A DNA stretch of 64,000 bases from Amycolatopsis tolypomycina (GTDB lineage: Bacteria > Actinomycetota > Actinomycetes > Mycobacteriales > Pseudonocardiaceae), in contig NZ_FNSO01000004.1 in assembly GCF_900105945.1 (NCBI RefSeq), forward strand, positions 6,328,001-6,392,000, in the 5' to 3' direction. Position numbers and translations under genes: made by a program. Shown piece after piece: positions 1-64,000 of this stretch (position 1 is the first letter of the stretch; each line of letters begins with the position of its first letter). The notes below the pieces were generated by a model. It was not told the origin of the DNA, did no database searches, and was given only the letters and a program-made list of their open reading frames with translations.

Positions 1-3000
1 AGGTGACACCGACCTGGACCGTGGTAAGCGCGCCGTTGACGTAGAGCTTGATGACGTGCTGCGCCGCGTCGTAGCTCATCGCGAGATGGGTCCACTCATT
101 CGTGACCACCGCGACGTTCGACACAACGGCCGTGACGGCCGGGTTGTTTTGATCGGACTGCGGGATCACTACGGCCCACTTGCGCAATGTGCCGTTGTAC
201 TGCACCTGGAACCCGCTGACCGCCGCGCCGCTCTGACCGAAAACGGTGTAGTTGGCGCCGTCCGCCTTGGACAGAACCGTCCAGGCGGAGATCGAGAAGC
301 TCTGGCCGGTGTTGACGACCTGCCCGGACGTGACGGCATGCCCGGTGACGCCGTCCAGCCAGGCTCCGCCGCCGCTGCGGCCTCCGGCCCATCGATAGCC
401 TCCGCTCAGGACGGCGTCATGGCCTTGACCACTCATGTCCTGAACCCGCGCTGCGCCGACGTTCTGATCGAAGTCCCACTTCGCGACGTTCGCGGTCGGC
501 AAGGTGGCCGGGCTCGTATCCAGAGCCGGATACGAGCCGTAGAGCGAGGAGATGTGATCGCGGTCCAAGGTGCCCGCGTAGAGGCGGACATCGTCGATGG
601 AGCCGGGCCAGAACTGCGCTGCCTGACCCGCTTCTTTCCCCCGCCCGAAGGCGGCGCCGCCGGTGGCCTGCCAAGCCGTGTTCACGGTGCCGTCACCGAC
701 CCGCTCGCCGTCCACGTACAGCCACGTTTTGCGGGACTGCTTGTCGTAGACGCCGGTCAGGTGCGTCCACGTGTTGATCTCAGCGGACAAGGTCGACACG
801 GCCGCCCTTGTCACGACGGCGGTGTCGCTGTCGGACTCGGCCATCTCGAACACCCACTTGCCACAGGCGTTCGAGTCGCCTGGCATGCCGTCGAAACAGA
901 ACGCGCTCATGTCATCCGCGACGTGCCCGAGGCGGAACTTGCTGGCCCGGCTGCCATCGACGCTGACCGCGGTGAACTTCGATACCACGTCGCTCTTGCG
1001 GTCGAGGTACACCCACGCCGAAACGGTGAAGCTGTCGTCGGTGCGCAGGTCGACGCCGGCGGTGGAGACGGCACCGGTACTGCCGTCGAGCTTCGCTGCG
1101 TTGCCGACCCGGCCTGGCATCAGCTTCGCCCCGGCGTTAAGTGTGCCGGGCCGCGCGCCGATGGAGTCGGCGGTGTTGGTGCCGCTCGATTCGTCGAACT
1201 GCCAGTCGTGCACCAGGGCGAGGTCGCGGCCGGACATGGCGCGAATCTCGTCGGTGAACAGGGCGCGGCTGTAGACCTTGATGTCATCGGCCGCACCGAC
1301 CAGCTGGTTGGCCCAGGTGCCGGCCCACTTCGCGCGGCCGATGTCGAACTCGCCGGTGGCGTTCCACGGCGTGCTCATCACCCCTGTCGCCGAGAGCGTG
1401 CCGTTGACGAACAGCTGCATCTCGCCCGTGGAAGCGTTGTAGGTCGCGGCGAGGTGGGTCCACACCCCGGTCTGGACCGGCTGCGCCGACCGCACCCGGG
1501 GCGTCGAGGACGGGGAGTCGGCATCGCTGCCGTTCATGCCGAACGCCCACCGGTCGTCGGTGGACCCGCTGTAACCGAGGGTGAACGCAGGGGCCCGGGT
1601 GCCGTTCTGGCTGGCGACCGCACCCCAGTCCGCGGTCTTGCTGCCCAGCTTGACCCAGGCGGTGACCGAGAAGCTTTTCCCGGTGTCGACGGCCGGAGCT
1701 GAGCTGATGTAGCCAATGGAGCCGTTGAAGCTCGCGGCGAGGTCGCTGGGGTCCGGGTTGTTGGTCTGGCCCGGCGCCCAGTCCACGCGGCCGTTCACCG
1801 TGCCGTTCTTTCCGTTGCCGGAAGCGTCCTGGGTGTTGCCGTCGAGTTTCCAGGTCGCGGCGGTGACGTTGTTCTGCGCGACGATGCCCTGGATTTCGTT
1901 GGCGGCCAGAGGACGGGTGTAGGCGCGGACCTCGTCGATGTCGCCTGTCCAGAAGCCTGTGGCGGCACCGTATTGCCCGCGGCCGATCACGAACGGGCCG
2001 TTCGCCGTCCACGGTGTCGCGGGCGCGGCCGCGGTGGCGGCTTGGACACCGTTGACGTACAGGGTGATGGTCTTGGCCGTGCTGTTGTAAACGCCGGTCA
2101 GGTGTGTCCACACCCCGACCTGGACGGTACTCGCCGCCGACCGCGCTTCGACAGGTGTGCTGCCGGTTGCGTCGGACGAATTCATTCCGAAGATCCACGA
2201 GCCGTTGGCCTGTTTGAGGTACAGGCCACTGACGTTCTTCCCGTCCTGGGCGATGGCGGCCATGTCCGCGATCTTGGTGGGCTTGACCCACACTCCGACG
2301 GTGAAGCTCTGATCGGTCCGCAGCGCCGGACCCGAGGTCGCGGCGTAGCCGCGGGTACCGTCGAATCGGACCGCACCATTGACGGCTCCGGCCTGTGTGA
2401 ATGTCGCGCCCGGCTGCAGGACCGCCATTTCGCCGCCCGCAGTCGCGTTGCGGGCGGTCGTACCGCCGGTTTCGTCGAAGTTCCAGTATCCGCTGGTGAC
2501 GTTGTCGCGAGTAACGATCGATTTGACCTCGGCGTCGTTCAGCGCGCGGTCGTAGGCGCGGACCTCGTCAGCCGCGCCGGACAGGTAGCCGCCGCCGATC
2601 GCACGGCCGACGGCGAACTCGCCGGCCGCCGCCCACGGCGTGGTCCAGGGCTGTGTTCCAGCGAGATCACCGTTGACGTACAGCCTGATCTGCCCGGCCG
2701 CAGCGTCGTACACGCCAGCCAGGTGCGTCCATGTTCCAACCTGGGCCGGCTCGGTCGACAACACAGTGGTCGTCGCCGCGGATGGGTTATCCGAGGTCCG
2801 CAGCGTGAAGGCCCATTTGTCGATGCCGCTGCCGGGGTAGCCGAGGGCGACCATCGAGGCGGTTGTGCCGTTCTGGCTCAGCAGTACCGACCAATCGCCG
2901 GACTTCCGGGCGAGATTGACCCACCCGGCGAAGGTAAAGCTGGTCCCGGTGCTTGCCGAGACGGGGGCGGTGACGTAGTCGGCGGCGCCGTCGAGGCGGA

Positions 3001-5131
3001 CCGCGGAGCCGATCGCGCCCGGAGTGTAGGCCGGGTTGCCGTGCAGGGTCGCATCACGGAACCCGAGCGTTGCGGTGTCCTTGGTGTTCCCGTCGAACGA
3101 CCACTGGGCCAGCGGTCCGTTCCCTGCCCGTACGTAGAAGTGGTACACCCTGTTCGGACTGCGGTGACCTGCTCGATCGACGCTTTGCACGAAGAGGTCC
3201 CGCGGCCCGTCACCGGGCGGAGTCAGCTTCACCGATGCCTTGCCGCCCAGTGCATCGGCGTCGACCGATGTCGTCGGCGGGTCGTTCCAGCCGTACAAGA
3301 AGTGATCGACGTCGGTGACACCATTGGCGCCGAAGGTGAACGTGTCGGGCACGCCCACCCCGCCGTGCCACAGATTGTCTTCGCGGTACAGCGGGGCCGA
3401 CACGACCGGCGGCTTGTCGACGCCCACTTGGTCGACGATGAACGGACCTGGCCCATTGCGCCAGTCGCCACCGTCGCGGCCGTCGCTCGCCCACGCCGTC
3501 CAGGTGACCCGCTGGCCGTCTCGGCTGCGCAAATCCACATCGGTGCTGAAGTAAGCCCCCGAGGCCTGGTTCGGGCCTACGTCGCGATGGTCGGTGCTGG
3601 GGCCGCCGTAGATATCCCAGATGGGATGGAGCTGGTCATTACCGTCCGGGTCCGACAGCCGGGTCAGCAGCCGGATCGAGTTGTCCGCCACGTACGGGAC
3701 ACCGCCACACCAGCGGCACGGCGCCAGCAACGGCGGGTCCGTCTTCATGTCGTACGGCGGGTTCGGGCGAGTGTTGTACCAGACCCGCAGGAACGTGCTC
3801 GGCACATCGAACCTACGCCAGTCGCGAGACTCCGACTCGTTCGCCGCGCGCATGAAGTAGGTCGAGACGCCGCCGGGGTTGATGTTGCCCGCCTGCGGAC
3901 TGAATCGGACGCTCTGGGAGCCCCCGCAGCTGTCACCGCCGCTGACCCCGGCGTCCGCCACCCAATGCCCGGAGGGCATGTTGTTCCAGCTGGTGTCCCA
4001 GCCCAGCCCCCAGTCGGCGTAGTACAGCTGGTGAGTTGCGGTGGAGCACTGTGGACCGTGCACCACGGTGGTGTCGAAGGCCGTGCTCGTGATCGCGCGG
4101 CCGGCCAGGAAACTGGTGTCGAACTGGAAGTACGTGCGGGCGATTCCGATGCCGTTGCAGCTAGAGCCGTAGCACTTCCCGGATTTCGCCCAGGCGTCGC
4201 CGTCGTGCGTGCCGTTGACATAGTTGTCTTTGGGATAGCCGGAGAACACTTTCGCCCACATCGACTGGTTCCACGACTTCATGTCCGGGTCGACCACGAC
4301 GGGGAACCGGGTCGCCGGGTTCTTCAGCATCGCCATGTCCGGCTTCAACCGCAGCGTCGAGCCGTTCACCGTGACGCCCACACGAGTCGAGGCCACCTCC
4401 GGACCACGGGAATCCCACATCGACGCCGACGGCGACACGAACACCGATTTCCCGGCATCGTCGAGTGCGTGGAGCCGCCCTTCGGCATCGGTCTCCACAC
4501 GAAGGCCATCTGTTTTGAGGGTGAAAGCAATGTCCCGCAACGCGGGATTGTCCGCCGCCGCCTTGTCCCGGACGACCAGGTGCTGTTCGTATCCGTCGAC
4601 CTGTGCCCGCATCACCAGGTCCACACCGGGCAGCACATCACGATACGTGGCGGCACCGTCCTGGAGAGAAGGTTTGGGCAACCGCCCCGGCCACGACAAG
4701 CTCATACGCTTGCCATCCCGCGCGAACTCGACCAGCGGTGCGTCACCACCGGCCGAGAACGCGAGATCTCCGACCGTCGCTCGAGGACGGATCAGCCCGC
4801 CTTCCACGGGCTTGAGGGTCGCGTCGACCGGCACCCACTTGTCACCACGTCGTACCCGTGTCGGCACGGTGGACAGCTCAGCAGCCAATAGCCCGTTCGG
4901 CTCAGCGAGCACCCGCTTGGTCTCGGTGGTCAGATTCGCCACCTCCACCCGCGTCCCCTGCCGGCGCGCGGCCGCGAACGCCGCAGCCTCATCCGGAGCC
5001 GACACGACCGGAGCGGCGGCCGGAGCAGCCGGCTCACTGCTTGTCACGATCACCAGCACACCGGTCAGAACAACCACGACCAGGCAAAACGCGCGCAGCT
5101 TCAAGCCACGCGTCAGCACCCGACGCACCAC
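1..5131 (-). CDS. Giant secreted LamG-repeat protein (3' end beyond window)
   Basis: The minus-strand frame starts at tandem GTG codons (5131/5128) preceded by a G-rich GAGGGGG ribosome site and stays open to base 1, giving over 1700 residues; the true C-terminus is outside the window. Residues 1-35 form a signal peptide (basic start, core FCLVVVVLTGVLVIV, then Ala/Pro-rich). A large N-terminal region follows, with a Cys-bearing module near 285-345 and an FN3-like stretch near 575-665. Then come five tandem LamG/concanavalin-like domains of about 200 residues (roughly 675-870, 880-1080, 1090-1295, 1305-1520, 1545 to edge). Each is marked by a LYVNG, LFVNG or LYVDG strand, and most by a DEVRAY/DDIKVY-type strand. 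LamG domains typically bind glycans or proteins outside the cell; the ligand is unknown. Base composition is less GC-rich than the rest of the window, and the gene lies left of a tRNA scar, suggesting acquisition. The many plus-strand reading frames here are shadows. Confidence 0.88.
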   Translation of the reverse strand, partial: MVRRVLTRGLKLRAFCLVVVVLTGVLVIVTSSEPAAPAAAPVVSAPDEAAAFAAARRQGTRVEVANLTTETKRVLAEPNGLLAAELSTVPTRVRRGDKWVPVDATLKPVEGGLIRPRATVGDLAFSAGGDAPLVEFARDGKRMSLSWPGRLPKPSLQDGAATYRDVLPGVDLVMRAQVDGYEQHLVVRDKAAADNPALRDIAFTLKTDGLRVETDAEGRLHALDDAGKSVFVSPSASMWDSRGPEVASTRVGVTVNGSTLRLKPDMAMLKNPATRFPVVVDPDMKSWNQSMWAKVFSGYPKDNYVNGTHDGDAWAKSGKCYGSSCNGIGIARTYFQFDTSFLAGRAITSTAFDTTVVHGPQCSTATHQLYYADWGLGWDTSWNNMPSGHWVADAGVSGGDSCGGSQSVRFSPQAGNINPGGVSTYFMRAANESESRDWRRFDVPSTFLRVWYNTRPNPPYDMKTDPPLLAPCRWCGGVPYVADNSIRLLTRLSDPDGNDQLHPIWDIYGGPSTDHRDVGPNQASGAYFSTDVDLRSRDGQRVTWTAWASDGRDGGDWRNGPGPFIVDQVGVDKPPVVSAPLYREDNLWHGGVGVPDTFTFGANGVTDVDHFLYGWNDPPTTSVDADALGGKASVKLTPPGDGPRDLFVQSVDRAGHRSPNRVYHFYVRAGNGPLAQWSFDGNTKDTATLGFRDATLHGNPAYTPGAIGSAVRLDGAADYVTAPVSASTGTSFTFAGWVNLARKSGDWSVLLSQNGTTASMVALGYPGSGIDKWAFTLRTSDNPSAATTTVLSTEPAQVGTWTHLAGVYDAAAGQIRLYVNGDLAGTQPWTTPWAAAGEFAVGRAIGGGYLSGAADEVRAYDRALNDAEVKSIVTRDNVTSGYWNFDETGGTTARNATAGGEMAVLQPGATFTQAGAVNGAVRFDGTRGYAATSGPALRTDQSFTVGVWVKPTKIADMAAIAQDGKNVSGLYLKQANGSWIFGMNSSDATGSTPVEARSAASTVQVGVWTHLTGVYNSTAKTITLYVNGVQAATAAAPATPWTANGPFVIGRGQYGAATGFWTGDIDEVRAYTRPLAANEIQGIVAQNNVTAATWKLDGNTQDASGNGKNGTVNGRVDWAPGQTNNPDPSDLAASFNGSIGYISSAPAVDTGKSFSVTAWVKLGSKTADWGAVASQNGTRAPAFTLGYSGSTDDRWAFGMNGSDADSPSSTPRVRSAQPVQTGVWTHLAATYNASTGEMQLFVNGTLSATGVMSTPWNATGEFDIGRAKWAGTWANQLVGAADDIKVYSRALFTDEIRAMSGRDLALVHDWQFDESSGTNTADSIGARPGTLNAGAKLMPGRVGNAAKLDGSTGAVSTAGVDLRTDDSFTVSAWVYLDRKSDVVSKFTAVSVDGSRASKFRLGHVADDMSAFCFDGMPGDSNACGKWVFEMAESDSDTAVVTRAAVSTLSAEINTWTHLTGVYDKQSRKTWLYVDGERVGDGTVNTAWQATGGAAFGRGKEAGQAAQFWPGSIDDVRLYAGTLDRDHISSLYGSYPALDTSPATLPTANVAKWDFDQNVGAARVQDMSGQGHDAVLSGGYRWAGGRSGGGAWLDGVTGHAVTSGQVVNTGQSFSISAWTVLSKADGANYTVFGQSGAAVSGFQVQYNGTLRKWAVVIPQSDQNNPAVTAVVSNVAVVTNEWTHLAMSYDAAQHVIKLYVNGALTTVQVGVT

Positions 5132-5725
5132 GGCAGAGGACCCCCTCGGTCCGGTCGACGCGCGTCCCCGACGCCACGCAACCACAAAGTAAGGAGAACA
5201 ATTCACGATCACCAAGGCATAGCAAAAGCCACCAACTGGGTGATCGATCACATGTTCGAGTTACCGAGAACATAATTCCACGAGTTTTGTCCCTTTTGTC
5301 CGATGATTAACATCGGATCCGCCATCTTGGAGGCCACCGTTACGCCGTGAGCGGGCTGGCGAGACCGGCACACGCGGGCTCCGCCCACAGCGCCGCCCAA
5401 GCCGGCATTCCCAAACAAAGAACCAACTTGAAGAAGTGCCCGAAACCAAACAGAAAGATCGAAGCTGCGAAGATCCCAGATCAGCGTGACCGCCGACAGA
5501 ACCGGATCACGTCCCTCGCCAGGACTCAACACAGCAACCACCCGGACCCGAGACGTCCGCGATTGACCTGCACGGATACCTCAACAGGATTCAGCACCCA
5601 CGTGCCCGAGAGGTCTCGCACACGTCGACAGAACGCGGCAGAGTCCGACACAAGTGATGGCCGGTGACCAGCCGAGCAGGGCTTGTCCGACATCACTCGG
5701 CACCGCCCGACACCCCAAAACGCGT
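5132..5725. other. Non-coding junction between LamG gene and tRNA scar
   Basis: About 600 bases of lower GC content, with no convincing gene on either strand. It should hold the promoter of the leftward LamG gene. A 12-bp perfect palindrome GTGATCGATCAC lies at 5240-5251, about 110 bases before the start codon, and is the only operator-like element seen. Right of about 5340 nothing is recognisable until the tRNA fragment. Confidence 0.5.
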
Positions 5726-5767
5726 CTCTTAACCAGCGGGTTCGGGGTTCGAGTCCCTGATGGCGCA
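5726..5767 (+). other. 3' half of tRNA-Lys(CTT): probable attachment-site scar
   Basis: The sequence matches the 3' half of an actinobacterial tRNA-Lys. It has anticodon loop CTCTTAA (anticodon CTT at 5728-5730), 3' anticodon-stem strand CCAGC, variable loop, a foldable T arm (CGGGG / TTCGAGT / CCCTG) and the 3' acceptor strand ATGGCGC plus A. The 5' half is absent: the bases just before the loop (CGCGT) cannot pair with CCAGC, and no GCGCCAT strand lies upstream. Integrases of actinobacterial elements often use the anticodon-loop-to-3'-end segment as att core and leave such a copy at the far end of the element. The orientation puts the element on the left, including the LamG gene, and native chromosome on the right. 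No integrase is in the window. Confidence 0.75.
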
Positions 5768-5780
5768 CCCCACTGAATCG

Positions 5781-5828
5781 AAGCCCACCTGCGGGTTCCT
5801 CGCTCATGAGGATCTTGCCGGTGGGCTT
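5781..5828 (+). terminator. Hairpin after the tRNA-Lys scar
   Basis: AAGCCCACC (5781-5789) pairs perfectly with GGTGGGCTT (5820-5828), followed by TGG. The 30-base loop contains a second small hairpin (CCTC...GAGG). It sits where the terminator of the original tRNA-Lys gene would be expected. Confidence 0.5.
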
Positions 5829-6200
5829 TGGTCGTGGTTGGGGCCGCGTTGTCGGCCGTTGTTCTTGGCGTTCTTGTTGCAGGCATGGCGTCCTTTGCCT
5901 CGGTGGCGTTGTTTCCCGTTCCCCCGGCGGAAGCGGCAGCACCATGGCTCAGGTGATGCGGTCGCGGCGCACGCGCGCCAGCTGGTCGACCTCGACGACG
6001 GCCGGCAACGCGGCCCGAGCTGCGCCGGCGGGTCGGCGGCGTCAGCGACACGCCCTGACCGACCTCGCTCGCGGCGCCACCTCCGCACTGCGGCACCTGC
6101 CGGACGGGCCGCACAGCAGGCCGTCGGCGGATCAGCCGTCGTCTCCGGGGCCGCGCACGGCGATAGGCTGTGGGTAACCGTCCGGAACGGGGGATGTCTC
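5829..6200. other. Intergenic region, nothing firm
   Basis: A GC-rich stretch ahead of the membrane-protein gene. A 77-codon frame at 5944-6177 has high third-position GC but no good ribosome site and no recognisable domain, so it is not called. The promoter of the next gene should lie here. Confidence 0.4.
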
Positions 6201-6746
6201 TTGGGCGCCAAGGACCTGGTGACCGTGACCGGGCTGGCGTTGCTCGACTCGCTCAACATCTCGCTGATCCTCGGCACGGTCCACCTGATGCTGAGCAACA
6301 AGCGCCCGATACCCAAGGTCCTCGTCTTCGCCGGCGTGTTCTACGCCGTTTACGTGGCGGCCGGGGTGATCCAGCTGGGCGTCGGCGTCCTGTTGTTCCT
6401 CTACGGCATCTTCGCGAAGACCGAACGCCGGGAAATCCCGGTGGCGACGAGTTATCCCGCCACCGTTGCCCTCGCCTGCACCGTGGCCGCGGTGGAGGTC
6501 GTGACCGCGCTCCCGTACCTCGCCGCGATCTCCGTCGTCAGCCAGAGCGGGCTCGGCTTTCCCGCCCGCGTACTGGTTCTCCTCGGCTACAACCTCCGCC
6601 GAGAAACGGAAAACGAAGAACGACCGGAAGGGCTGTTGTGCATCGTGGCGGGCTTCTACATCACCGGTGACGCGCTGACCCAGCTCGAGTTCTTCGGTCT
6701 CGTGGAGCTCACCGACGAGCAGCGGAGACAGATCCACGGTTACTGA
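6201..6746 (+). CDS. GAP-like integral membrane protein
   Basis: A 181-residue membrane protein. The frame extends far upstream, but a TTG at 6201 preceded by GGGGGA at good spacing starts the protein just before its first membrane helix (LVTVTGLALLDSLNISLILG), so TTG is chosen. Further hydrophobic segments lie at about 37-70 and 87-112, with a shorter one near 150. The LLDSLN motif in helix 1 followed by a short RPIPKVLVF loop resembles the GAP/Sap family of actinobacterial membrane proteins, some of which are linked to export of surface lipids. This copy is slightly short for that family and ends in a hydrophilic tail. Function is inferred from weak similarity only. Confidence 0.7.
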   Translation: MGAKDLVTVTGLALLDSLNISLILGTVHLMLSNKRPIPKVLVFAGVFYAVYVAAGVIQLGVGVLLFLYGIFAKTERREIPVATSYPATVALACTVAAVEVVTALPYLAAISVVSQSGLGFPARVLVLLGYNLRRETENEERPEGLLCIVAGFYITGDALTQLEFFGLVELTDEQRRQIHGY

Positions 6747-6770
6747 GCCGGGGCAGCGCTCATCGCACCG

Positions 6771-7232
6771 TCACCACCAGGACGAACAGCGCACCGTCGG
6801 ATCGGGGTACACCGAGCCGCAGACGCGGAACTGGTAGCTGGGGGCCGTCGTCATTGCCGGTGTTGTCGCCGAGGCGCCGGTGCGGTTGTTGGGGAACGGG
6901 CCGCATTGGAGCCACGGTGACACCGGGCCGCCCGCCCAGTCCATCCAGAAGCGGTCGCTGCCTGCCGGGGACGTCTTGCCCGCGAGGTGTGCCCAGCCGC
7001 GCTGCTTTCCGTCGACCGTTGCGTAGTACAGCGTGAAGTACACCGGGTTCGTCTCCGCGTTGACCACGAAGCCGGTGGCGTACATGCCCGTCGAACTGTC
7101 CGGCATGTCGCGGAACCCGTTGGTGCCGCCGGTGCACTGGCCCGCCGTCGCACTGGCGACCCCCGCCGGTCCGGCGACCACCGCGCCGAGGGCGAGGGAC
7201 ACCACGGCGGCCGCGGTGAAGAGCTTCCTCAT
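6771..7232 (-). CDS. Small secreted protein, last gene of the secreted operon
   Basis: A 153-residue exported protein. ATG at 7232 follows a purine-rich GGAAAGGAAAG site, and residues 1-28 are a clear signal peptide ending ASA. The mature part is rich in Trp, Tyr, Gly and Thr and has four cysteines (near 33, 110, 137 and 149), suggesting a disulfide-bonded beta fold. It begins 17 bases after the stop of the giant golvesin-type gene and lies in the same direction, so the two are probably co-transcribed. I do not recognise a family, and it does not share the DVHG/IGLRW signature of the small proteins at the other end of the operon. No function is proposed beyond an extracellular role. Confidence 0.82.
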   Translation of the reverse strand: MRKLFTAAAVVSLALGAVVAGPAGVASATAGQCTGGTNGFRDMPDSSTGMYATGFVVNAETNPVYFTLYYATVDGKQRGWAHLAGKTSPAGSDRFWMDWAGGPVSPWLQCGPFPNNRTGASATTPAMTTAPSYQFRVCGSVYPDPTVRCSSWW

Positions 7233-7249
7233 TTTCTTTCCTTTCCGGA

Positions 7250-10200
7250 TCAGCCGTAGTCGCGGTGCGGGACGGTGCCGTCGGAGCAGAACACCATGCC
7301 GGACGGATTCGTGTCCGCCGGATCCGCCAGTGCCATTCCCCACGGGTTGCCTTCCTGGTCCCCGCGCGGTGGCTGCTCCCCCTGCTGCTGCCGGTTGCAG
7401 AACCCCCATTGGGTCTGCCGCGGCGGCAGCGCCGTGAAGTTGCCGTAGTTGCCGCTCACCACCGGATCGGCCGACGTGCGGGCCGACCCGTCCAGGTTCA
7501 TCGCCTGGCCGTCGCGGTAGAGGTACTGGCTCGGCATGAAACTGTTCAACGCCACCGGTGTCGACGCGTTCACCTGGCGCAGCGACAGGTCCGCGCAGGA
7601 GGCGAAGTGCAGCTCCTGGTGGATCGGCGACGCGTGCGCGAACGGCGAACCCAGCGCCGGGTCCGGGTCGAAGAACAGGTTGTACGCGTCCAGCGCCGTC
7701 TGGGCGACCCCGTGCGGGATGTTCTTCAGGTCGCGGCCGGCCTTCACCTGGTTCGCCCACCGCGCCACCTGGGACGTCAGGTAGTCGCTGGCGAGCGCGG
7801 TCCGCAGCGCGATCGCCCCGCCGCCGGCGCCGTGCGCGACGACGCAGTCGACCGTCCCGCCCGCCGCACCCGGCAGCTGGACCAGCTGCGGAGCCGCGCC
7901 GCCGAATCGGTAGGCACGGGCGTTGAGGACGCCGTGCTCGTTGCCGTTGACGTGCGTCACCCGGTGGTTGTGCTCGTTCGCGTCCACCAGGTCGAACTGC
8001 AGGTCCGGTGGCGCGATGCCGTAGTCGCGGTGCAGCGCCCCGAACAGGGCCACCAGCCACGGCGGGAGGTGGGTGTTCGCCGTGCGGTGCCGGTAGTCGA
8101 CGTCCTCCGAGCCCGGCACGATCCGCCCGTCGTCCCCGCGCAGGAACGACACCGTCGCCTGGGTGCGGATCTTGTACCCGAGGTCGTCGTTCAGGAACCA
8201 GTCGGGCAGGTAGGCCGACGACGGCCGCTTGTCGACGGAGTTGGCGAAGCCCAGCCACTGCGGGATGCTCTTGCCCCGCGGGTGGTTCACCGGGTCGGTG
8301 CCCGCCTGGACCACGTTGTCGCGCCACGCGGTGAACACGTCCTTGGTCGCGGCCCGGACGCACTGGTCGTTCGCCACCTCGCCGCAGACCGGCTTGGCGG
8401 CGACCTGACCGGTCAGGTCCATCGCCCAGTCGTAGATCGTCTGGCGGCTCTGCAGCTTGCCCGCGATCCAGGTGGCCGGAATCAGGGTGTCCAGGTTCTG
8501 GTTCTCGTCGAAGTAGGCGACGTTGTCGACCTTGTCCTCGAGGTAGGTGCCCTGCACCGGGACCAGGGCGAGCGCGTCCCACGCCACCGTGCCGACATCG
8601 GCGGCGGTGTCGGACTTGGTGATGTTGGCGAGCTCCACAGTGGACCCCGGGCCGAGCACGTGCACGCCGAGCGACTTCCAGTGGTTGAAGTGCTCGTGCT
8701 GGTTGACCACCCGCTCGGCGACGGTCCCGTTGGCGTTCTTGATCTTGTACACCGCACTGCCCGCCGACGCGCCCGCCGTCGGGATGTGCGCGCGGACCAT
8801 GTAGGTGCCGTTCGCGCCGAGGTTCGGCCGCCAGGTGCCGGTCACGCGCTTGGCGGGTTCGCTCGCCAGCGCGTTGCCCGCGAACCAGGTGTGCGCCCCC
8901 AGCCCGCTCGCCACCTGGTGGAAGTTGATCTCGGAGATCGGCATGCCCGCCGCCGTCTTGCCGAAGTCCAGGGTGAACGAGCCGCCGGACGTCCAGTCGA
9001 CGCCGCCGCAGAAGATGTTCTGGTTCGGGGAGCTCAGCTCGTCGACGATGATCGTGCCGGTGGGCAACCCCTTCGCGCAGGCCGGTGGCCACGGGTTGTC
9101 GCCCGGGGGCTCGGGATCACCCGCGCGGCTGACGTAGGCCGAGGCCGCGCACACCTTGGCGCAGTCGGCCTGCATGGTCACCGGGGCGTGCCACCAGCAG
9201 TGGAACGCGAGGTCGCCGTCGGTGTAGCCGCAGCGCTTGGCGGTGTCCGGGTTGCAGTTGTTGCTGCTGGTGCACAGCAGCTTGCGATCGGGGTAGGTGA
9301 TCGTGCCGCTGCTGGTGTTGCCGGGGCTCTTCAGCGCCGGGCGGTAGGCGTCGACGCCCTGGTAGTCCTTGATCGGCGTCTCGGTCCAGCCGAGCACCCG
9401 CTCCTGGTAGGGCCACTCCCACGGCCGTGCCGCGTCGGCGTAGCTCTGCCGCAGGAAGACCGTGCGGCCTTCGCGGTAGGAGTCGTTGTTGGGGTTGTTC
9501 GTCCAGCCGAGGCCCCAGTTCCCCGCCCGGTCGGTGCACGCCGGGCTCGGCGTGCAGCCCGAGGTGTTGCCGGTGGCCGGGCTCGGCTGGATCCCGGAGT
9601 TGTACGCCCAGAGCGCGAAGTACCAGTTCTCCACCAGCTCCGGGTTGCTGTTGTTCATCCGGATGCCCATGTCCTGGAGCGTGTTCCACTTCTCGGCCAG
9701 GATCTGCATGCCCGCCGAGATGTTCTCGGCGTAGTCGACGGCGATCTTCGCCTTGCCGTTCGGCGAGATGCTGGTGTCGGCCGCGCTCATGCCGGTGGTC
9801 ACCTGGGCGATGCCGTAGCCGCAGTCGGCGTTGTCGTAGTCGATGGTGTCGAGCCCGCCCTTGGCGCCGTAGTAGTCGCCGATCAGCGGGTTGCCGCCCG
9901 ACCCGGGCAGCGCGCGCCAGGTGGCGTGCTTGTAGGCGCTTTCCTGCGCCAGCACGCCGTTCATCACCACCGGCGGGACCCGGCCGCCGCCCGGTTTCAG
10001 CGCGGGCACGGTGAAGTCGGAGCTGGGGCTGTACGCCGGCAACCCGGTCTTCCGGTAGTCGGCGGGCCGCGACGGGAGGGAGTTGAGCGTCGCGAGGTCC
10101 ACGGCCCAGGCCGCCTGCCGGGCGATCGGGCCGTAGACCTGGCGGTTCGGCGCGTTGCGGGGGACCGCGCACTTGGGCGTGGTGAAGTTGCCTTCCGCGG

Positions 10201-11383
10201 TCCGCGCGCCCGACGCGGTCACCCGCTGGGCCGGCACCCCGGTGCCCACCTTGGCGCCGGGGGTGAGCTGGACCCCGGTGCGGAGGGTCTCCCCGGTGCC
10301 GAGCCAGACCAGCGCGGCGTCGCTGCCGGCCTCGTCGTGGTGGCCGCGCTTGTCCGACACCGCCCGCGGCAGGTCGGTGAGCGCCAGTTTCCCTTCGGCG
10401 CTGACGTCGCGGACCCGCATCTCGGTACCGGGCGCCGGTTCGGCTTTCGGCTTGGCGGCGGCGAGGCCGGTGCGCGCCGCCTGCCCGGTGCCGAGCAGCT
10501 TGGCGGCACCGGAGACCGGCGCGAGGAGCTGCGCGGCCGGGTCCACGGCGGCGGCCTGCTCGGTGAGCCTGCGGTCACCGAGGTCCAGCGCGCGCAGCAC
10601 GGTGCGCTCCCCCGCCCGCTCGGCGAACTCGAGCAGCCTGCCCCGCACGCCGGCGAGCTCGACGCCGCCACTGGCTTCGTGGACGACTTCGGCGCGCTCG
10701 GGCCGGGCCGCCGTGACACGCACGATCTGGTTGCCGCGGCGCAGGAACGTCTGCCCGCCGTCGAGCACCGGGTCGACGAACTGGCCGTCGAGCCGGGCGA
10801 CCTGGCTGGTCTTCGCGCTCGCCGGGTCGATCGCGTACACCCCGGTCTTCGTGCTTTCGGTGTCGCTGTAGGACAGCACGGCCGCCCGGCCGTCGCGACC
10901 GCAGCGCAGGCTGGCGCTGTTGATCGCGGCACCGGTGGCGACCGGTTTGACCGCGCCGTCGGCCAGCGCGACCGAGTAGACCAGGCCGCCGCCGGCGAGG
11001 TACTTCGGCTTGTTCGCCGCGCGGGCGGTGATGAGGCTCACCACGACGTGCGTGCGGTCGCTGGTCAGGCAGTACTGGCCGAGCCACGTGTCGTCCGCGT
11101 CGAACGGCTTGACGGTGGCCAGCGGTTGAAAGGCGTACGACGCGTTTTCCCGGCCGGCGAAGAGGTGGAAGCCTTCTTCGTCCCCGGTTCCGGTGACCAG
11201 CACGTCGTCACCGTCCGGCCAGGACGGCTCCAGCTTGCTCAGCCGGTCCAGCACGTGCGACTGGCTGTCGCGCGGCTCCGCCGGCTTCTCGTGCCCGGGG
11301 CCGTGCGCCTCGGCCGCGGCAGGCGCGACCACCATCGCCGCCGCGGCCAGCGCCGCCACGGCGGCCGCCTTCGCTCTTCTCAC
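7250..11383 (-). CDS. 1377-aa secreted protein: propeller, transglycosylase-like and golvesin domains
   Basis: A GTG at 11383 after AAAGG starts a signal peptide (to about residue 27, AAAEAHG). Residues 40-340 look like a beta-propeller with repeated Trp/Gly strands. Around 470-600 is a lysozyme/SLT-like segment: catalytic-type Glu in GVLAQES, then GYGIAQV, a helix with AGMQILAEKWN, and WAYNSG. Residues 800-950 match the golvesin C-terminal-like domain (HTWFAGN, GTWRPNLGANGTYMV, WDALALVPV). The last 400 residues contain many Cys, Trp and His and are unassigned. SLT domains cleave peptidoglycan glycan strands. Golvesin domains occur on secreted enzymes and wall proteins, with poorly known function. 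Small secreted genes lie 28 bases before it and 17 bases after it in the same direction, so it is the core of a secreted operon. Plus-strand frames of similar length are shadows. Confidence 0.9.
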   Translation of the reverse strand: MRRAKAAAVAALAAAAMVVAPAAAEAHGPGHEKPAEPRDSQSHVLDRLSKLEPSWPDGDDVLVTGTGDEEGFHLFAGRENASYAFQPLATVKPFDADDTWLGQYCLTSDRTHVVVSLITARAANKPKYLAGGGLVYSVALADGAVKPVATGAAINSASLRCGRDGRAAVLSYSDTESTKTGVYAIDPASAKTSQVARLDGQFVDPVLDGGQTFLRRGNQIVRVTAARPERAEVVHEASGGVELAGVRGRLLEFAERAGERTVLRALDLGDRRLTEQAAAVDPAAQLLAPVSGAAKLLGTGQAARTGLAAAKPKAEPAPGTEMRVRDVSAEGKLALTDLPRAVSDKRGHHDEAGSDAALVWLGTGETLRTGVQLTPGAKVGTGVPAQRVTASGARTAEGNFTTPKCAVPRNAPNRQVYGPIARQAAWAVDLATLNSLPSRPADYRKTGLPAYSPSSDFTVPALKPGGGRVPPVVMNGVLAQESAYKHATWRALPGSGGNPLIGDYYGAKGGLDTIDYDNADCGYGIAQVTTGMSAADTSISPNGKAKIAVDYAENISAGMQILAEKWNTLQDMGIRMNNSNPELVENWYFALWAYNSGIQPSPATGNTSGCTPSPACTDRAGNWGLGWTNNPNNDSYREGRTVFLRQSYADAARPWEWPYQERVLGWTETPIKDYQGVDAYRPALKSPGNTSSGTITYPDRKLLCTSSNNCNPDTAKRCGYTDGDLAFHCWWHAPVTMQADCAKVCAASAYVSRAGDPEPPGDNPWPPACAKGLPTGTIIVDELSSPNQNIFCGGVDWTSGGSFTLDFGKTAAGMPISEINFHQVASGLGAHTWFAGNALASEPAKRVTGTWRPNLGANGTYMVRAHIPTAGASAGSAVYKIKNANGTVAERVVNQHEHFNHWKSLGVHVLGPGSTVELANITKSDTAADVGTVAWDALALVPVQGTYLEDKVDNVAYFDENQNLDTLIPATWIAGKLQSRQTIYDWAMDLTGQVAAKPVCGEVANDQCVRAATKDVFTAWRDNVVQAGTDPVNHPRGKSIPQWLGFANSVDKRPSSAYLPDWFLNDDLGYKIRTQATVSFLRGDDGRIVPGSEDVDYRHRTANTHLPPWLVALFGALHRDYGIAPPDLQFDLVDANEHNHRVTHVNGNEHGVLNARAYRFGGAAPQLVQLPGAAGGTVDCVVAHGAGGGAIALRTALASDYLTSQVARWANQVKAGRDLKNIPHGVAQTALDAYNLFFDPDPALGSPFAHASPIHQELHFASCADLSLRQVNASTPVALNSFMPSQYLYRDGQAMNLDGSARTSADPVVSGNYGNFTALPPRQTQWGFCNRQQQGEQPPRGDQEGNPWGMALADPADTNPSGMVFCSDGTVPHRDYG

Positions 11384-11411
11384 GCTCGCTTGCCTTTCAC
11401 GCCGCCCCGCC

Positions 11412-11762
11412 CTACCAGCGAAGACCGATGTTGGACGGGCCCTGCGGGCCCTCCACCTTGGCCGTGTAGTGACCGGTGGGGTAGTTGACGCAGGTGACCG
11501 ACCGGGGCGGGTCCTCGGCGCGGAACCGGTCGGTGCAGACGTAGCCGCGGGGGCCGCTCACCGTCCACCGGGCCTCACCGCTGCCGTGCACGTCGAAGTC
11601 GACGTGGAAGGTGGTCGTCCCCTGGATGTCCGCTCCGAGCTCGCAGGAGGGGGTGGAGCAGTCGGCGCTCTTGCCGCCCGCGCTCGCCACCTGCGGGAAC
11701 ACCACACAGGCGGTCACCGCGACGACGGCCGGGAGTGCGGCACGGAGGAATTTCGCGCGCAT
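11412..11762 (-). CDS. Small secreted DVHG/IGLRW-family protein A
   Basis: A 116-residue protein with a signal peptide (1-28, ending ASA). The mature part has an early Cys pair (DCSTPSCEL), a central DFDVHGSGEARW strand, a second Cys pair and the C-terminus GPQGPSNIGLRW. It is paralogous to the proteins at 11767-12141 and 12493-12846. Conserved Gly/Trp strands and paired Cys suggest a small beta-sandwich held by disulfides. The gene starts 5 bases after protein B stops and ends 28 bases before the giant golvesin-type gene, so it is in the same operon. I do not recognise the family. A wall- or host-directed effector and a structural wall protein are both possible. Confidence 0.85.
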   Translation of the reverse strand: MRAKFLRAALPAVVAVTACVVFPQVASAGGKSADCSTPSCELGADIQGTTTFHVDFDVHGSGEARWTVSGPRGYVCTDRFRAEDPPRSVTCVNYPTGHYTAKVEGPQGPSNIGLRW

Positions 11763-11766
11763 GTCC

Positions 11767-12141
11767 TCAGCTCCCCGTCGGGTTGTCGAGCCAGCGCAGG
11801 CCGATCGTCACCGGGCCCGCCGGCCCGGTCACCCGCGCGTGGTAGCGGCCCTTCGGCGACCAGCTGCGCAGCCAGGAGCCCGGCCCGGCGGCCGCGTCGA
11901 AGTCCTGCACGTGGTACCAGTTCTCCTCCAGGCTCCACAGTTCCCAGCGCCCGGTGCCGGTCCCGTGCACGTCGGCGTCGATGGACAGGCCACCGCCCTG
12001 GTAGCCGGACACGTAGAGGTCGCAGACCGTGTCCTGGCAGGTGGTGGAGAACGCCGCGGCCGACGCGGCCTGCGGGGTGAGGGCGGCGGCGGACGCGGCG
12101 AGCACGCCGACGACCACGCCCCGGGTCAACATCTTGGGCAT
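11767..12141 (-). CDS. Small secreted DVHG/IGLRW-family protein B
   Basis: A 124-residue protein. The open frame continues upstream, but ATG at 12141 follows AAGGGGA at ideal spacing and starts a signal peptide (MPKMLTRGVV..., cleaved near AASA). The mature part repeats the family signature: a Cys pair (TTCQDTVC), DADVHGTGTGRW, GPGSW, GRYHARVTGPAGP and IGLRW. It adds an eight-residue tail after IGLRW that its paralogs lack, and it has lost the second Cys pair. It lies 22 bases after the stop of the upstream gene and 4 bases before protein A, which supports co-transcription. Function unknown. Confidence 0.83.
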   Translation of the reverse strand: MPKMLTRGVVVGVLAASAAALTPQAASAAAFSTTCQDTVCDLYVSGYQGGGLSIDADVHGTGTGRWELWSLEENWYHVQDFDAAAGPGSWLRSWSPKGRYHARVTGPAGPVTIGLRWLDNPTGS

Positions 12142-12163
12142 TCGGTTCCCCTTGGTGAGTTGG

Positions 12164-12496
12164 TCAGGCGAGGAAGTACGCGCAGTTGACGATGGCGTCG
12201 GTGGCGCTGCTGGCCGGCTGGTACCGGGCACCCGGCGGGTAGTCCTGGATGCGGTACAGGTTCCCGTTTTCCCATTCGGCGGTGCACATCGCGACGTCGG
12301 TGGCGTTGGTGAACTGCGTCAGCCCCTGCTGGTGCACGTCGGCGGGCAGGTCCCGGTACCACTGGTAGTCGAAGGTGTAGGCGGCACTGCGGCTGCTCAC
12401 GATGTACTTCCCGGTGTCCGCGGCGGCCGTGCCGGGCAGGCAGGCCAGCGCGGCACCGACGGCGACGGCGACGGCCGCGCAGTGCACGGCCTTCAC
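12164..12496 (-). CDS. Small secreted protein, translationally coupled
   Basis: A 110-residue exported protein. GTG at 12496 overlaps the stop codon of the preceding gene by 4 bases (GTGA), so translation is probably coupled. Residues 1-26 form a signal peptide (VAVAVGAALACLPGTAAA). The mature part is Tyr/Trp-rich (FDYQWYRDLPADVHQQG) with two cysteines (MCTAEW and NCAYF) that could form one disulfide, and it ends FLA. It is not a member of the DVHG/IGLRW family that surrounds it. A longer frame running upstream into 13750 is not credible as protein. Family and function are not recognised. Confidence 0.8.
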   Translation of the reverse strand: MKAVHCAAVAVAVGAALACLPGTAAADTGKYIVSSRSAAYTFDYQWYRDLPADVHQQGLTQFTNATDVAMCTAEWENGNLYRIQDYPPGARYQPASSATDAIVNCAYFLA

Positions 12497-12846
12497 CAGC
12501 GGAGACCGATGTTCGACGGCCCCTGCGGCCCTTCGACGCCCGCCGAGTACCGGCCGGCGGGTGCGTTGAAGCACAGCCAGGATCCCGGCCCCCACACGGC
12601 TTCGAAGGTGCCGCTGCAGTAGTAGCCGTTCGGTCCCCACACCTGCCAGCGCGACTTCCCGTCGCCGTGCACGTCGGCGTCGACCGAGAGCGTTCCGCCG
12701 GGGAACCCGTCGACCTGCACGACGGAGCAGTAGCTCTGCGGGCAGTCTGCGTGCTTCGGTTCGGCCATCGCCGCGGGGGAGGTCAGCACGAGCGCGGTGC
12801 CGGCGACCGTGGTCGCGATCACACCGCGCAGCACGGACTTGCGCAT
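12493..12846 (-). CDS. Small secreted DVHG/IGLRW-family protein C, first gene of the operon
   Basis: A 117-residue protein. ATG at 12846 is preceded by GAGGAGAA, a near-ideal ribosome site. Signal peptide 1-28 (ending AMA). Mature signature: DCPQSYC Cys pair, VDADVHGDGKSRWQVWGPNGYYC, AVWGPGSWLC, AGRYSAGVEGPQGP and IGLRW. It is closest to protein A at the C-terminus and to protein B at DADVHG and GPGSW, so it shows the full family pattern. It is the promoter-proximal gene of the leftward operon. A divergent DUF2690 gene starts 163 bases away. Function unknown. Confidence 0.85.
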   Translation of the reverse strand: MRKSVLRGVIATTVAGTALVLTSPAAMAEPKHADCPQSYCSVVQVDGFPGGTLSVDADVHGDGKSRWQVWGPNGYYCSGTFEAVWGPGSWLCFNAPAGRYSAGVEGPQGPSNIGLRW

Positions 12847-12910
12847 GGAATTCTCCTCGAAGGATGTCGGTGACGCGGCGATCTTGAAGGAGCGGCTGAC
12901 CGAAAGGCAA

Positions 12911-12934
12911 CGGTTTCGGCCCTGCCTGAAACCG
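12911..12934. promoter_or_regulatory. Inverted repeat in the divergent promoter of the secreted operon
   Basis: CGGTTTC (12911-12917) and GAAACCG (12928-12934) form perfect 7-bp arms around a 10-base spacer. The repeat lies in the 163-base region between the leftward six-gene secreted operon and the rightward DUF2690 gene. Position and symmetry suggest an operator controlling both; no cognate regulator is identified. Confidence 0.4.
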
Positions 12935-13009
12935 CTTGCCCGTGCTCACCCGCGGCGGCACGCTGGTGCGCCGAAACCCGGATCCGGAAAGAAAAGCGAG
13001 CAGACGCGC

Positions 13010-13504
13010 ATGAAGACGAAACCGTTCCTCGGCAAGGCCGCGGCCGTGCTGGCCCTGCTCCTCACCGCGCTGGTGCTGCAGCCCGCGCAGGCCGGCGCCG
13101 CGACGGCCGCGCCGCGGACGCTCGCCGCCGCCTGCTCGCACGACGGCTGCCGGGGACTGGATCCGCAGTCCACCGGCTGCTCGGCCAGCGCCTACACCTA
13201 CGACTCCTTCACGGCGCACTGGGGCGACCTCGTCGAAATCCGGCACAGCACGGACTGCGGGGCCTACTGGGCCCGCGTCACCGCGAACTCGGACAACCGG
13301 CCGTACCGCACGGCGGCCCAGTCCGGGCGGGACAACGGCACCGTCGTCTACGAACAGGTCGTCAGCGGGAACTGCTGGCCCAACGGAACGGGCACGCCCT
13401 GCGCCGCGGTGTGGACGCCGATGATCGCCGGCCCGCTGATCCGTGTCTGCCACAACGCCGACGTGCTGGAGTGCACCCGCTGGTACGTCGTCAGCATGGG
13501 CTGA
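13010..13504 (+). CDS. Secreted DUF2690 protein
   Basis: A 164-residue secreted protein. ATG at 13010 starts a signal peptide (MKTKPFLGKAAAVLALLLTA, cleaved near QAGAATA). The mature part opens with the DUF2690 signature: Cys-rich CSHDGCRGLDPQSTGC, then alternating strands and more Cys near the end (NCWPNGTGTPC, CHNADVLEC). DUF2690 proteins are small exported actinobacterial proteins of unknown function, often with an LPXTG-less mature domain alone, as here. The gene is divergent from the six-gene secreted operon, shares its short promoter region and is followed by a strong terminator, so it is monocistronic. Confidence 0.88.
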   Translation: MKTKPFLGKAAAVLALLLTALVLQPAQAGAATAAPRTLAAACSHDGCRGLDPQSTGCSASAYTYDSFTAHWGDLVEIRHSTDCGAYWARVTANSDNRPYRTAAQSGRDNGTVVYEQVVSGNCWPNGTGTPCAAVWTPMIAGPLIRVCHNADVLECTRWYVVSMG

Positions 13505-13524
13505 CGGCCGGTCAGGCGCGGCAC

Positions 13525-13563
13525 AGGGGCCCTTTCTCGGATCCGCGAGGAAGGGCCCCTTTT
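13525..13563 (+). terminator. Strong terminator after the DUF2690 gene
   Basis: Perfect 10-bp arms AGGGGCCCTT (13525-13534) and AAGGGCCCCT (13551-13560), with inner TCTCG/CGAGG pairing, followed by TTT. It lies 20 bases after the DUF2690 stop codon. Confidence 0.85.
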
Positions 13564-13671
13564 CAGCGTCCGCCGAAAGCCGGCCGAAGCGGTCACCATG
13601 CACGGGTGTGTGGCGGCTGTATGGCGGCGGCCGCCATAGTCGGCGGGCACCAGGGGGAACCGGGGGGGACG

Positions 13672-14703
13672 ATGCTGCGCATCCATTTCGAGGCCGACGA
13701 CCTCGCCCGCACGCGGATTCTGGAAGAGCCGGATCCGCTGTGGGAGACACTGCTGAGCCTGCACCAGCTGCAGGGTGGGGCCGGACAGGCCGTGTTCGGG
13801 GACTGGCGCTCGTCGGTCCGGTCCCGGCTGGACCGGTCCGCGGGGATGCTCTTCGCGCTGGCGCCGCCGCGCGGCTACTCCGTGGACTTCCTCACCCCGG
13901 TGGTCGGGACGGACGGGCTCGACAGCGGGATCGACGGTGTGCTGAGCACCCCGCGCTCGGTGTTCCGGGCCGATCTCACCGCGCTCGCCGCCGAGCGGCG
14001 GCCACCGGCCTGGGCTCCCGCGCTCGCGGAGGGACGCCTGGACGTGCTGCGCAAGCTCGGCCACTCGATCCGGCAGTACTTCTCGGTCGCGCTCGCCTCG
14101 TCCTGGTCGGCGATCACCGGCCTGGTGCGCGCCGACCGCCTGCAGCGCGGCCACACGATGCTGAGCCACGGCGTCGAAGGGATGCTCGCGACGCTCCACC
14201 CCACCGTCCGGTGGCGGTCGCCGGTGCTCGAGGTGGCCTACCCGGTCGACCAGGAACTGCACCTCGGCGGCCGCGGGCTGCTGCTGGTGCCGTCGATGTT
14301 CTGCTGGCAGTCGCCGGTGACGCTGCTGGACCCCGGGCGCCAGCCGGTGCTGGTGTACCCGGTCGGCCGGCGGCCCGGCTGGTTCGGCGGCGCGCCGAAC
14401 CGGTCGGCGGAGCAGCTGCTGGGCCGGACCCGCGCCGCGGTGCTGGAGGCCATCTGCGAGCTGCCCGCGCCGACGACGTCCGAGCTCGCGACCGAGCTGG
14501 GCGTCTCCCCGGCGAGCGCCAGCCAGCACGCGACCGTGCTGCGCGAGTCGGGTCTCATCACGACCGACCGGACCGGCGGTGCGGCCCGGCACCGGCCGAC
14601 CGGGTTCGGCTCGGCCCTGCTCACGATCGGGGCGGGGGAACCGGTGCCGCCGGCGCGCACGGCTGCGGCGCCCTGGTCGCCGCGAGCAGCGTACGCACTC
14701 TGA
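13672..14703 (+). CDS. ArsR-like winged-helix regulator with large sensor domain
   Basis: A 343-residue cytoplasmic regulator. ATG at 13672 follows a run of Gs (GGGGGGGAC) at good spacing; the longer upstream frame is rejected because it overlaps the DUF2690 coding end. Residues 1-250 are an uncharacterised sensor-like region of the DUF5937 kind. Residues 265-320 form a winged helix: VLEAICELPAPTTSELATELGVSPASASQHATVLRESGLI, shown here only by its key residues SELA, SASASQH and LRESGLI with a basic wing (GGAARHRPTG). ArsR-type proteins usually repress nearby or autologous genes. Its last 83 bases overlap the 3' end of the convergent SARP gene. Confidence 0.82.
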   Translation: MLRIHFEADDLARTRILEEPDPLWETLLSLHQLQGGAGQAVFGDWRSSVRSRLDRSAGMLFALAPPRGYSVDFLTPVVGTDGLDSGIDGVLSTPRSVFRADLTALAAERRPPAWAPALAEGRLDVLRKLGHSIRQYFSVALASSWSAITGLVRADRLQRGHTMLSHGVEGMLATLHPTVRWRSPVLEVAYPVDQELHLGGRGLLLVPSMFCWQSPVTLLDPGRQPVLVYPVGRRPGWFGGAPNRSAEQLLGRTRAAVLEAICELPAPTTSELATELGVSPASASQHATVLRESGLITTDRTGGAARHRPTGFGSALLTIGAGEPVPPARTAAAPWSPRAAYAL

Positions 14704-17700
14704 CCATGACGGTGCCGGCGTCGGTGTCGCGCACGAGCGCCTCGGCCTCGTGCGCGCACGCGCGGGCGGCTTCGGGTCCGGCGCGCGCCAGCCGGATCCG
14801 GCCGAGGACGACCCAGGCGTCGGCCTCGCCGAGCCGGTACCCGGCCCGGCGCAGCTCCTCGATCGCCTGCCCGGCGTACGCCTCGGCCGCGGCGCTGTCG
14901 CCGTGGTCGAGGGCCGCTGCGGCCAGGCGGAGCCGGGCCAGCTCGGCCAGCGGGCGGAAGCCGCCCCGCTCGGCGAGGCGCAGGGCGTCCGCGGCCTGGG
15001 CGAGCGCCTGCCCGGGTTCGACGACCGAGAGCCCGATCGCGGCGATGATCTCGCCGCGGCGGTACCCGATCGCCCCGGCCTGCTGCCGGGTCTCGAGGTA
15101 GCAGCCCCGCGCCGAATCGGTTTCCCCGGCGAGCCGGTGGACGTGGCCCAGCTCGCTCAGCGCGTCGGTCTCGAACCGCCGGTTGCCCGCCTCCCGCGCG
15201 ACCGCGATCGCCTGGACCGCGCAGGCACGAGCCGCCGCGTCGCCGGTGATCCGGTGCACCGCGGCCAGCCGGACCAGCGCGTCCGCCTCGTCGTCACGCG
15301 AACCCAGCTCGCGCAGGCAGGCGAGGGCTTCGGTGAGCACCTCCCGCGCCCGGCGGAGCTGCCCGGTCGCGCGGTAGCCGTAGCCGAGGTTGCACTGGGC
15401 GATGGCGGCCGCGTGCGCGGAGCCGACGCTGCGGCAGATCGCGAACGCCCGCTCGTTGTGCCGGATCCCGTCGGCGAGGTCCCCGTGGTCGAGCAGGGCC
15501 GCGCCCAGGTTGATCAGGCTGTTGGCCACCTGCGCCTCGGTGCCGCGCTCCTCGGCCGCGGCGAGGGCCGCGGTGAAGTGCTCGATCGCCGCTTCGAGCT
15601 GCCCGAGGTCGAGGTGCACGGCGCCGAACGCCTGCAGCACCGAGTCGGCGCCGTCGAGCGCGCCCGCGGCGAGGTAGCACTCGCGGGCCGCGCCCAGCTC
15701 GGCGAGCGCCTGCCGGTAGTTCCCGCGGCCCCAGGCCAGCACCCCGAGGCTGTGCCGCATGGCGCCGGCCGCCTGCCGGTCCCCGGCCTGCTCCGCGGCG
15801 GCGAGGCCGGCGGTGGCGGCCGCCTCCCACTCGGCGTCGAGCCGGTGGGAATGGAAGAACCCGCGCAGGACGTCGGCGAGCCGCCAGGCGACCGCCGCGG
15901 GCCCGTGCCCGGCGGCCCAGCGGATGGCGGCCAGCAGGTTCGGGTGCTCCGCGAGCAGCCATTGCCGCGCTTCGCCCGGCGCGAACGGTGTGCCGGCGGT
16001 CTCGGCGGAGCGGTCGTCCGGCAGCCGCCGGAAGTCCGGGTACAACGCCTGCGCGGCACGGTCCGCGGTCTGCAGGTAGTGCTCGAACAGCCGGCCCAGC
16101 GCGTCGTCCCGCGTCTGCTCCTTCAGGTCCTCCGCCGCCCGCCCCGCGGCGTACGCCCGCAGCAGGTCGTGCATCCCGAACCGGTCGGCGCCGCGCGGCT
16201 GCACGAGGTGGCTCGCGACCAGCTCACGCAGCAGGTCGGCGGCGCCGGCGACGTCGGTGCCGGCCAGCGCCGCGGCACCGGCGACGCTGATCTCGGCCCC
16301 GGGCACGGAGCCGAGCAGGCAGAAGAACTCCCCGGCCGCGTCCGACACCCCGTCGTAGGAGAAGTCGAGGGTGCGCCGCAGGCCCAGCCGCTCGTCGCCG
16401 GCGACCTTCAGCTTGGCCAGCAGGTCGCCGCCGGTCAGCTCCGCGAAGTAGCCGGCCAGGGGCTGGTCGGGCCAGTGCAGCAGGTTCGCCGCGACGATCC
16501 GCAGGGCCAGCGGCAGGCCGGCGCACAGCGTCGCCAGCTGCCGGGCCGTGTCCTCCTCGGCCGCGACACGCTCCGGGCCGAGGACGTCGGCCAGCAGCGC
16601 GACCGAGTCGTCGGCGGACAGCTCCGGCAGCGGCAGGACGCGGGTGTCGACGGTGGCGGTCAGCCCGGCCAGCCGGTCGCGGCTGGTGATCAGCACCGCC
16701 GAGCCCGGGCTGCCGGGCAGCAGCGCCCGCACCTGCTCGGGCGTGGCGACGTTGTCCAGGACGACCAGCACCCGGCGGTCGGCGAGGATCGAGCGGTAGA
16801 GCGCCGCCGCGTCCGCCTGCTCGGTCGGCACCTGGCCGGGCCGGACGCCGAGGGCGTGCAGGAACCCGGTCAGCACCTGCAGCGCGGGCAGGGCGGGCGC
16901 CGGCGCGTAGCCCTGCAGGTCGGCGAACAGCTGCCCGTCCGGGAAGTGCGGCGCGGCCCGGTGCGCCCACCGCACGGCCAGCGTCGTCTTCCCGACCCCG
17001 GCCGGCCCGGTCAGCACGACCGCGGCCGGGCGGGCCCCCGCCGCGCCGGCCAGTTCGTCCAAAGTGGAGAGCAGGGCGGCGCGGCCCACGACGGTGGCCA
17101 CGTTCGACGGAAGCTGCCGCGGCCGGACCGCGGCGTCCCGGACCGGCTCCGGCGGCGCCTCGATGGCCGGGTCGGCGGTGAGGATCGCGTGCTGCATCCG
17201 GCGCAGCGCGGACCCGGGCTCGACGCCCAGCTCGTCGGCGAGCACCTGCCGGGCCCGCTGGTAGGCCGCCAGCGCCTCGTCGGTCCGGCCGCCGCGGTGC
17301 AGGGCCAGCATGAGCAGTTCCCACGGCCGTTCCCGCAGCGGGTACTGCCCGGTCAGCGCGCGCAGCTCGGCGGTCGCGACGGCGTGGCAGCCCAGGTCGA
17401 GCCAGGCGTGCGCCCGGTGCTCGGTGGCGCGCACGCGGGTTTCCTCGAGCCGCTGGACGTCGGGGTGCAGCGCCTCCGGCAGCTCCAGCCCGCTCAGCAC
17501 CGGGCCGCGCCACAGGGCGAGGGCGGCGCTCAGGTGCTCCATCGCGGCGGCGGGGGCGCCGGCGGCCAGCTCGTCGGCGCCGCGGCCGGCGAGCTCGGTG
17601 AACCGGCCGAGGTCGGACTCGCCTTCGTCCACGCGGAGCCGGTAGCCGCCCGGTCCGGTCTGCAGGCGCTCGGCCCCGGCGACGTCCGGGGTGGCCAGCA

Positions 17701-17926
17701 CCCGCCGCAGTTCGGTGACGTAGGACTGGAGGTTCGCGACGGCCGAGGCGGGTGGCTGCTCGCCCCACAGGTGGTCGACGAGGGTCGCGGTCGGCACCAC
17801 GGAGTTCGCCCGGAACACCAGCAACGCCAGCAGCAGCCGCGGCTTGCGCCGGGTGATGGGCAGCACCGTCCCCGCGCCGTCGTACACCTCCAGCGGTCCG
17901 AGGACGCCGAACCTGTAGCCGCTCAC
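14621..17926 (-). CDS. AfsR/SARP-type regulator (DNA-binding, BTAD, NB-ARC and TPR domains)
   Basis: A 1101-residue transcription activator. GTG at 17926 follows GGGAGGA. Residues 1-95 form the OmpR-like DNA-binding domain (RKPRLLLALLVFRANSVV, LVDHLWG). The bacterial transcriptional activation domain runs to about 250 (ERPWELLMLALHRGGRTDEALAAY). The NB-ARC/STAND NTPase has Walker A GPAGVGKTT near 308 and Walker B VLVVLDN near 390. Tetratricopeptide repeats fill about 700-1080 (LGRLFEHYLQTA onward, repeated ALAAAEERG, AFAICRSVG, DALSELGHVHR). AfsR-family proteins bind promoters as activators of secondary metabolism or morphological genes, gated by nucleotide. No biosynthetic cluster is adjacent, so the target is unknown. 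Its 3' end overlaps the convergent ArsR-like gene. Confidence 0.95.
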   Translation of the reverse strand: MSGYRFGVLGPLEVYDGAGTVLPITRRKPRLLLALLVFRANSVVPTATLVDHLWGEQPPASAVANLQSYVTELRRVLATPDVAGAERLQTGPGGYRLRVDEGESDLGRFTELAGRGADELAAGAPAAAMEHLSAALALWRGPVLSGLELPEALHPDVQRLEETRVRATEHRAHAWLDLGCHAVATAELRALTGQYPLRERPWELLMLALHRGGRTDEALAAYQRARQVLADELGVEPGSALRRMQHAILTADPAIEAPPEPVRDAAVRPRQLPSNVATVVGRAALLSTLDELAGAAGARPAAVVLTGPAGVGKTTLAVRWAHRAAPHFPDGQLFADLQGYAPAPALPALQVLTGFLHALGVRPGQVPTEQADAAALYRSILADRRVLVVLDNVATPEQVRALLPGSPGSAVLITSRDRLAGLTATVDTRVLPLPELSADDSVALLADVLGPERVAAEEDTARQLATLCAGLPLALRIVAANLLHWPDQPLAGYFAELTGGDLLAKLKVAGDERLGLRRTLDFSYDGVSDAAGEFFCLLGSVPGAEISVAGAAALAGTDVAGAADLLRELVASHLVQPRGADRFGMHDLLRAYAAGRAAEDLKEQTRDDALGRLFEHYLQTADRAAQALYPDFRRLPDDRSAETAGTPFAPGEARQWLLAEHPNLLAAIRWAAGHGPAAVAWRLADVLRGFFHSHRLDAEWEAAATAGLAAAEQAGDRQAAGAMRHSLGVLAWGRGNYRQALAELGAARECYLAAGALDGADSVLQAFGAVHLDLGQLEAAIEHFTAALAAAEERGTEAQVANSLINLGAALLDHGDLADGIRHNERAFAICRSVGSAHAAAIAQCNLGYGYRATGQLRRAREVLTEALACLRELGSRDDEADALVRLAAVHRITGDAAARACAVQAIAVAREAGNRRFETDALSELGHVHRLAGETDSARGCYLETRQQAGAIGYRRGEIIAAIGLSVVEPGQALAQAADALRLAERGGFRPLAELARLRLAAAALDHGDSAAAEAYAGQAIEELRRAGYRLGEADAWVVLGRIRLARAGPEAARACAHEAEALVRDTDAGTVMVRVRTLLAATRAPQPCAPAAPVPPPRS

Positions 17927-18055
17927 CGTTCTGTCCTCCCGAAGCCGGCGTGATCACACAGTAGCTGGTCAGCGGCGCAGCGCGACCGAGGATTCCGCGG
18001 TCCGGCGGGTCGGCGGTCGAGGATTGCGTATCGGGAGGGCGGCTCGCGCCGCGGT

Positions 18056-18718
18056 TCAGGCGGTCGGGTAGCCGATCGCGGCGACCTCGGCCGCGACGGC
18101 GGCCAGGGTGGTGGCCGGGTTGAGCGCGGTCACGACGTCCGCGGTCAGCGGCCGCCCGGCGTGGACGTGCCGCACCGCGGCGAGGTCGACCGGCGTTTCG
18201 AAGTAGTCCTGCGCCCAGTCCCGGTACGCCTCGGGGGTGCCTTCGGTCAGGAGGAGGAACAGCCAGTCGGCGCCGTCGTCGCCGTGGCGGGGGAAGGTGA
18301 TGTCCCCGTGCTGCCAGGCGGTGTCACCGTGCCCGCGCCACAGGCACACCGTGACGACCGGTGTGCCGGACTCGTCGGCGGAGTCCGGCTCCTCGAGGCA
18401 CTCCCGGAACGCCTCGGGCACGGCGTCGAGCACCCCGGGCCACGGCTCCTCGTCGTCGGTGGCGTAGGGACTCATCGGCGACTCGTGGTCGAACCCGCGC
18501 ACCCACGCGCCCGCGGCGGTGAACACGATCGAGTACTCGTTGCCCGCACCGTCCTCCATGGACGCCCGGTCCCGATCAGGCGCGTAGCCGTGGCGGCGCT
18601 CCGTGCCGCCGGGGCTCAGCACGACGTCCAACACGGCCAAGGCGCGGCACAGCTCGCGCAGCTCCGGGATGGCGGGGAGGGCACGGGCCACGTCGTACAC
18701 GGTCACCCGGGGATTCAA
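18056..18718 (-). CDS. Hypothetical cytoplasmic protein
   Basis: A 220-residue soluble, acidic protein with no signal or membrane segment. TTG at 18718 sits 4 bases after the upstream HAD-phosphatase stop, so the genes are probably co-transcribed. In-frame GTGs at 18706 and 18700 are alternative starts. The central part (GNEYSIVFTAAGAWVRGFDHESPMSPY, given here by landmarks YSIVF, GFDHES and MSPY) resembles proteins of the SMI1/KNR4-like or immunity type that score unknown ligands, but the match is loose. The C-terminal half has a Trp-rich segment (WRGHGDTAWQHG, DWLFLLLTEG). No firm function. Confidence 0.75.
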   Translation of the reverse strand: MNPRVTVYDVARALPAIPELRELCRALAVLDVVLSPGGTERRHGYAPDRDRASMEDGAGNEYSIVFTAAGAWVRGFDHESPMSPYATDDEEPWPGVLDAVPEAFRECLEEPDSADESGTPVVTVCLWRGHGDTAWQHGDITFPRHGDDGADWLFLLLTEGTPEAYRDWAQDYFETPVDLAAVRHVHAGRPLTADVVTALNPATTLAAVAAEVAAIGYPTA

Positions 18719-18722
18719 GCAC

Positions 18723-19337
18723 TCACCCGGGAGCGCCGGAGACGATCTCCTCGATGCCGGCGATCACCTGGGCGTTGTCCCGGAACTGCAGGGCGTGGAT
18801 GCCCAGCGACCGGGCGGCGGCGACGTTGACCTCGAGGTCGTCGACGAAGAGCAGCTCGCCGGGCGCGACCCCGTGGCGGGCGCAGGTCAGCTCGTAGATG
18901 CGCGCTTCCGGCTTGCTGACCCCGACCTCGTGCGAATAGACCAGGTCGTCGACGAGCGACTCGAGACCGTAGGCCGCCTGCTCCCGTTCCCGGGCACCGA
19001 CGAAGCTGTTGCTGAGGATGCCGGTCCGGAACCGCGGCCGCAGCTGCCGCACGTAGCCGATCAGTTCGGTGTTGCCGACCCCGAGGTACTGCACCCAGAA
19101 GTCGGCCATCATCAGCTCGACCTCGGCGGCGGTCAAGCCGAGCCGCTCGACGGTGGCCTCGAGCAGGGCGGCTTCGGTCACCCCGCCGACGGCGCCGGCC
19201 GCCCACATGTCGGCGAGCCGGCCGCGGATCTCGCCAGGGGCGAGGCCGAGCCTGGTCTCCCAGGTGCGGGTGAAGTCCATGGGCCCGGTGATCTCGAGGA
19301 CGCCGCCGATGTCGAACACCACTGCTCGGATGGCCAT
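18723..19337 (-). CDS. HAD-superfamily hydrolase
   Basis: A 204-residue cytoplasmic enzyme of the HAD-IA type. Motif I is VVFDIGGVL with the nucleophile Asp9. The second motif position holds Gly rather than the usual acid, as in many FDxGGV relatives of YihX-type phosphatases. Motif II is GILSNS, motif III Lys in GVSKPEARIY, motif IV FVDDLEVN. A helical cap lies between about residues 20 and 85. HAD-IA enzymes usually hydrolyse small phosphate esters through an aspartyl-phosphate; the substrate is unknown. ATG at 19337 gives the standard family length. It precedes the hypothetical gene by 4 bases. Confidence 0.9.
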   Translation of the reverse strand: MAIRAVVFDIGGVLEITGPMDFTRTWETRLGLAPGEIRGRLADMWAAGAVGGVTEAALLEATVERLGLTAAEVELMMADFWVQYLGVGNTELIGYVRQLRPRFRTGILSNSFVGAREREQAAYGLESLVDDLVYSHEVGVSKPEARIYELTCARHGVAPGELLFVDDLEVNVAAARSLGIHALQFRDNAQVIAGIEEIVSGAPG

Positions 19338-19470
19338 GAAACCATGCTACCGCAACGGTTTTCCGCTTTCCCCGCCAACATACTGGGACGACAGTCTCTT
19401 CCGAGCCGTCGGCGCCAGAGAAGGCTCGCCACCCGTCGGGGTTCCGTGGGCGCCGCGGAACTAGTCCGGA

Positions 19471-19798
19471 GTGGACGACGTGACGTACCGCGCCTGGCTG
19501 GCCGACACGAAGGCGGCGGTGGTCGTGGCCGCCCGCAGCGCCGCCCGGTGATGTGGGCGTCGAACACCACCAACGACCCGGCCGACCTGGCCGACGTGTT
19601 GGGCTCCGACAAGTACTTCGGCTACTTCTGCGGCAAGGACGAGGACGTGGGCACAGCCGGGTTCCCGGGCGCAGGTTTGCGGGTACACGTTCTGGGTTTG
19701 ATTACAAGGATTACAAGCAGCGGTGCGGGTACAACTACGACTACAACGGTATTTCCGTGATGAGGTGGTCGGCTTCAGCCGAGAACGGCCGAAGCTGA
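19471..19798 (+). other. Overlapping short ORFs, probable gene remnant
   Basis: A 26-codon frame (19471-19551, AWLADTKAAVVVAARSA) ends in a GTGA overlap with a 70-codon frame (19548-19760) reading SNTTNDPADLADVLGSDKYF then CGKDEDVG. A third frame reads GFDYKDYKQRCGYNYDYN up to 19798. The segments look protein-like but switch frame, which suggests decay of one gene by indels. No family was recognised. Alternatively the first two are genuine coupled micro-ORFs. Confidence 0.3.
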
Positions 19799-19885
19799 TG
19801 CGTAACGCTTTCCGGGAGGCGGAGATTCCACAGCGCTGACGCGCGGTAGGCTGCCTGCCTCGAACGAGGCAAAGGTGCAGCATCC

Positions 19886-20860
19886 ATGCCCAGCACGGAC
19901 CCGGACGACGACCGTCCCGTTTCGGCGACGACAAACGAGGTCAAGGACTCGTGGATCGGCGCCTCGGTTCAGGCACGTACGATCTTCGGTGGCGTCCGGG
20001 TGCAGCAGTTCACCCTAAGCGCCATCGAGCTCGTCCGCGCCTGCTGTGTGATCACCATGATCGTCGTCGCGGCAATCTCCCCTTGGCCGTGGCCCATCGC
20101 CTCGATCATCGGCAGTTGCGGGGCACTGCTTTTCATCGCCGCACGAAAGCGGCAAATCTGGGTCCGATTCACGTGTGCTACTACTTCTGTTGCCCTGGCA
20201 GCGAGCCTTTTCTGGCTACCACTCAGCCGCCCGGAACCCGCGGACCACACGCAGGCCCTCCCGTTCACGCCCGGAATCTCGCTGCAGAAAGTGAGCCACG
20301 CGTTCAACCCGCAGTTCGACCGCGTGGCGTTGTTCCTCCACAATCCCGCCGCCGAAGCGGTACCCATCGCCGAAGTAAGCCTCTACCTCGATTTCGATGC
20401 CAAGCACTGGTGGCACGACCCGGGAGATCGGCAGGAGTGGCATTTCGAAGTCGGCCGGGAGATGTTCGCGGGGCCGGCGAACCACGAAGGAGCTACTCGC
20501 CTGCACGGCACCGTCCGAGCCGGTGACAGCCAGTTCGACCTGCCTCTCGTCGGACAGGGCTTTGTGACCGCGGACGGCAGCTGGCGGCGCCTGCTCAGCT
20601 TCTCCCCGCAGATCATGGTGGCGGCCGGGCAGACGGCCGAGGTGACGATTGACATCCCGGTCGCTTTCCCCGTCAAACTGGGTACGACCGGAAAACTGTC
20701 TGAGGCGCAGTTCGATCCCGCCGCCGGATCGCTCTTCACCCACGTCCTCGTACGCACGCCGAACTCGGCCGCCCACGCCTGCGACTTCGTCCGGCAGAAG
20801 CCGGATCCCGGCCTCTGCGACACGGTCGATCCAGCCGCCATGGTGAACGCGCCGCGTTAG
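19886..20860 (+). CDS. Orphan membrane protein with a VQARTIFGGV motif
   Basis: A 324-residue protein starting at ATG 19886 (weak AAAGG ribosome site). Residues 1-30 are hydrophilic and include SWIGASVQARTIFGGVRVQQ. This resembles the V-Q-A-x-x-I-x-G-G-V motif that precedes effector or NTPase domains in many actinobacterial signalling proteins. Hydrophobic segments near 45-65, 66-82 and 95-112 are likely membrane helices. Residues 130-324 form a predicted extracytoplasmic beta-rich domain (VALFLHNPAAEAVPIAEVSLYLDF) with a Cys pair near the C-terminus. Codon use is less GC3-biased than neighbouring genes and the flanks are pseudogenes, suggesting transfer. Function unknown. Confidence 0.75.
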   Translation: MPSTDPDDDRPVSATTNEVKDSWIGASVQARTIFGGVRVQQFTLSAIELVRACCVITMIVVAAISPWPWPIASIIGSCGALLFIAARKRQIWVRFTCATTSVALAASLFWLPLSRPEPADHTQALPFTPGISLQKVSHAFNPQFDRVALFLHNPAAEAVPIAEVSLYLDFDAKHWWHDPGDRQEWHFEVGREMFAGPANHEGATRLHGTVRAGDSQFDLPLVGQGFVTADGSWRRLLSFSPQIMVAAGQTAEVTIDIPVAFPVKLGTTGKLSEAQFDPAAGSLFTHVLVRTPNSAAHACDFVRQKPDPGLCDTVDPAAMVNAPR

Positions 20861-20864
20861 AGCC

Positions 20865-21190
20865 TCAGTCGGCCGGCGCCGCCTGGGACGCGGAAGCCGC
20901 AAGGCTTGCCAGCAGCTTGAGTCGGTCCTCCGAATCCGCCCTCGGCTCGGCCGTGTAAATCGTCAACTCGTGCATGCCAGGATCGCGATCGACAGGTCCA
21001 GCGTCTGCTACACCAGATCCAAGTCGCCCACTTCAGGATGGCAAAGGCGTCTCATCCCGTCATGGCGGATGCGGACGTCGCGGGCGGCCCACTGGGTAAG
21101 GTCGGGGCGGCCGCGGACGGCGTTTCACTCTCGAACACCGGCGAGCGCAGCAGGTCCAGCTGTGACGTGCGGTTGTCGACGTGACGGTGT
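20865..21190 (-). pseudogene. Remnant of an MmyB-type helix-turn-helix regulator
   Basis: Only the C-terminal ligand-domain part survives. In successive frames the minus strand reads LDLLRSPVFES, then LTQWAARDVRIRH, MRRLCHPEVGDLDLV followed by an in-frame TAG at 21008-21010, then after a frameshift near 20985 DPGMHELTIYTAEPRADSED and LLASLAAS, ending in a stop at 20865. This order (RSPxF, WAARDVR, HPEVGDLDL, YTAEP, LLASL) is characteristic of the MmyB-like domain of XRE regulators. No helix-turn-helix domain is left upstream. The gene is dead. Confidence 0.65.
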
Positions 21191-21506
21191 GTGGCAGGTT
21201 CCGTTGAGATCAACGAACCTGGGTGCTCGTGGCGCTCTCGGCGGCTTCGGCGGGCTTGGTGCCCAAGAGCGACGTCTAAGCGACCGCGACCCGTGCCGGC
21301 CACGACGAAGGTGCGCCGGGACAGCCCCGTCGGCCGATCTGTTACGAAGGATCTCTGCTCGTCGGCTCAATGGTCCATGCCCTCGACGGTAGCCAACGGA
21401 CGCGGCGGGGGTGAGTTGTCCCTCCCATAACCGCGGCTCTCCCCCGCGTCGCGGTGAACGCGGCGGTGCCGATCGCACCGGCCGGCCGGTTCGCGGGCCG
21501 GGGCCG

Positions 21507-21616
21507 ATGCCGGCGTCCGCGCTCACTGTGGCGGCGTTCGGCTTCGGCACCGCGGCCGGGTCGTGGCTCGCCGCGCTGACTCTGATCCCGGCGATCGCGA
21601 TGGCGTCTGGTCAAAG
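21507..21616 (+). pseudogene. Scrap of an MFS transporter C-terminus
   Basis: The plus strand encodes ALTVAAFGFGTAAGSWLAAL then TLIPAIAMASG, resembling the last helices of AraJ/DHA1-type MFS exporters. Nothing of the remaining eleven helices is present. It lies beside the dead MmyB regulator. Confidence 0.35.
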
Positions 21617-21621
21617 CCGGC

Positions 21622-21642
21622 AAGGTGAGCAAAACTCACCTT
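21622..21642 (+). promoter_or_regulatory. Perfect hairpin just before the DUF1206 start codon
   Basis: AAGGTGAG (21622-21629) and CTCACCTT (21635-21642) form perfect 8-bp arms around CAAAA, ending one base before ATG 21644. The left arm is also the only ribosome-site-like sequence. The element could be an operator or an RNA hairpin limiting translation. Confidence 0.45.
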
Positions 21643-21643
21643 C

Positions 21644-22408
21644 ATGCCCGAACTGAGAGTATTCAGCCTGCTTGCCCGGATCGGGCTGACCTGCTACGCG
21701 GCCGTGCACCTGATCGTCGCGTGGCTGGCCGTCCAGGTGGCGCTCGGCGACAACGAGCGGGCCGACAAGGCGGGCGCGCTGCAGATCGTCGCGGCCGAAG
21801 GCGGGGCGTGGCTGCTCTGGCTGGTCGCCGCCGGCACCGGGGTGCTGGCACTGTGGCAGCTCGCCGAGGCCGTCACCGGTCACCGGCAGGCGGAACCGCG
21901 CCGCCGGTGGGTGCGGCGGGCGATCAGCGGGGTCGAAGTGGTGCTGTACGGCCTCGTCGCCTACAGCGCGGGCAAGACCGCGACGGGGGCGTCCGGCAAG
22001 ACGGGCTCGGTGGTCGCGACCGTGCTGAGCTGGTCGTGGGGCGCGGTCGCGGTGATCGCGGCGGGCCTCCTGGTGATCGCGGTCGCGGCCTGGCTGGCGT
22101 ACCGAGGCGCGCGCAAGAAGTTCCTCCACGACCTCGACTTCGGCGGCGCGTCCCGCACCCTGCGGCTGTCGACCACCCGGCTCGGCCAGATCGGCTGGTG
22201 CGCGGTGGGGGTGCTGTACGCGACGGTGGGCGCGATGTTCGTCCTGGCGGCGGTCCGCTACGACCCCGCGAAGGCCGGCGGCCTGGACCCGGCGTTGAAG
22301 ACGCTGGCTGTGCAGCCTTACGGGCAGGCGCTGCTGCTGGCGCTGGCCGCGGGGATCGCGGTGTTCGGGGTGTTCGCGCTGCTGGAGGCCCGGTTCCGCC
22401 GGCTGTGA
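21644..22408 (+). CDS. DUF1206 membrane protein
   Basis: A 254-residue membrane protein with six hydrophobic segments arranged as three pairs (about 10-35, 50-72, 90-108, 125-150, 180-205, 225-248), the layout of DUF1206 proteins. Each pair begins with a G-x-x-A/C-Y-x-x-V/L motif (ARIGLTCYAAVHLIV, GVEVVLYGLVAY, GQIGWCAVGVLYATVG). A basic stretch YRGARKKFLHDLDF follows helix 4. DUF1206 proteins are common single-gene actinobacterial membrane proteins of unknown role. ATG 21644 lies directly behind a perfect hairpin. Confidence 0.9.
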   Translation: MPELRVFSLLARIGLTCYAAVHLIVAWLAVQVALGDNERADKAGALQIVAAEGGAWLLWLVAAGTGVLALWQLAEAVTGHRQAEPRRRWVRRAISGVEVVLYGLVAYSAGKTATGASGKTGSVVATVLSWSWGAVAVIAAGLLVIAVAAWLAYRGARKKFLHDLDFGGASRTLRLSTTRLGQIGWCAVGVLYATVGAMFVLAAVRYDPAKAGGLDPALKTLAVQPYGQALLLALAAGIAVFGVFALLEARFRRL

Positions 22409-22588
22409 GGCGGGGTCACAGCCAGCCGGCCGGGTCCAGGGTTCGCCAGGACCTCGCAGTCGTCGGGGTCTTCGTCGAGGTGGTCGAGCAGGTCGGCGAG
22501 CTGACCGGCGGACAGGCCGAGGCGGGCCCACATCTCGTCCCGGGCGCGCTGCTTGTACGTGTTCTTCGCTCTTCGTCGCTCAGCGCGG

Positions 22589-22939
22589 CTACTGGTGCAG
22601 GCGCTGAGTCCAGTCGGCGGGCACCCGTCCGGCCGGTCCGGGGGCGGCCTGGCTCAGCGGCCGGTGTTCCGGAGCCGCGAGGGCGGGCCCGGATTCGTAG
22701 AGCACCTCGTCGCCGTAGTCCCAGAACCACTCTTCGCCGGGCTCGAAGCTGCGCGCCAGCCGGTGCCCGGAGGCGGCGGCGTGGCCGCTGGCGTGCTGCC
22801 CGGGCGAGGAGTCGCAGCAGCCGACGTGCCCGCATTCCGCGCACCGCCGCAGGTGGAACCACCAGCCCTGAGGCTCGGCGGCGTCGCAGTCGGCGCAGCC
22901 GGTACCGCTCGGCGGCACCGTGGGGTTGATTCCTTGCAC
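22589..22939 (-). CDS. UBP-type zinc-finger protein
   Basis: A 116-residue protein with a ubiquitin-protease-like zinc finger (zf-UBP). Ligand-type residues are GCADCD, RRCAECGHVGCCD, and His residues in QHASGHAAASGHRLARSF, followed by the conserved EEWFWDYGDEV strand. In bacteria such single-domain proteins are small and of unknown function. The frame is open to a GTG at 22969, but GTG at 22939 is preceded by GAAGGAGTCC at ideal spacing and is chosen. Between this gene and the DUF1206 gene (22409-22588) a minus-strand segment encodes DEMWARLGLSAGQLADLLDH, perhaps a remnant. Confidence 0.85.
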   Translation of the reverse strand: MQGINPTVPPSGTGCADCDAAEPQGWWFHLRRCAECGHVGCCDSSPGQHASGHAAASGHRLARSFEPGEEWFWDYGDEVLYESGPALAAPEHRPLSQAAPGPAGRVPADWTQRLHQ

Positions 22940-23047
22940 CCGGACTCCTTCGCTCACCAGCCGACTCACCCACTGTAGGCGACGGCGGCGGGATCGCAGC
23001 TTTCCGGCTGACCGGCCGGCGTACCCGGGCGGACGACACGCGCACCT

Positions 23048-23087
23048 GGGTGGACGACACGGCGGGCGGCCGGCGTGTCGTCCACCC
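23048..23087 (-). terminator. Hairpin after the serine hydrolase gene
   Basis: Perfect 13-bp arms GGGTGGACGACAC (23048-23060) and GTGTCGTCCACCC (23075-23087) around a 14-base loop. It lies 8 bases beyond the stop of the leftward serine hydrolase. There is no long T run, as often in high-GC genomes. Confidence 0.7.
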
Positions 23088-23095
23088 CGGGCGGG

Positions 23096-24277
23096 TCAGG
23101 CGTCCAGGGACTGGTAGGCCGCCGTCCAGAAGTCCTGGTGGAGGCGGGGGGTGTCCGGCGAGTCCATGGCCGTCTGGGTCAGCAGGATGCCCACCATGTC
23201 CTCCGCCGGGTCGGCGTACGCGGTCGTGCCGAGGCCGCCGTCCCAGCCGAACTGGCCCGGCGAGGCCAGGTCGCGCCGGTGCGTCCGGACCGCCATCCCG
23301 AAGCCGTACCCGCCGTGCCGGCCGAAGTGGTCGCCGTACAGGTCCTTCTCCGCCTTCTGGGCCGGTGTCAGGTGGTCCATCGTCATCAACGCCACCGCCG
23401 CGCGGGACAGCACCCGCCCGCCGCCGGTCGCCAGCATCCGCAGGAACGCGTGGTAGTCGTCCACTGTGGACACCAGGCCGTCGCCGCCCGCCTCGAACGC
23501 CGGCGGGCGGCTGTACTTGCCGCCCGCGGCCTCGTCCCACACCGTGAGCTCACCCGTCGTCGGGTCGTGGGCGTAGCTCGTCGGGAGCCGGTGGATCTTC
23601 TCCGGCGGCACGTGGAACCCCGTGTCGGCCATCCCGAGCGGGGCGAACAGCCGCTCCGCCAGGAACTCGCCGAACGGCCGGGCCGCCACCCGCGACACGA
23701 GCACGCCCAGCACGTCCGAGCCGACGTGGTACTGCCAGCGCTCCCCCGGCTGGTACATCAGCGGCAGCGTGCCCAGCCGGCGCAGCCACTCGTCCTGGCC
23801 GGTCGTCGGCCAGTTCGGGGTGCCGTCGCCGACGACGCCCAGCGAAAGCGCCGCCTCCAGGATCGGGTGCGCGGCGAACACGGCACCGAAGCCGAACGTC
23901 AGGGTCAGCAGGTCCCGCACGGTGATCGACCGGGCCGCCGGGACCGTGTCGTCCAGCGGCCCGTCGATCCGGGCCAGCACCCGCCGCTCGGCCAGCTCGG
24001 GCAGCCACGTCTCGACCGGGTCGTCGAGCCGCAGCCGGCACTCCTCCACCAGGATCATCACCGCGGCCGCGGTGACCGGCTTGGTCAGCGACGCCATCCG
24101 GAAGATCGTGTCGCGGCCCATCGGCGTGGTGCCGCCTTCGTGCAGCGTCCCCAGCGCCTCGACGTGCACCTCGTCGCCGCGGCTCACCAGCGCGACCAGC
24201 CCGGGCACCGTGCCGACCTCGACGTGCCTGCTCAGCGTGTCGCGGAGCCGGCTTGAGTAACTCACTGTCTGTGACAT
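23096..24277 (-). CDS. Beta-lactamase-family serine hydrolase
   Basis: A 393-residue protein of the class C beta-lactamase/DD-peptidase-like fold (EstB/LpqL-type). The Ser-x-x-Lys motif is MASLTKPV (Ser63, Lys66). The Tyr motif is YHVGSDVLG near 200, and the third motif region lies near 340-350 (FGWDGGLGT). No signal peptide is visible, so it is probably cytoplasmic and more likely an esterase or peptidase than a resistance enzyme. It is transcribed divergently from a LysR regulator 92 bases away, a typical regulator-target pair, with a LysR-type box between. Confidence 0.92.
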   Translation of the reverse strand: MSQTVSYSSRLRDTLSRHVEVGTVPGLVALVSRGDEVHVEALGTLHEGGTTPMGRDTIFRMASLTKPVTAAAVMILVEECRLRLDDPVETWLPELAERRVLARIDGPLDDTVPAARSITVRDLLTLTFGFGAVFAAHPILEAALSLGVVGDGTPNWPTTGQDEWLRRLGTLPLMYQPGERWQYHVGSDVLGVLVSRVAARPFGEFLAERLFAPLGMADTGFHVPPEKIHRLPTSYAHDPTTGELTVWDEAAGGKYSRPPAFEAGGDGLVSTVDDYHAFLRMLATGGGRVLSRAAVALMTMDHLTPAQKAEKDLYGDHFGRHGGYGFGMAVRTHRRDLASPGQFGWDGGLGTTAYADPAEDMVGILLTQTAMDSPDTPRLHQDFWTAAYQSLDA

Positions 24278-24334
24278 GCCTCAGAGCATCGGGGCGAAGC
24301 GCCCCGGGAACAACGCCGATTCTGGCATCTTGGT

Positions 24335-24352
24335 GATAACACGGCACTTATC
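24335..24352. promoter_or_regulatory. LysR-type inverted repeat between regulator and serine hydrolase
   Basis: GATAA-N8-TTATC at 24335-24352 is a perfect inverted repeat containing the T-N11-A core typical of LysR-family binding sites. It lies in the 92-base divergent promoter, 18 bases before the LysR start. It probably serves autoregulation and control of the serine hydrolase. Confidence 0.55.
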
Positions 24353-24369
24353 GTTCCTGGGGGCAGGAG

Positions 24370-25260
24370 TTGGAACTGCGGGACATCGAGATATTCCTGA
24401 CCCTCGCCGAAGAACTGCACTTCGGCCGCACCGCGGCCCGGCTGCACGTCTCGCAGGCCCGGGTGAGCCAGGCGATCAAGAAGCAGGAACGCGGCGTCGG
24501 CGCCGCGCTGTTCGAGCGCAGCAGCCGGTCGGTGCGGCTGACGCCCGTCGGCGTGCAGCTGCGCGCCGACCTGCTGCCCGCCTTCCGCTCCCTGCGGGAG
24601 GGCATGGCACGGGCCCGGCTGGCCGCCGAGGGCAAGACCGGCGTCCTGCGGGTCGGCATGCTGCCGGCCAACGCCCACGACCTGCGGCCGTACTGGGAGA
24701 CGTTTCGCGCCCGGCACCCGCAGTGGGGCCTGCACATCCGCCACAACCCGTTCGTCAACGCGTTCGCCCCGATCCGCAACGGCGACATCGACGTGCTCGT
24801 CGCCTGGCTGCCGGTGGAGGAGCCCGACCTGACCACCGGCCCGACCGTCTACACCGAACACAGCGTGCTGCTCCTGGCGCCGGACCACGCACTGGCCGGC
24901 GAGAAGTCGGTGTCGCTGGAGGTGTTCGGCGACCGCGGCATCCTGCAGGGCCCGCCCGGACCCGACTACTGGGCCGACGCGTTCACGCCGTTCCAGACCC
25001 AGAGCGGCCGCCCGATCGAACGCCACCCGCCGGACATCGCCAGCCTCGACGACATCTTCACGCACGTCGGCAACGGTGAAGGCTTCCACAACCTCGGCGG
25101 CCACGTGGCGCGCTACCACGCCCGGCCGGACATCGTGTACGTGCCGATCCACGACTGGCCGGGCCTGCGCTGGGGCCTGGTGTGGCGCAACGACGTCGAG
25201 AACGAGATGGTCGACGCCCTCTCCGCCGTGGTCCGCGACCTCGGCGTCAGCCGGTTGTGA
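24370..25260 (+). CDS. LysR-family transcription regulator
   Basis: A 296-residue protein. Residues 1-60 form the LysR winged helix (LRDIEIFLTLAEELHFGRTA, LHVSQARVSQAIKKQE, LFERSSRSVRLT). Residues 90-290 are the periplasmic-binding-like effector domain, with a first strand TGVLRVGML. The TTG start at 24370 follows GGGGGCAGGAG and gives the standard family length. LysR proteins activate or repress divergent genes on binding a small inducer. The adjacent serine hydrolase and the GATAA/TTATC box make that gene the likely target. The inducer is unknown. Confidence 0.92.
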   Translation: MELRDIEIFLTLAEELHFGRTAARLHVSQARVSQAIKKQERGVGAALFERSSRSVRLTPVGVQLRADLLPAFRSLREGMARARLAAEGKTGVLRVGMLPANAHDLRPYWETFRARHPQWGLHIRHNPFVNAFAPIRNGDIDVLVAWLPVEEPDLTTGPTVYTEHSVLLLAPDHALAGEKSVSLEVFGDRGILQGPPGPDYWADAFTPFQTQSGRPIERHPPDIASLDDIFTHVGNGEGFHNLGGHVARYHARPDIVYVPIHDWPGLRWGLVWRNDVENEMVDALSAVVRDLGVSRL

Positions 25261-25337
25261 GGCGAGCCGACCTGAACCAATTCCGTCGATTCTTTCGATT
25301 GTTCGACGGCTTCGACAATCAATGGCAACGAGGAGCA

Positions 25338-25366
25338 TTGACGCCGGGTATCGGCCATGTTGGAAT
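25338..25366 (+). promoter_or_regulatory. Possible promoter of the GH5 cellulase gene
   Basis: TTGACG (25338-25343), a 17-base spacer and TGGAAT (25361-25366) match a vegetative -35/-10 pattern with consensus spacing, 33 bases before the ATG of the cellulase gene. Confidence 0.4.
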
Positions 25367-25398
25367 ATGTCCACCAATGGGCATGAGAGGTATCCGCC

Positions 25399-26595
25399 AT
25401 GACTTCCCGAGCAACGAAGCTCCGGTCCGTCCTGCTTGCCGCCGCACTTGCCGTCACCGCGACCGTGTCCGGGATCAATCCGGCCGGCGCCACCGCGCAG
25501 CTCAATGCTGCGCAAATCGTCGCCGATATGGGCGCAGGCTGGAATCTGGGAAACCAGCTGGAAGCCAGCGCCAATGGTGTGCCGAGTGAAACGGCGTGGG
25601 GGCAGCCGACCATCACCCAGGCCCTCGTCGACAAGGTGAAGGCCGCCGGGTTCAAGACCATCCGGATCCCCGTCTCCTACCTCAACCACATCGGTGCCGC
25701 CCCGAACTACCCGGTCAACGCGGCCTGGCTCAACCGGATCCAGCAGGTGGTCGACTACGCCTACCAGCGCGGGCTGTACGTGCTGATCAACATGCACGGC
25801 GACGGCTACAAGTCCGTCACCGGCTCCTGGCTGATCTGCGACGCCGGCAACCAGGCCGCCGTCAAGGCCAAGTACCAGAAGGTCTGGCAGCAGGTCGCGA
25901 CCCGGTTCGCCGGCTACGACCAGCACCTGATCCTCGAGTCGATGAACGAGGAGTTCGACGGCCAGTACGGCACCCCGACCCAGCCGTGCTACTCGAACAT
26001 CAACGCCTACAACCAGATCTTCGTCGACACCGTGCGCAGGACCGGCGGGAACAACGCGTCCCGCTGGCTGCTCGTCCCCGGCTGGAACACGAATATCGAC
26101 TACACCACCGGCAACTACGGTTTCGTGATGCCGACCGACCAGTTCCGGTCGCCGTCCATTCCGGCCGCCGAAAAACGGCTCATGATTTCCGTGCACTACT
26201 ACAGCCCGTGGGACTTCGCCGGCGAGGAAAACGGCACCATCACGCAGTGGGGCCGGAACGCCACCAATCCCGCGAAGAAGTCGACCTGGGGTCAGGAAGA
26301 CTACCTCGACGCCCAGCTGAAAGCGGTGCGCGACGTCTTCGTCTCGAAGGGCTATCCGGCCGTCGTCGGGGAATACGGGTCCGTCGACAAGTCGGCGTTC
26401 GATTCGGCGAACAACCGGTACCGGGCCGACTTCGCCCGGGCCGTGGTGTCGACGGCCAAGAAGTACGGCGCCGCCGCTGTCTACTGGGACAACGGCTACA
26501 ACGGCCAGTACGGCTTGGGCCTGTTCAACCGGGCCGCCCTCACGGTGACCCAGCAGGGCATCATCGACGCCATCAGGGCCGGCCTCGCCAGTTGA
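25399..26595 (+). CDS. Secreted GH5 endoglucanase
   Basis: A 398-residue secreted cellulase. ATG 25399 follows GAGAGG. The signal peptide (1-33) ends GATA. The GH5 TIM barrel begins GAGWNLGNQLEA and contains the family landmarks: TIRIPVSY, LINMHGDG, the acid/base Glu in ESMNEEFD near 183, HYYSPWDF, and the nucleophile Glu in VVGEYGS near 324. GH5 enzymes of this type hydrolyse internal beta-1,4-glucosidic bonds of cellulose by a retaining mechanism. No carbohydrate-binding module is attached, so it probably attacks soluble or amorphous substrate. Its end overlaps the convergent DUF6292 gene by 23 bases. No CebR box was found upstream. Confidence 0.95.
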   Translation: MTSRATKLRSVLLAAALAVTATVSGINPAGATAQLNAAQIVADMGAGWNLGNQLEASANGVPSETAWGQPTITQALVDKVKAAGFKTIRIPVSYLNHIGAAPNYPVNAAWLNRIQQVVDYAYQRGLYVLINMHGDGYKSVTGSWLICDAGNQAAVKAKYQKVWQQVATRFAGYDQHLILESMNEEFDGQYGTPTQPCYSNINAYNQIFVDTVRRTGGNNASRWLLVPGWNTNIDYTTGNYGFVMPTDQFRSPSIPAAEKRLMISVHYYSPWDFAGEENGTITQWGRNATNPAKKSTWGQEDYLDAQLKAVRDVFVSKGYPAVVGEYGSVDKSAFDSANNRYRADFARAVVSTAKKYGAAAVYWDNGYNGQYGLGLFNRAALTVTQQGIIDAIRAGLAS

Positions 26596-27013
26596 CGATC
26601 ACCCGGCGGTGCGCGCCCAGCCGCTCCACCAGGTCGAACCGCGAGCCACGCAGGTCCGGCGGGTCCGGGTGACCGGACGCCCCGGCCCGCACCGCGGCCA
26701 CGAAGCCGCGGACGTGGGCCGGGGCCGGTACCAGCTCGCCGCCGAGGTACCCGAGCACCAGCAGGTCCTCGCCGGAGTGGGTCTCCATCGCGAACGCCCA
26801 GCCGTGCCGCTCGTCCCACAGCAGCGCGGTGTCCCGGCCGGGGTGGCGGGGCAGCCGCAGGTCCAGCGCGATGTACGCCGACGCCGGCGCGTCGAGGTCC
26901 ACCGTGCACGACTCCTCCCCCACGTCCACCGCGGCGCTCACCGCGGCCAGGTACCCGGTCAGCCCGCTGCGCAGGCGGTGGTCACGGTCGATCCCGGTCA
27001 GCAGGGGAATCAC
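26573..27013 (-). CDS. DUF6292-family protein
   Basis: A soluble protein of about 146 residues of the DUF6292 family. Landmarks are LRSGLTGYLAAVSAAV, AYIALDLRL, LLWDERHGWAFAMETHSGED and VLGYLGGELVPAP. These small proteins are common in Pseudonocardiaceae and have no known function. The start is uncertain: GTG 27013 (VIPLLTG) abuts GGAGAGG without proper spacing, and in-frame GTGs 9 and 18 bases upstream are alternatives; a longer 277-residue frame is not credible. The 3' end overlaps the cellulase gene. Confidence 0.75.
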   Translation of the reverse strand: MIPLLTGIDRDHRLRSGLTGYLAAVSAAVDVGEESCTVDLDAPASAYIALDLRLPRHPGRDTALLWDERHGWAFAMETHSGEDLLVLGYLGGELVPAPAHVRGFVAAVRAGASGHPDPPDLRGSRFDLVERLGAHRRVIVNWRGRP

Positions 27014-27138
27014 CCTCTCCACGGTTCGGCAGGCGGCCACGGCGGACCGGGCCTCGACGCTACGGGCCCGCCGCCGCACGCGGATGGCGTCGTTCGGCCC
27101 GGAAACCCGGGACTTTCGGCACCTGCGGCTGTGACATC

Positions 27139-27182
27139 CGGGGCTTCGCCCCGAGCCGGGGGCTCCGCCACCCGGAACCCCC
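27139..27182 (-). terminator. Double hairpin terminator downstream of the ABC permease gene
   Basis: Two adjacent hairpins: CGGGGC/GCCCCG with loop TTC (27139-27153), and GGGGGCTCCG/CGGAACCCCC with a 5-base loop (27158-27182). They lie 10 bases beyond the permease stop. This G/C hairpin pair is a repeat type common in actinomycete intergenic sequence. Confidence 0.65.
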
Positions 27183-27192
27183 GAAAAGCCGC

Positions 27193-27917
27193 TCAGGGAG
27201 TCCGACGCCGCAGGGTCGCCGCGCCCAGCAGCAGCGCCAGCACGGCGCAACCGGCGATGATCCCGATGTCGCGCACCAGGGTGCCGTCGACCTCGGCCGA
27301 GCGGGTCACCTGCGTCAGCGCGTCCACCGCGTAGGACAGCGGCAGGACGTCCGACACCGCGCCGAGCACCCAGCCCATCTCCCCGCGCGGCACGAACAGG
27401 CCGCACAGCAGGAACTGCGGCAGCACGAACACCGGCAGGAACTGGATCGCCTGGAACTCGGTGCGGGCGAACGCGCTGACGAACAGGCCGAGCGCGGTGC
27501 CGAGCAGCGCGTCCAGCACCACGACCAGCAGCAGCACCCAGACCGAGCCGGCGATGTCGAGCCCAGCCAGGTCAGGGAGATCCCGGCGGCCACGACCACC
27601 TGCAGCGTCGCGAGCAGGCCGAACGCCAGCGCGTACCCGAGGAGCAGGTCGAGTTTGCCGATCGGCAGCGTCATCAGGCGCGTCAACGTCCCCGACGTGC
27701 GTTCGCGCAACGTCGTCACCGAGGTCAGCAGGAACATGATCGTGAACGGGAAGATGCCGAGCAGGGCCGGCGCGACCGCACTGAACCGCTGCTCGGAGTT
27801 GAGCACGTACCGCAGCAGGATCATCAGCACGCTGGGCACCGCGACCAGCAGCACGATCGTGCGCGGGTCGTGCCGCAGCTGGGTGAGGATCCGCCGGGTG
27901 GTGGGCAGGGCGCTCAT
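27193..27917 (-). pseudogene. ABC-2 transporter permease with a single-base frameshift
   Basis: The N-terminal frame (ATG 27917) encodes MSALPTTRRILTQLRHD, then helices LVAVPSVLMILLRYVL, LLGIFPFTIMFLLTSV and ALAFGLLATLQVVVAAGISL. At about 27560 the frame is lost, and the -1 frame continues with VWVLLLVVVLDALLGTALGL to the end at 27193 (GAATLRRRTP). Restoring one G between 27560 and 27561 gives a complete 241-residue ABC-2 permease with six helices, so the lesion is one deletion. It is either a real recent mutation or a sequence error. ATG overlaps the stop of the ATP-binding gene by 4 bases. The pair would form an ABC exporter of unknown substrate. Confidence 0.85.
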
Positions 27918-28639
27918 CGCGAGGCCTCCGAACGGCCCTTGATCAGGCGCAGGAACGCCTGCTCGAGATCGGGTGCGCCGGTCTCCGTCCGCAGCGCCTC
28001 CGGGGTGCCGCGGGCGAGGAGCTGCCCGCGGTGCAGCAGCAGGAGGTCGTCGCAGCGGGCGGCTTCGTCCATGACGTGGCTGGAGATCAGCAGCGTGACG
28101 CCGGTGGCGGCCAGCTCGTGGAACAGCCGCCACAGCTCGTCGCGCAGCTCGGGGTCGGAGCCGACCGTCGGCTCGTCCAGCACCAGCAGCTCGGGCGTGC
28201 CCAGCAGCGCCGCCGCCAGGTTGGCCCGGCCGCGCTGGCCGCCGGAGAGGCGGCCGACCAGGACGCGGGCCGACGACGTGAGCCCCGTCCGGGTGATCAC
28301 CCGGTCCACATCGGACGCCGGGCAGCCGAGCACCGCGGCGAAGTAGCGCAGGGCTTCGGTCACCGTCAGGTCCGCGTAGAGCGCCGGGTCCTGGGTGGCG
28401 TAGCCGATCCGCCGGCGCAGCTCGGGGTGGCCCGCGGGCCTGCCGAGCACCTCCACGCGCCCGGACTCGACCACCTGCACGCCGACGATCGAGCGCATCA
28501 GCGTGCTCTTGCCGCAGCCGTTCGGCCCCAGCAGGCCGGTCACCGTCCCGCGACGCACGGCGAAGCCGATGTCGCGCAGCACCTCGTCGCCGCCGCGGCG
28601 GACCCGCAGGCCGGCCACGACGATCGCCGGCTCGGACAC
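27914..28639 (-). CDS. ABC transporter ATP-binding protein (exporter type)
   Basis: A 241-residue ATPase. The frame is open further, but GTG 28639 follows a textbook GGAAGGAGGACGCC ribosome site and is chosen. Walker A GPNGCGKST (near 42), Q-loop YATQDPALY, signature LSGGQRGRANL, Walker B LLVLDEPT and H-loop ISSHVMDEAA are all present, so it should be active. The sequence type is that of drug/natural-product exporters (DrrA/NatA-like). It is coupled to the permease gene by an ATGA overlap, but that partner carries a frameshift, so the exporter may be non-functional. Confidence 0.94.
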   Translation of the reverse strand: MSEPAIVVAGLRVRRGGDEVLRDIGFAVRRGTVTGLLGPNGCGKSTLMRSIVGVQVVESGRVEVLGRPAGHPELRRRIGYATQDPALYADLTVTEALRYFAAVLGCPASDVDRVITRTGLTSSARVLVGRLSGGQRGRANLAAALLGTPELLVLDEPTVGSDPELRDELWRLFHELAATGVTLLISSHVMDEAARCDDLLLLHRGQLLARGTPEALRTETGAPDLEQAFLRLIKGRSEASR

Positions 28640-28710
28640 GGCGTCCTCCTTCCGCCCCGGGCTCCTCATGGTGAGCGCCGGTGCGGGCGGAGACAAGAGG
28701 GGAAAAAGAG

Positions 28711-28750
28711 CGGGCAGATGCGCCGAGGGGGGAGGAGGCGCACCTGCCCG
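28711..28750 (-). terminator. Rho-independent terminator of the GH9 cellulase gene
   Basis: Arms CGGGCAGATGCGCC (28711-28724) and GGCGCACCTGCCCG (28737-28750) pair with one mismatch around a 12-base loop. On the minus strand they are followed by CTCTTTTTCCCC. It lies 58 bases beyond the GH9 stop. Confidence 0.8.
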
Positions 28751-28808
28751 CAGGTGTGACGTTAGCGGAGTCTCCGTCAGTCCGCCGATCGAGCGACCGG
28801 AACGGGCG

Positions 28809-31685
28809 TCACCCGCACGTCTTCCCGTTCACCGCGAAGGGCGACGGCGGCGGGTTGCTGCCCGTGTAGCTGCCGTTGAAGCCGATCGAGACCGACTTGC
28901 CCGGCGCGACCGAGGCGTTCCACGGCAGGGCCGTGGCGGTGACGGCCGCACCGGACTGCGACCAGGTCGCCGACCAGCCCTGGGTCACCTTCTGGTTGCC
29001 CGCGAAAGCGAACTTCAGCGCCCAGTTCGACCACGCCGTGGTCCCGGTGTTGGTCAAGGTGAGGTAGGCCGTGAAGCCGCCCGACCAGTTGTACGACGTG
29101 TAGGTCACCGAGCAGCCGCCGGCCGGGGTGTCGGGCGGGGTCGTGAACGCCGTCGACGCCGAGTCCGGGCCGGTGAGGCCCGCGCCGTTGCGGGCCACCA
29201 CGACCAGGGTGTACGCCGTCGACGGCGTCAGCCCGGTCAGGGTCGCCGACGTCCCGGTGACGGTGGCGAGCACCTTGCGGCTCGTGCCGGTCACGCTCAC
29301 GACGTCGTAGTTCTTGATCCCGCTCTCCGCGTCCGAAGCCGCCGCCCAGGTCACCGTCGCGCCGGTGGCCGTGACCGCGGACACGGCGGGCTTGCCTGCC
29401 GCGGCCGGGGCGGTGGTGTCCACCCCGGACGGCGACTTCTCCGCCGTCCAGTTCGCCAGCCAGGCCAGCGCCGAGTTCCAGTTGACGGCGACCTCGTTGA
29501 CCGAGTACGCCTGGATGTCGTCGACGTAGCAGCGCTGGGGCGGGCAGCCGGCGAGCAGCCGGGCCGCGGTCGGGTCCTGCAGGCCGCTGTTGGGCCCGCC
29601 GGACAGCGACCCGGGCGGCGCGGTCGGCAGCGTCGCGTCCAGCTGGTGCGCCCAGAACCGGTGGTGCACGTTCTGCACGGCCCGGTCACCGTGGCCGGCG
29701 ACGTAGGAGTAGTTCGCCGGGTTGCGGCCGAGCAGGTAGTCCATGGCCGCGAACGCGCCGTTGCGGTACTTGTCCTGCTTGGTGAAGTCGTAGGCCAGGG
29801 CCAGCACGACGCCGTTGTTGGCGACCAGGCCGTTGGATCCCCACTCGTAGGTGCCGTCGGCCGTCCGGTAGGGCGCCGGGTAGCCCATGCCCCCCATCTG
29901 GGCGAGGTGGCTGTCGGCCGTGGTCGTGATCGCCGACTTGATCGCCGCGACGTCCGCCGCGGGCAGGTCGGTGGGCACCAGCGCCAACGAGATGTCGCCG
30001 AGCGCGCCCGTCGAGCCCCAGTCGAAGCCGTGGGTGTTGAAGCTGACGCCGCGGTAGAGCGACGACCCGGTGACGTCGGTGCGGTAGGCGCTCTTCGCCG
30101 TCGTCGCGAACAGTTCCGCGGCCGCCCAGTAGAACTCGTCGGTCACGGCGCCGTCGGCGTAGGTCCCGCCGCCGGTGCCGTCGTTCGGGTCGGCGAGCAC
30201 GTTCGGGTTGGCCTTCGCCGCGGCGTAGGCCTTCTCGGCCGCCGTGAGCAGCTTCGCCGAGTACGCCGGGTCGATGGTCTTCCACAGCCGGGACGCCTGC
30301 GCGGCGACCGCGGCCATGTTCAGCGTGGCCGCCGTGCTCGGCGGGGAGAGCCGCCGCGGCTGGCTGTCCAGCTCGGGCCGGGTCGGCAGGGCGGTCCACG
30401 CCGCGTCGTGGATCTTGTGGTGCACCATGCCCGCCTGCGGCTTGCCGTCGGGCACCTGCATGGAGAGCAGGAAGTCGACCTCCCAGCGGGCTTCGTCGAG
30501 GATGTCCGGGACGCCGTTGCCCCGCTCCGGGATGGCCAGCTTGCCGTCGCCCAGCGCGCTCGCGTCGCCCAGCTTCAGCGCGCGCTCGTACTCGTCGAGC
30601 AGCTGCCAGGTCGCGATGCCGCCGTTGACGACGTACTTGCCGTGGTCGCCCGCGTCGTACCAGCCGCCGCGCACGTCGAGGGTGTAGCCGCAGTTCAGGT
30701 CCGACCGGCAGGGGACGTTGTTGTCACCCTGGTTCGGCGCGACGTTGACGTGGCCCGCGGGCCGCGCGTAGCTTGCGCCGACGTACTGGGCGTCGATCGC
30801 GATCCCGCTGCGCTGGTGGTAGAAGAACGCGAGCGCGTCGTAACGCAGCTTCTTCAGCCCGTCCGCGGAGATGTCGAACGGGAAGCTCGTCTCGGAGCCG
30901 ACGGCGAGGGTGTACCCGGTGCCCGCGGTGTCGTAGGCGGAGAAGTCGATGTCGTGGACGCTCTCGCCGGAGGGGGCGTCCGCGCCGCGCGGGCGGGTCT
31001 GGCCAGTGGCGACCGCGGTGCCGGCGGCGTTGCGCAGCGTCCACGTCACGGGCGACGCGGAGCTGTTGATCACGGTGGCGTGCTTGGGCAGGCCGGGGGT
31101 GTAACTTTCCTGGTTCACCCGGATGCCGCTCGTCGGCGGCAGGCCGCCGGGCGGGATCACCCCGCCGATCAGCGAAATGTTGTCCAGGCAGACGGTGTTG
31201 TCCGCGGCCTGGCCGCCGAACCAGAAGGCCAGCTGGCCGTTGCCCGCGGCCGGGAAGTCCAAAGTGGACGTGAAGGTGACGGTGAAGTGCTGGGTCGACG
31301 GCGTGACCGTCAGGTCGGTGCGGGAGATCTGCCGGTAGGGCGAAACGGCCTCGCCGGCGACGGCGGAGATCTGCTGGGTGGTCGTCGCGTGCGCGTCGAA
31401 CGTCAGCGTGTACTGCTGCCCCGCCTCGAACGGGACGCCGTTCTGGCCGGCGAGGGCGTCGTAACCGTTGGCCGTGCCGCCGGTGACGTCGGTGCAGAAC
31501 TCACCGCCCGTGACGCGCCCGGTGGTCCCGGCCCCGGCCCACCAGGGGTCGAGGGTGCCACTGGCGAAGGTGCCGTTGAGCAGCCGCTCGTAGTCCGCGG
31601 CGGACGCGGGCACGGAGCCCGTCGTCAGCCCGAGCGCCGTCACCGCCAGTAACACCAGACCAGCCCGGATTTGTCTTGCCCGCAT
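28809..31685 (-). CDS. Secreted multidomain GH9 endoglucanase with CBM4-like and CBM2 modules
   Basis: A 958-residue secreted cellulase. The frame is open to 31952, but ATG 31685 lies 8 bases after GAGGAG and begins a signal peptide (1-31, ending ASA). Domains in order: CBM4/9-like beta-sandwich (about 32-165), CelD_N Ig-like domain (188-272, IRVNQESYTPGLPKHA), GH9 (alpha/alpha)6 barrel (275-752) with GGWYDAGDHGKYV (catalytic-base Asp region near 345) and SVNEVAVNWNSALAW (acid Glu near 730), FN3 domain (765-855), and C-terminal CBM2 (858-957, VTYTSYNWSGGF, WSNWALKFAFAGNQKV). GH9 enzymes cleave cellulose with inversion, often processively when a CBM is attached. A perfect CebR box lies upstream, so induction by cellobiose is expected. 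Confidence 0.96.
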   Translation of the reverse strand: MRARQIRAGLVLLAVTALGLTTGSVPASAADYERLLNGTFASGTLDPWWAGAGTTGRVTGGEFCTDVTGGTANGYDALAGQNGVPFEAGQQYTLTFDAHATTTQQISAVAGEAVSPYRQISRTDLTVTPSTQHFTVTFTSTLDFPAAGNGQLAFWFGGQAADNTVCLDNISLIGGVIPPGGLPPTSGIRVNQESYTPGLPKHATVINSSASPVTWTLRNAAGTAVATGQTRPRGADAPSGESVHDIDFSAYDTAGTGYTLAVGSETSFPFDISADGLKKLRYDALAFFYHQRSGIAIDAQYVGASYARPAGHVNVAPNQGDNNVPCRSDLNCGYTLDVRGGWYDAGDHGKYVVNGGIATWQLLDEYERALKLGDASALGDGKLAIPERGNGVPDILDEARWEVDFLLSMQVPDGKPQAGMVHHKIHDAAWTALPTRPELDSQPRRLSPPSTAATLNMAAVAAQASRLWKTIDPAYSAKLLTAAEKAYAAAKANPNVLADPNDGTGGGTYADGAVTDEFYWAAAELFATTAKSAYRTDVTGSSLYRGVSFNTHGFDWGSTGALGDISLALVPTDLPAADVAAIKSAITTTADSHLAQMGGMGYPAPYRTADGTYEWGSNGLVANNGVVLALAYDFTKQDKYRNGAFAAMDYLLGRNPANYSYVAGHGDRAVQNVHHRFWAHQLDATLPTAPPGSLSGGPNSGLQDPTAARLLAGCPPQRCYVDDIQAYSVNEVAVNWNSALAWLANWTAEKSPSGVDTTAPAAAGKPAVSAVTATGATVTWAAASDAESGIKNYDVVSVTGTSRKVLATVTGTSATLTGLTPSTAYTLVVVARNGAGLTGPDSASTAFTTPPDTPAGGCSVTYTSYNWSGGFTAYLTLTNTGTTAWSNWALKFAFAGNQKVTQGWSATWSQSGAAVTATALPWNASVAPGKSVSIGFNGSYTGSNPPPSPFAVNGKTCG

Positions 31686-31718
31686 TCGCCATCTCCTCGT
31701 CGTCGAGCCCGGCGGAAG

Positions 31719-31732
31719 TGGGAGCGCTCCCA
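31719..31732. promoter_or_regulatory. CebR-type operator upstream of the GH9 gene
   Basis: TGGGAGCGCTCCCA is a perfect 14-bp palindrome identical to the CebR binding site that represses cellulase and cellobiose-uptake genes in Streptomyces. It lies 34 bases before the GH9 start codon. The cebR gene itself is not in this window. Confidence 0.9.
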
Positions 31733-31886
31733 GACAGGGGACTGTAATCATGCGCGCGTGCCTTTGGCAATGATCGCGAAAGCGAGGGTGGACGCGGTAC
31801 CTGCCTTCGTCTATACATACCTGGGCCACCGGGTCAGTGCGGCCGAAATTTTCGGAAAGTTTCACGACGCTCGGTGCGCCCGAAAC

Positions 31887-31900
31887 TGTTAACGCTAACG
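31887..31900. promoter_or_regulatory. LacI-type operator-like sequence upstream of the GH27 gene
   Basis: TGTTAACGCTAACG at 31887-31900 is a near-palindrome of the GTTAGCGCTAAC class bound by LacI-family sugar regulators. It lies 31 bases before the GH27 start, in the 245-base divergent region shared with GH9. Confidence 0.5.
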
Positions 31901-31930
31901 TCCGGTCCGCCCCTCCGGAAAGGGACGAAG

Positions 31931-33559
31931 ATGCCCGCTCGAACCCGTTCACGGATCCTGCACCTGTTCACCGCGGCCGCCGCCGCACTGTCGTTGTCCG
32001 TCGCGGTGCCACCGTCCGCCGTCGCCGCGCCCGGGAGCCCGGCGGTGACGCCGCCGCTGGGCTGGAACAGCTGGAACAGCTTCGGCTGCAACGTCAGCGA
32101 AAGCACCATCCACCAGGCGGCCGACGCGATGGTCTCCTCCGGCATGCGTGACGCGGGCTACCAGTACGTCGTGGTCGACGACTGCTGGTTCGACCCGCAG
32201 CGCGATGCCCAGGGCAACCTGCGCGCCAACGCCTCGAAGTTCCCGAGCGGCATGAAGGCCCTCGGCGACTACATCCACGCGCGCGGCCTGAAGTTCGGCA
32301 TCTACCAGGTCCCGACCGACCGCACGTGCGCCCAGCGCACCGGCACCTACCCCGGCTCGACCGGCAGCCAGGGCCACGAGGCCCAGGACGCCCGCACGTT
32401 CGCCTCCTGGGGCGTCGACTACCTCAAGTACGACTGGTGCTCCCCCGCCGGCACCCGCGACGAGCAGGTCAGCCGCTTCGCGCTGATGCGCGACGCCCTG
32501 CGCGGCACCGGACGGCCCATCGTCTACAGCATCAACCCCAACAGCTACCACGCCATCACCGGCGACAAGTACAACTGGGGGCAGGTCGCCGACCTGTGGC
32601 GCACCACCGAGGACCTGCTCGACATCTGGCAGAACGGCAACACCAACAGCTACCCGATGGGCGTCGGCAACGTCCTCGACGTCACCGCGCCGCTGGCCGC
32701 GCAGGCCGGGCCCGGGCACTGGAACGACCCGGACATGCTCGTCGTCGGCCGCCCCGGCCTGACCCTCACCGAGTCCCGCGCCCACTTCGCCCTCTGGGCG
32801 CTGATGGCGGCGCCGCTCATGGCGGGCAACGACATCCGCACGATGTCCGCGGACATCAGCGCGGTCCTGCGCAACCCGCGGCTGCTGGCGGTCGACCAGG
32901 ACAGCCTCGGTGCCGGCGGCCGCCGGGTCCGCGACGACGGCAACGTCGAGGTCTTCGCCAAGCCGCTGTCCGACGGGTCCGTCGCCGTCGGGCTGCTCAA
33001 CCGCGGCAGCGGCACGACGACCATCAGCACCACCGCGGCGCAGGTCGGGCTCAACGGGACGTCGTTCACCCTGACCGACCTGTGGACCGGCGGCACGTCG
33101 GCGTCCGGCGGCGCGATCAGCGCGAGCGTGCCCGCTCACGGCGTCGCCGCGTTCCGGGTGTCCGGCGGCACCCCGCAGGCCGCGACGACGTCCCGGCTGC
33201 GCGACGCCGGTTCGGGCCGCTGCCTGGACGTCGACAACGCCTCCACGGCCTCCGGGGCGGGCGTGCTGATCTGGGACTGCCAGACCTCGGCCAACCAGCT
33301 GTGGACGAGCTGGGAGAACGGCGAGATCCGCGTCTTCGGCGACAAGTGCCTCGACGGCACCACCAGCGGCGCCCGCGTCTACAGCCGCTCGTGCACCGGG
33401 CAGAGCAACCAGAAGTGGACGCTGGGCTCGGACGGCACGGTCCGCAACGTCCAATCAGGACTGTGCCTCGACGTCGAAGGCGCCGCGACCGCCAACGGGA
33501 CACGGGCGATCCTGTGGACCTGCAACGGCCAGGCGAACCAGCGGTGGAGCCGCGTGTGA
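31931..33559 (+). CDS. Secreted GH27 alpha-galactosidase with ricin-type lectin domain
   Basis: A 542-residue secreted enzyme. ATG 31931 follows GGAAAGGGACGAAG. Signal peptide 1-34 (ending VAA). The GH27 barrel starts PPLGWNSWNSFGCNV and contains YVVVDDCWF, KFGIYQVPTDRTCAQRTG, the nucleophile Asp in YLKYDWC near 167, and the acid/base Asp in WNDPDMLVVG near 267, followed by the C-terminal beta domain. Residues 420-541 are a ricin-B/CBM13 trefoil (GRCLDVDNAS, NQLWTSWENGEIRVF, QKWTLGSDGTV). The enzyme should remove alpha-1,6-galactose from galactomannan or raffinose-type sugars, complementing the mannanase at 58733-61000. It is divergent from the GH9 gene and has its own LacI-type box. Confidence 0.96.
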   Translation: MPARTRSRILHLFTAAAAALSLSVAVPPSAVAAPGSPAVTPPLGWNSWNSFGCNVSESTIHQAADAMVSSGMRDAGYQYVVVDDCWFDPQRDAQGNLRANASKFPSGMKALGDYIHARGLKFGIYQVPTDRTCAQRTGTYPGSTGSQGHEAQDARTFASWGVDYLKYDWCSPAGTRDEQVSRFALMRDALRGTGRPIVYSINPNSYHAITGDKYNWGQVADLWRTTEDLLDIWQNGNTNSYPMGVGNVLDVTAPLAAQAGPGHWNDPDMLVVGRPGLTLTESRAHFALWALMAAPLMAGNDIRTMSADISAVLRNPRLLAVDQDSLGAGGRRVRDDGNVEVFAKPLSDGSVAVGLLNRGSGTTTISTTAAQVGLNGTSFTLTDLWTGGTSASGGAISASVPAHGVAAFRVSGGTPQAATTSRLRDAGSGRCLDVDNASTASGAGVLIWDCQTSANQLWTSWENGEIRVFGDKCLDGTTSGARVYSRSCTGQSNQKWTLGSDGTVRNVQSGLCLDVEGAATANGTRAILWTCNGQANQRWSRV

Positions 33560-33654
33560 GGCTCACCTGACCGAGGGACGCGGGGACGGTAACGCCGGGG
33601 CGGTAACGGAGCGATAACGGGATACGGACCGTCCGACAGCAGGAGAACCTTCCC

Positions 33655-33888
33655 GTGGAAACACCGTGCCGAGGCCCCATCGACGTCACCCGGGTCACCG
33701 GGTTCGACACCGGCACCGCCGACCCCGACGCCCTTCGCCGGGCCGTCACCACCTCGCCCGGCTACTCGCGCGCCGCGGCCGAACACCAGGCCGCGGTGCT
33801 GGACATCGTGCTGCGGGTGGGCACCACGCCCGTCCCGGAGCCGAGGCGCCGCCGCGGGGTCGTCGGGAGACTGCTCGGCCGGCGGTGA
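33655..33888 (+). CDS. Small hypothetical protein
   Basis: A 77-residue protein. GTG 33655 follows AGGAGAACC. It is rich in Ala, Arg, Pro and Thr, has one Cys, no signal or membrane helix, and ends with a basic tail (PRRRRGVVGRLLGRR). The upstream region repeats GGTAAC or GATAAC three times (33581-33620), which may be regulatory. Two strong hairpins follow the stop directly. The good ribosome site and terminator support a real gene; the family was not recognised. Confidence 0.65.
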   Translation: METPCRGPIDVTRVTGFDTGTADPDALRRAVTTSPGYSRAAAEHQAAVLDIVLRVGTTPVPEPRRRRGVVGRLLGRR

Positions 33889-33889
33889 A

Positions 33890-33937
33890 CACGGCGAAAG
33901 CCGCGACCGAAGGAATTCGGTCGCGGCTTTCGCCGTG
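33890..33937. terminator. 22-bp perfect hairpin terminator
   Basis: Arms 33890-33911 and 33916-33937 (CACGGCGAAAGCCGCGACCG and its complement) pair over 22 bases around the tetraloop GGAA. It begins two bases after the stop of the small hypothetical gene. Confidence 0.85.
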
Positions 33938-33940
33938 CGC

Positions 33941-33972
33941 CGGGTGGGACCGGCGGTAACCGGTCCCACCCG
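33941..33972. terminator. Second adjacent hairpin
   Basis: CGGGTGGGACCGG (33941-33953) and CCGGTCCCACCCG (33960-33972) pair perfectly around CGGTAA. Together with the 22-bp hairpin just left of it, it insulates the rightward small gene from the leftward secreted-protein gene at 34132. Confidence 0.65.
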
Positions 33973-34131
33973 GGCCGGCGTCGGCGCCGGATCGCTGCGT
34001 GCCCGGGACGGGGAACCGGAGTGTGCAGCTCGCTCCCTGTTCCGGGCACGCCGGACGATTCCCGGCGCGGCGCCGGATTCCGCGCCCCGGCCGGCTTCCG
34101 CACACACAACGGGCGGCCGTGGCGCGGGGAC

Positions 34132-34485
34132 TCAGTGGCCCTGGCTCGTGCCGCCGTCGGCGATGCCGCCCGAAGCGCAGTTCTCCGGGTTCTCGCCGCT
34201 GGCCTCGTGCTCGCCCGGCGACAGGATCGGCACGCCGATGCCGTTGAGCGAGTTCTGGACCGGCACCTGGACGCCGAGCACGTTGACGTTGTTGTCGCAC
34301 ACGCCGAGCACGGCGTTGACGTTGTGCAGCACGTCGGTGTTGTTCAGGTTGAGCAGGCCGAGCTGGCCGGTGTGGCCACCGTGGTGGTGGTCGTGGCCGT
34401 CCGGCGTGCCGGCGGCCGCGACGCCACCGGCCAGGAAAGCGCCGGCCGCCATGGCAGCCGTGACGAAACCAACCTTCTTCAGCAT
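34132..34485 (-). CDS. Small secreted VNVLGVQVPV-family protein 1
   Basis: A 117-residue protein. ATG 34485 follows GAGGAGAACAA. Signal peptide 1-30 (MLKKVGFVTAAMAAGAFLAG, then GVAAA). The mature part has a His-rich segment (DGHDHHHGGHTG), the repeated Asn/Val core LHNVNAVLGVCDNNVNVLGV then QVPVQ, IGVPILSPG, and a conserved Cys plus Ser/Gly-rich tail (CASGGIADGGTSQGH). Two Cys could form one disulfide. It is one of three tandem paralogs. The VNVLGVQVPV pattern recalls chaplin/rodlin surface proteins of sporulating actinomycetes, but it lacks the defining chaplin motif, so that link is inference. Confidence 0.87.
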   Translation of the reverse strand: MLKKVGFVTAAMAAGAFLAGGVAAAGTPDGHDHHHGGHTGQLGLLNLNNTDVLHNVNAVLGVCDNNVNVLGVQVPVQNSLNGIGVPILSPGEHEASGENPENCASGGIADGGTSQGH

Positions 34486-34946
34486 TTGTTCTCCTCGGTT
34501 CAGTCGGTGCATCGGAGTCGGTGCATCGGACAGGACGGCGGCGAGGTGTGTGTTCGCCGTCCCGCGTGAGGGAAACGTACGGAGAGAATTGACCGTATTC
34601 CACTTCGCGCCACCATCGGGTGCGCCCGAAAGCCGCTGACCACGGCCTGGTTGGCCCGATCGGGTAATGCAGGTTTATCGCGCGAAAACTATTTCGGCAC
34701 AATCGCACACTCGTTCAGGCCACAACCACCCGGAGAACGGCGACGGAAACAGCGCACGGGTTGTAGGCTCGTCGTACGGAACCCGTTCTTTCGACCCCGG
34801 AGCGGGTTTCCGGCCGGTGAACCGGCGAGGCGTGAACCCCCAGCCGAGCCCGCAGCCGGGCGACGCCCCGGCCTCGCCGGTTCCCGGGCAGCGAAAAGCC
34901 GCCGCGCGGAAAGTGCATCCACGCGGCGGCTTCCCCGGCCGGTTGG
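34486..34946. other. Intergenic region between paralogs 1 and 2
   Basis: A 461-base spacer. It contains the upstream region of paralog 1 (its ribosome site and an AT-richer stretch at 34640-34700 that may hold its promoter) and the terminator of paralog 2 at 34893-34934. No gene is recognised on either strand. Confidence 0.5.
34893..34934 (-). terminator. Terminator of secreted paralog 2
   Basis: AAGCCGCCGCG (34896-34906) and CGCGGCGGCTT (34922-34932) form perfect 11-bp arms. On the minus strand the stem runs into TTTTCGC. It lies 12 bases beyond the stop codon. Confidence 0.8.
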
Positions 34947-35297
34947 TCAGTGGCCCTGGGCCGTCCCGCCGTCCGCGATGGCGCCACTGGCGCAGTTCGA
35001 CGGCGAGTCGCCCTCGGCCTCGTGCGCCCCGGGCGACAGGATCGGGACGTCGACACCCTGGGCGACGTCCTGCACGGGGACCTGCACGCCGAGCACGTTG
35101 ACGTTGTCTTCGCAGACGCCGCCGACCGCGTTCACGTTGTGCAGCGCGTCGAGGCTCTGCACGTTGGCCAGGCCGAACTGCTCGCTGTGGTCGACCGGGT
35201 GCCCCGAGACGGTGACGGTGGTCGCGGAGGCCGAGCCGCCGAACGCGGCCAACCCGGCGGCCAGTGCGGTCGCGACGAATCCGAGCTGCTTGATCAC
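34947..35297 (-). CDS. Small secreted VNVLGVQVPV-family protein 2
   Basis: A 116-residue protein. GTG 35297 follows GAGGAG with a 9-base spacer. Signal peptide 1-26 (GFVATALAAGLAAFGGSASA). It keeps the family core (LHNVNAVGGVCEDNVNVLGV, QVPVQ, VPILSPGAHEAEG, NCASGAIADGGTAQGH) but lacks the His-rich segment of paralog 1, having TVTVSGHPVDHSEQFG there. Upstream of its start an 82-base spacer separates it from paralog 3. Function as for its paralogs: secreted, probably surface-associated, unproven. Confidence 0.86.
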   Translation of the reverse strand: MIKQLGFVATALAAGLAAFGGSASATTVTVSGHPVDHSEQFGLANVQSLDALHNVNAVGGVCEDNVNVLGVQVPVQDVAQGVDVPILSPGAHEAEGDSPSNCASGAIADGGTAQGH

Positions 35298-35379
35298 GAG
35301 AAAGAACTCCTCAACTACCCACCCGGCACCGGCCAGCGCCGGTGCCGGGAAATCATTTCTTCCCGCCGGAGCGGAAACT

Positions 35380-35733
35380 TCAGTTGCCCTGGCTGGTGCC
35401 GCCGTCGGCGAGCCCGCTCGAGGCGCAGTTGTACGGCGACGAACCCTCGGCCTCGCTCGCGCCCGGCGACAGGATCGGCACGCCGATGCCGTTGAGCGAC
35501 TCGTGGACCGGCACCTGGACGCCGAGCACGTTGACGTCGTTGCCGCAGAACCCGAGCGTGCCCTGCACGTTGTGCAGCGCGTCGGTGTCGTTCAGGTTCA
35601 CCAGGCCGACCTGGCCGGTGTGGTCCCAGCCGTGGCCGTGCTCTTCGTCCGGCGTGCCCGCGGCCGCGATCCCACCGGTGACGAACGCGCCGGCCGCCAT
35701 GGCGGCGGCGACGAAGCCGATTTTCTTCAGCAT
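35380..35733 (-). CDS. Small secreted VNVLGVQVPV-family protein 3
   Basis: A 117-residue protein. ATG 35733 follows GAGGAGAATCC; the longer upstream frame is discarded. Its signal peptide MLKKIGFVAAAMAAGAFVTG is almost identical to that of paralog 1, and the mature region (HTGQVGLVNLNDTDALHNV, GFCGNDVNVLGVQVPV, GIGVPILSPG, SSGLADGGTSQGN) is nearly parallel, so 1 and 3 are recent duplicates. One spacing differs: a short His/Trp segment replaces the His run. The three genes are arranged head-to-tail with separate ribosome sites. Confidence 0.87.
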   Translation of the reverse strand: MLKKIGFVAAAMAAGAFVTGGIAAAGTPDEEHGHGWDHTGQVGLVNLNDTDALHNVQGTLGFCGNDVNVLGVQVPVHESLNGIGVPILSPGASEAEGSSPYNCASSGLADGGTSQGN

Positions 35734-36137
35734 GGATTCTCCTCGATAAGACAATTGCCGCGACGGCATTCAAGGCATTGTTCCGCCGCGGTGGGAAAAA
35801 ACGTACTGATGGCCCGGCGCGCGTTCCAGCCGGTTCACCGATCGTGTGGGGTGCGCGAACCCCTGACCGGGGTCGGGATAGCTCGACCGGGTGAGCGCCC
35901 GGAACGGTCCCCGTTTCGACGGCGACCGGCGCGGATGATCATCGAACCGTTACTACGCAACGTGTTCCACGTATCGAGACACTGCGACATGTCACGCTTT
36001 GGGGTTGCGTCAGTCCGCCGGATCCGCGTCGGAGCGTAACGAATTACCGAACGGCATCCTTCGAAAGTGAAGCCACTTCCGCGTTCCTACGCTTTGCCGG
36101 GGCGCCGGTGCGCGGTGCCGGACGTGAGGAGTCGTTC
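35734..36137. other. Divergent promoter region of paralog 3 and the polysaccharide locus
   Basis: A 404-base region holding the start regions of paralog 3 (left) and the DMT-type gene (right). ACGTG-TTC-CACGT at 35960-35972 is a perfect 5-bp inverted repeat and the best operator candidate. No gene or further structure was recognised. Confidence 0.45.
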
Positions 36138-36974
36138 GTGGTGGATTACGCGGTGCTCGTGGCGTCCGCGGTGCTCTACGCGGTGGGGATCGTCGCGCAG
36201 AGCGTCGCCGCGCGGCGGGCGGGGAACCGGCCGGGCGCGGGACTGGGCCTGCTGGCCCGGCTGGCCGCCGATCGCCTGTACCTGCTGGGTTTCGCCGGCC
36301 AGGTCGGCGGGTTCGCGCTCGCGTTCTTCGCGCGCGCTTCGCTGCCGCTGTACCTGGTCCAGGCCGCGTCGTCGTCGGCCATCGGGCTGGCGACGGCGTT
36401 CGGCGTCGTCGTCCTCGGCTGGCGGATCCGCACCGGCGAGGCGCTGACGCTGGTGCTGCTGGCTTCCGGCCTCGTCGTGCTGGCGGGCTCGTCGTCGGCC
36501 TCGATCGCCACGGACCTGCCGCCCGCCGGGGTGGCGACGCTGGCGCTCGTGGTGCTCGGCACGGGCTTGGCCATGATCCCCGCGGGCCGGGCCGGGACGT
36601 TCCTGCCGGCCGCGGTCCTGTCCGGCGTCGCGTTCGCCGTCGTGGCGGTCGCCAGCCGCACGCTCGCCCACCTCGATCTCCTTGCCCTGCCGGGGAATCC
36701 GCTGACCTGGCTGATGCTGGTGGCCGCGGTGCTCGGGCAGGCCTCGATGGCCACCGCCCTGCAGCGCGGGCCGGCCGCCGCGGTCGTGGCCACCGCCGAC
36801 GCGACGACGATCGTGCTGGCGTCGGTCACCGGGATCGCCGCCCTCGGCGACCACGTCGTCGGCGGGCAGGGGCCGTGGGTCGCCGCCGGGCTCGCCGTCG
36901 TCGTGTGCGGCGTCCTGCTGCTCGGCGTGCAGTCGCGGGCCGCGGCACCCGTGCTCGCCGGGGAAGCCGCGTGA
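36138..36974 (+). CDS. DMT-superfamily (EamA-like) membrane transporter
   Basis: A 278-residue membrane protein with about nine hydrophobic helices and two related halves, as in DMT/EamA carriers (VLYAVGIVAQSVAARRAG, PLYLVQAASSSAIGLATAFG, PAAVVATADATTIVLASVTG). GTG 36138 follows GTGAGGAGTC at good spacing and gives a membrane start. Such proteins export metabolites or sugar carriers. Its stop overlaps the deacetylase start by 4 bases (GTGA), so it is the first gene of the rightward exopolysaccharide operon. Substrate unknown; export of a precursor or of a small metabolite is possible. Confidence 0.85.
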   Translation: MVDYAVLVASAVLYAVGIVAQSVAARRAGNRPGAGLGLLARLAADRLYLLGFAGQVGGFALAFFARASLPLYLVQAASSSAIGLATAFGVVVLGWRIRTGEALTLVLLASGLVVLAGSSSASIATDLPPAGVATLALVVLGTGLAMIPAGRAGTFLPAAVLSGVAFAVVAVASRTLAHLDLLALPGNPLTWLMLVAAVLGQASMATALQRGPAAAVVATADATTIVLASVTGIAALGDHVVGGQGPWVAAGLAVVVCGVLLLGVQSRAAAPVLAGEAA

Positions 36975-37936
36975 GGCCGCGTCCGCTCGCGAGCGTCTCG
37001 GTCGACCTCGACAACCTGTGGGCCTACCTCAAGACCCACGGTGACCCGGGCTGGCGGGACCGGCCCAGTTTCCTGCCGTCCGCGGTGCCGCGGCTGCTGG
37101 AGATCCTCGGCGAACAGGGGCTCACGACGACCGTCTTCGTCGTGGGCGCCGACGTCGTCCGCGAAGACGGCGCCAAGGCGGTCGCCGAGATCGCCGCGGC
37201 CGGGCACGAGGTGGCGAACCACTCGTTCGGCCACGAACCCTGGCTGCACCGCTATTCCCGCGAGCGGCTCGAGGACGAGCTGCGCCGCACCGAAGACGCG
37301 GTCGTCGCCGCGGGCGCGCCCCGGCCGAGCGGCTTCCGCGGCCCCGGCTACAGCGTCACCCGCGAGCTGGTCGAGCTGCTCGCCGAACGCGGCTACGCCT
37401 ACGACGCCAGCACCCTGCCGACGTGGGTCGGCCCGCTGGCCCGCGCCTACCACAACCGCACGGCCCGGAGTGCGGAAGAAGGCGCCGACGAGCTGTTCGG
37501 CGGCTTCTCCCGCGTGCTGGCGCCGGTGCACGCCTACCGCTGGCAGACGAGCACAGGTCGCGGGCCGGTCGAGCTGCCGGTGACGACGATGCCGCTGCTG
37601 CGCACGCCGATCCACGGCTCCTACCTCCTGCAGCTGCACGGGATCTCACCGCGGCTGGCCCGCGGCTACCTCCGGACGGCGCTGCGGCTCTGCCGCCTCC
37701 GCGGGGTCTCGCCGTCGCTGCTGCTGCACCCCACCGACGTCCTCGGCGCCGCCGACGCCCCCGGGATGGAGTTCTTCCCGGGCATGGCGGTGCCGGGCGC
37801 GCAGAAGGTGGCGTGGCTGGGCTGGGTGCTTTCCGCGCTGCGCGAGCACTTCGACGTCGTCGGCACCGGAGAGTACGTCCGGCGGACGGTCGTGCGGCGC
37901 ACTCGGCCGGTGACCAGGCTGGACGCGGGGAGATGA
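36971..37936 (+). CDS. Polysaccharide deacetylase (NodB-like)
   Basis: A 321-residue enzyme of the NodB/CE4 fold. GTG 36971 overlaps the previous stop (GTGA). Motif 1 is VSVDLDN with the metal/base Asp. The metal-binding H-x3-H motif is NHSFGHE, and motif 3 is GFRGPGYS. HTLLLHPTDV-type motif 5 appears as LLLHPTDVLG near the end. No signal peptide is obvious. CE4-type enzymes remove N- or O-acetyl groups from glycan precursors; in an exopolysaccharide locus it probably tailors the repeat unit. It ends with an ATGA overlap into the Wzy-like gene. Confidence 0.88.
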   Translation: MRPRPLASVSVDLDNLWAYLKTHGDPGWRDRPSFLPSAVPRLLEILGEQGLTTTVFVVGADVVREDGAKAVAEIAAAGHEVANHSFGHEPWLHRYSRERLEDELRRTEDAVVAAGAPRPSGFRGPGYSVTRELVELLAERGYAYDASTLPTWVGPLARAYHNRTARSAEEGADELFGGFSRVLAPVHAYRWQTSTGRGPVELPVTTMPLLRTPIHGSYLLQLHGISPRLARGYLRTALRLCRLRGVSPSLLLHPTDVLGAADAPGMEFFPGMAVPGAQKVAWLGWVLSALREHFDVVGTGEYVRRTVVRRTRPVTRLDAGR

Positions 37937-39219
37937 CCACGTTCGCGGTCGTCAGACCCGCCACGCGCGAGGCCCTGCTGCTGCGGGTCCTCGCGTGTGC
38001 GACCGTGGCGCTGGCGCCGGTCGAGGGCTACCTGACGGCCGTGCAGAGCCAGCTCGGCAAGGTCGCGCCCGCCCTGCTCACCGCAGTCTGGCTGGTGGTG
38101 CGGATCCGCCGGCGGCAGCCACCGCGCCCGACGCCGCTGCACGCGGTCCTCGCGCTGCTGGCCGTCGTGCTGGCGGCAACGGCGTCCCGGCACGCGGCGG
38201 GCGGGTTCACCGCCGAGTACACGTTGCGGTGGCTGCCGTTCCTGGTGGTCACGGCGGTGCTCGCGGACGTGGCGAGCCGCGAGGTACCGATCCGCTGGTT
38301 ACTGCTGGCGGCGGCCGCGGGCGCCACGGTCGCGGGCGCGGGCGCCCTGTACAGCCTGGTCGCCGAAGGCGAGGCCCGCGCGAGCGGACCGCAACCGGAC
38401 CCGAACGACCTGGCGTACTTCCTCGTCGCGGCGGTCCCCCTGCTCGCGGCGCTGCACCACCGGGGCCGCGGCGCCATCCCGACCGCCGAGGCTCCCCGGC
38501 TCGCCGCGCTGCACCGCCGGGGCCGCGGCGTGATCCTGACCGCCGCCGGCATCATCCTCGTGGCCGGCGCGACCGCGACGTTCTCCCGCGGTGGCGCGCT
38601 GGGCCTGGCCGCCGCGGTCGGGTGGCTGCTGCTGCGGCGCGTGCTGCCGTGGCGGGTGGTCGGCGTCGCGGCCGCGGCCGTCGCCGGGCTGGGTGTCGCC
38701 GCCCTGCTGTTCGCCGGGCCGCAGCTGGACCGGGCGTTGCAGGAGAAGAGCTTCATCGCTGCGTCCAATGTGGACACCCGGGAGCTGCGCTGGCAGGCGG
38801 CGGCCCGGATGCTGACCGCTCACCCGGTGCTCGGCGTCGGCCCCGGCGGGTTCCGCGAGCACTACGCCGCCGAGTCGCACAACGCCGAGGTCGACGAGCA
38901 GACCCCGGTGGCGCACAACATGTACCTCGAGGTCGCCGCGGAACTCGGCCTGCCCGGGTTCGCGCTGTTCGCCGGGGTGGTCGGCGTCGCCGCGGTGGCG
39001 AGCGAGCGGACGGTCCGGCGGGCCGGGCCCGGGCCGCAGCGGACGGAGGCGGTCGCGATCCAGGCGTCGCTGCTCGCCGTGCTGGTCACCTCGACGTTCC
39101 TGTCCGAGCAGTACTACCTGCCGTTGTGGTCGCTGGCCGCGCTCGCCGCCGCGGCCGAAAGCCGGAATTGCCGAGAAGGAGAGGGAAGCGCCGATGCGGG
39201 TGCTGCACGTGATCAGTGA
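37933..39219 (+). CDS. O-antigen ligase/Wzy-like polymerase
   Basis: A 428-residue membrane protein with ten or more hydrophobic helices. ATG 37933 overlaps the deacetylase stop. The Wzy_C domain shows TATFSRGGALGL, a long periplasmic loop with HPVLGVGPGGFREHY, and the HNMYLEVAAELGLPGF motif. Such proteins join lipid-linked repeat units into polymer or ligate them to an acceptor at the outer membrane face. It overlaps the following glycosyltransferase gene by 26 bases, again pointing to a single operon. This is the polymerisation step of the exopolysaccharide pathway. Confidence 0.92.
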   Translation: MTTFAVVRPATREALLLRVLACATVALAPVEGYLTAVQSQLGKVAPALLTAVWLVVRIRRRQPPRPTPLHAVLALLAVVLAATASRHAAGGFTAEYTLRWLPFLVVTAVLADVASREVPIRWLLLAAAAGATVAGAGALYSLVAEGEARASGPQPDPNDLAYFLVAAVPLLAALHHRGRGAIPTAEAPRLAALHRRGRGVILTAAGIILVAGATATFSRGGALGLAAAVGWLLLRRVLPWRVVGVAAAAVAGLGVAALLFAGPQLDRALQEKSFIAASNVDTRELRWQAAARMLTAHPVLGVGPGGFREHYAAESHNAEVDEQTPVAHNMYLEVAAELGLPGFALFAGVVGVAAVASERTVRRAGPGPQRTEAVAIQASLLAVLVTSTFLSEQYYLPLWSLAALAAAAESRNCREGEGSADAGAARDQ

Positions 39220-40237
39220 AATGGGGGCGGGCGGGGCGGAAACGCTCGTGGCCGGCATGGTGGCCCGCGGCGAGGAGTACGGCTGGGTGTCCGCGGTCGC
39301 CAGCGGCGGCGGCTTCCGCGCCGACGCGCTGGCCGCGGACGGCACGCCGACGTTCCCCGTTCCGCTCGCCCGCCGCAGCAAGGCCGGCGTGCTGAAGGCG
39401 GCGTGGGCGACCCGCCGCGCGATCGCCCGGTTCCGGCCCGACGTCGTGCTGGCCCACAACGTCGGCGCGAGCCTGGTGACGCGGCTGGCCGGACGGCGGC
39501 CGGTCACGGTCTTCCACGGCGTCGCCGACGCGGACCACCCGGCCGCGGCGCGGATCCTGCGTCGCACGTCCGCCCAGGTCGTCGCGGTCTCGGCGGCCAC
39601 CGCGGACCGGCTGGCGGCGGCGGGCCTCGCGCGGCCGGTGGTGATCCCGAACGCCGTGTTCCCGCGGACGCCGGTGTTCGGCCGCGCGGAGATCCGCGCG
39701 TCCCTCGGCGTCCCGGAGCGGACTCCGGTCGCGCTCTGCCTGGCCCGGCTGGAGCCGCAGAAGCGCCACGACGTGCTGCTGGACGCGTGGGCCGCGGTCG
39801 ACGGCGACGCCGTGCTGTGGCTGGCCGGCGACGGCAGCCTGCGGGGCGAACTGGAACGCCGGGCGCAGGCGCTGGGCCGCCGGGTGGAGTTCCTCGGGAC
39901 GCGCGCGGACGTGCCGGACCTGCTCGCCGCGGCCGACGTCACGGTGCTGACGAGCGACTGGGAGGGCCTGCCGCTGGCGGTCCTGGAGTCGATGGCGGCC
40001 GGGCGGCCGGTGGTCGCGACGGACACCGGCGGCATCGGCGCGGTGCTGGCCGGCGGCGGCGGGATCGTGGTGCCCCGGGCGGACCCGGCCGCGACGGCCG
40101 CGGCACTGAACCGGCTCCTGTTCGACCCGGCGGAACGGGAAACCGTTGGCAGGTCGGGAATCCAGGCGGTCGAACGCGACTACGACCCGCACACGCTCAT
40201 GAAGTCCTACGACGAGTTGCTCCGAGGTGCCCGATGA
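39194..40237 (+). CDS. GT4-family glycosyltransferase
   Basis: A 347-residue GT-B enzyme. ATG 39194 gives MRVLHVISEMGAGGAETLVA, the classic N-terminal nucleotide-sugar-independent domain with a G-rich loop. The C-terminal domain has LARLEPQKRHDVLLDAW, WLAGDGSLRGELE, and the donor-binding E-x7-E motif in TSDWEGLPLAVLESMAAG. GT4 enzymes transfer a sugar from a nucleotide donor to a lipid-linked acceptor with retention of configuration. The specific sugar cannot be read from sequence. It is coupled by an ATGA overlap to the Wzz-like gene. Confidence 0.93.
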   Translation: MRVLHVISEMGAGGAETLVAGMVARGEEYGWVSAVASGGGFRADALAADGTPTFPVPLARRSKAGVLKAAWATRRAIARFRPDVVLAHNVGASLVTRLAGRRPVTVFHGVADADHPAAARILRRTSAQVVAVSAATADRLAAAGLARPVVIPNAVFPRTPVFGRAEIRASLGVPERTPVALCLARLEPQKRHDVLLDAWAAVDGDAVLWLAGDGSLRGELERRAQALGRRVEFLGTRADVPDLLAAADVTVLTSDWEGLPLAVLESMAAGRPVVATDTGGIGAVLAGGGGIVVPRADPAATAAALNRLLFDPAERETVGRSGIQAVERDYDPHTLMKSYDELLRGAR

Positions 40238-41076
40238 AGTCTGTTGTCTCGAGCGTCGCCGCGGCGCTGCTGGTGGGTGCGCTCGTGCTGCTCGCCGGCT
40301 TGACGCGCGGCGAGGAGTACCAGGGCCGGGTGAGCCTGCTCGCCGGCCCCGCCGCGGCGGACGGCGCGCCTTACGGCGAAGTCGTGTCGCTGGCGTTGCC
40401 GGCGCTGGTCGAGCTGGCCCGCAGCCCGTCGGTGCTCGCGGCGGCGGCGCCGGCGTCCGGGTATTCGCCCGACGAGCTGGCCGGGCACGTGTCGGTCGAG
40501 CTGGTCCCGGCCTCGGGCCTGGCCCGGGTGTCGGTGCGCGCGGCCTCGGCAGCGCAGGCCGGCGCGACAGCGATGGCACTGGGCAAGGCGATGATCGACG
40601 CGGACCTGCTCGCACCGGCCGGGAAACTGCGGACCCTCGACTCCCGCCCCGAGGTGATCACGGTGGCCCCGGACGCCCCCCTGGTGACGGGGCTGGCCCT
40701 GGTCGGAGCGGTCGCGGCCGGCCTGGCGACGGCGTCGGTCCGCCGCCTGACCCCGGGCGGCACGGGCCCCCTGCGCCGCGCACTGGCCGCGGCGGGAGTG
40801 CACCGTCCGGTGGCGGTGCTGCGCGAGCCGGACCCGTCCACACCGGACAGCCTGGCGGTGCTGTGCCGCGCGGCGGGCCACCCGGTCCGGGTGCTGCCGG
40901 TGACCCCGGACCTGACCGAGACGGCGGCCAAGCTGGCGGCGGGGCTGCCGGAGGAGCACGGAGCGGGCACGTCGGTGGTGGCGGTGACCACGGGCGGCCG
41001 CAACCAGAAGGCCCTGACCGCAACGGTGAGCGTGCTGCCGGCGGACGCGGTGCTGGTGGCGGTGGTGCTGGCATGA
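40234..41076 (+). CDS. Wzz/CapA-like chain-length determinant
   Basis: A 280-residue membrane protein. ATG 40234 overlaps the previous stop. An N-terminal helix (VAAALLVGALVLLAGL), a periplasmic-side domain of about 110 residues (SLLAGPAAADGAPYGEVVSL, LARVSVRAASAAQAGATAMA), and a second helix near 150-170 (LVTGLALVGAVAAGLATASV) match the Wzz topology. A cytoplasmic C-terminal part lacks a Walker A motif, so it is not an active tyrosine kinase. Wzz proteins set polymer length by interacting with the Wzy polymerase encoded two genes upstream. It ends with an ATGA overlap into the GT87-like gene. Confidence 0.75.
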   Translation: MKSVVSSVAAALLVGALVLLAGLTRGEEYQGRVSLLAGPAAADGAPYGEVVSLALPALVELARSPSVLAAAAPASGYSPDELAGHVSVELVPASGLARVSVRAASAAQAGATAMALGKAMIDADLLAPAGKLRTLDSRPEVITVAPDAPLVTGLALVGAVAAGLATASVRRLTPGGTGPLRRALAAAGVHRPVAVLREPDPSTPDSLAVLCRAAGHPVRVLPVTPDLTETAAKLAAGLPEEHGAGTSVVAVTTGGRNQKALTATVSVLPADAVLVAVVLA

Positions 41077-42461
41077 AGCTCGGACACCGCACGGCCCCGG
41101 CCACAGCCGGCTCCCGCGGCGCAAGCCACGGCGCCGACCCCGCCGCCGACTCCGACCCCACCACCCCAACCACAACCGCAGCCGACTCCGGCCCCACCAC
41201 CCCGAAACACCGTGCCGGCCCCGGCCGGCGGCCGACCCTCCTCACCCGCGACTCCGGCCTGTCCCCCAAGCAGCGGCTCGTCCTCCTCCTGGCCACCCTC
41301 GCCGGCGCCGCGAGTGCCTGGCACGCCCTCAAACCCTCCTGGCAGGTCCCGCTCCCGACCCCCGCGGTCCTCGGTGAGGAGCGGTTGCAGGACTTCCGCG
41401 ACGCCCTCTACTTCCCCATCCGCGAATTCCTCGACGGCGGCAACCCCTACGACCCCGCCGCGATGTTCGCGCACTGGCCCGTCCGGCAGGACTTCAACCT
41501 CTACCAGCCCTACCACCTCCTGCTGCACGCGCCGTTCGCGCTGCCCGGGTACCGCGTCGGCGCCGTCTCCTTCACCCTCTTCTCGCTCCTCCTGCTCGTC
41601 GCGCTCGCCGCGCTGACCGCCCACGCCGTCCGGCGGTACGTCCCGGTTCCGTTCGCCGTCGTCACCGCCGTCGTCGCGGCGCTGCTGGTGACCAGCCAGG
41701 TCGGGAAGGCGCAGCTCTACGTCGGCCAGGTCAACCCGCTGATCGCGCTCGGCGCGGCCGGCGCCCTCCTCGCCCGGCGCGACCGGCCCGGCTGGGCGGC
41801 CGTCGCGCTCGCGCTCGCGTGGCTGAAGCCGCAGTACGGCTTCCCGCTGGCCGTCCTGCTGTTCGCCCGTGGCTCGCGGCGGGTCGCCCTCACCGGCACC
41901 GCGATCGCCGCGGCGGCCAGCCTGCCCGTCGTCGTGCTCCTCGTCGTGCGCAGCGGCGGCGTCGGGCCCTTCCTCGACGTCATCGTCGCGAACCTCGCGC
42001 ACGCGCGCGGCACGTCCTACGGCGCGGTGGATTCCGTTACGGCGCAACGCATCGACGTCGCCGCGGTGTTCTTCCGCGTCACCGGCTGGGTGCCCGACGG
42101 CGCCGAGTTGGCGGTATTGGCCGGGGTGCTGGTGACGAGCGCGCTGCTCGCCCGGCGCACCACCGAACCGGTCGCCGACCTGCTGACCGTGCTCGCCGTC
42201 GTGGTCTGTGTCGTGCACCAGCCCGGCGACGTGCTCATCGCCGTGCCCGCGATGGCCGCCGTGGCCGCGCTGTGGTGGCGTCGCCGGGGCGAGGCCGGGT
42301 GGACCGCGGCCGGGTTGGCCGTCCTCGCGCTCGCCGTCCCGTTCGCGCATCTGTACACAGTGGACTCGCTGTTCGGTCCGCGGACATCGGTCACTGTGGA
42401 CGGTGCTGCGGTGGTCGTCGCGTGGGGCCTCGCCGTGGTCGCCGCGAGGCGGGTCGCGTGA
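41073..42461 (+). CDS. GT87-like polyprenol-sugar-dependent membrane glycosyltransferase
   Basis: A 462-residue membrane protein. ATG 41073 overlaps the previous stop. A disordered Pro/Thr-rich tail (1-65) precedes about ten hydrophobic helices. The GT87 signature region is the first external loop, FREFLDGGNPYDPAAMFAHW, containing the conserved acidic residues and NPYDP. Another landmark is YVGQVNPLIALGAAGALLARR, then ALAWLKPQYGFPLA. GT87 members are actinobacterial mannosyl- or arabinosyltransferases that use decaprenyl-phosphate sugars outside the membrane. Here it probably decorates the exported polysaccharide. GTGA overlap couples it to the flippase gene. Confidence 0.85.
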   Translation: MKLGHRTAPATAGSRGASHGADPAADSDPTTPTTTAADSGPTTPKHRAGPGRRPTLLTRDSGLSPKQRLVLLLATLAGAASAWHALKPSWQVPLPTPAVLGEERLQDFRDALYFPIREFLDGGNPYDPAAMFAHWPVRQDFNLYQPYHLLLHAPFALPGYRVGAVSFTLFSLLLLVALAALTAHAVRRYVPVPFAVVTAVVAALLVTSQVGKAQLYVGQVNPLIALGAAGALLARRDRPGWAAVALALAWLKPQYGFPLAVLLFARGSRRVALTGTAIAAAASLPVVVLLVVRSGGVGPFLDVIVANLAHARGTSYGAVDSVTAQRIDVAAVFFRVTGWVPDGAELAVLAGVLVTSALLARRTTEPVADLLTVLAVVVCVVHQPGDVLIAVPAMAAVAALWWRRRGEAGWTAAGLAVLALAVPFAHLYTVDSLFGPRTSVTVDGAAVVVAWGLAVVAARRVA

Positions 42462-43882
42462 CGACCGCGCTCGGGACCCGCGCGGTCCGCGGCTCGCTGT
42501 GGCTGGGCGTGGTCAACCTCGTCAGCAAGAGCAGCCAGATGCTGGTGACGCTGGTGCTGGCCGCCCTGCTGACCGAGGGCCAGCTCGGTGCCGTCGCACT
42601 GGCGGTGGCGCTGGTGAACCTCGGCCAGGTCGTCCAGTCGATCGGCGTCTACGACGTCATCGGCCGCACCGCCCGCGACCCGCGCCGGACGGCGGGCACG
42701 GTGCTCACGCTGAGCGTCGGCGCCGGGCTCGTCCTGGCGGTCGCGCTGGTGGCGGCGGCCGGCCCGCTCACGGCGTTGCTCGGCACCCCGGACGCCGCCG
42801 GGCTGGTCCGGCTCGCCGCGCTCGGCCTGCCGTTTTCGGCCGCGGGCGGGGTGCAGATGGGGCTGATGCACCGCGAGCTGGACTTCCGGCGACGCCTCCT
42901 GCCCGACGGCGGCAGCGCGGTGCTGGGCGCGGCGCTGACGGTCGTGCTCGCCGCGTGCGGCGCCGGCCCGCTGTCGCTGGTGCTCGGCCTGCTGGCCACG
43001 GCGGTGTCGCAGCCGCTGCTGGGAGCACTGGCCCGCGGCGGCGTCCGGCCGTGCTGGGACACCACCGCGGCCCGGGAGGTGCTGCGCTGGGTGGCGGTGG
43101 TCGGCCCGGCGGCGGTCGTGGGCGCGCTGCTGGTCAACGTCGACTACTTCGCGGTGGGCCACGTGCTCGGCCCGGACGCGGTCGGCGTGTATTCGCTGGC
43201 GTACCGGCTCGCCTGGGTGCCGTACATCATGGTGGCGGTCGTGCTCGGCGCGGTGGCGTTCCCGGTGTTCACCCGGCTGCAGCGCGAAGGCGCGCCACTC
43301 GGCGGGGCGGTCACCCGGTTTACCCGCGCGGTCCTCGTGGTGACGGCCGGGCTGTACCTGGCACTCGCGGTCCTGGCGGACCACGTGGTGCTGCTGGGCA
43401 CGCGCTGGGCGGCCGCGGCCGCGCCGCTGGTGCTGCTGTCCGGCTACGGCGTCGGGATCTGCCTGCTGCAGATCTGGTACCAGGCGGTGAAGGCGACCGG
43501 CCACGTACGACGATATCTGGCCCTGGAGACGACGCACCTGGCGTTGCTCGCGGCGGGACTGGTGGCGCTGACCCACGCGGGAATCGGGACGGTCGCCCTG
43601 GTGCAGTGCGCGGCAGCGTGGCTGGTGGTGCCGCTGGCCTGGCGGGTACTGGCCGGGCTCGGGGTGGCGCCGTCGCCGGCGGAGCTGGGCGGGATGGTGG
43701 TTCGCGTCGCGCTGGCTTGCGCGGCGGGCGCGGTGCCGGCGGTGCTGCTGGAGCGGTGGTTCGGGGCGACGCTGCCGGGGGTGCTCGCCGAGGCGGCGGT
43801 CCTGGTCGCCGGGTACGCGGGGGCGACGGTGCTGCTGCAGCGAACCGCGCTCGCCGAACTGCGCCGGGGCGGCCTGCGGTGA
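42458..43882 (+). CDS. Wzx-type lipid-linked oligosaccharide flippase
   Basis: A 474-residue membrane protein of the MATE/Wzx (PST) superfamily, with about fourteen hydrophobic segments. GTG 42458 overlaps the preceding stop. Landmarks are GSLWLGVVNLVSKSSQMLVT, the loop VNVDYFAVGHVLGPDAVGVY with the GxxxYxxAYRLAWVP motif, and a C-terminal helix pair with a shared AALVLAGYAGATVLLQ pattern. Such proteins flip undecaprenyl-pyrophosphate-linked repeat units across the membrane, feeding the Wzy polymerase. Its stop lies in a GTGA overlap with a chain of micro-ORFs. Confidence 0.92.
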   Translation: MTTALGTRAVRGSLWLGVVNLVSKSSQMLVTLVLAALLTEGQLGAVALAVALVNLGQVVQSIGVYDVIGRTARDPRRTAGTVLTLSVGAGLVLAVALVAAAGPLTALLGTPDAAGLVRLAALGLPFSAAGGVQMGLMHRELDFRRRLLPDGGSAVLGAALTVVLAACGAGPLSLVLGLLATAVSQPLLGALARGGVRPCWDTTAAREVLRWVAVVGPAAVVGALLVNVDYFAVGHVLGPDAVGVYSLAYRLAWVPYIMVAVVLGAVAFPVFTRLQREGAPLGGAVTRFTRAVLVVTAGLYLALAVLADHVVLLGTRWAAAAAPLVLLSGYGVGICLLQIWYQAVKATGHVRRYLALETTHLALLAAGLVALTHAGIGTVALVQCAAAWLVVPLAWRVLAGLGVAPSPAELGGMVVRVALACAAGAVPAVLLERWFGATLPGVLAEAAVLVAGYAGATVLLQRTALAELRRGGLR

Positions 43883-43935
43883 ACCCGCCCAGCCCACCAC
43901 CACCGTTCTCGCGCACCCGCAGAGGCCGCCGATGA
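43879..43935 (+). CDS. 18-codon coupled micro-ORF
   Basis: GTG 43879 overlaps the flippase stop (GTGA); the frame reads MNPPSPPPPFSRTRRGRR and stops at 43935. Its own stop overlaps the next micro-ORF (ATGA, 43932-43935). The Pro-rich basic peptide has no known family. It is either a genuine leader-type peptide or an accidental re-initiation bridge. Confidence 0.4.
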   Translation: MNPPSPPPPFSRTRRGRR

Positions 43936-43970
43936 AGTCCGTCCACCCCCACCGCGGAGGCCGTCCGTGA
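43932..43970 (+). CDS. 12-codon coupled micro-ORF
   Basis: ATG 43932 overlaps the preceding stop; it reads MKSVHPHRGGRP and ends in a GTGA (43967-43970) overlapping the start of the glycosyltransferase gene. With the preceding micro-ORF it forms a continuous stop/start bridge between flippase and glycosyltransferase. Confidence 0.4.
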   Translation: MKSVHPHRGGRP

Positions 43971-45076
43971 AGCTCGTCCACGTCTCCCAGCCGGTCACCG
44001 CGGGCGTCGCCGTCGTCGTCCTCGAACTGGCCCTTGCCCAGCGGGATCGCGGGTGGTCCGTCACCGTCGTCTGCCCGCCCTCCGGCTGGCTCGCCGATCG
44101 CGCCCGCGACGCCGGCATCGAAGTACGCGGCTGGAGAGCCGGCCGCGCACCCGGCCCCGGCTCGCTCGCCGAAGCGCTGCGGCTGCGCCGGATCCTCGCC
44201 GACCTCGATCCCGATGTCGTGCACCTCCACAGCTCGAAGGCCGGGCTCGCCGGGCGGCTCGCCGTCGGCGGTGGCCGGCCGACCGTGTTCCAACCCCACA
44301 TGTGGTCCTTCGAGTCCGCGAGGGGGCCCCTGCGCCGCGCTTGCGCCGCGTGGGAGCGCATCGCGTCGCGGTGGACCGACCTGCTCGTGTGCGTCAGCGA
44401 CGACGAACTGGCCGCCGGCCGGGCCGCCGGGGTGACCGCCGAGGCGGAAGTCGTCTGCAACGGCGTCGACACCACCCGCTTCATCCCCGGCGACCGGACG
44501 GCCGCGCGGCGGCGGCTCGGGCTGCCCGAACACGCGCCGATCGCCGTCTGCCTCGGGCGGCTGGCCGAGTTCAAGGGCCAGGACCAGCTGCTGTCGGCGT
44601 GGCCGGAGGTGCTGCGGCGGATACCCGGCGCGCAGCTCGTCCTCGCCGGCGACGGGCCCATGGGTCCGGTCTAGCGCGAGCGGCACCCCGTGGCGGGCCA
44701 CGCGTCCGTGCACTGGCCGGGCCACACCGACGAGCCGGCCGCCTGGTACGCCGCCGCGGACGTCGTCGTCCTGCCTTCCCGCGCCGAAGGCATGGCGCTG
44801 GTGCCGCTGGAAGCGATGGCGTGCGCGCGGCCGGTCGTCGGGTTCGACGTCGGCGGGGTGCGCCAGAGCGTCGCGGACGCCGGCGCCGTGCTGCCGCCCG
44901 GTGACCTCGGCCGGCTCGCCGACGCCGTCGCCGCGCGCCTCGCCGACCCCGCGCTGGCCCGGCGCGAAGGCGAACGCGGCCGCCGCCGCGCGGAACTGTC
45001 CTTCGACCGGGGGCGGATGACCGACCAGATCGCCGCCCTCGTCGACAAACTCACCCCGTCGGAGCGCCTCTCGTGA
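43967..45076 (+). pseudogene. GT4 glycosyltransferase interrupted by an in-frame TAG
   Basis: The GTG start 43967 overlaps the micro-ORF stop. The N-terminal GT-B half is intact (MKLVHVSQPVTAGVAVVVLE, PDVVHLHSSKAGLAGRLA, VCNGVDTTRFIPGD, LAEFKGQDQLLSAWPEVLRR) up to GDGPMGPV. A TAG codon at 44672-44674 then stops translation in frame. Reading on in the same frame gives the missing C-terminal half, with HPVAGHASVHWPGH, the E-x7-E motif in SRAEGMALVPLEAMACARPV, and a clean end at 45076 in a GTGA overlap. Either a true nonsense mutation, a sequence error, or TAG readthrough. GTG 44690 could restart the second half alone, without activity. The upstream and downstream operon overlaps are preserved. 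Confidence 0.85.
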
Positions 45077-46203
45077 CCCGCATCGCCTATCTGCTCACCC
45101 AGGACCGCGGTGGCCCGGTCGACGTCACCGTGCGGCTGGCCGCCACCCTCGCCGCCGACGGCCACGACGTCCGCGTCTTCGGCCCCGTCCCCGCGCGGGG
45201 TGCCGCGCTGCTCGAAGGCCGGCACGAGGAACTGGCGGTGTCGGACAAGGAAGACCTCGCCGCGGCGGGCCGCGCGCGGGCGGCGCTCCGGGCGTGGCAG
45301 CCGGACGTCGTGCACGCCCAGGACCGCCGGGCGGGGCTGGTGATCACCGGCCTGCGGTTCGCGCGCGGCCCGCGTCCCGCATTGGTCCAGACCTATCACG
45401 GCGTACCCGACGACGTCGCCGAGCCGTGGTTCCGCGGGGAGCGCCGGGCGGCCGGGCCCTCGGCGTACACGCGGACGGTGCTGGCCGCGGACGCCGTCGT
45501 CGCCCGCGTCCTGGACCGGACGGTCGTGCCGGCGTCGGCGATGGGGGACTTCCTGCACCGTCGGCTGCGGGTGCCCGCGCGGCGGCTGGTGCACGTCGAC
45601 AACTGCGTCGCCGCCGCCGACCCGGCTCCGCCTCGGGGTCCGGTGCGGCACCTCGTCTTCGCCGGGCTTCTGGTGGAGCGCAAGGGAGTGCTCGGCCTGC
45701 TGGCGGCGTTGTCGCTCCCGGGCGTCCTGCCGGCGGACGCGCGGCTGACGGTGATCGGCGACGGCCCGGAGCGGGCGGCCGCGGAACGGGCCGCGCGGCA
45801 GCCGCCGCTGGCCGGGCGTGTGACGTTCCTCGGGTTCCGGCCGGACGTCCCGACCCTGCTCGCCGAGGCGGACGCGCTGGTCCTGCCGTCCACAATGGAG
45901 CAACAGCCGCTGGTGGTGGCCGAAGCGATGGCCGCGGGCAAGCCGGTACTGGCCACGGCCACCGGCGGCGTCCCCGCCATGCTCGACGTCCCGGGCGCCC
46001 CGGCGTTCCTGGCCCCGCCGGGCGACGTCCCGGCGCTCGCCGACCGGCTACGGGCCCTGTTCGCCGAACCGGATCCGGGCCGGCTGGGCCGTCTCCTGGC
46101 GGAACGCGCCCGCGCCCGCTACCGCCCGGACGCCTGCGCCCGCCGTCACCTGGCCCTCTACGACCAGCTGACGACCTCGTGTCGTCCCGCCAATCACGGG
46201 TGA
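45073..46203 (+). CDS. GT4-family glycosyltransferase
   Basis: A 376-residue GT-B enzyme. GTG 45073 overlaps the preceding stop. N-terminal domain RIAYLLTQDRGGPVDVTVRL, with PDVVHAQDRRAGLV. C-terminal donor domain LVFAGLLVERKGVLGLLAAL, RLTVIGDGPERAAAERA, and the E-x7-E motif TMEQQPLVVAEAMAAGKPVL. This is a second intact GT4 enzyme of the locus, adding one sugar to the lipid-linked repeat unit; donor and linkage unknown. Its stop codon is the left edge of a 14-bp inverted repeat that brackets a 21-bp repeat array, so it is the last gene of the rightward operon. Confidence 0.93.
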   Translation: MTRIAYLLTQDRGGPVDVTVRLAATLAADGHDVRVFGPVPARGAALLEGRHEELAVSDKEDLAAAGRARAALRAWQPDVVHAQDRRAGLVITGLRFARGPRPALVQTYHGVPDDVAEPWFRGERRAAGPSAYTRTVLAADAVVARVLDRTVVPASAMGDFLHRRLRVPARRLVHVDNCVAAADPAPPRGPVRHLVFAGLLVERKGVLGLLAALSLPGVLPADARLTVIGDGPERAAAERAARQPPLAGRVTFLGFRPDVPTLLAEADALVLPSTMEQQPLVVAEAMAAGKPVLATATGGVPAMLDVPGAPAFLAPPGDVPALADRLRALFAEPDPGRLGRLLAERARARYRPDACARRHLALYDQLTTSCRPANHG

Positions 46204-46383
46204 CGACCCTTCAATCACGCGAGATGACCCTCCGGTCACGCGGCTGCACGTGATCCGGGCCGGAACTCGCGTGATTGGAGCCGGGACTCGCGTGATTGAA
46301 GGCAGAACTCGCGTGATTGAAGGCAGAACTCGCGTGATTGAAGGCAGAACTCGCGTGATCAGAGGGTCATCACCCGTGATTGG
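46190..46383. repeat. 21-bp tandem array bracketed by a 14-bp inverted repeat
   Basis: Five head-to-tail copies of a 21-bp unit (core ACTCGCGTGATTGAAGG) start at 46265, 46286, 46307, 46328 and 46349; the last is partly diverged. Inverted copies of the unit lie left of it (TCAATCACGCGAG near 46210). The outer arms CCAATCACGGGTGA (46190-46203) and TCACCCGTGATTGG (46370-46383) are perfect and include the glycosyltransferase stop codon. The array separates two convergent operons and may act as a terminator or as an extragenic palindrome-like repeat. Confidence 0.9.
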
Positions 46384-46397
46384 GGGGTCGACACGGG

Positions 46398-47774
46398 TCA
46401 GCGGGCCCAGAGGCGGCCGATGCGGAGCTCGTCGCGGGTTACCCGCTTCACTAGTTGCTTGGGGTCGACCAGGATGACCGCGTCCGCCGCTTCCACCGTG
46501 AGCGGGGGTGGGGGCGCGGTCGACGTGGGCGAAGCCGAAGTCGACGGCGAAGCCGTGGGAGAAAGCGTGGGGGTGGGGGTGGGGGTGGGGGGTGGGGTGC
46601 CGGGGCGGACCAGGCCTTCGGGGGCGACCACCGTCTGGGTGGCCGCCGTCGTGTTGACCGCGACCCAGCCGTGGGTGAACGTGCGGGTCCACACGCCGTT
46701 CGGCAGCCTGCTCGCCGCGTCGACCGCTTCGCCGAGGCCGCTGTCCTGCAGGGTGGACCACTCCGGGTCGCGGTAGTCGTCCGTCGTCGCGCGGGTCCAG
46801 CACGTCTGGGGGCCCGCCAGCAGGGCCGCGCTCGCGTAGCCGGACCGCTCCTCGCGCGCGTTGTGCGTCCGCGTCACCAGCAGCAGCCACGACTCGCCGA
46901 GGGCGGCCTGCGCGCGCAGCTCCTGGAACTCGTTGCCGCGGAACGTCAGCAGCCCGCCCGTGCCGCCGTTCTCGCGGAACCCGAAGTTCTCCTCCATCGC
47001 GCCGCCGAAGCGGGAGTGGGCGGTCCACCGGCCCGGCACCAGGTGCGTCTCGGACACGTTGGGCACCAGGATCTTGTCCGAGTTCGTGAGGGCGTCGCCG
47101 GCCTTGGCCAGGAACGCGTCCAGGCCGTCGCGGAGCTTGCGGTCGGTCTCCGCCACGTTCGCCGTGCCCGCCAGCACCGCCGGCGAGTAGTGGCTCAGTG
47201 AGTTGAAGTCGTTGTCCGCCAGTACGCCGTCCCAGCCCTCGCGCTTGACCTCGGCGACGACGGCGTCGGTCCAGGCCTGCTGGTAGTCCGGGTTCCACAC
47301 GGCCATCTGCCAGTGCTTCGGGTACCCCTGCCACTCGATCCGCCGCCCCTTGGTGTCCAGGGCGAACCAGTCCGGGTGGTGCTCCTGCGCGGCGACGTAG
47401 CCGATCCCGCTCGGCAGGAACACCGCGTCCTGGCCGCCGTCGACCGCGCCCGGGTAGTTGCGCGTGCTCGACAAGTCCTTGTACACCAGCACCTTCACCC
47501 GCGGGTTGAGCTGGCGCAGGCGGCGCATGGCCGTGCCCTGGTCGGCGTTGAGCACGACGACCTGGTACCGCTTGGCCGCCAGCTCGATGTCCCGCGACGT
47601 CGGCGGCTCGCCGATCCCGTACCACCACGCGCACGGGGCGAGGGGCTTCGGCGACGGCGCCGAGATCTCCTGCGCCGAGCTGGCGACGCAGCCGGTCAGG
47701 CAGCTCGCCGCCAGCACGGCCGCGGACGTCCAGGACACCACCGGGTGCCGTCGGATCAGCGTTGCCTTCGGCAC
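46398..47774 (-). CDS. GHL15-like secreted lipoprotein
   Basis: A 458-residue lipoprotein. GTG 47774 follows GGGAGAACTG and overlaps the preceding sugar-transferase gene by 19 bases. The signal ends in lipobox LTGC with Cys29, so the mature protein is membrane-anchored outside the cell. The catalytic-like part matches the GHL15 family of putative glycoside hydrolases: WWYGIGEPP, VVLNADQG, VKVLVYKDLSST, GWDGVLADNDF (acidic residues), VPNVSETH and WLLLVTRTHNA. A Pro/Thr/Ser linker (TPPPTPTPTPTLSPTASP) and a C-terminal strand follow. It may trim or modify the exopolysaccharide. It is transcribed opposite to the main operon but with the priming transferase. Confidence 0.85.
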   Translation of the reverse strand: MPKATLIRRHPVVSWTSAAVLAASCLTGCVASSAQEISAPSPKPLAPCAWWYGIGEPPTSRDIELAAKRYQVVVLNADQGTAMRRLRQLNPRVKVLVYKDLSSTRNYPGAVDGGQDAVFLPSGIGYVAAQEHHPDWFALDTKGRRIEWQGYPKHWQMAVWNPDYQQAWTDAVVAEVKREGWDGVLADNDFNSLSHYSPAVLAGTANVAETDRKLRDGLDAFLAKAGDALTNSDKILVPNVSETHLVPGRWTAHSRFGGAMEENFGFRENGGTGGLLTFRGNEFQELRAQAALGESWLLLVTRTHNAREERSGYASAALLAGPQTCWTRATTDDYRDPEWSTLQDSGLGEAVDAASRLPNGVWTRTFTHGWVAVNTTAATQTVVAPEGLVRPGTPPPTPTPTPTLSPTASPSTSASPTSTAPPPPLTVEAADAVILVDPKQLVKRVTRDELRIGRLWAR

Positions 47775-49186
47775 AGCAGTTCTCCCACCGTGAGGATGAT
47801 GATCTTGACGTCGAGCCACAACGACCAGTTCGCGATGTAGTAGTTGTCGTAGCGCGCGCGGTCGGCGATCGAAGTGTCCCCGCGCAGGCCGTGCACCTGC
47901 GCCAGCCCGGTCAGCCCGGTCGGCACCCGGTGCCGGGCCCAGTACAGCTCGTGGACGGCGGAGAACTCGTGCACGAACACCGGCCGCTCCGGCCGCGGGC
48001 CGACCAGCGCCATGTCGCCGCGCACCACGTTCCACAGCTGCGGCAGTTCGTCCAAAGAGGACCGGCGCAGGAAGCGGCCGACCGGGCCGACCCGGTGGTC
48101 CCCCACCACCGACCAGCGCGTCTGCGAATCGTCGACGGCGGCCTGCCGCACGCTGCGCAGCTTGAAGAGCACGAAGGTGCCGCCGTCCATGCCGACCCGC
48201 ACCTGCCGGAAGAAGACCGGGAACCCGCTCTCCACCGCGACCGCCAGCGCGCAGACCGCGATGACCGGCGCGAGGACGACGAGCGCGGCCGCGGCCAGCG
48301 CCGTCTCGACCGCGCGCTTGACCCACCAGCTCGGACGACGGGTCGGCGCGCCGCCGAGCCACACCAGCGGGTAGCTGCGGAGCCGGTCGACGCCCGGGCC
48401 GTCCGGGCACAGCTCGAACAGGTGCGGCAGCACCAGGGTGACGCAGCCGAGGCGGTGGGCGGTGATGGCGGCGTCGACGATCGCGCCGTCGCCCTCGTCG
48501 GCGGGGGCGAGGATCACCGTGCCCGCGCGCAGCCGCGCGACGGCTTCGGCGAGGTCGCCGTCGATCCGCTCGACCGGCAGGCCGGCGGGCGCCGGCTCCG
48601 GGCCGGAGGCCGCGATGCCGACCGGCAGCAGCCCGAACTCCGGGTGCTCCAGCATGGTCCGCACGAGCTCGCCGCCGATCCGGCCGGAGCCGACGACGAC
48701 GGCCCGGTCGCACCGCCGCAGCCGGCGGCGGCCCCAGCGGCCGACCGCGAACACCGCCGGGCGGACGGCCTCGCTCAGCACGGCGAAGCACAGCACCAGT
48801 TCCTGCATCCGCGCGGTGTCGTCGCCGTCCATCCCGGCCACCAGCCCGGCGCCGGTGACGAGCGCGAACGCCAGCGCGGTCGCGGTGACCGAGCGCGGGA
48901 GGTCCTGCAGCCAGGACAGCCAGAGGCGGCGGCGGTGGACGCGGCCGGCCACGCGGGCGCCGGCGAGGGCCACGGCGGTCACCACGGCGCACGCCGGACC
49001 GGGCCCGGTCCGCAGCACCGCGGCCAGCCAGGCGGCGCCGTCGACGGCGGCGAGCAGCACGGCCACGGCGTTGACCCGGGCGAGGAGCGGCCGGGAGCGG
49101 ACGGCGGCGCGCGGCCGGTCGCCCGGGCGCACCCGCCGCTGCGCCGGCACCGTTTCGGTGACGACCGATTCTCTGAGTTCAGTCAC
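47756..49186 (-). CDS. Polyprenyl-phosphate glycosyl-1-phosphate transferase (priming enzyme)
   Basis: A 476-residue membrane protein of the WbaP/WcaJ type. The N-terminal half has four hydrophobic segments and a Rossmann-like stretch (CDRAVVVGSGRIGGELVRTM). The C-terminal bacterial sugar-transferase domain has a membrane re-entrant helix (KRAVETALAAAALVVLAPVI), GFPVFFRQVRVGMDGGTFVL, the catalytic Asp-Glu pair in RSSLDELPQLWNVVRGDM, and GPRPERP. It transfers sugar-1-phosphate from a nucleotide sugar to undecaprenyl-phosphate, the first committed step of the locus. It starts the leftward operon with the GHL15 lipoprotein and faces the GT2 gene divergently. Confidence 0.93.
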   Translation of the reverse strand: MTELRESVVTETVPAQRRVRPGDRPRAAVRSRPLLARVNAVAVLLAAVDGAAWLAAVLRTGPGPACAVVTAVALAGARVAGRVHRRRLWLSWLQDLPRSVTATALAFALVTGAGLVAGMDGDDTARMQELVLCFAVLSEAVRPAVFAVGRWGRRRLRRCDRAVVVGSGRIGGELVRTMLEHPEFGLLPVGIAASGPEPAPAGLPVERIDGDLAEAVARLRAGTVILAPADEGDGAIVDAAITAHRLGCVTLVLPHLFELCPDGPGVDRLRSYPLVWLGGAPTRRPSWWVKRAVETALAAAALVVLAPVIAVCALAVAVESGFPVFFRQVRVGMDGGTFVLFKLRSVRQAAVDDSQTRWSVVGDHRVGPVGRFLRRSSLDELPQLWNVVRGDMALVGPRPERPVFVHEFSAVHELYWARHRVPTGLTGLAQVHGLRGDTSIADRARYDNYYIANWSLWLDVKIIILTVGELLCRRQR

Positions 49187-49500
49187 CGGTCTCGACCTCT
49201 GCTTGACATGAGGATTCCATTCTCGCTTTCTTCACGACTCAGCCATTCGAGGCAACACCGGCTCGATCGAGTGAATTTTCCTGTGCAGCCCCGCAAATCC
49301 ACCCGATCGGGGCGATCGACCGACCCGATCCGGTGATTTCTGGAAACACCAAGTAGTTCTGATGGCGCGCATCCTTCCGGGGGACTTCCGAGGCCACTAA
49401 AGAAACCACACAACATAGCCGAGTAAGACTCGACGGCCCCACCAAACCCGAGTCCGACCGGGTGACGGGCAAAGACGAGGAAAACCAGACGAGGGGAACC

Positions 49501-50346
49501 GTGGCGCGCGAAGAAACCACCCTGGCCACACTGTCCGAACCGGACCGCACCGAACCGGATCCCACTGAACCGGATCTCCCGAGGGAACGGACCGGCGGAC
49601 GGGCGCACGTCGTGCTGCCCGCGTTCAACGAAGAAGCGTCCCTGCCGCCGCTGCTGCACCGGCTCGCCGACGTGGCCCGCACCGAGCAGGTCACCGTCTG
49701 GGTCGTCGACGACGGCTCCGCGGACGCCACGGTCGCCGTGGCCGAGGCGGGCTACGGCGGGCTCGACGTCCGCGTCGTGCGGCACCTGGTGAACCTCGGG
49801 CTCGGCCGCGCGGTGCAGTCCGGGCTCCGGGCGGCGCTGGAAGCCGCGAGCCCCGACGACATCGTCGTGGTGATGGACGCCGACGACACGCACGACCCGT
49901 CCCTGATCCGCGCGCTGCACGCGGAGATCACCGCCGGCGCCGACGTCGCCATCTGCTCGCGGTTCGTCCCCGGCGGTGACGACCGGACCGCCCCGTTCGG
50001 GCGGCGGCTGCTCTCCCGCGGCGCGGCCCAGCTGTTCCACCGCGCCCTCGACGTCGACGGCGTCCGGGACTTCACCAGCGGCTACCGCGCCTACCGGGCG
50101 TCGCTGCTGGCGCGCGCGTCGGCGCACTGGGGCGAGCGGCTCATCGAGGAGCAGGGCTTCGCCTGCATGGTGGAGCTGCTGCTCAAGCTGCGCCACTGCC
50201 GCCCGGTGATCACCGAGGTCCCGCTGGCCCTGCGGTACGACCGCAAGCAGGGACCCAGCAAGCTGAAGCTGCGGCGGACCGTCGTGCAATACCTGAAACT
50301 GCTCGCCCGCGACCGGCTCAGCCCGGCGCCCTACCGGAAGCTGTGA
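49501..50346 (+). CDS. GT2-family glycosyltransferase (polyprenyl-phosphate sugar synthase type)
   Basis: A 281-residue GT-A enzyme. GTG 49501 follows GAGGGGAACC and is preferred over GTG 49462, which lacks a ribosome site. A Pro/Glu/Asp-rich N-tail precedes the GT2 domain: VVLPAFNEEASLPPLLHRL, VWVVDDGSADATV, the D-x-D-type metal site VVVMDADDTHDPSLI, and the catalytic region TSGYRAYRASLLA. The architecture is like dolichyl/polyprenyl-phosphate mannose synthases. It could make the lipid-phosphate sugar used by the GT87-like enzyme. A FAD oxidoreductase gene starts 4 bases after its stop, so they form a pair. Confidence 0.92.
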   Translation: MAREETTLATLSEPDRTEPDPTEPDLPRERTGGRAHVVLPAFNEEASLPPLLHRLADVARTEQVTVWVVDDGSADATVAVAEAGYGGLDVRVVRHLVNLGLGRAVQSGLRAALEAASPDDIVVVMDADDTHDPSLIRALHAEITAGADVAICSRFVPGGDDRTAPFGRRLLSRGAAQLFHRALDVDGVRDFTSGYRAYRASLLARASAHWGERLIEEQGFACMVELLLKLRHCRPVITEVPLALRYDRKQGPSKLKLRRTVVQYLKLLARDRLSPAPYRKL

Positions 50347-50350
50347 CCCG

Positions 50351-51658
50351 GTGACCTCTCCCGACTCCCCGCACGTCGCCGTGATCGGCGGCGGCATCTG
50401 CGGCCTCGCCGCCGCACACCGCCTCGCCCACCGCGGCACCCGCGTGACCCTGCTGGAGAGCAGCGACCAGCTCGGCGGCCTCGGCACGTTCTTCGCCCAC
50501 GAAGACCGGTGGATCGAACGCTTCTACCACTGCATCATGCCGTCGGACGCGAGCCTGCTGGCGCTGCTCGGCGAACTCGGCCTGCGGGATGCGGTGCGGT
50601 GGCGCGAAACCACGATGGGCATGGTCGTCGACGGCCGTCACCACGCGTTCAACTCCGCGCTCGACCTGCTCCGGTTTTCGCCGCTGCGGCTGCCCAACCG
50701 GGTGCGCTTCGGCGTCGTTTCGCTGCTGCTGCGCCGGTTGGGGCGGGGCCGCGACCTCGACACGCTGCGCACCGAGGACTGGCTGCGCGGCCTCTACGGC
50801 GACGTCGTCTGGGAAAAGCTGTTCGCGCCGATGTTCGGCTCGAAGTTCGGCCCCGCTTTCGGGGACGTTCCCGCGCTGTACCTGTGGCAGCGGCTGGGCC
50901 GCGAGCGCAACGTCGCCACCCGCGGCTACCCGGACGGCGGATACAAGACGATCATCGACGCGCTGCGGGCGTCGATCGAGCGGGCCGGCGGCGTGGTGCG
51001 CACCTCGGCGCCCGTCCGGCGGCTGAGCAGCACCGGCGACCGCTCGGTCCTCGCGGTGGCCGACGGCGAGGTCATCGAAGCCCGTCACGTCGTCTCCACC
51101 GTGCCGCTGCCCCAGCTGCGGCGCATCGCCGACGACGCGCTCGCCGCCCGGTTGCCGCGGACCGACCTGCCCTACCAGGGCGTGGTCAACGCCGTGTTCT
51201 TCCTGCGGCAGCCGGTCACCGAGCACTACTGGACGCCGGTGCTGCACTCGGGCACCGAGTTCGACGGGGTCGTCGCGATGTCGGCGCTGGCCGGCCCGCA
51301 CGACGGCCGCCACCTCGTCTACGTCATGCACTACACCGACCGGGAGTCGCCGCTGTACCGGGACGACGACACCGCGATCGCGGCCCGCTGGTCGGCGCAG
51401 CTGCGCGGCCTGTACCCGCAGCTCGGCGCCGACGGCATCGAGGAGGTGCGGGTGTTCAAGGCGCCGTTCGTGGAACCGGTGTACCCGCTCGGTTACCTGG
51501 CCGCGCGGCCGTCGGTGACCGTGGGCGGCACCGGCCTGCTGCTGGCCACCACCGCCCACGTCTACCCGGACGTCACGAGCTGGAATTCGAGCGTCGGCCT
51601 GGCGAACTCCGTCGTCGACGCGCTGGCGGTTCAGCCCGCGGCCGCCCCGGCGCGCTGA
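50351..51658 (+). CDS. FAD-dependent protoporphyrinogen-oxidase-like oxidoreductase
   Basis: A 435-residue enzyme. GTG 50351 lies 4 bases after the GT2 stop. The FAD Rossmann motif is VAVIGGGICGLAAAHRLAHR, followed by LLESSDQLGG and the conserved HEDRWIERFYH. A C-terminal FAD-contact region GLLLATTAHVYPDVTSWNSS closes the fold. Homologues of this type sit next to GT2 genes in polysaccharide loci and resemble UDP-galactopyranose mutase and phytoene desaturase relatives, so it may modify a lipid-linked sugar. No more precise reaction is supported. Its 3' end overlaps the convergent WecB gene by 28 bases. Confidence 0.88.
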   Translation: MTSPDSPHVAVIGGGICGLAAAHRLAHRGTRVTLLESSDQLGGLGTFFAHEDRWIERFYHCIMPSDASLLALLGELGLRDAVRWRETTMGMVVDGRHHAFNSALDLLRFSPLRLPNRVRFGVVSLLLRRLGRGRDLDTLRTEDWLRGLYGDVVWEKLFAPMFGSKFGPAFGDVPALYLWQRLGRERNVATRGYPDGGYKTIIDALRASIERAGGVVRTSAPVRRLSSTGDRSVLAVADGEVIEARHVVSTVPLPQLRRIADDALAARLPRTDLPYQGVVNAVFFLRQPVTEHYWTPVLHSGTEFDGVVAMSALAGPHDGRHLVYVMHYTDRESPLYRDDDTAIAARWSAQLRGLYPQLGADGIEEVRVFKAPFVEPVYPLGYLAARPSVTVGGTGLLLATTAHVYPDVTSWNSSVGLANSVVDALAVQPAAAPAR

Positions 51659-52794
51659 TCGAGCAGGGCGTCCAGCGCCGTCACGATGCGGGCGGTGGCG
51701 GACCCGTCGCCGTACGGTGACGGGACGTGGCGGAGGCGCTCGCGGTGGCCGGCGACGTCGTCGAGCCACCGGGCGACCTCCGCGCCGATCGCCGGGCCCG
51801 GCAGCACCCGCGTCCCGAACGTCCCGGCGATCTCGGGGCGCTCGGTGCTGCGCCGGACCACCACGACCGGTCGCTTGAGGACACTCGCTTCCTCCTGGAT
51901 GCCCCCGGAATCCGACACGAGCACCGCGGCTTCCGCGGCCAGCGCGAGGAACGCCGGGTAGGCCTGCGGCTCCAGTTCGACGAGCGGGGCGAGCAGGGGC
52001 CGCAGCCCGAACCGCTCGACGCTCTTGGCCGTGCGCGGGTGCAGCGGGAACACCACCGGCAGCGGCAGCCGGCCCAGCTCGTGCAGGATCACCGCCAGCC
52101 GCCCGGCGTCGTCGACGTTCTCCGGGCGGTGGATCGTGGCCAGCACGAACCGGTCCCGCTCGAGCCCGCGGGCGGCCAGCACGGCCTGCCTGTCCTCTGT
52201 GGACGGCAGCGCGGCCTGCAGCGCTTCGACGACGGTGTTGCCGGTGACGGCGATCCGTTCGGCGGGCACGTTTTCGGCCAGCAGCTGCGCGCGGTTGAGC
52301 TCGGTCGGCGCGCAGCACAGGTCGGCGAGGTGGTCGATCAGCACGCGGTTGTGCTCTTCGGGCATCGCGCGGTCGTGGCTGCGCAGCCCGGCTTCGACGT
52401 GCACCAGCGGGAGGTCGTGCGCGTTGGCGGCCAGCGCGCCGGCGAGCGCGGACGTCGTGTCGCCCTGGACGACCACCGCCCGGCCGGGCCGGTCGGCCAG
52501 TACCTCGTCGACCGCGCTGATCGTCCGGCCGAGCTGGCCGCCGCGACGGCCGGCGCCCACCCCGAGTTCGTGGAACCGGTCGGACGGCGGCAGGTCCGCG
52601 CGGATGCGGGAGTACAGCGACCGGTCGTAGTGCTGTCCCGTGTAGACGACAGCGCAGTCTTCGCCGAACGCCCGCATCAGCGGGGCGAGCTTGATCAGTT
52701 CCGGCCGCGTGCCGCAGACCAGCGTGATTCCCCCGGTTCCGGCGGGGTGCACCGCCGGGGAACTGGCACGGAGATCTGCGGTGGTCGTCGACAT
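51631..52794 (-). CDS. wecB: UDP-N-acetylglucosamine 2-epimerase (non-hydrolysing)
   Basis: A 387-residue cytoplasmic enzyme. The frame is open to 52830, but ATG 52794 follows GAAAGGACC and is chosen. All family motifs are present: VCGTRPELIKLAPLM, VQGDTTSALAGALAA, VHVEAGLRSHDRAMPEEHNR, TIHRPENVDD, VSDSGGIQEEA and PYGDG. It interconverts UDP-GlcNAc and UDP-ManNAc, supplying ManNAc or its derivatives for polysaccharide repeat units. Single minus-strand gene opposite the GT2/oxidoreductase pair, still within the exopolysaccharide locus. Catalytic residues are intact. Confidence 0.95.
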   Translation of the reverse strand: MSTTTADLRASSPAVHPAGTGGITLVCGTRPELIKLAPLMRAFGEDCAVVYTGQHYDRSLYSRIRADLPPSDRFHELGVGAGRRGGQLGRTISAVDEVLADRPGRAVVVQGDTTSALAGALAANAHDLPLVHVEAGLRSHDRAMPEEHNRVLIDHLADLCCAPTELNRAQLLAENVPAERIAVTGNTVVEALQAALPSTEDRQAVLAARGLERDRFVLATIHRPENVDDAGRLAVILHELGRLPLPVVFPLHPRTAKSVERFGLRPLLAPLVELEPQAYPAFLALAAEAAVLVSDSGGIQEEASVLKRPVVVVRRSTERPEIAGTFGTRVLPGPAIGAEVARWLDDVAGHRERLRHVPSPYGDGSATARIVTALDALLDQRAGAAAG

Positions 52795-52955
52795 GCGGTG
52801 CGGTCCTTTCGGGCGATGAGTTCGCCGCACGCTACTGACCGGAACCGCGAAACCGGTGGCGACTCAGTCGATCGTGTGACAATGCGGTGTCGCACCGGGG
52901 AAATGCGGACGCCCTAGAATGGGCCGTCGGAATACCGGACAGGACGGCCCCGCTC

Positions 52956-53897
52956 TTGCTCAAGAAATTCGCGGCACTGGCGCTCGTGGCGCTGGCGGCC
53001 ACCGTTTCCGCTTCCGCTCCCCGTGCCGACGCGGCGCCGAACCTGCTGCTCCCCGACCTCCGCCAGGCGCCGCCGGGGTGCGCCGGCGGCAGTTCCGGCG
53101 AAGTGCTCCTGTGCACCGCCTGGGACGTCTGCCCGGTGATCGAGCCCGCGGCCCCCAACGGCCGCTGCGTCGCGCCGTCGGTGGCGAAGGCCGTCCGGCT
53201 CCGGTTCACCAGCGCGGAAGAGAACATCGGCGACGGACCGCTGCTGCTGTACGGCCGCCGCGACAGCACGAACCAGCCGACGATGGCGGTCCGCCAGGCG
53301 CTGCGCAACGGCACGGACGGCTCGATCCCGGGCAGCTACGCGGCGGCGCAGCGCGCGACCGGGGCGTTCACCTACTACGAGCCGGCGCTCGCCCACCAGC
53401 ACTGGCACCTGATGAACTTCGAGCACTTCGCGCTGGTGTCCCGGCAGGGCAAGACGGTGGTCACCGACCGCAAGAACGGCTTCTGCCTCGGCGACCGGTT
53501 CCAGGTCCACGACGTCGGCCGGTGGCCGCACGTCCCGGGCGACACCGGAACCGACGCCGAGCTCGCCGCGAAGCTGCGCGACAACATGTGCCGCCACCAC
53601 GAGCCCACGGCGCTGGAGGTGATGGAGGGCATCTCGGTCGGCTCGGGCGACGACTACAAGTACACGGTGGACTTCCAGTGGCTGGACATCACGCACGTCC
53701 CGAACGGCACGTACGACCTGGTGAACACGGTGAACGCGGACCGGACGCTGGTGGAGACGGACTACCGCAACAACTCTTCGGCGGTGGCGCTGTCGATCGC
53801 GTGGCCGCAGGGGGTGCCGGGCGCGGACGGGACGATCCCGGCGGCGCCGATCGTGCGGTTCCTGCGCAGCTGCCCCGGCCAGCCCCGCTGCGCCTGA
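52956..53897 (+). CDS. Secreted lysyl-oxidase-like copper protein
   Basis: A 313-residue secreted protein. The frame is open from 52887, but TTG 52956 starts a clear signal peptide (LKKFAALALVALAATVSASA), with AGGAC upstream, so TTG is preferred. The lysyl oxidase signature is HQHWHLMNFEHFAL, three His plus acidic residues that bind copper in this family, near residue 148. A Cys-rich flank (CAGGSSGEVLLCTAWDVC and CPGQPRC) suggests disulfides. Bacterial lysyl-oxidase-like proteins are exported; some act on lysine side chains, but most are uncharacterised. It could crosslink a surface or wall protein. Its stop is 10 bases from the convergent MEDS/HATPase gene. Confidence 0.87.
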   Translation: MLKKFAALALVALAATVSASAPRADAAPNLLLPDLRQAPPGCAGGSSGEVLLCTAWDVCPVIEPAAPNGRCVAPSVAKAVRLRFTSAEENIGDGPLLLYGRRDSTNQPTMAVRQALRNGTDGSIPGSYAAAQRATGAFTYYEPALAHQHWHLMNFEHFALVSRQGKTVVTDRKNGFCLGDRFQVHDVGRWPHVPGDTGTDAELAAKLRDNMCRHHEPTALEVMEGISVGSGDDYKYTVDFQWLDITHVPNGTYDLVNTVNADRTLVETDYRNNSSAVALSIAWPQGVPGADGTIPAAPIVRFLRSCPGQPRCA

Positions 53898-53907
53898 GCC
53901 GGCCGCC

Positions 53908-54834
53908 CTACCAGGGGCGGCCCGCCGCGAGCCGCGCGGTGAAGCCCGTCTCGTCGCGGTGCAGGGTCACCCCGCTGCAGATCTGGTGGGCGATCCAGAG
54001 TCCGCGGCCGCCGATCGTCCGGTCCGCCGGCAGGAGGCCCGCGAACGGGTCGGCGGGGCCTTCTCCCGTGTCGTGCACCGTCACCACCATCTGCCCGGCG
54101 CCCGCCCAGATCCGGACGCGCACCGGCGGCCGGCCGTGGCGGAGTGCGTTGTCCACGATCTCGCTGACCGCCAGCACCAGGTCGTCGACCTCGGCCGCCG
54201 TCAGGTCCGGCGGGGCCGTCGCCAGCACCGCGCGGCGGGCGTCCCCCGGGCGCGGGTCGGCGAGCTCGGCCAGCGGTGCCTTGCCCTCGATCGGGAACGG
54301 CGTCATCGGCCGGGGGTCGGTCAGGAAGGACCGCGGGTCGACGTAGCCGGTGTTCGTGCGGTGGCCGCCGGGGGTGGCGACGAACGGGTGGGTGCGGGTG
54401 ACGTCGTCGAGGACGTGGCTCGGGGTGGTCCGCGTGTCGTAGGCGCACACGCTGCGCAGCGGGAACTCGTCGTAGGCGTGGTTGACCGCGGCCTCGTAGC
54501 GGGCCCACCAGTCCCACGACGTGTCGATCTCCACCCGCGGGAGCTCGCCGAAGACCCGGATCCCGGCGGCGCCGCCGGCGACGAAGCCGGCCAGCAGCTC
54601 GCGGTAGGACTTGATCGCCGCCGCGGGCCGGGCGTAGAGGTCGCGCGTCGTCAGGTAGTCGACCCGCGCGGACGACGGCAGGGCAGCGCGCACCAGCTCG
54701 GCGTGTTCCGGCTCCATCGACACGAGCGTCGGCTCGCCCGCGGCGAGCCCGCCTTCGAGGAACGGCACGGCGACGGCGAGCAGTTCCTCGTCACAGCCGT
54801 AGCGGACGGCGGCGTGGTCGTGGCCCCGGCTCAT
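53908..54834 (-). CDS. MEDS-domain anti-sigma/histidine-kinase-like protein
   Basis: A 308-residue soluble signalling protein. ATG 54834 overlaps the preceding stop (ATGA). The N-terminal MEDS domain (about 5-170) senses small molecules in relatives: VAVPFLEGGLAAGEPTLVS, VRVFGELPR, SVCAYDTRT. The C-terminal HATPase_c domain has the Asn box LAVSEIVDNALRHG and the G-box TGEGPADPFAG and GGRGLWIAH. No His phosphoacceptor domain is present, so it is probably an RsbW-type anti-sigma kinase rather than a two-component kinase. It is coupled to a MEDS-STAS protein (54831-55679), a pair resembling an anti-sigma factor and its antagonist. Confidence 0.87.
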   Translation of the reverse strand: MSRGHDHAAVRYGCDEELLAVAVPFLEGGLAAGEPTLVSMEPEHAELVRAALPSSARVDYLTTRDLYARPAAAIKSYRELLAGFVAGGAAGIRVFGELPRVEIDTSWDWWARYEAAVNHAYDEFPLRSVCAYDTRTTPSHVLDDVTRTHPFVATPGGHRTNTGYVDPRSFLTDPRPMTPFPIEGKAPLAELADPRPGDARRAVLATAPPDLTAAEVDDLVLAVSEIVDNALRHGRPPVRVRIWAGAGQMVVTVHDTGEGPADPFAGLLPADRTIGGRGLWIAHQICSGVTLHRDETGFTARLAAGRPW

Positions 54835-55679
54835 GCGGCACGCTCCACGCGCACGCCGGTCAGGTCCAGCAGCTCGACGAGCCGGGCGGGGGTGGCCAGC
54901 CGCGTCCGCAGGACCACCGTGGTGGCGTGCCGCTCGGCGTAGCCTGCCAGCGCGACCAGGCTGCGGTGGTCGGCGAAATCGAGGCCGGCGGCGTCGAGGA
55001 CGACCTCGCCGCCCTCGGCACGCAGGCCGGCGCGCTCCAGTGCCTGCGGCCAGAGCTCGCGGGAGTCCAGGTCGAGCTCGCCGCCGAGCGCCGCGGCGCT
55101 GCCGTCCCGCGCGTGTCCGTGCAGGTGGAAGGGGGCCCCGCCGTCGTGGGCGGTGGGGTGCATGCACGCGAGCTGCGCGACGACGTCGCCACCGAGCTCG
55201 GCCACGTCGTAGCCGCACATGGCCGACATCGGATGGGCGGCCATGTAGTGGTCGACCAGGTGCTCGTAGCGGGCAAAGGCGTCCACCTGGGCCGGCGTGC
55301 GCACGAGCGACGTCGCGTCGGCGGCGACCCGCAACCCGGTGAACCCGGCGGCCAGCGCTTCGGACGTCGCGGCGGCGTAGAGCTCGACCTGCCCGGCGGG
55401 ATCGACGACGGCACCGGTGGTGTAGGTGGCATCGACGGAGGCGACCTGGACCGCACCGCGTTCCAGGCCTTCGTCGCACCGCTCGTCGGCCCGCAGCTGC
55501 CCGGTCAGCACGGCCTCGTCACCAGGAGCGACGTAGAGCACCCGTTCCCCGGCGGCGAGCCCCTCGGCCAGGAACTCCTGCGCCCGGCTGACGAATTCGC
55601 CGCGGCGCCGGTAACCGCGGCACACGTGGTCGCGAGCCGGCGAAGACGGTGGGCGTTCCCGCTCGGTCGGCATCGGCAC
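54831..55679 (-). CDS. MEDS-STAS protein, probable anti-sigma factor antagonist
   Basis: A 282-residue soluble protein. GTG 55679 and ATG 55673 are both possible starts. A MEDS sensory domain (about 15-185; RAQEFLAEGLAAGERVLYV, GFTGLRVAADATSLV, MCGYDVAELGGDVVAQLACM) precedes a STAS domain (190-282; LDSRELWPQALERAGL, VVLDAAGLDFADHRSLVAL). STAS proteins bind anti-sigma kinases; Ser in DHRSLVAL is at the position usually phosphorylated. ATGA overlap with the MEDS-HATPase gene strongly supports a functional pair. Both sense signals through MEDS, so two input domains control one switch. Confidence 0.87.
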   Translation of the reverse strand: MPMPTERERPPSSPARDHVCRGYRRRGEFVSRAQEFLAEGLAAGERVLYVAPGDEAVLTGQLRADERCDEGLERGAVQVASVDATYTTGAVVDPAGQVELYAAATSEALAAGFTGLRVAADATSLVRTPAQVDAFARYEHLVDHYMAAHPMSAMCGYDVAELGGDVVAQLACMHPTAHDGGAPFHLHGHARDGSAAALGGELDLDSRELWPQALERAGLRAEGGEVVLDAAGLDFADHRSLVALAGYAERHATTVVLRTRLATPARLVELLDLTGVRVERAA

Positions 55680-55760
55680 GGATCGAGCCTACGCCGCCGT
55701 GGCGGGGTGCGGCCGTTCCGCCCGCGCCGCGGGGTCGCGTTCACGACGCGGCGGCGCGGG

Positions 55761-56022
55761 CGGCCGGGCCGGGTCGCGGCGCTTCCACCCGCACAGCCGG
55801 GCCGGGTCGCGGCCCTCCCGCCCGCGCCGCGGGGCCGCCTCACTCCCGCGCCGCCGGGCCGGGTCGCGGCGCTTCCACCCGCACGGCCGGACCGGGTCGC
55901 GGCCCTCCCGCCCGCGCCGCGGGGCCGCCTCACTCCCGCGCCGCCGGGCCGGGTCGCGGCGCTTCCACCCACGCCACCCGGCCGGGCCACAGCCCTCCCG
56001 CCCGCGCCGCGGGGCCGCCTCA
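55761..56022. repeat. Three tandem 90-bp repeats
   Basis: A GGGTCGCGGCGCTTCCACCC landmark recurs at 55771, 55861 and 55951, so the period is exactly 90 bp (30 codons); the third copy is more diverged (ACGCCACCC, CCACAGCC). The tract fills the region between the MEDS-STAS gene and the VOC gene and abuts the latter's stop codon. Its Gly/Ala/Pro/Arg reading frames on both strands are composition artefacts. It may be an unstable G/C minisatellite. Confidence 0.9.
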
Positions 56023-56406
56023 CGGCGCCTCGACCCGCAGTCCCGGGTCGCGCACCTCCGCGGCCGGCTTCGCGCACACGCAGAACAGGTTGCCCTCCGG
56101 GTCCGCGAGCACCACCCAGTCGTCCGCCGGGTCGTCGTCGACGTGGCGGACGAACCGTGCGCCCAAGCCGATCAGGCGGTCGACCTCCTGCTGCTGGTTG
56201 TCCGTGTACAGGTCGAGGTGCATCTGGTCGCGGGCCGAGACCGGCGCTGCCGAGCGCTGCAGGGACAGGTTGACGTGCCGGCCGCGCAGCAGGCGGAAGT
56301 CGGCTGCCGCGGAGGTCGGCTCCAGGTCCAAAGCCGCGCTCCAGAAGCGTGTCATCGTGTCCAGCTCCGTGCAGTTGATCACCATGCTGCCCAGCCTGAT
56401 CGCCAT
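56020..56406 (-). CDS. VOC/glyoxalase-family protein
   Basis: A 128-residue protein of the vicinal-oxygen-chelate fold. Landmarks are LGSMVINCTELDTMTRFW, LDLEPTSAAADFRLLRGR, DQMHLDLYTDNQQQEVDRLI, VRHVDDDPADDWVVLADPEGN and LFCVCAK. The usual metal-ligand acid appears as the DPEGN segment. Such small proteins are often isomerases, dioxygenases, or antibiotic-binding proteins; no substrate is predicted. ATG 56406 is taken (GTG 56412 is in frame two codons earlier). Its C-terminus lies on the 90-bp repeat tract. Confidence 0.85.
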   Translation of the reverse strand: MAIRLGSMVINCTELDTMTRFWSAALDLEPTSAAADFRLLRGRHVNLSLQRSAAPVSARDQMHLDLYTDNQQQEVDRLIGLGARFVRHVDDDPADDWVVLADPEGNLFCVCAKPAAEVRDPGLRVEAP

Positions 56407-56448
56407 GACCACCCGGCTACCCGCTCCGCCCGGCGCCGAACCCGCGGG

Positions 56449-56829
56449 CTACCCCCGCCGGTGCAGGTACGCGGCTATCCGGACGCGCAGGGCGCGGACG
56501 TCGGCGAGTGCCACCGTGAAGGAACCGGCCTCGGGCGGGTCGCACGGCCCGGCGACGTGGACCAGGCCGTCCTCCGGGTCGTGACGGGGCTCCGCCCAGG
56601 CCGGGTCGCCGTCGAGCGTCAGGCGGCCCGCCCTGGCCCGCGCCGTCCAGTACGTCGGCAGCTTCATCACCTCGCCGAGCGCCTTAGCGAAGCCCGGGAG
56701 GTCCTCCTCGCGCAGGGCCAGCCCGCGCCCGTCCCGGGCCCGGGACGCCGCCGCCGTGACGTGCGTGAAGGTGGCCTCGTCGCCGGACGTCCGAATCGTC
56801 CACTGGGGCAATTCGGTCAATGTGGGCAC
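56449..56829 (-). CDS. Hypothetical protein
   Basis: A 126-residue soluble protein. GTG 56829 follows GAGGAGCAAGC. A central strand-rich part (TFTHVTAAASRARDGRGLAL, KLPTYWTARARAGRLTLDGD) and a C-terminal DVRALRVRIAAYLHRRG are seen. No family was recognised. It stands between the VOC gene and the PL11 gene, in the same direction as both, with its own ribosome site. Confidence 0.72.
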   Translation of the reverse strand: MPTLTELPQWTIRTSGDEATFTHVTAAASRARDGRGLALREEDLPGFAKALGEVMKLPTYWTARARAGRLTLDGDPAWAEPRHDPEDGLVHVAGPCDPPEAGSFTVALADVRALRVRIAAYLHRRG

Positions 56830-56881
56830 GCTTGCTCCTCGTCTCGCCGACCCCAGGCGCGCCCATCCTAGTTGATCAGCG

Positions 56882-58693
56882 TCACCTGCCCAGTGCGAAA
56901 CTCGGGTGCGGCGGCTGGTTGTACGCCGTGTTCTGCCAGGCCACCGCCTCGCGGTACTGGCGGTCCTGCATCAGCGACACGTGCGAAATGCTCGTCGGGT
57001 CCGTGGTCGAATAGATCCGCAGTGCCCGGTTGTCCGACGTCGGCCAGACGACCTCCTCGCGCCAGTCGCCGAACAGGTCGGCCTGCAGGGACGGCGTGTT
57101 CTTCGTGCCGTTGTTCGCGTGCACGCCGGACGCCGTCAGCAGCCGCGTGTCGCCGCCGGTGCCGTACTTGTCGATGTGCGTGCCGTCCAGCAGCTCGCGC
57201 TGGGCGTCGCCGTCCCAGTAGACGACGAAGTTCGCCGACGACGGCTTGCGCCCGATGTTCTGGCCGCTGGTGTTCAACAGTCCGGACACCGCGGACGACC
57301 ACGACTCGGCACCGGGGCTGCCGGCGTAGATGTCGTCCGACACCCCGCGGCCGTTGTCGCAGTTGCAGGAACCGTTCTGCCAGATGATCTGCCCGGTCCG
57401 TGCGTCGGCCATCCAGGCGGCCGGCTTCGACTTGTCTTCGTCCACTTTGAACTCTTCGAGCCCGGCCCGGCTCGGGATCAGGTCGCCGACGTGCATGGCG
57501 TCGCCGTGGCCGTTGCGGGTGTTCCACAGTGGACTGCCGTTGTCGTCGATCGCCATGGCGCCGAAGACGATCTCGTCGCGGCCGTCGCCGTCGGCGTCGG
57601 CGATGGCCAGCTGGTGGTTGCCCTGGCCGGCGTACTGAGAGCCGGCCGAGTTCGAGTCGAACGTCCACCGCCGGGTCAGCGCGCCGTTCCGGAAGTCCCA
57701 GGCCGCGATCACGGTCCGGGTGTAGTAGCCGCGGCTCATGACGAGGCTCGGCCGGGACCCGTCCAGGTAGGCCGTCCCGGCGAGGAACCGGTCGACGCGG
57801 TTGCCGTAGCTGTCGCCCCACGACGACACCGTGCCGCGCGGCGGGTCGTAGTTCACCGTGGACAGGACGGCGCCGGTCTGGCCGTTGAACATCGTCAGGA
57901 ACTCCGGGCCCGAGAGCACGTACCCGCTGGAGTTGCGGTAGTCGGCGTTCGCGTTGCCGATGACCTGGCCGGTGCCCGAGCGGGTGCCGTCCGCGGTCTT
58001 CATCGCGACCTCGGCCCGGCCGTCGCCGTCGTAGTCGAAGACCTGGAACTGCGTGTAGTGCGCGCCGGCCCGGATGTTGCGGCCGAGGTCGATCCGCCAG
58101 AGGCGGGTGCCGTCGAGCCGGTAGGCGTCGACGTAGACGTTGCCGGTGTAGCCGGACTGCGAGTTGTCCTTCGCGTTGGTCGGGTCCCACTTCAGCACGA
58201 GCTCGTACTGGCCGTCGCCGTCCAGGTCGCCGGCGCTGGCGTCGTTGGCGGTGTAGGTGTAGCCCTCACCGGACGGCGTCGTGCCCCCGGACGGCGGCTG
58301 GATCGGGACGTCCCGGGTGTTCGCGGCGAGACCGCTGGTCAGCGTCAGCGACTCCTCCGCCGCGAAGGCGGACATCCGCTCGGTCCCGCCGGCCACCGCG
58401 CGCACGGTGTACCGGGCGCCCGCCGGCGCGCCCGCGTCGACGAAGCTCGTCGGGCCGCTGACCGGCGCCGACGTCACCCGGGTGCCGTCGCGGTAGACGT
58501 TGAACGCCACGCCGGCCGGGTCGTCGGCGAGCAGCCGCCAGCCGACGGTGTTGCCCTGTGCGGTGTGGACGCTGACCACCCCGCGGTTCAGCCTGTCGAG
58601 CTGGGGCGCGGCGGCCGCGCCGGTGGCCGGGGCGGGCACCAGGGCCGCCGCGGCCAGCACGGCGAGGAGGACCGTTCGCTGCCTGAGTGACAT
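56882..58693 (-). CDS. Secreted rhamnogalacturonan lyase (PL11, YesW-like)
   Basis: A 603-residue secreted enzyme. ATG 58693 follows AAAGGAGTCCTC. Signal peptide 1-33 (ending GAAAA). An FN3-like domain (about 40-125) precedes the eight-bladed PL11 propeller, seen as repeated calcium-loop motifs: DLDGDGQYELVLKWDPTNA, DYDGDGRAEVAMKTADG, DADGDGRDEIVFGAMAID, and GDWREEVVWP near the end. PL11 enzymes cleave the rhamnose-galacturonate backbone of rhamnogalacturonan I by beta-elimination. It is transcribed 39 bases after the mannanase, so both are probably induced together through the upstream operators, and it matches the YesL/ABC genes further up the operon. Confidence 0.95.
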   Translation of the reverse strand: MSLRQRTVLLAVLAAAALVPAPATGAAAAPQLDRLNRGVVSVHTAQGNTVGWRLLADDPAGVAFNVYRDGTRVTSAPVSGPTSFVDAGAPAGARYTVRAVAGGTERMSAFAAEESLTLTSGLAANTRDVPIQPPSGGTTPSGEGYTYTANDASAGDLDGDGQYELVLKWDPTNAKDNSQSGYTGNVYVDAYRLDGTRLWRIDLGRNIRAGAHYTQFQVFDYDGDGRAEVAMKTADGTRSGTGQVIGNANADYRNSSGYVLSGPEFLTMFNGQTGAVLSTVNYDPPRGTVSSWGDSYGNRVDRFLAGTAYLDGSRPSLVMSRGYYTRTVIAAWDFRNGALTRRWTFDSNSAGSQYAGQGNHQLAIADADGDGRDEIVFGAMAIDDNGSPLWNTRNGHGDAMHVGDLIPSRAGLEEFKVDEDKSKPAAWMADARTGQIIWQNGSCNCDNGRGVSDDIYAGSPGAESWSSAVSGLLNTSGQNIGRKPSSANFVVYWDGDAQRELLDGTHIDKYGTGGDTRLLTASGVHANNGTKNTPSLQADLFGDWREEVVWPTSDNRALRIYSTTDPTSISHVSLMQDRQYREAVAWQNTAYNQPPHPSFALGR

Positions 58694-58732
58694 GAGGACT
58701 CCTTTGTCCCGGACGAGCACTGTGCTTGGTGG

Positions 58733-61000
58733 TCAGCCTGCGGTGCAGGCGCTGCCGTTGAGCGTGAACGCCGTCGGCGCCGGGTTGCTGCCGCCGTACG
58801 TGCCGTTGAAGCCGATGCCGGTGGAGGCGTTCGGGGCCAGCGCGCCGTTCCAGCTCAGGTTCTTGGCCGTCACGGCCCCGCCGGACTGGGCGAAGGTGGC
58901 ACCCCAGCCGGGCAGCGTCACCTGCTGGCCACCGGCGAAGGTGAAGGCCAGCGTCCAGCCGGTGAGCGCGCTCGTGCCCGTGTTCGTGATGGTGACGTTG
59001 GCGGTGAACCCGTTGCCGCCACCCCAGTTCGACGCGGAGTAGGCCACCTTGCACGAACCGGACCCGCCGCCCGCGCTCGTCGTCGCCGTCGCGACGCCCG
59101 AGGCGGCCGAGGTGTTCCCGGCGGCGTCCCGGGCCCGCACCTGGTACCGGTAGGTGCTCGACGCGGCCAGCCCGCTGTCGGTGTACGACGTCGTCGCGGT
59201 CGAGCCGACCACGGCGAACGTGCCCCCGCTCGCGCCCGGCGCACGCAGGACGTCGTAGCCGGTGACGCCGACGTTGTCGGTCGACGCGGCCCAGCTCAGC
59301 GTGGCACCGCTCGACGTCACCCCCGACACGGCCGGCGTGCCGGGGACGGACGGCGCCTGGGTGTCGACCTGGCCGCCACCGAAGATGGTGGCTTCCTTCG
59401 AGGTCTGGCGGACTCCGTTGGCACCGTTGAGGAACCGCTCGCCCCACGGCGTCAGGCTCGCCGGGTCGAAGTTGTTCGTCATGTCGAGGTAGCCGACGTC
59501 GCTGCTGTTGCCGCTCCACGACCAGCCGAGGTAGCCGAGGCCGCGGGCCTGCGCCTGGGCCATGATCGTGTCCTCGTCCGGGTTGCCGTCGCTGTGCATG
59601 TTCCCGAACTCGCCGACGACCAGCGGCAGCCCGGCGGTGCGGAAGACGTCGAAGTAGGCGTTGATCTCGGCGGCGGTGTCGTAGACGCCGTACATGTGGA
59701 TGGAGAACACCGTGTTGCGCTGCGGGTCGGCGGTGAACACCGTGGCCGCGTTGTCGCGCATGATGTTCTGCCAGTCCTGGCCCCACATCGGCGCGTCGGC
59801 CATCAGCAGGTGCTGCAGCCCGGCCGCGCGCAGCCTGCTGATCGCGCTGCTCGTGGCGCTCGCCCAGGTCGCGCTCACCTGCTGGTTGTTGCCGAACGGC
59901 TCGTTGCCCAGGTTGATGACGACGTAGTTCTCCTGGCCCTTGAGCGCGTTCGCGACGCTGATCCAGTAACTGGCCGCCTGGTCGAGGGTGGCGGCGCCGC
60001 TCTGCTCGCCGTAGCCGGTGGTGTCGTGCACCTCGAGGACGCAGATCAGCCGGTTCTGCTTGCACAGCCCGATGGCGCTGGTGACCTCGGCGGCCGGCGT
60101 CGGGCCCCACCGCTGCCCGCTGCCGAGGACGACCCGGACCGTGTTGGCGCCGAAGGACTTGATGTCGGCGAAGGCGCGGTTCTGGCTCGGGTACCAGACG
60201 TAGGCGTGGTTCACCCCGCGCATCACGAACGGCGAGCCGTTGGCCTCCAGGATCCGCGTGCCGTCGACGTGCAGGCCGGTCGCCGCGGGCGTGTCCGGGC
60301 CGAGCGCCGCCACCAGGGCGGGGTACCAGCGGCCTTCGATCTTCTGGATGCCGGTGGTGGTGTTCGGGTGGACGCCGTCGGTCGTGTCGGCCGCGGTGTC
60401 GAACCCGGTCCACTGGTCGACGACGGTGATCGGCGACGCGGCCGTGGAGTTCGCCTGCGCCCAGCCGGGGATGGCGTTGTTCAGGTCGACCACCCGCTGA
60501 CCGCAGGCGGCGCAGTTGCCCGGGTTCATCGGGATGATCTTCGCGACGATCAGCTTGGTCGCCGGGTTGGCGGCCCGCATCTGGCCCAGCAGCGTGGTGT
60601 AGGCGCCCAGGATCGTGCTCGCCGGGATGTTGTTCCAGACGTCGTTGGTGCCCAGGTGCATCAGGACGATGTCCGGGTGCGTCGCCGCCAGCCAGCCGGG
60701 CAGCTGGTTGTCCCGGGCGATCCCGGTCGCCAGGAACCCGCCGTGGCCTTCGTTTTCGCCGTCGTAGGTGAAGCCGCAGCCCTGCGCGGGCAACGTGCCG
60801 ACGAAGTCGACGTCGGTGTGGCCGGTGTCCTGCAGGTGTTTCCACAGCAGCGCCCGCCAGCAGCCGGGCGACCCGGTGATGGAGTCGCCCAGCGCCATGA
60901 CCCGCGCGGGCGCGGCCGCCTGGGCCGCGGCCGGGGCCACGACGGCACCCGCGACCAGCAGCAGGCCGGCCACGAGCACGCGGAGGAATCGCCAGTTCAT
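58733..61000 (-). CDS. Secreted SGNH esterase - GH5 mannanase - FN3 - CBM2 fusion
   Basis: A 755-residue secreted enzyme. ATG 61000 follows GGAGGTC. Signal peptide 1-28. Residues 30-238 are an SGNH/GDSL esterase: GDSITGSPGCWR, MHLGTNDVW and DGVHPN provide the catalytic Ser, Gly/Asn and Asp-His. Residues 240-540 are a GH5 mannanase of the bacterial GH5_8 type: RGVNHAYVWYPSQNRAFADI, FGANTVRVVLGSGQRW, VLEVHDTTGYGE, acid/base Glu in NLGNEPFGN, nucleophile Glu in VVGEFGN. An FN3 domain (552-640) and a CBM2 (650-754) follow. The fusion suggests removal of acetyl groups and cleavage of beta-mannan by one polypeptide. A CebR box and a LacI-type palindrome precede it. Confidence 0.95.
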   Translation of the reverse strand: MNWRFLRVLVAGLLLVAGAVVAPAAAQAAAPARVMALGDSITGSPGCWRALLWKHLQDTGHTDVDFVGTLPAQGCGFTYDGENEGHGGFLATGIARDNQLPGWLAATHPDIVLMHLGTNDVWNNIPASTILGAYTTLLGQMRAANPATKLIVAKIIPMNPGNCAACGQRVVDLNNAIPGWAQANSTAASPITVVDQWTGFDTAADTTDGVHPNTTTGIQKIEGRWYPALVAALGPDTPAATGLHVDGTRILEANGSPFVMRGVNHAYVWYPSQNRAFADIKSFGANTVRVVLGSGQRWGPTPAAEVTSAIGLCKQNRLICVLEVHDTTGYGEQSGAATLDQAASYWISVANALKGQENYVVINLGNEPFGNNQQVSATWASATSSAISRLRAAGLQHLLMADAPMWGQDWQNIMRDNAATVFTADPQRNTVFSIHMYGVYDTAAEINAYFDVFRTAGLPLVVGEFGNMHSDGNPDEDTIMAQAQARGLGYLGWSWSGNSSDVGYLDMTNNFDPASLTPWGERFLNGANGVRQTSKEATIFGGGQVDTQAPSVPGTPAVSGVTSSGATLSWAASTDNVGVTGYDVLRAPGASGGTFAVVGSTATTSYTDSGLAASSTYRYQVRARDAAGNTSAASGVATATTSAGGGSGSCKVAYSASNWGGGNGFTANVTITNTGTSALTGWTLAFTFAGGQQVTLPGWGATFAQSGGAVTAKNLSWNGALAPNASTGIGFNGTYGGSNPAPTAFTLNGSACTAG

Positions 61001-61042
61001 TACCGACCTCCTGGAGAACCACTCGACAGGAAAGTTTCAGGC

Positions 61043-61056
61043 TGGGAGCGCTCCCA
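61043..61056. promoter_or_regulatory. CebR-type operator upstream of the mannanase
   Basis: TGGGAGCGCTCCCA at 61043-61056, identical to the box at 31719, lies 43 bases before the mannanase start codon. Both boxes are perfect palindromes, so both genes should respond to cellobiose through a CebR ortholog encoded elsewhere. Confidence 0.9.
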
Positions 61057-61114
61057 CGGTAACACGGGAGACACCGGGCGGACATCGGTCGCCAGGACAG
61101 AAACCGGTCAACCT

Positions 61115-61128
61115 GCTTAACGTTAAGC
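61115..61128. promoter_or_regulatory. Perfect LacI-type palindrome upstream of the mannanase
   Basis: GCTTAACGTTAAGC is a perfect 14-bp palindrome 115 bases before the mannanase start and 52 bases beyond the end of the adjacent LacI-family repressor gene. It is the most likely binding site of that repressor, giving dual control of the mannanase with the CebR box. Confidence 0.6.
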
Positions 61129-61179
61129 TGCCCGTGCCGGATCGCGAGAAAGCGTTTTCTGGAAAGGTCGTGAGTGTAC

Positions 61180-62220
61180 TCACGGCCGGCCCACCCGCCT
61201 GGCCCGCCGCGGACGGCGGCTCGACTCGCGGACCACCAGCTCCGGCGTGAACACCACGTGCCGGTGCTCGTGCTCGGACGGCGACTGCGATTCGGCGAGG
61301 AGCAGGGCCGCCGCCGTGCGGCCGATCTCGTGCCGCGGCTGGCGGACCGAGGTCAGCGGCACCGCGGCGGCCGCGGCGAAGTCGATGTCGTCGTAGCCCA
61401 CGATCGCCAGGTCCTCCGGGACCCGCACCCCCGCGCGGACCGTGGCCTGGAGCAGGCCCAGCGCCAGCAGGTCGTTCACGCAGAAGACGGCGTCCGGCCG
61501 CACCGCCCTGGCCAGCAGCTGCTCGCCGGCCCGCAGGCCGCACGCCACGTTGAGGGCCGGGACTCCCAGCACCTCGAGGACCTCGGGCGGGCGGCCGGCC
61601 AGCCGGATCGCGTCCCGGGCACCGCGGTGGCGCTCGGCCGACTGGTGCAGGCCGGCCGGGCCGGTGACCACCACGATCCGCGCGCACCCCTCGGCCAGCA
61701 GGTGCGTGACCGCGAGCTCGCCGCCCTGGCGGTCGTCCACGGCGACCGAGCACAGGTCCTCCTCGGCCGTCGGGTGGTCGAGCAGGACCACCGAGATCCC
61801 CCGCTCCCGCAGCCACCGCACCGGCACCGGCCCGGACGCCACCGGCGTGATCAGCACCCCGTGCACCCGCTGCGCGGCCAGCAGCTCGACGTGCCCGCGT
61901 TCCTTGGCGACGGATTCGCCGCTGTTGCAGAGGATCACCGCGTGCCCGGCCTCGCTCGCCGCCTCTTCGACGCCGCGGGCGACGTCGGTGAAGAACGGGT
62001 TGCCGACGTCGAGCACGACCAGGCCGATCGTGCGGGCGGTGCCGGACCGCAGCTGGCGGGCCGGCTCGTTGCGGACGTACCCCAGCGCGTCGATGGCGGC
62101 GAGGACCCGCGCGCGGGTGGCGGCGGCGACCACGTCGGGGCGGTTGAGCACGTTGGACACCGTGCCGACCGACACCTCGGCCCGGACGGCGACGTCCCGG
62201 ATCCCCACCGGCGGCTTCAC
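61180..62220 (-). CDS. LacI-family sugar repressor
   Basis: A 346-residue repressor. GTG 62220 overlaps the upstream stop (GTGA). Residues 6-55 form the LacI headpiece (IRDVAVRAEVSVGTVSNVLN, with VVAAATRARVLAAIDALGYV). Residues 65-330 are the periplasmic-binding-like sensor domain (IGLVVLDVGNPFFTDVARGV, LDHPTAEEDLCSVAVDDRQG, AVFCVNDLLALGLLQ, IVGYDDIDFAAAAAVPLTSV). The inducer is probably a mannan- or pectin-derived sugar carried by the adjacent ABC importer. The ordinary LacI Leu-hinge region is conserved. It is the last gene of the four-gene importer operon. Confidence 0.94.
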   Translation of the reverse strand: MKPPVGIRDVAVRAEVSVGTVSNVLNRPDVVAAATRARVLAAIDALGYVRNEPARQLRSGTARTIGLVVLDVGNPFFTDVARGVEEAASEAGHAVILCNSGESVAKERGHVELLAAQRVHGVLITPVASGPVPVRWLRERGISVVLLDHPTAEEDLCSVAVDDRQGGELAVTHLLAEGCARIVVVTGPAGLHQSAERHRGARDAIRLAGRPPEVLEVLGVPALNVACGLRAGEQLLARAVRPDAVFCVNDLLALGLLQATVRAGVRVPEDLAIVGYDDIDFAAAAAVPLTSVRQPRHEIGRTAAALLLAESQSPSEHEHRHVVFTPELVVRESSRRPRRARRVGRP

Positions 62221-62765
62221 CGGACGGCCACCGCGACCGCGGCCAGCACCAGCAGCCCCGGCGCCACGACCACGAAGCCCGGCGCCTGGACCACGACGAC
62301 CGCCACCACCACGATCGCGACGACCAGCCCGAGGCTGCCACGCCAGTCCGAGACCGTCCCCCGCCCGGCGTCGGCCAGCACCGCCGGCCAGTGCCGGTCC
62401 GGCCGCCACGCCGCCGCGGCCCGCAGGCCGGCCGCCATCAGCGCGGCGAGCACCAGCCCCAGCACGGCCCCGAACACCCGGCCGCCGGGCAGCCCGCCCA
62501 GCACCGCGAGGACGTCGACGGCCCCGACCACCAGCAGGCCCGCGGGAGCCAGCAGCGCCACCGGGTGGGCGAGGGCAGCGCGGAACAGCCGGGCGAACCG
62601 GCGCACGGACGGCGTCCGGCCGTCCGCGGCGACCTCGGCGAGCAGGACCGAGCCGGCGGCCGCCGCGGCCAAGGACGTCATGACGAACACCGAGGCGGCG
62701 CAGGCCAGGAGGCCGACGAAGAGCACCTCGGCCAGCAGCGTCAGCGAGCGGTACTGCGTCTTCAT
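62217..62765 (-). CDS. YesL-like (DUF624) membrane protein
   Basis: A 182-residue membrane protein with four to five hydrophobic segments (VLFVGLLACAASVFVMTSL, LLAPAGLLVVGAVDVLAVL, VFGAVLGLVLAALMAAGLRA, a C-terminal pair). ATG 62765 overlaps the permease stop (ATGA). The N-terminus and layout resemble DUF624/YesL, whose gene lies beside sugar ABC transporters in the Bacillus rhamnogalacturonan cluster; YesL function is unknown but it probably supports the importer. Its stop overlaps the LacI start (GTGA). Confidence 0.75.
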   Translation of the reverse strand: MKTQYRSLTLLAEVLFVGLLACAASVFVMTSLAAAAAGSVLLAEVAADGRTPSVRRFARLFRAALAHPVALLAPAGLLVVGAVDVLAVLGGLPGGRVFGAVLGLVLAALMAAGLRAAAAWRPDRHWPAVLADAGRGTVSDWRGSLGLVVAIVVVAVVVVQAPGFVVVAPGLLVLAAVAVAVR

Positions 62766-63592
62766 CCCTTCAGCCCCGACGTCGCCACGCCCTCGACCAG
62801 GTAGCGCTGGAAGGCGAAGAAGAACAGCCCGATCGGCAGCAGCGCGAGCACCGACATGGCGAACATCGGGCCGAACGCCGACTCGCTCGTCTGGTCGACG
62901 AAGATCTGCAGCGCGAGCGGCAGCGTGAACTGCCCGGGATCGTTGAGGTAGATCAGCTGCGAGAAGAAGTCGTTCCAGGTCCAGATGAACGTGAAGATGG
63001 CGGTGGTGATCAAGGCCGGCCGAAGCAGGGGCGCGATCACGTACCGGAACGTCCGCACCGGCCCGCAGCCGTCGATCGTCGCGGCCTCGTCCAGCTCCCC
63101 GGGCAGGGCGCGGATGAACTGGACCATCAGGAAGACGAAGAACGCGTCGGTGGCCAGGAACTTCGGCAGCACCAGCGGCCAGAACGTGTTGACCATCCCC
63201 AGCTTCTGGAAGATCACGTACTGCGGGATGAGCACCACGTGCTGCGGCAGCATGATCGTCGAGAGCATGAACCCGAACATCGGCCCGCGGCCCCGGAAGT
63301 GCAGCCGGGCGAAGGCGTACGCGGCCAGCGAGCACGAAACGACGTTGCCGAGCACCGCGCCGACCGAGATCACCAGCGAATTGCCGAAGTAGTGCCAGAC
63401 GCCGTACCCGGCCACCCCGGCGAACACCTGCGTGTAGTTGTCGCCGGTGGCGTGCACGGGCAGCAGGGACAGCCCGGCCAGCACCTCCTCGGCGGGCTTG
63501 AACGACGCCGAAACCAGCCACACGACCGGGTACAGCAGCACCACGAGGATGAGCACCATCAGCGCGTGCCACCCCCACGACCGGCGGGTCAC
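62762..63592 (-). CDS. Carbohydrate ABC transporter permease (MalG/YesQ type)
   Basis: A 276-residue membrane protein with six helices. GTG 63592 overlaps the previous permease stop. The EAA loop that contacts the ATPase is ELDEAATIDGCGPVRTF, near residue 185. Helical landmarks: LMVLILVVLLYPVVWLVSAS, the periplasmic loop YTQVFAGVAGYGVWHYFGNS, and ISVGAVLGNVVSCSLAAYAF. It pairs with the permease encoded immediately upstream to form the membrane channel of a sugar importer. In Bacillus the corresponding pair (YesP/YesQ) imports rhamnogalacturonan fragments, matching the PL11 lyase here. No ATPase gene is in the window; a shared MsiK-type ATPase is likely. Confidence 0.93.
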   Translation of the reverse strand: MTRRSWGWHALMVLILVVLLYPVVWLVSASFKPAEEVLAGLSLLPVHATGDNYTQVFAGVAGYGVWHYFGNSLVISVGAVLGNVVSCSLAAYAFARLHFRGRGPMFGFMLSTIMLPQHVVLIPQYVIFQKLGMVNTFWPLVLPKFLATDAFFVFLMVQFIRALPGELDEAATIDGCGPVRTFRYVIAPLLRPALITTAIFTFIWTWNDFFSQLIYLNDPGQFTLPLALQIFVDQTSESAFGPMFAMSVLALLPIGLFFFAFQRYLVEGVATSGLKG

Positions 63593-64000
63593 CGGCCCTC
63601 CCCCGCGTAGAAGACCCACCGGCGCGAGCCGCGGAACAGCAGCGCGGTGAGCACGCCGATCACCACCAGCAGCACCCAGGCCATCGCCGAGGCGAAGCCC
63701 ATCCGGAAGTCGGTGAACCCACGCTGGTAGAGGTAGAGCGTGTAGAGCAGGGTCGAGTCGCTGGGCCCGCCACGGCCGCTGCTGACGACGAACGCGCCGG
63801 TGAACGACTGGAAACTGTGGATGGTCTCCAGCACCAGGTTGAACAGCAGCACCGGGGACAGCATCGGCAGCGTCACCGACCGGAAGCGGCGGACCGGGCC
63901 CGCCCCGTCGAGCTCCGCCGCCTCGTACAGCTCCTTCGGGATCTGCTTGAGCCCGGCCAGGAAGATGACCATCGGCGCGCCGAACTGCCAGACGGCCAGC
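63589..64000 (-). CDS. Carbohydrate ABC transporter permease (MalF/YesP type), N-terminus beyond window
   Basis: The C-terminal part of a sugar permease; the minus frame runs off the right edge. Visible: VIFLAGLKQIPKELYEAAEL and DGAGPVRRFRSVTLPMLSPV (the EAA loop), LETIHSFQSFTGAFVVSSG, and a final helix WVLLVVIGVLTALLFRGSRR. The preceding bases encode further helix residues (LAVWQFGAP), so no start is in the window. Its stop overlaps the next permease start by 4 bases (GTGA). It should be preceded off-window by a solute-binding protein gene. Confidence 0.92.
   Translation of the reverse strand, partial: LAVWQFGAPMVIFLAGLKQIPKELYEAAELDGAGPVRRFRSVTLPMLSPVLLFNLVLETIHSFQSFTGAFVVSSGRGGPSDSTLLYTLYLYQRGFTDFRMGFASAMAWVLLVVIGVLTALLFRGSRRWVFYAGEGR

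What the first reader, a model, noticed from the sequence alone, without database searches (positions are those of the whole stretch)
6771..13504. Six-gene secreted operon with a transglycosylase/golvesin megaprotein and three small paralogs
Six consecutive leftward genes (12493-12846, 12164-12496, 11767-12141, 11412-11762, 7250-11383, 6771-7232) are all exported, with spacings of -4, 22, 4, 28 and 17 bases, so they are one transcription unit. None has a cytoplasmic function. A divergent DUF2690 secreted protein shares the promoter region, which carries a perfect inverted repeat. The core protein joins a beta-propeller, a lysozyme-like segment and a golvesin domain, an architecture I have not met. 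Together this looks like a dedicated secreted apparatus acting on the wall or on other cells. I know of no published system with this layout.
Basis: partly seen in the sequence, partly recalled or inferred. Interest (0 to 1): 0.78.

Follow-up and report, generated by a model that had tools for sequence, protein, structure and literature searches.

The report
Exported trunk protein with swappable tip
The operon's giant secreted protein belongs to a large family of actinobacterial proteins, for which we found no description in print, that join one constant probably wall-cutting trunk to exchangeable C-terminal tips, some toxin-like; some of the small secreted genes around it are regular companions of that trunk, others a separate module joined to it.

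Summary
The six leftward genes are as described (spacings -4, 22, 4, 28, 17; exported-type N-termini; three paralogues). The order divergent DUF2690 - P1-P2-P3-P4 - megaprotein - P6 recurs in two Crossiella genomes. It is a composite rather than one apparatus. (1) Megaprotein residues 1 to ~946 (propeller-like region, lytic-transglycosylase-like domain, Cys-rich part, golvesin domain) are a widespread trunk: 45 of 59 genus match rows end at residue 940-950, and other trunk proteins continue into RHS, GDSL/SGNH, DUF2690, DUF3990 or this protein's own 423-residue tip. (2) Relatives with this tip mostly have a small multi-TM membrane gene directly downstream (25 of 33 loci; 1 of 29 control trunk frames), a toxin/immunity-like layout that this operon lacks. 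(3) P6 lies beside trunk genes in 10 of 26 loci; DUF2690 beside this tip type in 5 of 7 hits. (4) P1, P3 and P4 are predicted jelly-roll proteins usually found without the megaprotein. Best reading: an exported effector that works like a polymorphic toxin; antagonism is inferred. NocE-named proteins share the trunk, and deleting nocE slows growth of Streptomyces clavuligerus, so a nutritional role stays open.

The parts
12493..12846 (-). P1: 117 aa exported jelly-roll protein, first of three paralogues
   Evidence: (predicted 8 strands, pLDDT above 90 over residues 31-117 by block means)
12164..12496 (-). P2: 110 aa exported protein of unknown family, overlaps P1 by 4 nt; in order with P1 in Crossiella and G027
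   Evidence: no Pfam or NCBIfam match
11767..12141 (-). P3: 124 aa exported jelly-roll-family paralogue
11412..11762 (-). P4: 116 aa exported jelly-roll-family paralogue
7250..11383 (-). Megaprotein, 1377 aa: exported trunk (residues 1 to ~946) plus C-terminal tip domain (CTD, residues ~955-1377, window about 8521-7253)
6771..7232 (-). P6: 153 aa exported protein of a family often found beside trunk genes
13010..13504 (+). Divergent exported DUF2690 protein, 164 aa; DUF2690 also adjoins or is fused to other trunk proteins
   Evidence: (P0051)
12847..13009 (.). 163-nt divergent intergenic region; inverted-repeat arm at 12909-12918, second arm (13017-13026) inside DUF2690; not conserved in Crossiella

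Best explanation
The megaprotein is one member of a family of Sec-exported modular proteins of Actinobacteria. Shown by comparison: a constant trunk (propeller-like region, lytic-transglycosylase-like domain with conserved catalytic motif, Cys-rich part, golvesin domain) ends sharply at residue ~946, and different proteins continue into different tips; the tip here is a family of its own. Shown: relatives with this tip mostly carry a small multi-TM membrane gene immediately downstream, while RHS- and GDSL-type trunks mostly carry other partners there; P6 and DUF2690 are recurrent neighbours of trunk genes; P1-P4 are an independently occurring module. Inferred: after export the SLT domain opens peptidoglycan locally and the golvesin domain (carbohydrate-binding-like) holds the protein at the wall, presenting the tip, which acts on a neighbouring cell's envelope or the cell's own surface; P6 and DUF2690 protect against or assist the trunk or tip, and P1-P4 add binding proteins. 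In short it works like a polymorphic toxin, with a trunk type for which we found no description.
For: Sharp swap point: 45 of 59 match rows in 80 genus genomes end at query residue 940-950, 3 run to the end, 11 are other partial pieces. Tip census of the 120 listed homologues (of 137): 37 with this tip, 46 RHS, 15 GDSL/SGNH, 22 others. Toxin-like tips: RHS/DUF6531, DUF3990 in P0093 (33.5 bits, cut-off 32.2) with an overlapping sub-threshold PARP match, NucA/NucB in P0120 just below cut-off (22.6 against 23.8). SLT motif residues 120 of 120. Downstream ORF with at least 2 hydrophobic segments within -20 to +200 nt: 26 of 35 frames (25 of 33 loci) for this tip, 1 of 9 RHS, 0 of 20 other trunks. 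P6 beside trunk genes in 10 of 26 loci in 390 genomes. DUF2690 beside this tip type for 5 of 7 hits, again in Kribbella (L061), fused to a trunk in P0051.
Against: No toxic activity is shown for this tip; no catalytic motif is obvious and its only structural match is a protein of unknown function. This operon and its Crossiella orthologues lack the membrane gene; their next gene, P6, is exported. 8 of 33 tip loci lack it too, and many Streptomyces loci are related, so they are not 33 independent events. 16 of 26 P6 loci have no trunk gene counted nearby. NocE-named trunk proteins carry a hydrolase, and a nocE mutant grew worse without any competitor (PMC6856088).
Confidence: 0.5

Rival explanations
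1. Nutrient acquisition or self wall remodelling: the trunk anchors a hydrolytic or binding tip at the producer's own surface; the small proteins bind polymers.
For: NocE-named trunk relatives (P0112) have a GDSL tip. In S. clavuligerus nocE deletion reduced growth in three media, and the authors suggest extracellular nutrient acquisition (PMC6856088 section 14). Golvesin-type domains are grouped with carbohydrate-binding modules (passage in PMC9166713).
Against: 46 of 120 homologues carry RHS and one carries DUF3990, more like conflict proteins; partners downstream differ by tip type. S. clavuligerus NocE itself was not compared here.
Confidence: 0.27
2. A dedicated six-gene apparatus, all parts coevolved and working as one machine.
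For: Order and spacing are conserved in the window and two Crossiella genomes; locus tags 02475, 02490, 02495 in Amycolatopsis sp. NEAU-NG30 fit the same order.
Against: P1-P4 occur intact without the megaprotein (G027; P1-P3-P4 in G038), the small family in 44 of 390 genomes against 3 with adjacency, and distant megaproteins lack P1-P4.
Confidence: 0.1
3. Developmental surface proteins: wall opening and coat assembly during aerial growth or sporulation.
For: Exported, disulphide-rich, wall-cutting proteins of mycelial actinomycetes, near a SARP-type regulator (14621-17926).
Against: Patchy distribution: this tip in 18 of 390 family genomes is unlike core developmental genes; RHS and DUF3990 tips on the same trunk.
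Confidence: 0.08

Closest known systems
Sec-dependent polymorphic toxins with RHS repeats (Zhang et al. 2012, PMC3482391; passages seen)
   Same: Exported N-terminal part, exchangeable C-terminus, partner gene directly downstream in relatives; RHS proteins share this very trunk
   Different: No RHS repeats or known toxin domain in the window's protein, no recognisable immunity gene after it; 'transglycosylase' and 'SLT' do not occur in the held text of that paper (first 300,000 of 357,715 characters)
NocE of beta-lactam producers (PMC6856088; section 14 and passages read)
   Same: NocE-named homologue P0112 shares the trunk and golvesin domain (31% identity over 68% of the query) and is exported
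   Different: GDSL/SGNH tip instead of this tip
SLT lytic transglycosylases (PF01464)
   Same: Catalytic Glu and the G-x-x-Q and A-Y-N motifs
   Different: Score below Pfam cut-off for the window's protein; embedded in a large exported protein
Golvesin_C (PF25275)
   Same: Domain above cut-off
   Different: The papers found by name concern mainly Dictyostelium golvesin (listing)
BAS0735 (PDB 3c5p; DUF3238 by recall)
   Different: No sequence match, function unknown, Foldseek gave no significant match

Membership tests
Polymorphic toxin system | Constant exported N-terminal part with exchangeable C-terminal domains | tested here: met
Polymorphic toxin system | Cognate immunity-like gene directly downstream in this operon | tested here: not met
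   Next gene P6 is exported and not tip-specific; relatives with the same tip have a small membrane gene in 25 of 33 loci
Polymorphic toxin system | Recognised toxin domain at the C-terminus | tested here: not met
   No Pfam match for the tip at E up to 10 in the window's copy; nothing usable among solved sequences
Polymorphic toxin system | Toxicity neutralised by the partner | not testable with these tools
   needs expression
SLT lytic transglycosylase (PF01464) | Family score over cut-off | tested here: not met
   15.9 against 21.3 for the window's protein; the four trunk proteins scanned score 21.6-23.8, over the cut-off
SLT lytic transglycosylase (PF01464) | Catalytic Glu with GxxQ and AYN motifs (motifs by recall) | tested here: met
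   E481, G524, Q527, Y594, N595 120 of 120; A593 119 of 120
Golvesin_C (PF25275) | Score over cut-off | tested here: met
   43.4 against 31.6
NocE | C-terminal GDSL/SGNH hydrolase | tested here: not met
   only Golvesin_C and SLT at E up to 0.1
DUF2690 (PF10901), divergent gene | Score over cut-off | tested here: met
   38.7 against 23
DUF3238 fold (PDB 3c5p) for the tip | Shared fold | tested here: inconclusive
Jelly-roll / pre-peptidase-C-type domains for P1, P3, P4 | Shared fold | tested here: inconclusive

The most novel reading that the evidence does not exclude
An exported effector-delivery trunk of mycelial Gram-positive bacteria, for which we found no description: a lytic-transglycosylase/golvesin rod that opens peptidoglycan and presents exchangeable tips, with this 423-residue tip as a new membrane- or wall-acting effector class whose usual immunity protein is a tiny ~3-TM membrane protein, replaced in the Amycolatopsis-like/Crossiella lineage by secreted partners (P6, DUF2690, the P1-P4 jelly rolls).
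Probability: 0.33. Interest if true: 0.78.

Novelty: new variant of a known kind. Interest (0 to 1): 0.57.

Why it matters
If right, many large exported 'RHS', 'NocE' and 'golvesin-domain' proteins of actinomycetes fall under one scheme with one testable trunk activity, and tip and downstream-partner pairs become predictable from gene order. It would also give the nocE growth phenotype, so far unexplained, a biochemical starting point.

Tried and rejected
Unique architecture: rejected. Promoter inverted repeat as a conserved operator: not supported. A sigma-70-type promoter or terminator: no promoter-like site, and the two terminator-like sites are on the + strand and no more than chance. Small proteins as peptidase inhibitors I36 (a name given to P0126 and P0151): no Pfam support. 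A lysozyme-inhibitor role: PliG (4dzg) is Foldseek rank 8, E 2.6e-3, among many unrelated jelly rolls and not among the 50 VIA rows shown, so not claimed. Tip against viral structures and against PDB with Foldseek: nothing significant. DUF3238 in Actinobacteria: 0 of 149 genomes, but no control genome rang, so uninformative. Profile of the full protein against solved sequences: no match. Papers on a transglycosylase-SLT/RHS protein of Actinobacteria: none with all terms; other paper searches: (listings; passages of PMC3482391, PMC6856088, PMC9166713 and PMC12482188 were opened).

Limits: the trunk search over 390 genomes failed, so trunk positions outside the genus come from fetched stretches only. 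The gene caller is a home-made codon-usage script and missed some genes; one search repeated the key count without it, taking the ORF with most hydrophobic segments in both test and control frames. Rows dropped before counts: one truncated control frame, and loci L132 and L134 as duplicates of L065 and L044. A 54-bit trunk-profile match about 3 kb from P6 in L173 was not counted as a trunk gene.

Full report
What is there. Flanks: a convergent gene with a sub-threshold SfLAP match ends at 6746, and a BTAD/NB-ARC regulator lies at 14621-17926.

The order is real. Locus tags of homologues in Amycolatopsis sp. NEAU-NG30 (02475, 02490, 02495) fit the same order. For Streptosporangium, a 67% megaprotein (P0004) and a 47% P6 (P0162) list the same longest contig length, 737,430, which suggests but does not show linkage.

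The megaprotein is trunk plus tip. Within 80 genus genomes 23 have matches; of 59 match rows, 45 end at query residue 940-950, 3 run to the end and 11 are other partial pieces. Among the 120 listed homologues (137 found), 37 carry the window's tip, 46 RHS, 15 GDSL/SGNH, and 22 something else or nothing recognised. One of these is fused to DUF2690 (P0051), one to DUF3990 (P0093), one has a NucA/NucB match just below cut-off (P0120), and P0114 has a GDSL match over cut-off. The host's own three other trunk proteins have DUF6531, two of them with RHS repeats; for one of them the N-terminal part lies in a separate frame. E481, G524, Q527, Y594 and N595 are identical in 120 of 120, which fits an active lytic transglycosylase (motif by recall), although the window's own SLT score is below Pfam's cut-off.

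Partner genes differ by tip. Outside the window's own lineage, an ORF with at least two hydrophobic segments starts within -20 to +200 nt of the stop in 26 of 35 tip frames (25 of 33 loci, from Streptomyces, Nonomuraea, Solihabitans, Saccharomonospora, Spongiactinospora, Saccharothrix, Micromonospora, Phytohabitans, Kribbella, Amycolatopsis keratiniphila and others), against 1 of 9 RHS-type and 0 of 20 other trunk frames. The ORFs are mostly 80-130 aa, often with three segments; 16 of them align at low identity and have no consistent Pfam family. Small integral-membrane genes directly after an exported modular protein resemble toxin/immunity pairs (inference; CdiI with two TM helices is listed in PMC3482391, passage). 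The window's operon and its Crossiella orthologues lack this gene; their next gene is P6. Eight of the 33 loci lack it too (L039, where one segment passed the threshold, L041, L050, L058, L059, L064, L133, L136).

P6 and DUF2690 go with the trunk. P6 homologues at E up to 1e-8 occur at 26 loci in 23 of 390 genomes (27 rows, two of them halves of one locus). Ten lie beside a trunk gene: the three orthologous operons, plus G023, G024, G062, G006, two in G077, and G229. The other 16, examined in fetched stretches of mostly 15 kb (two cut by contig ends), have no trunk gene counted nearby. DUF2690 has 7 hits in 7 chosen genomes (five of them with a hit), 5 beside a gene with this tip; it is also upstream of the Kribbella gene (L061). 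G000, G185 and G187 are one orthologous case; the genomes were chosen mostly because they carry this tip.

Reading. Shown: a modular trunk with sharply bounded tips, tip-dependent neighbours, and a composite operon. Inferred: wall opening, surface anchoring, effector action and partner roles. The closest experimental fact is that the S. clavuligerus nocE mutant grows worse in three media and that NocE is predicted to be exported (PMC6856088 section 14); a NocE-named homologue here has the trunk (P0112), S. clavuligerus NocE itself was not compared. This keeps a nutritional or self-directed role alive.

Novelty. The 2012 polymorphic-toxin survey does not mention transglycosylase or SLT in its held text, and searches for golvesin, DUF2690, DUF3238 and SLT+RHS found no description of this protein type. 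The library holds open-licence papers only, so this is absence from those searches, not proof.

Noticed in passing
L048, L057, L067 (upstream), L050, L064 (downstream): A second trunk protein of 989-1131 aa lies directly beside the tip-bearing megaprotein, as tandem pairs.
   Followed up: no
L041, L043, L049, L050, L051, L055, L058, L064, upstream of the megaprotein: A recurrent exported or lipoprotein-like gene of about 270-340 aa, with a C-M-x-x-x-G-F-like stretch seen in several, precedes the megaprotein.
   Followed up: no
L138, L139, L140, L142, L144, L145, L146: GDSL-type trunk genes are followed within 4-25 nt (one overlaps) by a 130-155 aa one-TM or lipoprotein-like gene, a different partner class.
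   Followed up: partly
L126 and L127; window 14621-17926: A close homologue (1064-1132 bits) of the window's BTAD/NB-ARC regulator lies just downstream of a lone small jelly-roll gene in two other genus genomes, hinting at a regulator link.
   Followed up: no
G038:C127 about 30.4-32.4 kb (L137): A small-family gene lies near a short trunk fragment, possibly the remnant of a lost operon.
   Followed up: no
L153, L154, L155 (own genome): Three further trunk proteins with DUF6531, two with RHS repeats; in L155 the N-terminal part is in a separate frame.
   Followed up: partly
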